From the IMG/VR virus record IMGVR_UViG_3300020445_000054, positions 1-27,547 of that record: a stretch of 27,547 bases of DNA. The stretch is one strand, 5' to 3'. This DNA is from a virus. The notes beneath the pieces were generated by a model. It did no database searches. It was not told the DNA's origin and was given only the letters and a program-made list of their open reading frames with translations. The translations under genes were made by a program, and so were the position numbers. Of the stretch, positions 1 to 27,547 are shown in pieces; the first letter of the stretch is position 1; every line of letters starts with the position of its first letter.

Positions 1-29
1 AGTATAAGCGGAAAGTTATTAAATACCTT

Positions 30-37
30 TATAAATG
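30..37 (+). promoter_or_regulatory. Possible late-promoter-like box TATAAATG
   Basis: The octamer matches TATAAATA at seven of eight bases. A near-identical box lies at 107-114 and a weaker one (GATAAATG) at 63-70. There is no clear ORF directly after it, so a promoter role is only a possibility. In such AT-rich DNA a one-mismatch match is expected by chance at some frequency. Confidence 0.2.
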
Positions 38-106
38 TATATCTGTGTTTTATTCTTCGAGTGATAAATGTTATTAACTGTGTGATTACTATGTGTTAAT
101 TAGCGT

Positions 107-114
107 TATAAATG
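107..114 (+). promoter_or_regulatory. Possible late-promoter-like box TATAAATG
   Basis: Second TATAAATG copy, one mismatch from the late box. It lies 173 bp before the ATG of the 56-residue ORF at 280, which is far for a dedicated promoter. It could serve that ORF alongside the sigma70-type promoter at 220-248, or be chance. Confidence 0.2.
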
Positions 115-219
115 TGCGGAGTAAGTGTCACCTAAGCGAGCGTAACATGGAGACGAGTTATTGTCAACATACAGGTCACAATATCCTCACAATTATTATA
201 AACAATTCAGAGGCAATCA

Positions 220-248
220 TTGACACCTGACTATCATCATGCTATAAT
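220..248 (+). promoter_or_regulatory. Perfect-consensus sigma70-type promoter
   Basis: TTGACA (220-225) and TATAAT (243-248) are separated by exactly 17 bp, a full match to the bacterial housekeeping sigma consensus. The first gene start downstream is the ATG at 280, preceded by AAGGA at 265-269. This suggests early, host-polymerase transcription of the small His-rich ORF. The TTG of the -35 box is in frame with that ORF but is better read as promoter than as a start codon. The stretch from 228 on resembles the leader of the glycosyltransferase gene (794-845). Confidence 0.75.
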
Positions 249-279
249 ACAGATAATAACACTGAAGGACTGCAATCAC

Positions 280-450
280 ATGTCAGATTCTTATCATCAT
301 GGTATGGAAGATTGGCACTGCTCGATGATACATAGCGAGCACACAGTTACTAACAACAATCATGATGAATTTGATGACCTTGATTATTACCCACGGCATG
401 ATAGATTAGAGGCACTATGTAACAAGCATTATGCATATTACACTCACTAA
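280..450 (+). CDS. Small His/Asp-rich protein, 56 residues
   Basis: I do not recognise the family. The 56-residue product has nine His, eight Asp and two Cys (C14, C47), with acidic/aromatic patches such as EFDDLDYYPRHD near residues 30-41. It shows no signal peptide or membrane segment. The composition would suit metal binding, but no standard metal-site spacing is visible. ATG 280 is chosen because AAGGA ends 10 bases upstream and a consensus sigma70-type promoter ends 31 bases upstream. An in-frame TTG at 220 would place the start inside the -35 box. Likely an early accessory phage gene. The strong promoter and ribosome site support it being real; the function is unknown. Confidence 0.6.
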   Translation: MSDSYHHGMEDWHCSMIHSEHTVTNNNHDEFDDLDYYPRHDRLEALCNKHYAYYTH

Positions 451-572
451 TTAACAGTAATTGGCAGTATGTTCGCCCTTATGTTATATCGTGGTGTGGC
501 GTGATGCGGTTTAAATCGAAGGAACCTTCCCAAGCTATAAACGACCCAGATCGACCTTGAGATATCTCTCTA

Positions 573-668
573 GAAAAAAAATATCCAATATATAAAAACG
601 ACACACAGGTTTCGTTTGAGTGAAAAAAAATACCCATAATATAAAAGTTGCTATTAGGTTTGACCCTG
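573..668 (+). repeat. Imperfect tandem duplication, two ~47-bp units
   Basis: Unit 1 (573-619) and unit 2 (622-668) both begin GAAAAAAAATA, contain an AATATATAAAA/ATAATATAAAA segment and reach AGGTTT at the same offset. Unit 2 encodes the first residues of the 58-residue ORF starting at 620. Unit 1, read in the corresponding frame, gives a similar peptide (KKN..-IK-..RF) but has a TAG directly before it and no start codon. This looks like a partial duplication of a gene start that left a dead copy upstream, with the live ORF beginning at a GTG at the unit boundary. Confidence 0.55.
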
Positions 669-796
669 TAGAAGATCAACTCGTCTTAGATTTGCCTGAG
701 AGCATATGCAACGATCTTGATTGGTATGAGGGTAGTACTATAACTATGTCCGTAGAGAGTGATGGGGTATTCCTCGAAGAAAAAGATGAGGATTGA
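620..796 (+). CDS. Small AbrB/antitoxin-like protein, 58 residues
   Basis: The product has the look of a swapped-hairpin AbrB-type domain: beta strand DQLVLDLPESI (around residues 20-30), then LDWYEGSTITM (33-43), then VESDGVFLEEK. This fits the common pattern 'I-x-LP..i...LGW..Gd.i.......G..l.e'. Such small proteins are frequent in phages and may bind DNA as transition-state-type regulators or antitoxins, but no DNA target is evident. The GTG at 620 is the first possible start, since a TGA precedes it at 617-619; the ribosome site is weak. The stop (794-796) lies inside the -35 box of the next promoter. Family membership is tentative; the reading frame itself looks coding. Confidence 0.6.
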   Translation: MKKNTHNIKVAIRFDPVEDQLVLDLPESICNDLDWYEGSTITMSVESDGVFLEEKDED

Positions 797-821
797 CTAT
801 CATACATAATACTGTTATAAT
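793..821 (+). promoter_or_regulatory. Sigma70-type promoter before the glycosyltransferase gene
   Basis: TTGACT (793-798) and TATAAT (816-821) are spaced by 17 bp, one mismatch from consensus. The ATG at 843 follows 21 bases after the -10 box, so any 5' leader is only about 15 bases. The -35 box overlaps the TGA stop of the preceding 58-residue ORF. The stretch 794-845 resembles 228-282 (shared TGACTATCAT, then ATAATAAC, then TGAAG-AC), as if the same promoter/leader cassette had been used twice. Confidence 0.7.
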
Positions 822-842
822 AACTGAAGTACATTAATCATT

Positions 843-1598
843 ATGGCTAAAGGATTTACTGTAAAGGCGAAAACGCCGAAAAAGTCTGCTGAACCCGAAT
901 GGGACTATGACGCAGCATGGGAGATGTTAAAAGGAAAGGCAATTGTATTCTGTATGCCTGGTCGTGGATGTTCCTTTCAGTTTTTAAAGAGTTTCGTACA
1001 ACTCTGTTTTGATTTGGTACAACATGGTGCAAGTATTCAGATCTCGCAAGACTATTCTAGTATGGTTAACTTCGCTAGATGTAAGTGTCTTGGAGCAAAT
1101 GTATTAAGGGGACCAGAGCAAGTACCCTGGGACGGTAAGTTAAACTACGACTACCAACTATGGATTGATAGTGATATCGTCTATGGAACAGAGAAGTTCT
1201 TACAACTTGTTCTTATGGATAAGGATATTGCTGCTGGTTGGTACATGACAGAAGATGGTCGTACTACTAGTGTTGCTCATTGGTTAGATGAAGGCGACTT
1301 CCGTAATAATGGTGGAGTCATGAATCACGAAACAGGTGAGACAATGACTAAGCGTAAGAAGCCATTTACTGTAGACTACACAGGTTTCGGATGGACATTA
1401 ATTAAGAAGGGTGTATTTGAACATCCAGAGATGAAGTATCCTTGGTTCGCTCCTAAGATGCAAGTCTTTGAATCAGGTGATGTTCAGGATATGTGTGGAG
1501 AAGATGTGAGTTTCTGTCTCGATGCTATAGAAGCAGGATTCGAGATATGGTGCGATCCTCGTGTCAGGGTTGGTCACGAGAAGATGAGAGTCATCTAA
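843..1598 (+). CDS. Glycosyltransferase-like protein (GT-A type)
   Basis: The 251-residue product resembles the GT-A-like glycosyltransferases often found in cyanophages. An N-terminal strand (AIVFCMPGRG, residues 33-42) would start the nucleotide-sugar fold. The metal-binding DxD is D109-S-D111 in YQLWIDSDIVYG. TGFGWTLIKKGVF (180-192) and GEDVSFCLDAIEAGF (219-233), then H245 near the C terminus, fit the acceptor-side acid and metal-ligating His of GT-A enzymes. Sugar donor and acceptor cannot be read from the sequence; glycosylation of virion proteins, host surface or phage DNA is possible. It sits just before the late baseplate operon but has its own sigma70-type promoter. No signal peptide, so likely cytoplasmic. 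Length is complete, with no frame damage. Confidence 0.75.
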   Translation: MAKGFTVKAKTPKKSAEPEWDYDAAWEMLKGKAIVFCMPGRGCSFQFLKSFVQLCFDLVQHGASIQISQDYSSMVNFARCKCLGANVLRGPEQVPWDGKLNYDYQLWIDSDIVYGTEKFLQLVLMDKDIAAGWYMTEDGRTTSVAHWLDEGDFRNNGGVMNHETGETMTKRKKPFTVDYTGFGWTLIKKGVFEHPEMKYPWFAPKMQVFESGDVQDMCGEDVSFCLDAIEAGFEIWCDPRVRVGHEKMRVI

Positions 1599-1766
1599 AT
1601 GTCAAAGACAGTTTACACAATCTATATCAAGGGCGTTGAGAAACACTCCGATATAAGTGAAACTGATTTTTTGGATCTAATGGGGGATTATGCTCAGGAA
1701 TTCTATGAGTGTGGTTCCCCAGATCCGTCTACAATATCATACACTATGAAGGGATTAAATGGCTAA
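1599..1766 (+). CDS. Small hypothetical protein, 55 residues
   Basis: This ORF begins MSKTVYTIYIKGVEKHSDI and ends TISYTMKGLNG. Its ATG directly follows the TAA of the glycosyltransferase gene with no spacer, and its end overlaps the next gene by eight bases, which points to translational coupling. The product is acidic in the middle (SETDFLDLMGDYAQEFYE) and hydrophilic, with no membrane segment. I do not recognise the family. The tight packing on both sides, and codon use like its neighbours, are the main reasons to call it. Confidence 0.6.
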   Translation: MSKTVYTIYIKGVEKHSDISETDFLDLMGDYAQEFYECGSPDPSTISYTMKGLNG

Positions 1767-1902
1767 AGTATACACATCATTGTCTGGTAGTTTTATTGAA
1801 TCTAAACCCAAGAAGACTCGACAAGGACAAGGAAAGAACTCAAAATTTTCTAGCACCGCCCGAAACGCTGCTCGGAAACAGTATAAGGGGCAGGGCAAAT
1901 GA
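1759..1902 (+). CDS. Small basic protein, 47 residues
   Basis: The product starts MAKVYTSLSGSF and ends ARKQYKGQGK. It is strongly basic, rich in Lys, Arg, Gln and Gly, with KPKKTRQGQGKNSK at residues 16-29. I recall similar short basic proteins near gene 25 in marine T4-like phages, but their role is not established to my knowledge. Nucleic-acid or virion binding would fit the charge. It overlaps the previous gene by eight bases and the next by four (ATGA), so translation of the three is probably linked. Confidence 0.7.
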   Translation: MAKVYTSLSGSFIESKPKKTRQGQGKNSKFSSTARNAARKQYKGQGK

Positions 1903-2180
1903 GTCGTAAATTAGAGTTAATTAGTGATAACACTAAATGGGAAGACTATGCTCTCTCTGCATTAGACGATGCTATCTTTGATGTGATCAATTCGGAAGCA
2001 TCTGAATACGACATATACAATACTATAATGAATAGTATTAGAGATAGGGGTAGGTATCATGAAGGTGCTTCTAGTAGATGCCAAAAGGTACTCAATATGC
2101 TAGAAGGAGAGCCTTTTAAAAACGATCCAATAGCGGGAAAAGTGGATATGGGTGGACCTTATAATGACGAGTCTGCTTAA
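1899..2180 (+). CDS. Hypothetical acidic protein, 93 residues
   Basis: The ATG overlaps the previous stop codon (ATGA, 1899-1902), a typical coupling arrangement. The sequence is mostly helical in character: WEDYALSALDDAIFDVINSEASEYDIYNTIMNSIRDR covers residues 14-50 in pieces, followed by a Cys-containing segment (SSRCQKVLNML) and a Gly/Asp/Pro-rich tail. No signal peptide, membrane segment or known motif is visible. It is the last gene before the late promoter at 2186, so it probably belongs to the upstream transcription unit. Function unknown. Confidence 0.7.
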   Translation: MSRKLELISDNTKWEDYALSALDDAIFDVINSEASEYDIYNTIMNSIRDRGRYHEGASSRCQKVLNMLEGEPFKNDPIAGKVDMGGPYNDESA

Positions 2181-2185
2181 TCGGG

Positions 2186-2193
2186 TATAAATA
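2186..2193 (+). promoter_or_regulatory. T4-type late promoter (TATAAATA) for the baseplate operon
   Basis: A perfect TATAAATA octamer lies in the 36-bp gap between the 93-residue ORF and gp25, with 23 bases between the box and the gp25 ATG. In T4-like phages this box is recognised by the late sigma factor gp55 and stands alone with no -35 element. The placement before gene 25 strongly supports the call. Confidence 0.8.
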
Positions 2194-2216
2194 ATCTCGA
2201 TACCTAGAGCCAATGT

Positions 2217-2615
2217 ATGGCTGAGTCGAATTCCAAAGCATTTAAAGACATAGATCTTTCTTTCTTGCCACACCCTGTTTCTGGAGATGTGAGAGTCCTT
2301 AAGAATGAGGATGCGATAAAGAGAGCTGTAAGGAATTTGATTCAGACCATAGGTGGCGAAAGACCATTCTCGTCTAATCTTGGTACAGATGTGACTAGAT
2401 CACTATTTGATTTTGTTGATTATGGTACTGCAAGTGTCATAACTCAGCAAATTTTTGATGTTTTAAAGGGGTTTGAAGGTCGGATTGATAATACTGCAGT
2501 GAAGGTTGAACCTAGACCCAACGAAAACACATTTGAAGTGTTTATTACATACGATATTATAGGTCAAGACTTCCCAAGTCAAGAATTTGACTTTATGTTG
2601 GAATCATCTAGGTAA
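2217..2615 (+). CDS. 25: Baseplate wedge subunit gp25
   Basis: The 132-residue product is the same length as T4 gp25. It has the GPW/gp25-family signature GGERPFSSNLG at residues 46-56, preceded by a helix (EDAIKRAVRNLIQTI). The C-terminal half is a beta region ending FDFMLESS. In T4 the protein sits with gp6 and gp53 at the inner baseplate and helps trigger sheath assembly; a structurally related protein occurs in type VI secretion baseplates. Transcription should start at the late box at 2186-2193. The gap to gp6 is five bases. Confidence 0.95.
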   Translation: MAESNSKAFKDIDLSFLPHPVSGDVRVLKNEDAIKRAVRNLIQTIGGERPFSSNLGTDVTRSLFDFVDYGTASVITQQIFDVLKGFEGRIDNTAVKVEPRPNENTFEVFITYDIIGQDFPSQEFDFMLESSR

Positions 2616-2620
2616 TAAGA

Positions 2621-4540
2621 ATGCCATTCACCAAATTTACTAATTTAAATTTTAATGAAATCAAGGAATCTGTTAAAGATTACCTAAGAGCTAACTCTGA
2701 TTTCAAAGATTATGACTTTGAAGGGTCGAATATGTCGATTATTGTCGATATATTAGCGTATAATTCGTATATAACGGCGTTTAATACCAATATGGTTGCT
2801 AATGAGTCCTTTCTGGATTCAGCGACACTCCGAGAGAATGTAGTTTCCTTAGCAAGGAATATAGGATATGTACCCAGATCACGAAAATGTGCTCAAGCAG
2901 TAGTTAATTTTGATTATAAATTCACTGGAAATAGTAATACGGTCACTTTAAAGCAAGGTTTAGCGTTAGTTGGTGCTGTAAATAATACAAGTTATGTTTT
3001 TTCTGTCCCAGAAGATGTAACTGTTAATAGTCCTTTAGATGCTGGAGGCATAAGTGGAAATAATTCACCTAGAACAGCATCATTTTCTGGTTTAAATGTC
3101 TATCAAGGTACACTTTTAACTAAAAAGTTTACTGTAAATGGTAGTTCTGACCAAAGATTCGTTCTTGAGAACTCATTTGTCGATTTAGACACTCTCAGAG
3201 TTACTGTTAAGAAGTCTGGATCCTCTGCAGGACTAGCATTTTCAAGAATTGACAATATTATTGATGTAACTTCTGTGTCAAATGTGTATTTGGTACAAGA
3301 AGTTAAGAATGAGACCTATGAATTGCTCTTTGGAGATGGTCTTTTTGGTAAAAAACTTGAACTTGGCGATGAAATTAATATATCTTACATAGTAACAGAT
3401 GGAAAAGAGGGGAATGAAGGAAAATTCTTCAGTTTCTCAGGAAATATTGTAGATGATGCTGGAAATTCTCTTTCAGCGACCAATTTAGTAACAATAACTG
3501 CTACTCAAACCGCTAGGAATGGGTCGGATATTGAACAAATTGACTCTATTCGGTATTTTGCCCCTAGAATGTATTCCGCACAGAACAGGGCGGTTACACC
3601 TAGGGATTATGAGGCTATTATACAGTCTGTTTATCCAAATACGGAGTCCGTTTCCGTAGTTGGTGGTGAGGAATTGGATCCACCTGAATTTGGAACGGTT
3701 GTTTTAAGCATAAAACCTAAAAATGGTACATTTCTATCTGACTTTACCAAGCAGAACATCCTAAATGATCTTAAACAGTATGCAATTGCAGGTATTAACC
3801 AAAGAATTGAAGATTTAAAGATTCTATATGTAGAATTAGACAGTTATGTCTACTACAATAACAGTATTATTGATGATAAAGACCAACTTAAAGCAGAAGT
3901 TACTACTTCTCTTACAGAGTATGGAAAATCTGCTAATTTGAATGCATTTGGAGGTAGATTTAAGTATTCTGAGAGTCAACGAATTGTTGATGAGACAGAT
4001 CCTGCAATTACTTCCAATATTACACGAGTTACTATTCGTAGAGACCTAAAAGCACTCTTAAATCAGTCTGCTCAGTATGAATTATGCTTTGGTAACCAAT
4101 TTAACATCAAAACTGGTGGTGGAACTATTAAATCTACTGGATTTAGCATTACCGATATTGATGGTGAGGTATATTTGACAGATATACCAAGAGGGGATGG
4201 TCGATATGGTGATATTGCCATATTTAAACCTGCTGCTTCTGCTGAAGATGATGCAGTTGTTGTTGTTAAGTCTGCAGGTACTGTAGATTATATAAAAGGT
4301 GAAATTATACTCAATACTGTTAATATCTCATCAACAGTTAAGACAAATGATGTAGTTGAAATACAAGCATACCCCGAATCTAATGATATTATCGGATTAA
4401 AGGACATCTACCTAAGTTTAGACATGTCAAATACTACGATAAATATCGTCAGAGACACTATATCTTCTGGTCAGCAAATCTCTGGCATTGGATATAAAGT
4501 CACCTCTAGTTACTCTAACGGATCGCTAATTAGACAGTAG
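2621..4540 (+). CDS. 6: Baseplate wedge subunit gp6 (baseplate J-like)
   Basis: The 639-residue length is close to T4 gp6 (about 660). The N-terminal helical part (IVDILAYNSYITAFNTNM, around residues 45-62, then ATLRENVVSLARNIGYVPRS) is typical of gp6 homologues. LFGDGLFGKKLELGD near 235 and the block FAPRMYSAQNRAVTPRDYEAI, followed by a GGEELDPPEFG loop (about residues 313-355), are strong gp6/baseplate-J markers. In the T4 baseplate, gp6 dimers link neighbouring wedges into a continuous ring. The gene is complete, sits five bases after gp25, and ends one base before the giant gene, consistent with one late operon. Confidence 0.93.
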   Translation: MPFTKFTNLNFNEIKESVKDYLRANSDFKDYDFEGSNMSIIVDILAYNSYITAFNTNMVANESFLDSATLRENVVSLARNIGYVPRSRKCAQAVVNFDYKFTGNSNTVTLKQGLALVGAVNNTSYVFSVPEDVTVNSPLDAGGISGNNSPRTASFSGLNVYQGTLLTKKFTVNGSSDQRFVLENSFVDLDTLRVTVKKSGSSAGLAFSRIDNIIDVTSVSNVYLVQEVKNETYELLFGDGLFGKKLELGDEINISYIVTDGKEGNEGKFFSFSGNIVDDAGNSLSATNLVTITATQTARNGSDIEQIDSIRYFAPRMYSAQNRAVTPRDYEAIIQSVYPNTESVSVVGGEELDPPEFGTVVLSIKPKNGTFLSDFTKQNILNDLKQYAIAGINQRIEDLKILYVELDSYVYYNNSIIDDKDQLKAEVTTSLTEYGKSANLNAFGGRFKYSESQRIVDETDPAITSNITRVTIRRDLKALLNQSAQYELCFGNQFNIKTGGGTIKSTGFSITDIDGEVYLTDIPRGDGRYGDIAIFKPAASAEDDAVVVVKSAGTVDYIKGEIILNTVNISSTVKTNDVVEIQAYPESNDIIGLKDIYLSLDMSNTTINIVRDTISSGQQISGIGYKVTSSYSNGSLIRQ

Positions 4541-4541
4541 A

Positions 4542-5430
4542 ATGATCGAAACATATTCTCCCTTAAGTCCTAGGGTAAAAACTTATCAGGTCGTTAGCGA
4601 ACTAATACCTGAATTTGCTAAATCAGAGAATCCTCTGTTTTCCAAATTCCTAGAGCAGTATTATATCTCTCAAGACTTCCAAGGTGGACCTGCAGATATT
4701 GCGGAGAATATTGATGCGTATATTAAGGTAGATAATTTAACTACTGATGTAATAAGAGGCACAACTACTCTTATTGGTGATATTTTATCAACAGATACTA
4801 CTATCACTGTTGATAGTACTGATGGATATCCACAAAAACACGGTCTTTTTAAGATTGATAATGAGATTTGCGGATATACTGGTATAACCACTAATAGTTT
4901 TACTGGTGTTTGGCGTGGTTTTAGTGGAATTTCCACATTTACCAAACAAAATGATCCTTCTGCCCTAAATTGGGAACAAACCGTTGCAGAATCTCATACA
5001 ACTGGTGCAAGTGTAGTTAATCTTAGTTCTTTATTCTTAAAAGAATTTTATAAGAATTTGAAAGCAATGTACACTCCAGGATTGGAGGGTGTAACGCTTT
5101 CACCTCAGTTGGATGTCAATAATTTCATAAAAGAAGCAAGAAGTTTATATGAAGCAAAAGGAACTCGTGCATCCTTTAAAATTCTATTCAAAGCACTGTT
5201 TGGAGTTGACCCAAAGATCAACGATCTTGAGAAATACCTAATTAAACCATCTTTTGCCAATTATTTGCGTAGAAGAACGGTTTCTGTGCAATTAATATCG
5301 GGTGATCCCTCGAAATTAGTTGGTCAGACTCTTTTTCAGGATAACGATCCAACAAACCCTCAATTTAACGAAGCTTCTGGTCCTATTTCCGAAGTATCCA
5401 ATATTAGAGACGATTATTACAAACTTTCGC
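4542..5430 (+). other. gp7-like N-terminal wedge module of the giant protein
   Basis: Residues 1-296. After LFSKFLEQYY comes a compact beta domain with GLFKIDNEICGYTGI and GVWRGFSGIST (about 102-130), a pattern seen in many phage tail proteins. Then a helical stretch leads into EARSLYEAKGTRASFKILF (about 198-216) and KLVGQTLFQ (about 259-267). The KGT-ASFK-LFK core is my main reason for calling the protein a gp7 homologue rather than an unrelated fibre. Confidence 0.65.
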
Positions 5431-8400
5431 TATTTACGGGATTTGAAGAACGAGGTTTGACTGATGGTACTTTCATAGTACCTGGAAGAAGTAATAATAT
5501 TGGAAAAATTGGAATTGGTGCGTCTGTTATTACTGTAGACTCTACAATTGGTTTTTCTAGCATTGGTAATATTAAAGTTGGTGAAATTGGAACATCATTT
5601 TACCAAACATTCACTTATGGATCTAAAAGTATCAATCAATTCTTTGATGTTACTCCTTCAGTAAGTATCGAAATTCCAAGTAATAGTACAGTATCTACTT
5701 TTAATGTTGTTCATGGTTTTGAGGACGGAGATTCTAACAAAAAGGTAGAAATGCGTCTAACTGGCGTACTTGCTGATTTTGTTACTAGTAGATCTCTCCG
5801 CAACCTTAAATCTACTTCAGATATTAAGGTTAAGAACTTAGGAAGGTATATTTCAAACCCTAACATCAATAAGACTTATGATGAGGTCTTTTTCAATAGT
5901 TGGATCTATAATACATCCTCTAGATACCAAATAGAAAATTGGGGTGGATCTAATTTCACTCTTGTTGGTAATATTGAGAAAAGTAGTCTTAAAACTGGTG
6001 ATAGAATTGAAATTTTGCGTAGAAATAGTGAAGTTGTTGCTGCACCTTCTCTAATTGTTGCATCAGTCAACGCAAGTGCTAAATCTATCAGTTTAGATGG
6101 TACTATTCCTGCTCTTGATACAAGTTTGGATTATGATATCCGAAGACTGCAAGATAAAGTAAAATCATCAATTGTACCAGTTAAAGGTGGACAAGAACAG
6201 TTATTAACTGATATTAATAATGCATATATTGTTGATGAGTCTAAATCTGAATCAGGAAAGAGGGAAGCGTATGTTGCTTCTAGTTCTCTTCCCAGTTATA
6301 CTATTAAAGCAGATAGAATACATGCAGTTTTAAATAATCCTTCTCTTGGTGGGGGAAACTGGGCTGGATATAATAGCGTAGAGAACAAATATAGTATTAT
6401 TTCTTTTGCAACTGATGTTCCATTTGAAACTGGAGATGAAGTAATATATGCTCCAGATCCAGGAACTGAGGTTATTGGTGGATTATCTTCACCAAGTTAC
6501 TTTGTAGAAGTTCTAGGTAGTCCTAACCAGATCAAATTATACGCATCTCGCTCATTTATTAAAGCAAATCTACCAACATATTTTACTGCTCCTTCTTCAA
6601 GTACAGGTAGACATGACTTTATTCTTGCAACTCAAGGAACTAGAAATATCTTCCCTGCAAGACCAATAAAGAGGTTTATTCTAGAGCAACAACTTAAGAG
6701 TGGTAAAGAAGGTCAAACTACCTCTGAAGTTACCGTAGATGGCAATACTGCAATGCTTATTAATGGTATTGAGGTATTAAACTATAAAGGTGCTGATCAG
6801 ATATTCTATGGACCTGTAGATAACTTAAATGTTATCAATAGTGGTATATTATATGATGTTCAAGCAGCTCCAAACATTACTATTACTGATGCTGCGGTAA
6901 GTGTTGCAAATACTGCTGGAGCAGTTCCAGTTTTAAGTGGAATTGTATCGAGTATTGTTATCGATCCATCTGATTATGACCTTGATAAAGTCATTAGTGT
7001 TGAGATATATGGTGGTAATGGAAGTGGTGCTGTAGGTAGAGCACTAATTGAAGAACGATTTAGACAAGTATATTTTAATGGTATTAGTACTAATCTCGGT
7101 GGAGATGTTAGTGCAACTTACAATACATTCAATTTAGATAAAGATCATAATTTCTTAACTGGAGATAGGATAGTATACAATAATAATGGTGGATCTAATA
7201 TTGGTATTGCTACAACTGGATCTTCTTCTGATTCATTAACATTATTCAGTGGTCAGGATTATTATATAAATGTTTGGAATTCTAAGGTCTTTTCTCTTCA
7301 TAATAAGAAGAGTGATGCAGTTATTGGTATTAATACAATATTAATTGATGAAAATGCTGCTCAATCTAATGCAGGTCTTCATATTTTCCGTACTTTTGAC
7401 AAAAACCGCACAATTAGTAGAGTTGCTGTAGAAGAAATAGGATCAAATTACTCAAATAGAAATTTATTTGTTAAATCCGTCGGAATTAATACTTTTAATG
7501 ATTCTATTGAATTTATTAATCATGGATTGACCGATGGAGATGTATTGGAGTATGATAATAATGTAAATCCGATTATAACAGGTCTTAGTACAACAAAACA
7601 GTATCAAGTACTAAAGATAGACAAAGATAAGTTCAGACTTGCGGAAGCAGGAAATAAAGGTGATCGTGAACCGACTGAAACCAATTATATCAATCGTCAA
7701 AATATATTTTTAGATTCTACTGGTATTGGCACAGGATATCATCATTTCAAATATCCACCAATCGTATGTAAGGTTAAAGTATTAACTAAAGATCAGCAAG
7801 AACGAGAACTTACTGCAACTCCAGTTGTTAGGGGTAACATTAAAGAGATTTTAATGTATGAGCAGGGTGCAAACTACGGATCTACAATTTTAAACTTCCC
7901 AAATCCACCAATTATTAATATTCCTTTTGGTAGATTGGGGCAAATTGGTCTTATTATCTCAAATGGAACAATTACTGATGCTTATGTTGCTAATGGAGGA
8001 AGTGGTTATGTAGGACCACCTGATCTTAATGTAGTTAGTGCAGCAACAACATCGACTGGTGCAATTTTAAGATCTATTGTTAATGATGCTGGAAAGATTA
8101 CGGATGTGAAGGTCATATCTGGTGGTGTTGGATATGCAGATACTAATACTAGTGTTAATGTCGTACCTGTTGGTTCTGAGTTTAGGGCAGAAGCGTCTGT
8201 AAGACCTCTTACTGTTAATAAGGCATATCGCTTAGATCAGTCTGAAATGGACTATCTACAACCCATTGGAGAGGGTTTAGCAGTTAATGTTGTTGGATAT
8301 GGTAATTCTGTTAGGTCATTCTTTGGAGATGATGGATCTGGACATTCTCCTATAATTGGATGGGCATATGACGGAAATCCAGTATATGGACCTTATGGAT

Positions 8401-11400
8401 TAGTTGATACTAACAATATTCAGTCCAATGTTAAGAAGGTAGAGTCTAGTTATGAAATTTCAGCTACAAGTGTTGAGAATAGACCTCCATCATCACAATT
8501 CCCTTATGGATACTTTATAGATGATTATGTTTACACTGGAAATGGTGATTTAGATGAGCATAATGGTAGATACACTAAAACTCCTGATTTTCCTCAAGGA
8601 GTGTATGGTTATTTCGCTACTGTAGATCTTTTAAACGATCCTCAGTTCCCATTCTTCATCGGTAACACTTATAGATCTCGAGCTATTGAAGAAAATACTG
8701 TTAAGGGTCAATTAATTGATCAGACTAATTTTGATTTTGCTGGATCTTCTCTTGTAAGAAATACGCAACCTTATGGTTTATTTGGTGATGGTGTTTCTTA
8801 TGATTATGTTTTCCAACCATATAACACTAATAACCAAGTCTCAAACCCAAGTAATTTACTAGAGGGTTCTATAGAAAGCATTAATATTTTAACTGGTGGA
8901 TCTGGTTATAGTATTGGTGATAAATTAATATTTGATGAAACTGGTACTAATGGTGTTGGTGTAGATGCGGAAGTTCAGCAGCTTTATGGAGAACCAATTG
9001 ATAATATCACTAGTTCTGTAACTACATTATCAGATCTTCCTATCAAACATACTAGACAGGGTGTTGTTTTTAAATCATCTCCGTATCATGAATTTACTGG
9101 GTCAGATACAGTAAGAATTACTGGTATTTCCACTTACATCAAGGGATTGGATGGATTCCATAAAATTGCTGTTGCATCTTATGGATCATCATTAAGAGAC
9201 AATGGATATACTGGTATTATTACAGATCTAAAGGTTGAATTTGTTCCACCTAATATTGCTGTAGGGGATTCTATTGGTATTGGTACAGAGACTGCTCGTA
9301 TTCTTAGTTTCTACCCTAATGAGAAAATTGTTAGAATTGAAAGATATGCTGGATTTACCACTGCTGCAACAGGAGCTGCGGTCACATTCTTTACTAGTGA
9401 ATTTACAGTTCCTATAGAAGTAGATCCTTTTGAATCTAAGTTCCAAAATTTAATATACTTTAACCCCAAAGAATCTGTTGGTGTAGGAACTACAGTTGGA
9501 ATTTCTACTAGTGTAAATGTATCTCTTAATGGAGTTACTAAAGAGAGATCAATTCTTGCACAGTCTATACATTTACCTAATCATGGTTTATTAGATAATG
9601 ATAAGGTTACTTTTGATAAGCGAGGTAACACTGATTTATTTGTTACTGATTCTATAAGTCCGTACACTGCTCCAAGTGCTTTGAGTGGTGATTATTATGT
9701 TATTAATAAAACAGCAGATACTATTGGTCTTAAGACTAATACAAGTGGTCCAAATTTATTCTTTACTACAACAGGTGCTGATAAAGCGAATTATTCGTTT
9801 GTTTCAAATTACAGGCAAGAAAATGCTACCGTTAGAAGAAGTCAAGTAACAGTTCAGACAACCAAGAATCATGGATTGGAAGAAAATGATAGATTTAATC
9901 TAATAGTTAATACTGGATTGACAACTGGTATTGGTACTTCTACGAGAGCTACTGTTAAACTTATTGATGGATATACAATTATCAATCCTCTTGAGATACC
10001 TACAAGCGGAGTTAATAGCACAACTAGCATAATCACTATAGAGGATCATGCTTTAGAGACAGGATTTAAGGTTCTGCTCTATGGTGCTGGTGGAGATTCC
10101 TCTAAACTTCCTGGTGGATTAGAACAGAGACCATATTTCGTCTATAAAATTGATGATGACACATTCCAGTTATGTAACACTGATAAACAGTTAAAAACAA
10201 ATCCACCAGAAATTGTCGGATTTAATTCTACAGGATTTAGTGGACAAACTATTAATCCTATAAATCCACCAGTTTCAGTATTCCGTAATAATAATATTAT
10301 ATTTGACCTCAATGATACCAGTCTTTCTGGAGCAAATCTCAAATTTTTCTATGATAAGAATACTTTCAACGAATATGTTGGAACAGGACTTACATCAAAT
10401 CTAGAAGTTGTTGGTTTTGGTACTGTTGGTGTTGGAACCACCAATCCTGCTGATATGGCATATAAGCAGATTAATTATAGCGAAAATCTTAAAAATACTC
10501 TGTATTATGCTATAGAAAAGGGTGGATACATCACAACTAGCGAAACTGATGTATTATACGGAAATCAGATAAAATATACAAATAGTGGGTATAATGGAAA
10601 GCAATATATTGCTACTGGGGTTGCTGGAACATCATTTACTGCTAATATTGTTGCGGAACCAGAAAAATCTCGATATACGCAATCTGATTGCGAGGATTTG
10701 TATTATACCCATATAGGTGTTGCAGCAACTGGTGGTGTATCAAAAATCAAGATTAATAATGCTGGATTTGGATATAAGAAGCTTCCTGCAGTAACTTCTA
10801 TAGGATCTAGTGGTATTAGTGCGGAATTAGAGTTATTTGGGAATAATGTCAACCTATTGGAGGATGTTAGTGTTCCTACAGATGTTTATGGTTATCCTGC
10901 AGATAATACATTAAAACCAGATGCATTCTTGCCTAGGATTCTTCAAATTAAAAATGCAAGTAAGGTTCTCTCTGCAAGTGTAACTTTTGGTGGAAAATCA
11001 TACCTTAATGCACCATCTCTTGCTGTATATGATAAAACAACTGGAGAAATAGTTAATAACGGTCTTCTTACTGCGGAATTAAGTGATTCTGCTGTGAATA
11101 GGGTTAATGTTGTTGTTGAACCTAGAGGATTAACAGGTAACGATTATGGTATTGCTCCTTTAAGAAATAGTAACGGAATTAGTGTTATTGAAGCATTCTC
11201 TGATGTAGGAATTCTTACATGTAAGATTACTACTCCTATTCTTGGATATGATACAGAACCATTCTCTGTTGGTGATATTGTTTATCTTGAGGGTATAGAA
11301 TTTACTGCTGGAACTGGAGATGGATTCAACTCTGGTGATTATAAATTTGTTGACTTTGAAATTGCTGATTATAATAGTGCAACTAATCCAAGACAAGTCA

Positions 11401-14400
11401 CATTCGCTTATACTGGATTATCTACTAATCCTGGAATTGGAGCAACTGTTGTTCCTGGATTTGGTCAGATTGTAAAATCTGGTGATCTTGCAAGATTTAG
11501 TGCATTAAAGTCATTCTCTGAATTTAGAATCAATGAACCATTAAGAAGAAACAGTGATTTATATACAGATTTGGTAATGACTGATCTTGATACCAATACT
11601 GGTATTATGGTTGTTAGTGGATCTCTAAACCTTGAAATTGATGATCAATTAACAGGAACTAATAGTGGTGATGTATGCGAAGTACAGGCTATAACAGAAT
11701 TTGATGGATATTTTGATATTTCATCTACAATTGATACTAATGTAGGTTGGTCTGATAATATTGGACTAATTGGTGATAATAATCAATTCTTACCAGATAA
11801 TGATTATTATCAAAATATGTCTTATGCTATAGAAAGTGAAAAGACATATGCAGATTTAATAACTTATGTTAATGATATAGTACACCCTGCAGGATTTAAA
11901 AACTTTGCAAATACTCAGATTTTAACAAAAGGTGATGCTGGAGAATCATTTATTCCTGCTGCTGATGCTGGTGGATTGGTTCTTGATTTTGTTAGTGATC
12001 CACTTAGAATTGACGCTATCTACAATTATGATATTTCTAGAGATGCCAATTCTGCAAATAACCTTTCTAAGTTCTTAGAATTGCAGCAGACAAGACTTGC
12101 GGACTTTATTCTATGTAAGACTAATAGAGTTCTTTTGCATGATGATATTAGTCCTCAATTCATTAGTAATGAATCTAATGATTTGAGTGATAGTAGAGTT
12201 ATTGCTGCTACTCTTGCTGGTAGATATTTCTCTAGGTATCTTGTACAAACAATACATGATGCACAGGATCCACTTAAAAACCATTATCAGATGAATGAGT
12301 TGATTCTGATTACATCTGGTGGTGATACTTATTTGGTTCAGAAGAGTGCTCTTAACAATACAAACCAAGTTGGTTTAGCTACTGGATACGGAGAATTCTT
12401 TGCTCAGTATAATGTTAATAATGGTCAAACTCAGGTAAGAATCAAACCTTACGAACCATTTGATACCAATTATGATATTAAAGCAATGCAGCAAGGTTTT
12501 GCTGATGCTACTGGTACTGGTCAAACATCATTAGGTAATGCAGAACTTAGAAGTGTTAATATTAGTGTAGGAACTGCTACAACGACTCAAATTGTTGGAT
12601 TTAATACAGCCAATTTAGCTGGTTCTCATGGGCATATTGCTGTTATTAATAAATCTGAAAACAAAGTTGATTATCATGAGTTGATATTACAGCATGATGG
12701 CACTGACACATATATGACCGAAGTTGCCTCTTTCAATAATAGGCAAAGTCTTGGAGGAATATCTTCTCCACAATTTATGGGGACATTTACTTCTGAGATT
12801 GATAGTGGAGTAGTCAAACTCAATTATATTCATAGCGAATCACAGAGTATTGATCTTAGATGTAAGTTTATGTCCTTCAATCCTGTTGGATATGGAACTA
12901 CTGCTGTTAAGTACTTTAATATTCCATTTACTCCAGAAGGATCAGAAAGAAGTGGAAGAATTATTGTAGGATCTTCTGCAACAACAGGAATTGCTACTAT
13001 ATGCGGAATCACTTCATTTACCGATCTATCATTTAAATCTTCAGTTTCTGTATCTTATGGAAATACTCAAACATTCCATCAGATTTATGTTTTATCTGAT
13101 CCACATAAAGTAGACACATTCTTATCTCAAGGACCTATTGCTGCTGTTGGAACTACTACAGGTGTTGGTTCATTTGGTGCTGAATTTAGTGGTAATAGTG
13201 TTAATTTAGAGTTTTATCCAGATGCAGGAGTAACAGGTATTGTTAGCATCTTCTCTTACAATGAAGTAATTTACAAACAAAATGATCCTAATGGACTTCT
13301 TGTTGGTATTGGTTCATTTGACTACGGACAAGTATTTGAGAATGTAACTCAAAATACTTATTTGGGTATAAACAATAGAAATATTAGAAAATTTGGATTA
13401 AAGTATCAAAATACTCCAATTTATCAAAGAGCATTTAACCCTGAGAATGCTAATGAGGTTGATAAAGGAACAGGACTCATTACATTAAAGCACTTCTTCT
13501 CTAATACAGAAAAAGTATCGTATCTACCAGATTCTAATATTGTTGGACTTGCTGCTAGTTCTCTAGAGTATAGTACTGGATATGGATCAACTGTGCTTCC
13601 ATCTACTTGTTATATTGTCAAATCTAACAATAATCAGTTTTATATTTCAACATCAATTACTGATGCTAGAGTAGGAAAGGCGGTTACTTTCGCAAGTGGA
13701 GCTGGTCAAGGCAATCTTCATAAGTTTACGATGGATAAGAGAGACTCTAAATCCATTATTGCTCTTAACGGATTAGTACAAAAACCACTTTCTCACACAT
13801 CTATTACATATGATCTGGATGTTGCTGTTAATGGTTTTGTTACTTGTTTTGCTTTAAGTGGTTTAAGCACAATTACTTCTGGAGATTTATTAAAAATTGA
13901 TGATGAGTATAGTATTGTTCAAACAGTTGGTTTTGGTAGTACGACTACTGGACCTATTACTGGTATTGGAACTTGGAGTCTTGTTGAGGTAGAGAGAGGA
14001 ACAGTAGGTAGTTCCGCAACAGTACACTCTGCTGGATCAACTGCAAGGATCTATAGAGGTGCTTTCAATATAGTTGATAGTGACATATATTTCACAAATG
14101 CTCCTCTTGGTGGTGACTTGGGTATGATTGACCCAGGTAACCTTCCTTATCCTAGAGCATCATTTGGTGGAAGAACTTATTTAAGACAAGATTATGCAAC
14201 TAACCAAATATTTGATGACAACTCAGATGGTTTTGATGGTTTAGAAAATATATTCCCACTAACATCTACAGGTGTTGCTGTAACTGGTATTGGTTCAACT
14301 GGTGGTAATGGAGTTCTGTTTATTAACAGTATGTTCCAAGCACCATTTGGTGAGAACAACGAAGGTGTTGCAAACTTTAAGATTATTGAGCAAAGTCTTG

Positions 14401-17400
14401 GTGGTATTGCTAGTGTTAACTATACAGGTATTACTTCGTTTGGATATACAGATTTAATAATTGATGTAGATGATGTCAACCAGAACCAATTACCTAGAGG
14501 TGGAATCATTGTTTCTGTTGCTTCTACTCCAGGACAAGGATATGCTCCATTTAAAGGTGCTAAGATTCATGTAACTACTGGTACAGCTGGTGCTATTACT
14601 GGTATTACTGGTATATCAACAACAGACGACTTCATAAATGTAGAAAGTGCTATTTACGATACTAGAACTGGATTTGTAACGGTATCTACCGCACAGAATC
14701 ATAGATTGGGTGTTGAAGATTTTGCTAAGTTGGTTGGTTTAGAGTTTACATGTAATGGATATCAGCATACTTATATTTCTGATGCTGGTGCAGACTCTGC
14801 TTTAGAAGTAGGTGGTAATTATCCACACCAATGGGTAACAAGTTCATCAAACTCTATTGAATTTGGTGGAAGTTATGCACACCAATGGGTAAGTGCTAAT
14901 AGTAATGCAGTTAATGTACAGACTGGTTCTCAATCAGGAACACAGAAGTCACCTAGCAGTGGAACATACGATCCTGCTACTGGAGTATTGGCATTGACAT
15001 TTGGTGGCAATCATAATATGTCTACAAGTGATACTATTACACTTGATAACAATTCATTATTCTTCAAGTGTGCTAGAGACAATTATGCAACTACTCATTC
15101 ATATCCTCGGTCTGGATCTGATTACATCTCTGGAATAACAACTGCTGTTACAGTAACTTCAACAACTTCATTTACAATTAATGTTGGAACAACACCTTTA
15201 CAGTACTTTACTCCTACTGCTGGTGATTATAATGGTGCTACTGGTAATCTTACATTAACTATTGGATCTGCTGGTGTTGCTGCTGCTGTAGCAAATAATC
15301 TTAAGGTTGGTATTATCACAAGTTCTTTAACCTTTAGATGTGCTAGAGATGGATATGCTACAGATCATGTATATCCTCGTACAACTGATCCTATTAATAA
15401 TACGGTAGTGACTATTGGATCAACAACTACAGATACAATTACTCTTCCCGTTGGAATATCCACTAATGTTCGTTATGGAGTTTATAGTGCTGAATACAGT
15501 GGAGCAACAGGAATTATAAGAATTAGTACAGGAAGTTCTGCTTCTCAAGATGCAAATCAACCATTCGCTGTTGGTGATCTTGTTGGTATCGGAACGGATA
15601 CTCTTAAGTTTACATGTGCTAAGGACAATCACGCAACGATTCATACATATCCACGCTCATCAGATCCTGCACACAATGTAATGTTGTCTATTGCATCAAC
15701 ATCTCAAACTGAATTTACAGTTGATGTTGGTAAATCTGGTCTTGGTTATGGTAGTACTATTGGTATAACTTCCTTTGTTTATGACCATATCAGTGGCATT
15801 GCAACAGTACTTACTGTGACCCCTCACGGTTTCTCAGATCCAAGTATGGTTGGGATAACAACAGGTGGATTGACATTTACTTGCGAAATGGATGGTTATA
15901 GAACTAATCACACATATCCTAGAGCAACTGATCCTGTAAACAATAAGTTCTTAGAAATAAGAAATGTAACTAGAGATGAGTTTGATGTCAATGTTGGAAT
16001 ATCAACTCAAGTAACATATACACCTACAAATGCTGTATATGATCCTATTGCTGGCATCATGACGATGACTGTTGGATCTCACAACATTATGTCAGGTACT
16101 AATATTAAGATTGATCAAGAGTCACTTAACTTTAAGTGTGCTATGGATGGTCTTTCTACTACTAAGTCATATCCTAGAACAACTGATCCATATTTTGATA
16201 GATCTATTTCTGTTGCATCAACTACTGCTACAGGCATAGCAATAACTGTAGGAACAGCACCTACTGTAAATTACAGCATTACTACTGCAACTTACAATCC
16301 ATCTACGGGTATTGTAACTGCTACTATTGGACAACATCCTCTTAAAGATGGAACTTCTATTAAGTTGAAAGAAGGATCTCTAATCTTTAGATGTGCTACA
16401 GATGGTTATGCATCTACTTCAACATATCCTAGAAGCACTATTGACACTCAAACCATTAATGGTGCTACTTATGATGCCAATGTAGGTATCATGACAATCA
16501 CAGTAATTCCTGGTGGTCGTTTAATACATGATGGAGACTTTGTAAGATTTGATAATGACTCTATCAGATTTACTTGTGATATGGACGGTGGAACATCTAC
16601 CAAGTCTTATCCAAGATCTACTGATCCTTATAGTGGTAAGTGGATGCCTATTACAGGTATTGGAACTACTAGTTTCGCAGTTCAAGTAGGTAAGTCACCT
16701 ATACAACCTTTTGGTATCACCAGTGCGATCTATGACCCCACTGCTGGTATTGTGACAGTTACTATACCTGATCATACTTTAATGACTGGTACTAGCATAA
16801 GATTGTCACCTGAATCATTTGCATTTAGATGTGGTCTTGACACTTATCAAAGTATACACAGATATCCTAGAGCAACTGATACTGTTGGTTACAATACTGC
16901 AGTTTCAATTGCTTCTACTACTGCAAGTACTATTTCATTCCAAATACTTCCAAGTCAACCATCAAGTAATGTATCAACTCATCATCATGTACCTAATGAT
17001 AAGTTAACTCCAATAGGAGCAACTTATGACCCTGTTGTTGGTATCATGACTGTTACAGCTAACTCTCATGGACTTTCAAATGGTGATTATGTTAAGTTTG
17101 ATGATGGATCAGTTAGCTTTACATGTACTAGAGATAATAATAAGTCCGTTCATGCATATCCTAGAACAAAGGATCCTTATCACAATAACTGGATTAAAGT
17201 TTCTAATGTGACTACAAATACATTCAGAGTGAATGGTATGAGGTCATATGACAATGCTACACATACTTTTGTATCTGGTGTATCAGATAGTATTACAAGA
17301 TCAGTAATTGTTAGTGGCGGTGCGTATAATCACACCTTTGCTAGTGCTGGTGTGGGTAGTATGGATCAGAAGCGTGATAGAACTTATGATCAACCAGTTA

Positions 17401-20165
17401 AAATAACTGCTGGATATACTTTAGATACTGCAGAAAATGCTATCTATGACCCTGTTGCTGGTATTATGACAGTAACATCTACTGGTCATGGAATGATGAA
17501 TGGCGATTATGTTCTCTTTGAGAATAATTCAATCGCTCTTAAGTGTTCACAAGATAACTATACTACTGTTCACACATATCCTAGACTTACTGATCCAATT
17601 AGCGGTGATTGGGTATCAGTTGCAAGTACTACTGTTAATACATTTGCTGTAGATGTTGGTAAGACCAATACAGGTGATCAATACACTCATCAGTTTGCTG
17701 GTGCAGTAGCAAATGGTATTAGAAAACAAAATGGAACGGTAACTTTCCAAGCAGGTATTTCAACTGACACTACTGAGCATCGTTATGATATTATGGGTGG
17801 CCACCAAGCATCAAATGCAATTATTAGTGGTGGAAATTATGCACATACTTTTGTTAGTGCAGCAAGTGGTGCTGTTAAAACTGGTGGTGGATTTAATCAC
17901 AGATTAGTAAGTGCTGCTTCTAGTACTCTTTATATTGATGCTTGGACTGGTGCTGCTTTAACTGTATCAAATGCAGTATATAATCCTGAAACGGGAATCG
18001 TAAGATTTACTGCTAAGGATCATGGGTTAGTTTCTCCAGAGAATTTCAAATTTGAAGGTATTGGTGTTACATGCACATATGGATCTAAGACATATCCAAG
18101 TGGAGTTCAAGGTTATCATTATACAGTTAGATCAGTAGGAAATACTACATCATTTACCACATTCGTTGGATTCTCTACTGTACAGCATGATTATACTGGT
18201 GGTGGATCAGTACAGGTTGGAGTTACTAGTAACAAATTCCCAAGTTTTGACGAAGCATATCCTGTTGCAGGAATTGTTTCTGATAGATCATTTAAGGTGA
18301 ATGTTGGACCTAACACTATTACACATTCTTATGTTGGTGGTGGTCAAGTTGCTCAATGGCATCCACTTACATATGGTTCTGGGTATCAAACTGGACTAGG
18401 AACTATTGGTATTGCAGTATCTTCCCCAACTGGAGGAGTAGGTGCTCAAATTAATGCAGTTGTTGGTGCTGGTGGATCTTTAATATTCAGCATTGGTGCT
18501 GGTGGAACTGGATATACTGGTGAATATGATTGTGTTCATGCTCCAGAACCAAATGGTGAGAATATGCCTATCCGTGGTTTATACAGGATAGGTGGTGGAA
18601 CAGAAACTGGTGTGGGTTGTTCTATTAGTGTTCAAATTGCAGGTGTTTCTACTTCTACTGGTATTGGATCAACTCTAGCAGAAGTAACCGAATGGGAATT
18701 CACTAAGAAAGGTTATGGATTTAAGCGTGGTGATAAATTTACTGTTGCTGGTCTATCAACAGATCCTAATGCGGGTGATAATTATAAGGACTTTGAAATT
18801 GAAGTTATAGAAGTATTCACAGATCAAGTTGCTTCTTGGCAGTTTGGTAATATTGATTATCTTGATAATATTAAACCAAATCAAGATGGAAATCAAAAGA
18901 GATTCCCACTATACTACCAGTCACAACTAGTAAGTTTTGAGATTGATAGAAATGATCAAGATTCAAGAGAAATAGATCTATCAACCGTTCTATTAGTATT
19001 CATCAACGGAGTAGTCCAAGAACCAAATATAAATTATATCTTTACTGGCGGTTCTGTTATAGAATTCTCTAGTGCTCCAACTGTAAATGATAATGTTGTT
19101 ATTTTCTTCTACAGAGGAACAATAGGACAAGATAGTTACATTTACGACATTAATGAGTCTATCAAGGTTGGTGATACTTTAAGATTAGATAAGAGTGCTG
19201 AAATGCAACTTAATAAGGTTGTTAAGGATCAGTCAAACTTTGCTCAGATCGAGGATAGAATTATTAAGAGGATTGATAGTGCTGCTACTGTCGAAACCCC
19301 ATTCTATCAAGGTCCAGGTATTAGTAATGATAACTACAAACCACTTACTTGGACTAAGCAGAAGAAGGATCTATTTGTTGATGGTTCCTTAGTTTCTAAG
19401 GCAAGAGATTCATTTGAAGCTCAAATTAACCCATTGGGTCATATTATTGGTGTTCTTACAACAACTGATAACTATGTCTTTGTTGACACTGTTGGTAACT
19501 TTAGAGATACTGATAATCAATTAACAGAATCATTTGGATTACTTGCTATTGCTCCTGTTGGATTTGGTACAACAGCAGCTCCTGGAGTCAATTATGAGAA
19601 TATATCTGGTGTTGAACCATTAGTTGCTGATGTTCAAGGATACATAGGTGTGGTTACTGGTATAGGAACCACGGCTGGTATAGGAACAGATCTAGCAATT
19701 GAACTTCTAATTGATAACCAAGATTATGTTAATAGTGGAGGAGACGCTACTGGATTGTCAACCAACTATCCATTCAGATTATATGGAACAGGCATCAATA
19801 CAGTAGGAACTGCTATAACAAGTATTGATTCTCATGATACTGATATAGTTTCTATCAGTACACATTATGGAGATAATATTTACTACGCAAGTGCAATTAG
19901 TTTCCGTAATAATGGTCGTCAGGGTATTATTACAGCTAACATAGCATCGTATACAGATACGAGTGATATGGTTGGTATAGGATCTACTGCATTCGCTTAC
20001 GCTCACTTCACTTGGGGAAGATTTGGAAATGTCAGCAGAGCAGCTGCTCCAATCGCTCTTGATGTTAAGGGACTGTCTTATGACAACGAACTTAGCAACT
20101 TCCCTCTAGTTTTACGAAGGGGTGTAGGGCATAGAGGAACAGGAGCTCTGCCCAAACTTCTATAA
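4542..20165 (+). CDS. 7: Giant gp7-like baseplate wedge protein with adhesin-like insertions
   Basis: The single uninterrupted frame encodes 5207 residues, about five times T4 gp7 (about 1030), in the gp7 position between gp6 and gp8. Gp7-like signs are LFSKFLEQYY (residues 33-42), a KGTRASFKILFKALFG segment near 205-221 followed by KLVGQTLFQ, and NDIVHPAGF ending about 2452. From memory these resemble a KGIEASYKFLFKVLY segment and an HPVGF segment of T4 gp7. Between and after them lie inserted modules: HGL/GD repeats (about 390-1890), GGxGY repeats, a YHYH-like domain (1268-1380), two INGV/LNGL-Q-P segments (about 3070 and 4825), a NQNQLPRGG segment near 3315, and a C-x2-D-x7-YPR array (about 3470-4377). 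The C terminus RRGVGHRGTGALPKLL is of a type common in cyanophage wedge proteins. Probably a wedge backbone plus an outward-reaching, possibly receptor-binding, extension. No signal peptide or membrane segment. Confidence 0.85.
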   Translation: MIETYSPLSPRVKTYQVVSELIPEFAKSENPLFSKFLEQYYISQDFQGGPADIAENIDAYIKVDNLTTDVIRGTTTLIGDILSTDTTITVDSTDGYPQKHGLFKIDNEICGYTGITTNSFTGVWRGFSGISTFTKQNDPSALNWEQTVAESHTTGASVVNLSSLFLKEFYKNLKAMYTPGLEGVTLSPQLDVNNFIKEARSLYEAKGTRASFKILFKALFGVDPKINDLEKYLIKPSFANYLRRRTVSVQLISGDPSKLVGQTLFQDNDPTNPQFNEASGPISEVSNIRDDYYKLSLFTGFEERGLTDGTFIVPGRSNNIGKIGIGASVITVDSTIGFSSIGNIKVGEIGTSFYQTFTYGSKSINQFFDVTPSVSIEIPSNSTVSTFNVVHGFEDGDSNKKVEMRLTGVLADFVTSRSLRNLKSTSDIKVKNLGRYISNPNINKTYDEVFFNSWIYNTSSRYQIENWGGSNFTLVGNIEKSSLKTGDRIEILRRNSEVVAAPSLIVASVNASAKSISLDGTIPALDTSLDYDIRRLQDKVKSSIVPVKGGQEQLLTDINNAYIVDESKSESGKREAYVASSSLPSYTIKADRIHAVLNNPSLGGGNWAGYNSVENKYSIISFATDVPFETGDEVIYAPDPGTEVIGGLSSPSYFVEVLGSPNQIKLYASRSFIKANLPTYFTAPSSSTGRHDFILATQGTRNIFPARPIKRFILEQQLKSGKEGQTTSEVTVDGNTAMLINGIEVLNYKGADQIFYGPVDNLNVINSGILYDVQAAPNITITDAAVSVANTAGAVPVLSGIVSSIVIDPSDYDLDKVISVEIYGGNGSGAVGRALIEERFRQVYFNGISTNLGGDVSATYNTFNLDKDHNFLTGDRIVYNNNGGSNIGIATTGSSSDSLTLFSGQDYYINVWNSKVFSLHNKKSDAVIGINTILIDENAAQSNAGLHIFRTFDKNRTISRVAVEEIGSNYSNRNLFVKSVGINTFNDSIEFINHGLTDGDVLEYDNNVNPIITGLSTTKQYQVLKIDKDKFRLAEAGNKGDREPTETNYINRQNIFLDSTGIGTGYHHFKYPPIVCKVKVLTKDQQERELTATPVVRGNIKEILMYEQGANYGSTILNFPNPPIINIPFGRLGQIGLIISNGTITDAYVANGGSGYVGPPDLNVVSAATTSTGAILRSIVNDAGKITDVKVISGGVGYADTNTSVNVVPVGSEFRAEASVRPLTVNKAYRLDQSEMDYLQPIGEGLAVNVVGYGNSVRSFFGDDGSGHSPIIGWAYDGNPVYGPYGLVDTNNIQSNVKKVESSYEISATSVENRPPSSQFPYGYFIDDYVYTGNGDLDEHNGRYTKTPDFPQGVYGYFATVDLLNDPQFPFFIGNTYRSRAIEENTVKGQLIDQTNFDFAGSSLVRNTQPYGLFGDGVSYDYVFQPYNTNNQVSNPSNLLEGSIESINILTGGSGYSIGDKLIFDETGTNGVGVDAEVQQLYGEPIDNITSSVTTLSDLPIKHTRQGVVFKSSPYHEFTGSDTVRITGISTYIKGLDGFHKIAVASYGSSLRDNGYTGIITDLKVEFVPPNIAVGDSIGIGTETARILSFYPNEKIVRIERYAGFTTAATGAAVTFFTSEFTVPIEVDPFESKFQNLIYFNPKESVGVGTTVGISTSVNVSLNGVTKERSILAQSIHLPNHGLLDNDKVTFDKRGNTDLFVTDSISPYTAPSALSGDYYVINKTADTIGLKTNTSGPNLFFTTTGADKANYSFVSNYRQENATVRRSQVTVQTTKNHGLEENDRFNLIVNTGLTTGIGTSTRATVKLIDGYTIINPLEIPTSGVNSTTSIITIEDHALETGFKVLLYGAGGDSSKLPGGLEQRPYFVYKIDDDTFQLCNTDKQLKTNPPEIVGFNSTGFSGQTINPINPPVSVFRNNNIIFDLNDTSLSGANLKFFYDKNTFNEYVGTGLTSNLEVVGFGTVGVGTTNPADMAYKQINYSENLKNTLYYAIEKGGYITTSETDVLYGNQIKYTNSGYNGKQYIATGVAGTSFTANIVAEPEKSRYTQSDCEDLYYTHIGVAATGGVSKIKINNAGFGYKKLPAVTSIGSSGISAELELFGNNVNLLEDVSVPTDVYGYPADNTLKPDAFLPRILQIKNASKVLSASVTFGGKSYLNAPSLAVYDKTTGEIVNNGLLTAELSDSAVNRVNVVVEPRGLTGNDYGIAPLRNSNGISVIEAFSDVGILTCKITTPILGYDTEPFSVGDIVYLEGIEFTAGTGDGFNSGDYKFVDFEIADYNSATNPRQVTFAYTGLSTNPGIGATVVPGFGQIVKSGDLARFSALKSFSEFRINEPLRRNSDLYTDLVMTDLDTNTGIMVVSGSLNLEIDDQLTGTNSGDVCEVQAITEFDGYFDISSTIDTNVGWSDNIGLIGDNNQFLPDNDYYQNMSYAIESEKTYADLITYVNDIVHPAGFKNFANTQILTKGDAGESFIPAADAGGLVLDFVSDPLRIDAIYNYDISRDANSANNLSKFLELQQTRLADFILCKTNRVLLHDDISPQFISNESNDLSDSRVIAATLAGRYFSRYLVQTIHDAQDPLKNHYQMNELILITSGGDTYLVQKSALNNTNQVGLATGYGEFFAQYNVNNGQTQVRIKPYEPFDTNYDIKAMQQGFADATGTGQTSLGNAELRSVNISVGTATTTQIVGFNTANLAGSHGHIAVINKSENKVDYHELILQHDGTDTYMTEVASFNNRQSLGGISSPQFMGTFTSEIDSGVVKLNYIHSESQSIDLRCKFMSFNPVGYGTTAVKYFNIPFTPEGSERSGRIIVGSSATTGIATICGITSFTDLSFKSSVSVSYGNTQTFHQIYVLSDPHKVDTFLSQGPIAAVGTTTGVGSFGAEFSGNSVNLEFYPDAGVTGIVSIFSYNEVIYKQNDPNGLLVGIGSFDYGQVFENVTQNTYLGINNRNIRKFGLKYQNTPIYQRAFNPENANEVDKGTGLITLKHFFSNTEKVSYLPDSNIVGLAASSLEYSTGYGSTVLPSTCYIVKSNNNQFYISTSITDARVGKAVTFASGAGQGNLHKFTMDKRDSKSIIALNGLVQKPLSHTSITYDLDVAVNGFVTCFALSGLSTITSGDLLKIDDEYSIVQTVGFGSTTTGPITGIGTWSLVEVERGTVGSSATVHSAGSTARIYRGAFNIVDSDIYFTNAPLGGDLGMIDPGNLPYPRASFGGRTYLRQDYATNQIFDDNSDGFDGLENIFPLTSTGVAVTGIGSTGGNGVLFINSMFQAPFGENNEGVANFKIIEQSLGGIASVNYTGITSFGYTDLIIDVDDVNQNQLPRGGIIVSVASTPGQGYAPFKGAKIHVTTGTAGAITGITGISTTDDFINVESAIYDTRTGFVTVSTAQNHRLGVEDFAKLVGLEFTCNGYQHTYISDAGADSALEVGGNYPHQWVTSSSNSIEFGGSYAHQWVSANSNAVNVQTGSQSGTQKSPSSGTYDPATGVLALTFGGNHNMSTSDTITLDNNSLFFKCARDNYATTHSYPRSGSDYISGITTAVTVTSTTSFTINVGTTPLQYFTPTAGDYNGATGNLTLTIGSAGVAAAVANNLKVGIITSSLTFRCARDGYATDHVYPRTTDPINNTVVTIGSTTTDTITLPVGISTNVRYGVYSAEYSGATGIIRISTGSSASQDANQPFAVGDLVGIGTDTLKFTCAKDNHATIHTYPRSSDPAHNVMLSIASTSQTEFTVDVGKSGLGYGSTIGITSFVYDHISGIATVLTVTPHGFSDPSMVGITTGGLTFTCEMDGYRTNHTYPRATDPVNNKFLEIRNVTRDEFDVNVGISTQVTYTPTNAVYDPIAGIMTMTVGSHNIMSGTNIKIDQESLNFKCAMDGLSTTKSYPRTTDPYFDRSISVASTTATGIAITVGTAPTVNYSITTATYNPSTGIVTATIGQHPLKDGTSIKLKEGSLIFRCATDGYASTSTYPRSTIDTQTINGATYDANVGIMTITVIPGGRLIHDGDFVRFDNDSIRFTCDMDGGTSTKSYPRSTDPYSGKWMPITGIGTTSFAVQVGKSPIQPFGITSAIYDPTAGIVTVTIPDHTLMTGTSIRLSPESFAFRCGLDTYQSIHRYPRATDTVGYNTAVSIASTTASTISFQILPSQPSSNVSTHHHVPNDKLTPIGATYDPVVGIMTVTANSHGLSNGDYVKFDDGSVSFTCTRDNNKSVHAYPRTKDPYHNNWIKVSNVTTNTFRVNGMRSYDNATHTFVSGVSDSITRSVIVSGGAYNHTFASAGVGSMDQKRDRTYDQPVKITAGYTLDTAENAIYDPVAGIMTVTSTGHGMMNGDYVLFENNSIALKCSQDNYTTVHTYPRLTDPISGDWVSVASTTVNTFAVDVGKTNTGDQYTHQFAGAVANGIRKQNGTVTFQAGISTDTTEHRYDIMGGHQASNAIISGGNYAHTFVSAASGAVKTGGGFNHRLVSAASSTLYIDAWTGAALTVSNAVYNPETGIVRFTAKDHGLVSPENFKFEGIGVTCTYGSKTYPSGVQGYHYTVRSVGNTTSFTTFVGFSTVQHDYTGGGSVQVGVTSNKFPSFDEAYPVAGIVSDRSFKVNVGPNTITHSYVGGGQVAQWHPLTYGSGYQTGLGTIGIAVSSPTGGVGAQINAVVGAGGSLIFSIGAGGTGYTGEYDCVHAPEPNGENMPIRGLYRIGGGTETGVGCSISVQIAGVSTSTGIGSTLAEVTEWEFTKKGYGFKRGDKFTVAGLSTDPNAGDNYKDFEIEVIEVFTDQVASWQFGNIDYLDNIKPNQDGNQKRFPLYYQSQLVSFEIDRNDQDSREIDLSTVLLVFINGVVQEPNINYIFTGGSVIEFSSAPTVNDNVVIFFYRGTIGQDSYIYDINESIKVGDTLRLDKSAEMQLNKVVKDQSNFAQIEDRIIKRIDSAATVETPFYQGPGISNDNYKPLTWTKQKKDLFVDGSLVSKARDSFEAQINPLGHIIGVLTTTDNYVFVDTVGNFRDTDNQLTESFGLLAIAPVGFGTTAAPGVNYENISGVEPLVADVQGYIGVVTGIGTTAGIGTDLAIELLIDNQDYVNSGGDATGLSTNYPFRLYGTGINTVGTAITSIDSHDTDIVSISTHYGDNIYYASAISFRNNGRQGIITANIASYTDTSDMVGIGSTAFAYAHFTWGRFGNVSRAAAPIALDVKGLSYDNELSNFPLVLRRGVGHRGTGALPKLL
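7860..8160 (+). repeat. GGxGY-type beta repeats in the giant protein
   Basis: Three successive units carry GANYGS (about 7867), NGGSGYVGPPDL (about 7993) and SGGVGYADTNTSV (about 8118), each followed by a short beta strand. Related units recur in the same protein near 8892 (TGGSGYSIGD), 10758 (NAGFGYKKLP) and 18498 (GAGGTGYTGE). They also occur twice in gp8 and at the visible end of the last gene. Confidence 0.6.
8343..8680 (+). other. YHYH-like domain inside the giant protein
   Basis: Residues 1268-1380 contain HSPIIGWAYDGNPVYGPYG, then LDEHNGRYTKTPDFPQG, then VYGYFATVD and FPFFIG. These match in order the YHYH-protein family pattern (GHSPI-G-A-DG-PIYGP, LDE-NGR, YHYH, YPYFIG). The family's eponymous YHYH reads YGYF here, so both His of that tetrad are absent. 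The family function is not well established; here it would sit as a projecting module of the baseplate protein. Confidence 0.75.
11814..12990 (+). other. Second gp7-like and jelly-roll-like module of the giant protein
   Basis: Residues about 2425-2816. A helix (ESEKTYADLITYVNDIVHP) runs into HPAGF (H2448), resembling the HPVGF region of T4 gp7. This is followed by LSKFLELQQTRLADF, NRVLLHDDISPQF and a long beta-rich stretch ending in FTPEGSERSGRIIV. If the gp7 comparison holds, the ancestral chain has been interrupted by roughly 2200 residues between the KGTRASFK segment and this one. Confidence 0.5.
14751..18110 (+). repeat. Tandem C-x2-D-x7-Y-P-R repeat array in the giant protein
   Basis: Ten copies share F/L-x-C-x2-D-[GN/T]-x2-[ST]-x-[HKS]-x-Y-P-R, with Cys and Tyr always 11 residues apart. 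The Tyr codons are at 15102, 15372, 15648, 15915, 16170, 16425, 16608, 16863, 17157 and 17577, giving periods of 90, 92, 89, 85, 85, 61, 85, 98 and 140 residues. Between them lie an IASTT/VNVG strand pair and a YDP-x-[TA]-GIMTVT strand pair. Degenerate copies flank the array (FTCNGYQHTY at 14745, VTCTYGSKTYPSG at 18069). Each full copy has one Cys and no partner Cys. I do not recognise the family beyond similar units in cyanophage structural proteins. Confidence 0.85.
14811..17931 (+). repeat. GGxYxH-FVSA short repeats bordering the YPR array
   Basis: A short unit of about 18-22 residues, GG-x-Y-x-H-[TQ]-[FW]-[VA]-[ST]-[AS], recurs on both sides of and within the YPR array. Copies are GGNYPHQWVTSS (14811) and GGSYAHQWVSAN (14865) before it; GGAYNHTFASAG (about 17317) in the expanded gap between copies 9 and 10; and QYTHQFAGAV (about 17680), GGNYAHTFVSAA (about 17829) and GGGFNHRLVSAA (about 17884) after it. 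Each has a conserved His. It looks like a separate module that invaded the array. Confidence 0.65.
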
Positions 20166-20168
20166 ATA
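20161..20168 (+). promoter_or_regulatory. T4-type late promoter overlapping the giant gene's stop
   Basis: A perfect TATAAATA octamer contains the giant gene's TAA stop (20163-20165). The gp8 ATG lies 33 bases after the box. This gives gp8 and the following structural gene their own late transcription start, independent of readthrough across 15.6 kb of the giant gene. Same octamer as before gp25 at 2186. Confidence 0.75.
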
Positions 20169-20201
20169 CAAAAAAGTTAGACCTTTAGTTCTACAGATGT
20201 A

Positions 20202-21773
20202 ATGGCTGCAATTATCACAGACCAGTTTAGGATCATTAATGCTAATAATTTCGTTGATTCGGTGATTAGCGGAAATAATTCCTATTATACTTTTTTAGGT
20301 CTGGCCAATCCAACAGAAACTGGATATGGGCGAACAAGTACTTGGAACAGTACTACGGTTCAGCCACCATCCCCCACAGATAGTATTAGTTACATAAATC
20401 ATGTATACGATACTATGTTGTTTGGAAGAAAGGTTCTTCCTGGAGATGTTCGTAGATTAGTCCGAAAGGTTCAATGGACAAAAGGTACATCATATGATAT
20501 GTACCGTCATGATTATGATGTGAACAATAGGTCACTAGTTTCTAACTCTAGTAGACTGTATTCTGCAAACTATTATGTAATCAATAAAGACTTTAGGGTT
20601 TATATTTGTATTGATAATGGATCTGCAGGTATTACATCTACTGCAGGTGCATCTCTTGACGAACCTACCTTTACTGATCTTGAACCATCTGCTGCTGGTG
20701 TCAGTGGTGATGGTTATTTGTGGAAGTATCTATTTACAGTTCCTCCTGCTGATATTGTAAAATTCGACTCTACTGAGTATGTTGCTGTTCCTAACGAATG
20801 GACATCAAGTGTCGAGAATGAGATTAAAGTTGTTAGGGACAATGGTGATTCAACGGTAAATAATAACCAAATTAAGGTTGTTTCTATCGATGGTCAAGGT
20901 GAAGGTTATTCATTCCTTGCAAGTCCTATTGAAGTTGATATATTGGGTGATGGAACTGGGGGTAAAGTCCGAGTTCAGACCAATACAAATGGTCAATTAA
21001 CTTATGCAAAAGTGACTGCAGGAGGGCAAGGTTACAGTTATGGAAGGGTTGATCTTTCTTCTATCAATGGTAGTGCTACAAAGTTTGCTAAGCTCACTCC
21101 CATAATTCCTCCATCTAGAGGACATGGATATGATCTTTATAAAGAACTAGGAACTGATAAAGTTCTGATATATACTAGATTTGATAGTTCTACATACGAT
21201 TTCATTTCTGACACAACATTCTCTCAAGTTGGAGTTGTTAAAAATCCTGTTGCTGCTGGTGCTGGATCTACTGCTGTTCTTAATACATCAGAATATTCTG
21301 CTGCTAGTGCGTTGAAGTTTACTGGTGATCTCACACAGACTCTTGCAGTTGGTTCTGAGATTACACAAAACAGACCTGGATTTGGAACTGCAAGAGGTTA
21401 TGTTGCTTCTTATGATGTTACTACAAGAATAATTAAATATTTCCAAGATAGAAACCTTTATCTTCATCCTACTATATTTGACCAAACTGATAATATTGGT
21501 GTTGGTGGAGATGCAAAAGTTCTCGAATTTAATTCTGCTGGTGATGCTGTCATCTCTAGCGGATTTAGTGTAAACATAGATTCAGGTTTTTCTGGAATCT
21601 CAACAACTACTCCATCTGGTAAAGTTGTGGATCTTGGCGTACAGTTTACAAGTGGTCTTGCTGGACCTGAAATAAATAAAAGAACAGGTGAGATTATTTA
21701 CCTTGATAATAGACCATCTATTACAAGAAATGAACGCCAAAAAGAAGACATCAAAATCGTATTAGAATTCTAA
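20202..21773 (+). CDS. 8: Baseplate wedge subunit gp8, enlarged
   Basis: The 523-residue product matches T4 gp8 (about 334 residues) at several points: ITDQFRIINANNFVDS at the N terminus, PPSPTDS (55-61), KVLPGDV (77-83), GDGYLWKYLFTVPP (169-182), and a C-terminal TGEIIYLDNRPSI followed by EDIKIVLEF (about 495-523). In T4, gp8 forms a dimer that binds gp10 and gp7 in the wedge. About 190 extra residues lie between roughly 200 and 490. This insertion carries two GGxGY-type units (GQGEGYSF near 231 and AGGQGYSYG near 273), the same module type as in the giant protein. The gene has its own late promoter at 20161-20168 and ends four bases before the next start. Confidence 0.93.
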   Translation: MAAIITDQFRIINANNFVDSVISGNNSYYTFLGLANPTETGYGRTSTWNSTTVQPPSPTDSISYINHVYDTMLFGRKVLPGDVRRLVRKVQWTKGTSYDMYRHDYDVNNRSLVSNSSRLYSANYYVINKDFRVYICIDNGSAGITSTAGASLDEPTFTDLEPSAAGVSGDGYLWKYLFTVPPADIVKFDSTEYVAVPNEWTSSVENEIKVVRDNGDSTVNNNQIKVVSIDGQGEGYSFLASPIEVDILGDGTGGKVRVQTNTNGQLTYAKVTAGGQGYSYGRVDLSSINGSATKFAKLTPIIPPSRGHGYDLYKELGTDKVLIYTRFDSSTYDFISDTTFSQVGVVKNPVAAGAGSTAVLNTSEYSAASALKFTGDLTQTLAVGSEITQNRPGFGTARGYVASYDVTTRIIKYFQDRNLYLHPTIFDQTDNIGVGGDAKVLEFNSAGDAVISSGFSVNIDSGFSGISTTTPSGKVVDLGVQFTSGLAGPEINKRTGEIIYLDNRPSITRNERQKEDIKIVLEF

Positions 21774-21777
21774 GAAG

Positions 21778-24700
21778 ATGCCACAACAGACTAACCTTAA
21801 TGTAAGTCCTTATTACGACGATTTTGACTCTGACAAGGGTTATCATCGAGTTTTATTTAAACCTGGGTATCCTGTCCAAGCACGGGAACTATCTACTCTG
21901 CAATCTATTATGCAGAATCAGGTAGAGACTTTTGGTAGTCATATGTTCAAAGAGGGTGCATTAGTCATCCCTGGTTCAGTAACATTTGACGGACAATATT
22001 ATGCTGTTCAGGTAAATCCAACGCATTTGGGTACGGATGTTTCAGTATATGCTCAGAATGTAATAGGAAAAAGATTTAAAGGACAGACTAGTGGTGTTAC
22101 AGCAAAGGTAGTTAATTATATTACTGCGACTACTTCAGATAGAGATTATGATACTTTTTATGTTAAATATGTAAATTCATCTAGTACTGGAGATTTTTCT
22201 TTCTTCCAAGATGGAGAGATATTAGTTGCTGAAGATTCAGTTACTTATGGCAATACTACAATTAATAAGGGCGGAACTCTTGCATCAACCATTGCATTAA
22301 ATGCATGTACCACTGGTTCTGCAGCTTCAATCGATGATGGTGTATATTTTATTAGAGGATCTTTTGTAAAAGTAACTAAACAAACAATTATACTTGATCA
22401 ATACAATCAATCTCCATCAACTAGAGTCGGACTTCAGGTAATAGAATCAGCAATTAGTGCAAAAGGAGATGAAAGTTTATATGATAATGCCAAAGGATTT
22501 TCAAACTTTGCTGCTCCTGGAGCAGATAGATTGCAGATAAAACTTACATTATCTAAAAAAGATATCACTGACTTTGATGATACTGATTTTGTAGAAGTAC
22601 TTAGAGTTAAGGAAGGTGCTATCTATTCATTAAAGAGGGATACTGAATATAACAAGATTAGGGATTATTTTGCTAAGAGGACTTATCAGGAGTCTGGTAA
22701 TTATGTTGTTAACCCATTTATGGTTAACATTGCTGATTGTCTTAATGATCGTCTTGGAAATGATGGTGTATATTTCAAAGGTCAAACTACTTTCGATGGC
22801 AACACCCCAAGTGATAATATTGCATGTTTGAAAGTATCGTCTGGTTTAGCGTATGTTTATGGATATGATGTTGATAAAAATGCTCCATCTATAATTGATT
22901 TTGATAAACCAAGGGAAACTCAGAAGGTTACGGATAGTTCATTTAATTTTGAGATGGGGAATAGGTTCCTTGTCAATAATGTAACTGGTATTACTACACT
23001 TACAAATCGAATTGATTTGATGGGTGGTCCTCATAATAGTGCTACTAATGTTGCTGCTGGTACTGCTTCTAAGATTGGTGACGCAAAAGTATATGGTCTT
23101 TCATTGAGAGATGCTGCGTATGAGAATAATGGAACAGATTGGAATTTATATCTCTATGATGTTCAGACATACACAACATTAAAATTGAATGATAATGTAA
23201 CTGCAGGAGAACTTAACGAATCTGCATTTATTGTAGGTAAAGAGAGTGGTGCTAATGGATTTGCAGTTTCCGCAGGTGCTGGATCTAGTACTATATCAGT
23301 TACTCAGACTTCTGGATTCTTTAGACCTGGTGAAAAAATTAGTATTAATGGTGACGAAACTGTATCTAGAACTGTTGAGGAGGTAACTCCATACGGTATT
23401 AATGATGTTTATAATTTTGCTCAGAGTGGAAATAGTTTTACTGCTGGTAAGAAACTTAACCCAATAATTCCAGTTGGTTTTGGTGCTGGTAATTTTAAAA
23501 TAGTTGCTAATGGTACAGTTACTTCGCCAAGAGCAGATAGCTTCTTAGTTTGGAAACCAGGTGATATTTTTGTATATGAGTCACCAGTCAATACTGCTGG
23601 TAGTGCTCTTAACTTCCCAACTTATAATGTAGTCACAGAAGTTGCTGCTAATGGACAATCGATGAAAGTCGGTGCAATGACTACTGTTAGTGATGTGTTT
23701 GATGGTGGAGTAAAAGCATTTGATGGAACCTGCTACAGAGGTGTGCAGGATGTTTCAGTACAAGATTCATCTTTAATCTCTAGAATTCCTGATATTGGAA
23801 TATCTAATGTATCTTTTGGTGATGCTACTTTATACCTAAGTTCTCAGGTAACTAACGAAAGTACCAATGCTTTAGGTCAATTGGTTCTTCCAATTACTTC
23901 AGTTGGTCTTGATGATGTAACCTTTGTCGCTTTTGATCAGGAAAGATATTCTGTTGCTTATTCAAATGGAACGATTCAGTCTCTTACTGAAGATCAAGTT
24001 GTAATATCTGCAACTAGTATTACAATGTATGGATTAACTCCAAGTCAAAGTAATGTTAGGGTTAATGTAACAGTTCAGAAATCAAATATTAAGAACAAAG
24101 TTAAAGAATATAAGAGATGTCAGCAAACTGAAATTACTAGATCAGCAAATAAAAGGTCTGGTACTAATGCAGGAACTAGTATAAACGATGGATTAAATCA
24201 TAGTGCTCTATATGGTATTAGAGTTCAAGATAGAGATATATGTTTAAATTATCCTGATGTTTCTGATGTTGTTGCGATATATGAGTCATTAGATACAAAT
24301 TCACCTGTTCTTGATAAATTAACATTCACATCTACTGATGATGTCTTTACAGAAGCAATCATTGGTGAGAAAATTATAGGAAAAGTTAGTAGAGCTATTG
24401 CTAGAGTAGTATCTATTGATTCTGGCAACAGTCAAATTAGTATTGTTTATCTAACTGATAACAAATTCACATTATTAGAATCATTAGAATTTGAAGAATC
24501 ATCTGCAATTGCTACCGTCCAAGCAACTACTCCTGGTAAATTCAAGGATATTACCAGCAGCTATCTGTTAGATAAGGGACAAAGAAATCAATATTATGAC
24601 TATTCTAGAATTGTTAGAAATGCTGGAGCATTTGTTCCTCATAGAAAACTTCTAATTATCTACAACAGATATGATGTTCCTAGTGGTGACACTGGAGATA

Positions 24701-27547
24701 TATTTACTGTTAACAGTTATGGTGCAGAAAGATATAAGAATGACATTCCATCAATTGGACCTACAAGGACTCCCGCACACGATGTATTAGATTTCAGACC
24801 ACAAGTTTCTGAGTATAATCCAGCATCTGCTACAGTATCTCCATTCTTCTATACTGCTAGAGACTTTAGTGGAAAACCAGATAGACTATTAACTCCTAAT
24901 GAGTCTATTGTATTTGATTATGATTACTATCTACCTAGAATTGATAAACTAGTCTTACATCAGAATGGTGAATTTATTGTATTGAGAGGTACACCTGCTA
25001 GACAACCATTACCCCCAGAATCACAAGATAAGACTATTGAAATTGCTACTGTTCTTCTTCCTGCATATCTTAAGAATGCAGAAGATGCACGAGTATACCT
25101 GAAGCAGAATCGTAGATATACGATGAAGGATATTGGTCAGATTGCTGATAGAGTTAAAAATCTTGAGGAGGTAACTACTTTAAATCTTTTAGAAAAGAGT
25201 GCAGAATCTCTTCAGATTAGAGACGCACAAGGATATGATAGATTTAAATCTGGTTTCTTTGTAGATTCATTTAGTTCTTGGGATTTCATGTCTCCAAGTT
25301 CTCCTGCTGAGATTGATACAGATCTTAGAGAGCTTAGACCAATGAGGGAATTTGATTCCATCAATTTACAGGTTGCTCCTAAGACAGATATACCAGTACA
25401 GCAGTTGGATTATAGTACTGACTTTGAATTACTTGATAGTGAAAATACAAGGAAAACTGGTAATCTTCTTACTCTGAATTATGAAGATGAATTATACATC
25501 GAGCAGAATTTTGCTACTAAAGTCAATAACATAAACCCATTCCATGTTGTTGCATATACTGGTGAGATTCGTTTGACTCCTGCTGTTGATAATTGGATCA
25601 ACACTAGAAGAACTCAGAATACTATTAGAAATACTATTGGTATTACTGTTTTCAACAATCAAGTCGCTGCTAACTTTACAGTAACTCGTGAAGGTAATGG
25701 TGGTGGATCTGCAACAGTAACTACTGCAGAAATTGGTAGAACTGTACAAAGAGATGATATTCGTTCCGAAAATACATTTATTTCAGAAGAAAACTTTGAT
25801 CCATTCTGTCGTTCTAGAAATGTAGAGTTTGCTGCCGTAGGTCTTAAACCATTTACTAATTTCTACCCATTCTTTGATAATGTTGGTGGTATTGATGTTA
25901 TACCAAAACTTTTAGAAATATTCAATGTTACTGGATCATTCCAGATTGGTGAAACTATTAGAGGAACAATTGGTGCAACTGCATTTGAATTTAGATTAGC
26001 TGCTCCTAACCATAAGAAAGGACCATTTGCTAATCCTACAGACACATATGATGTTAATCCATATGACCCAAGTTCAACATTACCAAATGGATATTCTCAA
26101 GCATCAACAGTATTGAATATTGATATTGTTGGACTTTGTGAGCAAGCACAGGGAGCTTTCTTTGGATTTGCTCCAACTAATATGGTTCTTAGAGGATTAA
26201 CTAGTGGTGCTCAAGCAAGTGTAGCAAGAGTAAGACTTGTATCCGATAACTATGGTGATCTGATTGGTGCTATGTGGATTAGAGATCCTAATGCAACTCC
26301 TACTCCTCAAGTAAGAATTAGATCTGGTACTAGAGATTTTAAATTAACTTCTAGCGAATCAAATGCTACTCCAGTACCAGGAAGCACCTTAATTTCTAGT
26401 GCTCTTGGTAGATACTTAGCAACAGGTACTACAAGGATTGTACAAACTGATATTAGAATTACAACCTTAGAGACTACTACAATTACGAATCTATCGACGA
26501 TTGATATACAGAGATCTGACCCCTTACCCCCTCCTCCTCCACCTCCACCACCTCCTGTTATTATCAATAATACAAGAGTTATTGATAGAACTAGAACTGT
26601 TGTTAATAACATCACAAATGTTATTGATAGAACAGTAACAGTTGTTCGTGAGAGAGATAGAGACCCTCTTGCACAGTCTATTATTACTGGACCTGAGGGT
26701 GTATGGATTACTAAATTAGAAGTTTACTTTGCAACAGTTACTTCTGGTACGACCCCAGTAAATATTCAAATAAGAACAGTTGAGTTAGGTTTACCTACAC
26801 TTAACATTATTCATAGAGATGCGATGGTAACATTGCGTCCATCTGATATAACAACATCTGATGATGGAAGTGTAGCAACAACTATTACATTCCCATCACC
26901 TGTTTACTTAGATCCTAGTTCTCAGTATGCTATCGTTCTATTGTCCGATAGTGATGAGTATACAGTGTTCTGTGGTGAAATGGGACAGAAGGCTCTAAAC
27001 GCACAGACTCTACCGTCTGCTCAAGGTAAGATTTACTCACAGCAATTTGCTATGGGTTCACTCTTCAAGTCTCAGAATGGATCTACTTGGACTCCATCTC
27101 AGTTTGAAGATATGACCTTCAAACTTTATAGAGCGAAATTTACTTCAAATAGAGGATTATTAACATTCTATAATCCACCAATCGAACCCAACAATGGTCA
27201 ATTACCACCATTAAACTTTAACCCTATAATGGGTCTTCCTAAGAAAGCAAAGATTGGTATTACTACCACAACTAATGCTGGATTAATTGGAACGGTATTT
27301 GCTCAGGGTAGAAAAATCAGCGAAAGTAATGAGACTTATCGTTACGCATATGTTGATGGACAAGGCGGACCTGTTGATGGTGCTCCTGGCATTCTTACTG
27401 GTGGTAAAGGATATGGAACTCCTAGTAACCCAGTAGGCACTTATAATATTACTGGAGATGGTTCTGGACTTACTTTAAATGTAACTGTTTCAGCTGGTCT
27501 ATCTGCTATTACTGCTGCTACTGTGGCTGTTGATGGTAATGGATACA
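21778..27547 (+). CDS. DUF4815-type virion structural protein, 3' end beyond window
   Basis: ATG 21778 follows the gp8 stop by four bases, and the frame stays open to the right edge (at least 1923 codons). The N terminus (LNVSPYYDDFDSDKGYHRVL, then PGYPVQARELSTLQSI and EGALVIPG) is characteristic of the DUF4815 family, found in cyanophage tail proteins. A middle part includes FVPHRKLLIIYNRY, PAHDVLDFRPQ and FCRSRNVEFAAVGLKPFTNFY. At residue about 1582 a Pro-Leu-Pro10 run begins, followed by a charged strand repeat (RVIDRTRTVVNN/NVIDRTVTVVRERDRD). Next comes a beta domain (GVWITKLEVYFAT ... SPVYLDPSSQYAIVLL ... GSLFKSQNGSTWTP), then GGxGY units at the window end. By position it replaces T4 genes 9-11, so an outer baseplate or fibre-attachment role is likely but inferred. 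Confidence 0.85.
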   Translation, partial: MPQQTNLNVSPYYDDFDSDKGYHRVLFKPGYPVQARELSTLQSIMQNQVETFGSHMFKEGALVIPGSVTFDGQYYAVQVNPTHLGTDVSVYAQNVIGKRFKGQTSGVTAKVVNYITATTSDRDYDTFYVKYVNSSSTGDFSFFQDGEILVAEDSVTYGNTTINKGGTLASTIALNACTTGSAASIDDGVYFIRGSFVKVTKQTIILDQYNQSPSTRVGLQVIESAISAKGDESLYDNAKGFSNFAAPGADRLQIKLTLSKKDITDFDDTDFVEVLRVKEGAIYSLKRDTEYNKIRDYFAKRTYQESGNYVVNPFMVNIADCLNDRLGNDGVYFKGQTTFDGNTPSDNIACLKVSSGLAYVYGYDVDKNAPSIIDFDKPRETQKVTDSSFNFEMGNRFLVNNVTGITTLTNRIDLMGGPHNSATNVAAGTASKIGDAKVYGLSLRDAAYENNGTDWNLYLYDVQTYTTLKLNDNVTAGELNESAFIVGKESGANGFAVSAGAGSSTISVTQTSGFFRPGEKISINGDETVSRTVEEVTPYGINDVYNFAQSGNSFTAGKKLNPIIPVGFGAGNFKIVANGTVTSPRADSFLVWKPGDIFVYESPVNTAGSALNFPTYNVVTEVAANGQSMKVGAMTTVSDVFDGGVKAFDGTCYRGVQDVSVQDSSLISRIPDIGISNVSFGDATLYLSSQVTNESTNALGQLVLPITSVGLDDVTFVAFDQERYSVAYSNGTIQSLTEDQVVISATSITMYGLTPSQSNVRVNVTVQKSNIKNKVKEYKRCQQTEITRSANKRSGTNAGTSINDGLNHSALYGIRVQDRDICLNYPDVSDVVAIYESLDTNSPVLDKLTFTSTDDVFTEAIIGEKIIGKVSRAIARVVSIDSGNSQISIVYLTDNKFTLLESLEFEESSAIATVQATTPGKFKDITSSYLLDKGQRNQYYDYSRIVRNAGAFVPHRKLLIIYNRYDVPSGDTGDIFTVNSYGAERYKNDIPSIGPTRTPAHDVLDFRPQVSEYNPASATVSPFFYTARDFSGKPDRLLTPNESIVFDYDYYLPRIDKLVLHQNGEFIVLRGTPARQPLPPESQDKTIEIATVLLPAYLKNAEDARVYLKQNRRYTMKDIGQIADRVKNLEEVTTLNLLEKSAESLQIRDAQGYDRFKSGFFVDSFSSWDFMSPSSPAEIDTDLRELRPMREFDSINLQVAPKTDIPVQQLDYSTDFELLDSENTRKTGNLLTLNYEDELYIEQNFATKVNNINPFHVVAYTGEIRLTPAVDNWINTRRTQNTIRNTIGITVFNNQVAANFTVTREGNGGGSATVTTAEIGRTVQRDDIRSENTFISEENFDPFCRSRNVEFAAVGLKPFTNFYPFFDNVGGIDVIPKLLEIFNVTGSFQIGETIRGTIGATAFEFRLAAPNHKKGPFANPTDTYDVNPYDPSSTLPNGYSQASTVLNIDIVGLCEQAQGAFFGFAPTNMVLRGLTSGAQASVARVRLVSDNYGDLIGAMWIRDPNATPTPQVRIRSGTRDFKLTSSESNATPVPGSTLISSALGRYLATGTTRIVQTDIRITTLETTTITNLSTIDIQRSDPLPPPPPPPPPPVIINNTRVIDRTRTVVNNITNVIDRTVTVVRERDRDPLAQSIITGPEGVWITKLEVYFATVTSGTTPVNIQIRTVELGLPTLNIIHRDAMVTLRPSDITTSDDGSVATTITFPSPVYLDPSSQYAIVLLSDSDEYTVFCGEMGQKALNAQTLPSAQGKIYSQQFAMGSLFKSQNGSTWTPSQFEDMTFKLYRAKFTSNRGLLTFYNPPIEPNNGQLPPLNFNPIMGLPKKAKIGITTTTNAGLIGTVFAQGRKISESNETYRYAYVDGQGGPVDGAPGILTGGKGYGTPSNPVGTYNITGDGSGLTLNVTVSAGLSAITAATVAVDGNGY
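26521..26556 (+). repeat. Polyproline hinge in the DUF4815 protein
   Basis: The codons read Pro-Leu followed by ten consecutive Pro. Mixed CCC, CCT and CCA codons show that it is kept at the protein level rather than being a simple DNA slippage tract. It separates the DUF4815-type body from the C-terminal beta domains and probably forms a stiff linker. The opposite strand gives a spurious Gly10 reading. Confidence 0.9.

Follow-up and report, generated by a model that had tools for sequence, protein, structure and literature searches.

A tandem array of cysteine-bearing units, predicted to be small beta-barrels, in a giant baseplate-locus protein of a cyanophage-like virus

A giant protein and its repeat array

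The window analysed here is a 27,547-nucleotide stretch of viral DNA (IMG/VR record IMGVR_UViG_3300020445_000054). It carries genes in the order gp25-gp6-X-gp8-VrlC-like, where X is a giant ORF (Table 1); beyond the gp8-like gene lies a long ORF which is still open at the end of the window. The same layout is seen in cyanophages. For example, the gene order in P-HM2 is gp6, gp7, gp8, VrlC. Lying between gp6 and gp8, the giant ORF occupies the position of gp7 in T4-like phages, and its product matches phrog_2885 with 2442 bits over aa 11–3298. With PF23786 (Baseplate_wedge), the protein scores 20.8 bits (E 2.9e-4, aa 189–225), short of the 27-bit cut-off. Homologues appear in GenBank as gp7, baseplate wedge initiator or subunit, virion structural protein, or hypothetical protein. 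A passage of PMC7029224 states that cyanophages are without T4 gp7 and have VrlC in its stead, and a passage of PMC3037559 places gp7 among non-cyanophage core genes. Because these sources deny or omit gp7 in cyanophages, "gp7" serves here as a label of place and annotation. Judging from the names of related records, which are not direct proof, the phage presumably has a cyanobacterial host.

Other features of the locus can be mentioned briefly. An ORF at positions 843–1598, upstream of the baseplate genes, matches phrog_1574 and, weakly, a glycosyltransferase PHROG. The giant protein itself contains a YHYH domain (PF14240, E 1.9e-23) at aa 1266–1362, corresponding to window positions 8337–8627; this domain is described, in a part of PMC7824862, as a predicted metal-dependent hydrolase with a zinc site.

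An earlier note on this DNA, made from its letters alone, had pointed to ten copies of the motif C-x2-D-x7-YPR. We find exactly ten matches, all of them in the giant ORF on the plus strand, with cysteines at aa 3510, 3600, 3692, 3781, 3866, 3951, 4012, 4097, 4195 and 4335. Their codons span window positions 15069 to 17544, and the Cys-to-Cys spacings are 90, 92, 89, 85, 85, 61, 85, 98 and 140 aa. The motif did not occur once in 2000 shuffles of the giant protein. The ten copies share only 24–46% identity in pairwise comparisons, and Tandem Repeats Finder detects no array at the DNA level. Two further claims of the earlier note are borne out: His or Lys stands at +9 in nine of the ten copies (His in 7, Lys in 2, Ser in 1), and each full repeat has a lone Cys, there being no others between Cys3404 and Cys4511. 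Flanking the array are two worn units, recognized by the family profile, which have kept the Cys and lost both the Asp and the YPR, while copy 6 is without its C-terminal half. Another short repeat, GG-x-(Y/F)-x-H-x-(F/W/L)-(V/A)-(S/T), is interspersed among and around the Cys units at five places, aa 3424, 3442, 4259, 4430 and 4448.

Table 1. Genes and repeat features of the window (positions are those of the 27,547-nucleotide stretch)
Feature	Position	Strand	Basis or remark
gp25-like baseplate wedge protein	2217..2615	+	PF04965
gp6-like baseplate wedge protein	2621..4540	+	Pfam/PHROG profile matches
Giant ORF, 5207 aa	4542..20165	+	gp7 place of T4-like baseplate locus; phrog_2885, baseplate wedge subunit
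Cys-less HGL..ND segment, aa 1663-1697 of giant protein	9528..9632	+	PF12195 E 8.3e-6, 26.1 bits (cut-off 35)
Repeat cassette, about aa 3363-4611	14628..18374	+	missing from colinear S-SRM01 protein
Worn N-terminal unit, aa 3370-3411, Cys3404	14649..14774	+	no D/YPR; profile E 5.5e-8
Copy 1, Cys3510	14964..15197	+	motif and family profile
Copy 2, Cys3600	15216..15464	+	motif and family profile
Copy 3, Cys3692	15489..15737	+	motif and family profile
Copy 4, Cys3781	15768..16007	+	motif and family profile
Copy 5, Cys3866	16026..16262	+	motif and family profile; Lys at +9
Copy 6, Cys3951	16281..16439	+	motif and profile; C-terminal half absent; spacing 61 common to relatives
Copy 7, Cys4012	16461..16700	+	motif and family profile; Lys at +9
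Copy 8, Cys4097	16719..16958	+	motif and family profile
Copy 9, Cys4195	17016..17246	+	motif and family profile; top profile score among the ten
Copy 10, Cys4335	17436..17669	+	motif and family profile; modelled singly
Worn C-terminal unit, aa 4477-4546, Cys4511	17970..18179	+	no D/YPR; profile E 7.5e-15
gp8-like baseplate wedge protein	20202..21773	+	PF09215; phrog_438

The array in related genomes

The repeat is genuine and is widely distributed among cyanophage-like genomes. A tblastn search with a 172-aa query (copies 5 and 6, preceded by the end of copy 4) gave matches in 171 of 50,697 phage records, named without exception Synechococcus, Prochlorococcus, Cyanophage or Marine virus, with a best identity to the query of 44%. 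The first 500 aa of the giant protein, used in the same way, matched 462 phage records; as these are different queries, 171 versus 462 is not a strict ratio. Under the final profile, 15 of the 364 relative or neighbour loci that were fetched contain no unit (L045–L049, L138 and L207–L215). In bacterial and archaeal genomes, the scan for the repeat gave four loci in three assemblies. One of these, NZ_RMVE01000006.1 (188235 bases), is titled Nonlabens xiamenensis strain 1Q3. In that assembly, psbA and a gp8-like gene share one contig, with coordinates compatible with the repeat contig, and a cyanophage genome inside a Flavobacteriia assembly seems to explain the match.

Several annotated families and proteins can be compared with the window protein. 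It is matched by phrog_1276, phrog_2885, phrog_5342, phrog_701 and phrog_18802; phrog_2885, a "baseplate wedge subunit," covers the protein, and phrog_1276, for which no function is given, matches the repeat region in ten stretches. These PHROGs, however, are sequence clusters rather than a described mechanism. The gp7-annotated proteins of P-SSM4, P-SSM2, P-HM2 and S-SSM7, as well as the Syn1 tail fibre, are of the same locus or class and contain the same Cys-YPR units, but differ from the window protein in the number and layout of units. In S-SSM7, the protein is split in two, with the units in the second ORF and the first, gp7, ORF unit-free. In the open-access PMC literature, a scope that leaves most subscription papers outside, we found no description of the repeat or its Cys.

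The S-SRM01 protein (3898 aa) is particularly informative. Window aa 11–3362 align with its residues 12–3325 at 39% identity, and window aa 4612–5205 with its residues 3328–3896 at 40%; no repeat unit is present in this S-SRM01 ORF. Two further off-diagonal matches, at 21% and 27%, are weak and were attributed to internal repeats. Since the S-SRM01 numbering runs on from 3325 to 3328, the whole array appears to be present or absent as one block; by this alignment it is an indel cassette between the two proteins. The existence of S-SRM01 suggests that virions without the cassette may be viable.

Within closer relatives, the array is conserved in register. In each of nine ORFs, the copies are positional orthologues with spacings of 85, 85, 61, 85 and 98 aa, followed by one of 140–143 aa wherever the ORF extends that far, and changes in copy number consist of losses among the first three copies and gains before or after the set. 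Strict motif copies number 0 to 17 per unit-bearing ORF in the first 119 viral loci and up to 28 in one ORF among all those fetched, many ORFs in these counts being clipped at the ends of the fetched loci. It is conceivable that the array binds nothing and is only a spacer whose length varies, the motif simply marking this subfamily of barrels. A copy number that varies, a cassette that can be missing, and units kept at fixed spacing in close relatives, as for a fixed scaffold, would all suit such a spacer; the likeness of the unit to sugar-binding barrels (in Foldseek and VIA-align, and to K1F; see below) and its occurrence in proteins annotated as tail fibres would not. On balance, we regard a pure spacer as rather unlikely.

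Predicted fold of the unit

The unit is predicted to be a small beta-barrel. For copy 10 alone, with an input of 120 of 204 natural units at under 55% identity plus copy 10 itself, the AF2 model has a pLDDT of 88.3, a pTM of 0.76 and seven short strands; the Cys comes directly after the strand at 36–39 and is followed by a short turn with the Asp. A three-copy model, for which nine rows slipped by one unit were dropped from an alignment of 35 to leave 26, is weaker (76.4, pTM 0.41). When the copy 10 model was compared with the PDB using Foldseek, no solved structure was found at E 0.001. The top eight rows are all endosialidases (E 0.028–0.31, probability 0.96–1.00, TMq 0.53–0.60). In VIA-align, the model matches endoNF 429–493 (Z 5.8; 63 residues, 2.5 Å), phi92 261–325 (Z 5.4) and UBA1 220–282, the FCCH region of E1 (Z 5.2), as well as unrelated barrels in the head-to-tail interface protein of phage FCWL1 (Z 5.5) and in V-ATPase chains (4.1–4.5); these count as ties by the rule of the tool, and a Z under 8 may reflect mere common arrangement. 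A viral structure library gave 26 matches past E 0.001, many of them nameless and the named ones all Synechococcus phage proteins.

Sequence profiles give faint matches in the same direction. PF12195 (End_beta_barrel) matches 12 of 121 units weakly (best E 0.0052), below its cut-off of 35 bits, and gives nothing up to E 1 in copies 3–5, 9 and 10 of the window. PF16190 (E1_FCCH) matches 4 of the 121, with a best E of 2.6e-4; copy 9 reaches 17.4 bits (E 0.0046) versus a cut-off of 29.5 bits. About as weak are the matches to PF14262 (Cthe_2159), found in 10 of the 121 units (best E 8e-4) and also in copy 9. We place more trust in an endosialidase/FCCH fold because these profiles indicate the same two families as the structural comparison, though not these alone, and because a Cys-less segment elsewhere in the giant protein also matches PF12195 (Table 1). 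Taken together, the modest fold scores and weak sequence matches suggest that the bead probably shares the fold of the endosialidase beta-barrel domain and the ubiquitin E1 FCCH domain.

The endosialidase barrel (PF12195; endoNF/K1F and phi92), which combines the best fold match with a weak sequence match, differs from the unit in its setting, being single in an enzyme rather than part of a tandem array, and FCCH belongs to a eukaryotic ubiquitin-activating enzyme. The unit profile also weakly matches residues 119–142 of 8bke (E 1.0), which we take to be KP34gp57 from its name, "protein 57," and its length. In a part of PMC10653864, KP34gp57 is described as having a six-stranded barrel at 103–203 that helps form a sugar-cleaving cleft; unlike the unit studied here, this barrel is inserted in a beta-helix enzyme and contributes to the catalytic cleft. 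Two other candidates were set aside. Iota-carbonic anhydrase (7c5x) matched with a whole-sequence E of 1.3e-4, taken as chance given that its single stretches have i-E values of 3.2 to 320, and a PDB sequence search with the array gave a single match (E 0.32), likewise judged to be chance. The earlier note knew of no named family for the repeat. This holds for sequence, as nothing exceeds a curated cut-off in Pfam and NCBIfam has no match, but not for fold, where solved analogues exist at modest scores. We would class the unit as a Cys-bearing form of a small barrel of known kind, arranged in tandem in a cyanophage-type baseplate protein.

The cysteine and the possible role of the array

The units compared number 3721 aligned, 2396 of them distinct, from 347 loci and the window. 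In the 1953 that are well covered, weighted conservation is 99.8% for Pro50, 99% for Gly10 and Cys38, 97% for Tyr49, 94% for Arg51 and Asp54, 91% for His19 (in an HGL..GD turn), and 90% for Phe36 and Asp41; position 47, that is +9, is His in 67% and Lys in 25%. The Cys, which the earlier note had called invariant, is carried by all 2030 distinct units with YPR and by 176 of 176 such units at under 50% identity. With the Cys column blinded as a check for profile bias, it was still found in 2028 of 2028 YPR units. A search for YPR-x2-3-DP alone gave 1545 distinct contexts, of which 1504 have a Cys 9–14 residues before the Tyr. Among the other 41, three have an extra, nearer Cys at distance 2 besides the usual one, in two the loop is shortened and the Cys stands at distance 7, and 36 show no Cys in the 20 residues before the Tyr. 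Nearly all of these last (35/36) have another YPR 15–45 residues upstream and are read as half-units without strands 1–4, and in the remaining one a Cys lies further up an enlarged loop. Half-units of this kind, starting at YPR, occur in related loci (for example, L081, L222 and L307); because they complement copy 6, the break point of the unit is seemingly the strand 5–6 loop.

What does the Cys go with? Among 725 non-redundant units, all 489 with His47 have it, as do 169 of the 170 with Lys47 and 60 of the 64 in which position 47 is something else; the two units gapped at 47 have no Cys. It also stays in 191 of 195 distinct units in which Asp41 is replaced, and where both Asp and His/Lys are missing, 40 of 42 units retain it. 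Position 38 is occupied by some other residue in 18 distinct units; all of these lack YPR, and 16 have His19. These counts imply that the Cys tracks the hairpin, and not Asp, His47 or His19. They bear directly on the suggestion in the earlier note of a Cys-Asp-His metal site, by which each bead, perhaps with the help of His19, would bind metal and the array would form a metal-loaded arm akin to iron-binding HxH fibres. Each of the four residues is indeed 67–99% conserved, Asp41 couples to positions 45 and 47, Cys replaces His at +9 in one lineage, and a part of PMC11705849 reports iron-binding HxH motifs in phage tail fibres, those of cyanophages included. However, the would-be ligands are not co-conserved. 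A quarter of units have Lys at +9 and nearly always retain the Cys, Asp-less units do so too, and His19 survives where the Cys is lost. The independence of the Cys from Asp and His speaks against a Cys-Asp-His triad as an obligatory feature, and the HxH type of tail fibre can be dismissed as well, the motif being non-recurrent and found at only two places, aa 2696 and 4147, in 5207 aa. Overall, we consider metal binding by the beads very improbable.

Where the Cys points can be approached from mean-field couplings (effective number 879). These give a hairpin register of 35–48 and 37–46, with 35–46 as a diagonal, by which 34, 36 and 38 lie on one face together with 45, 47 and 49. Arg51 is coupled with Asp54, and Asp41 with 45 and 47 of the same hairpin, so that the proximity of Cys, Asp and His proposed in the earlier note is plausible. 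Couplings 38–49 and 38–51, between near-invariant columns, were left unused, as they rest on few odd sequences. By strand alternation (L34-F36-C38), the Cys shares a face with the conserved Leu34 and Phe36, and this face is presumed to be the inside of the hairpin. The Cys is thus probably inward-pointing, near T45 and H/K47.

This orientation argues against disulfides between neighbouring beads or between chains; for the inter-chain kind, another idea of the earlier note, we find no evidence. Virions exist in an oxidising medium and each bead has a single unpaired Cys, so such bonds might be thought to lock the arm upon release into oxic seawater. Nevertheless, a Cys on the Leu34/Phe36 face is probably turned inward, additional cysteines occur in only 60 of 718 units and at scattered positions, and no cysteines exist in the array beyond those of the ten copies and the two worn units. 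Locking by disulfides therefore strikes us as highly improbable.

Because alternation and couplings put the Cys inward, a buried structural thiol, in a bead that binds glycans or acts as spacer, is most likely. Buried structural cysteines usually accept Ala, Ser or Val. That no such swap is seen in 2030 units suggests something more than packing, and, as this lack of replacement is unusual, there is room for a specific thiol role. The giant protein also has Cys-less HG-L..GD segments, one of which weakly matches PF12195, and these suggest that the fold can form without the Cys. One could envisage a specific reactive or covalent thiol in every bead, which might be bonded to Lys or His, act as a redox switch or serve to attach a ligand. 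Its constancy, even in units of low identity, would fit such a role, the Cys being roughly as conserved as the Gly of the turn and the Pro, and so would its apparent location on the same face as His/Lys47 and diagonal to it, judged by couplings and register. Yet with Lys in a quarter of units and His in two thirds, no one bond chemistry fits all, and most units with neither still have the Cys. We see a reactive thiol as distinctly unlikely. It appears quite improbable that a functional thiol beside His/Lys, for example through a covalent Cys-Lys or Cys-His link or as a redox-sensing switch, makes the arm rigid or sets it free at a photosynthetic host; if it does, a widespread marine virion would carry in this array a chemical sensor or lock with many sites.

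The explanation that we favour, and to which we would give about an even chance as a whole, is that of a cassette of barrel beads for glycan contact or spacing, each with a buried Cys that holds a hairpin. About twelve small beta-barrel beads in tandem would make up one cassette, inserted in the C-terminal third of the giant baseplate protein at the gp7 place; ten of the beads have the full motif, one of these being shortened, and two are worn. The phage itself would be T4-like and of the cyanophage kind. By analogy, the array would probably form an extended arm at the baseplate edge, whose repeated, diverging loops may make weak multivalent contact with host-surface glycans or act as a spacer for such contact. 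In each bead, the Cys would end strand 4, on the presumed inner face of the strand 4–5 hairpin, where Thr45 and His/Lys47 would lie close by; Asp41 would cap the turn of the hairpin and Arg51 would pair with Asp54. The main job of the Cys would then be that of a buried thiol holding the hairpin on the barrel, rather than metal binding or chain linking.

Glycan binding and surface exposure of the array are candidate roles, proposed by analogy. In a portion of a preprint (PMC12632334), the barrel of the K1F endosialidase is described as having a polysialic acid site and as a hotspot of host discrimination, with some loop changes discriminating hosts; the same source finds the barrel largely permissive to mutation, which counts against our reading. 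In one comparison, according to a passage of PMC7029224, the baseplate is the structural region most unlike T4. In the literature that we found, no role is described for the variable part of the giant protein at the gp7 place. Its anatomy can now be outlined as a removable set of small barrels, with a fold probably of the kind that serves phage tailspikes in binding sugars and with a Cys that is not lost. T4-like cyanophages are abundant in the ocean.

Finally, some variant units were observed. Another Cys-keeping type without D or YPR, IEFSC...FPD, is present in S-T4 and Sf-CH5; its profile bled into the first unit type, and for this reason we give it no count of its own. In copy 9 of L011:5446-6252, from a lineage close to the window, a Cys stands at +9 (KVCGYPR), as it does in three distinct units in all, and the two Cys of this hairpin possibly form a disulfide. 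In addition, 18 distinct units (for example, in L064 and L065) have at least three Cys, the extras being at 14 and 73 in 5 units and at 12 and 73 or 75 in 4. The positions concerned lie on strands 2 and 7, which are paired by couplings, and the extra Cys there are possibly an added disulfide.
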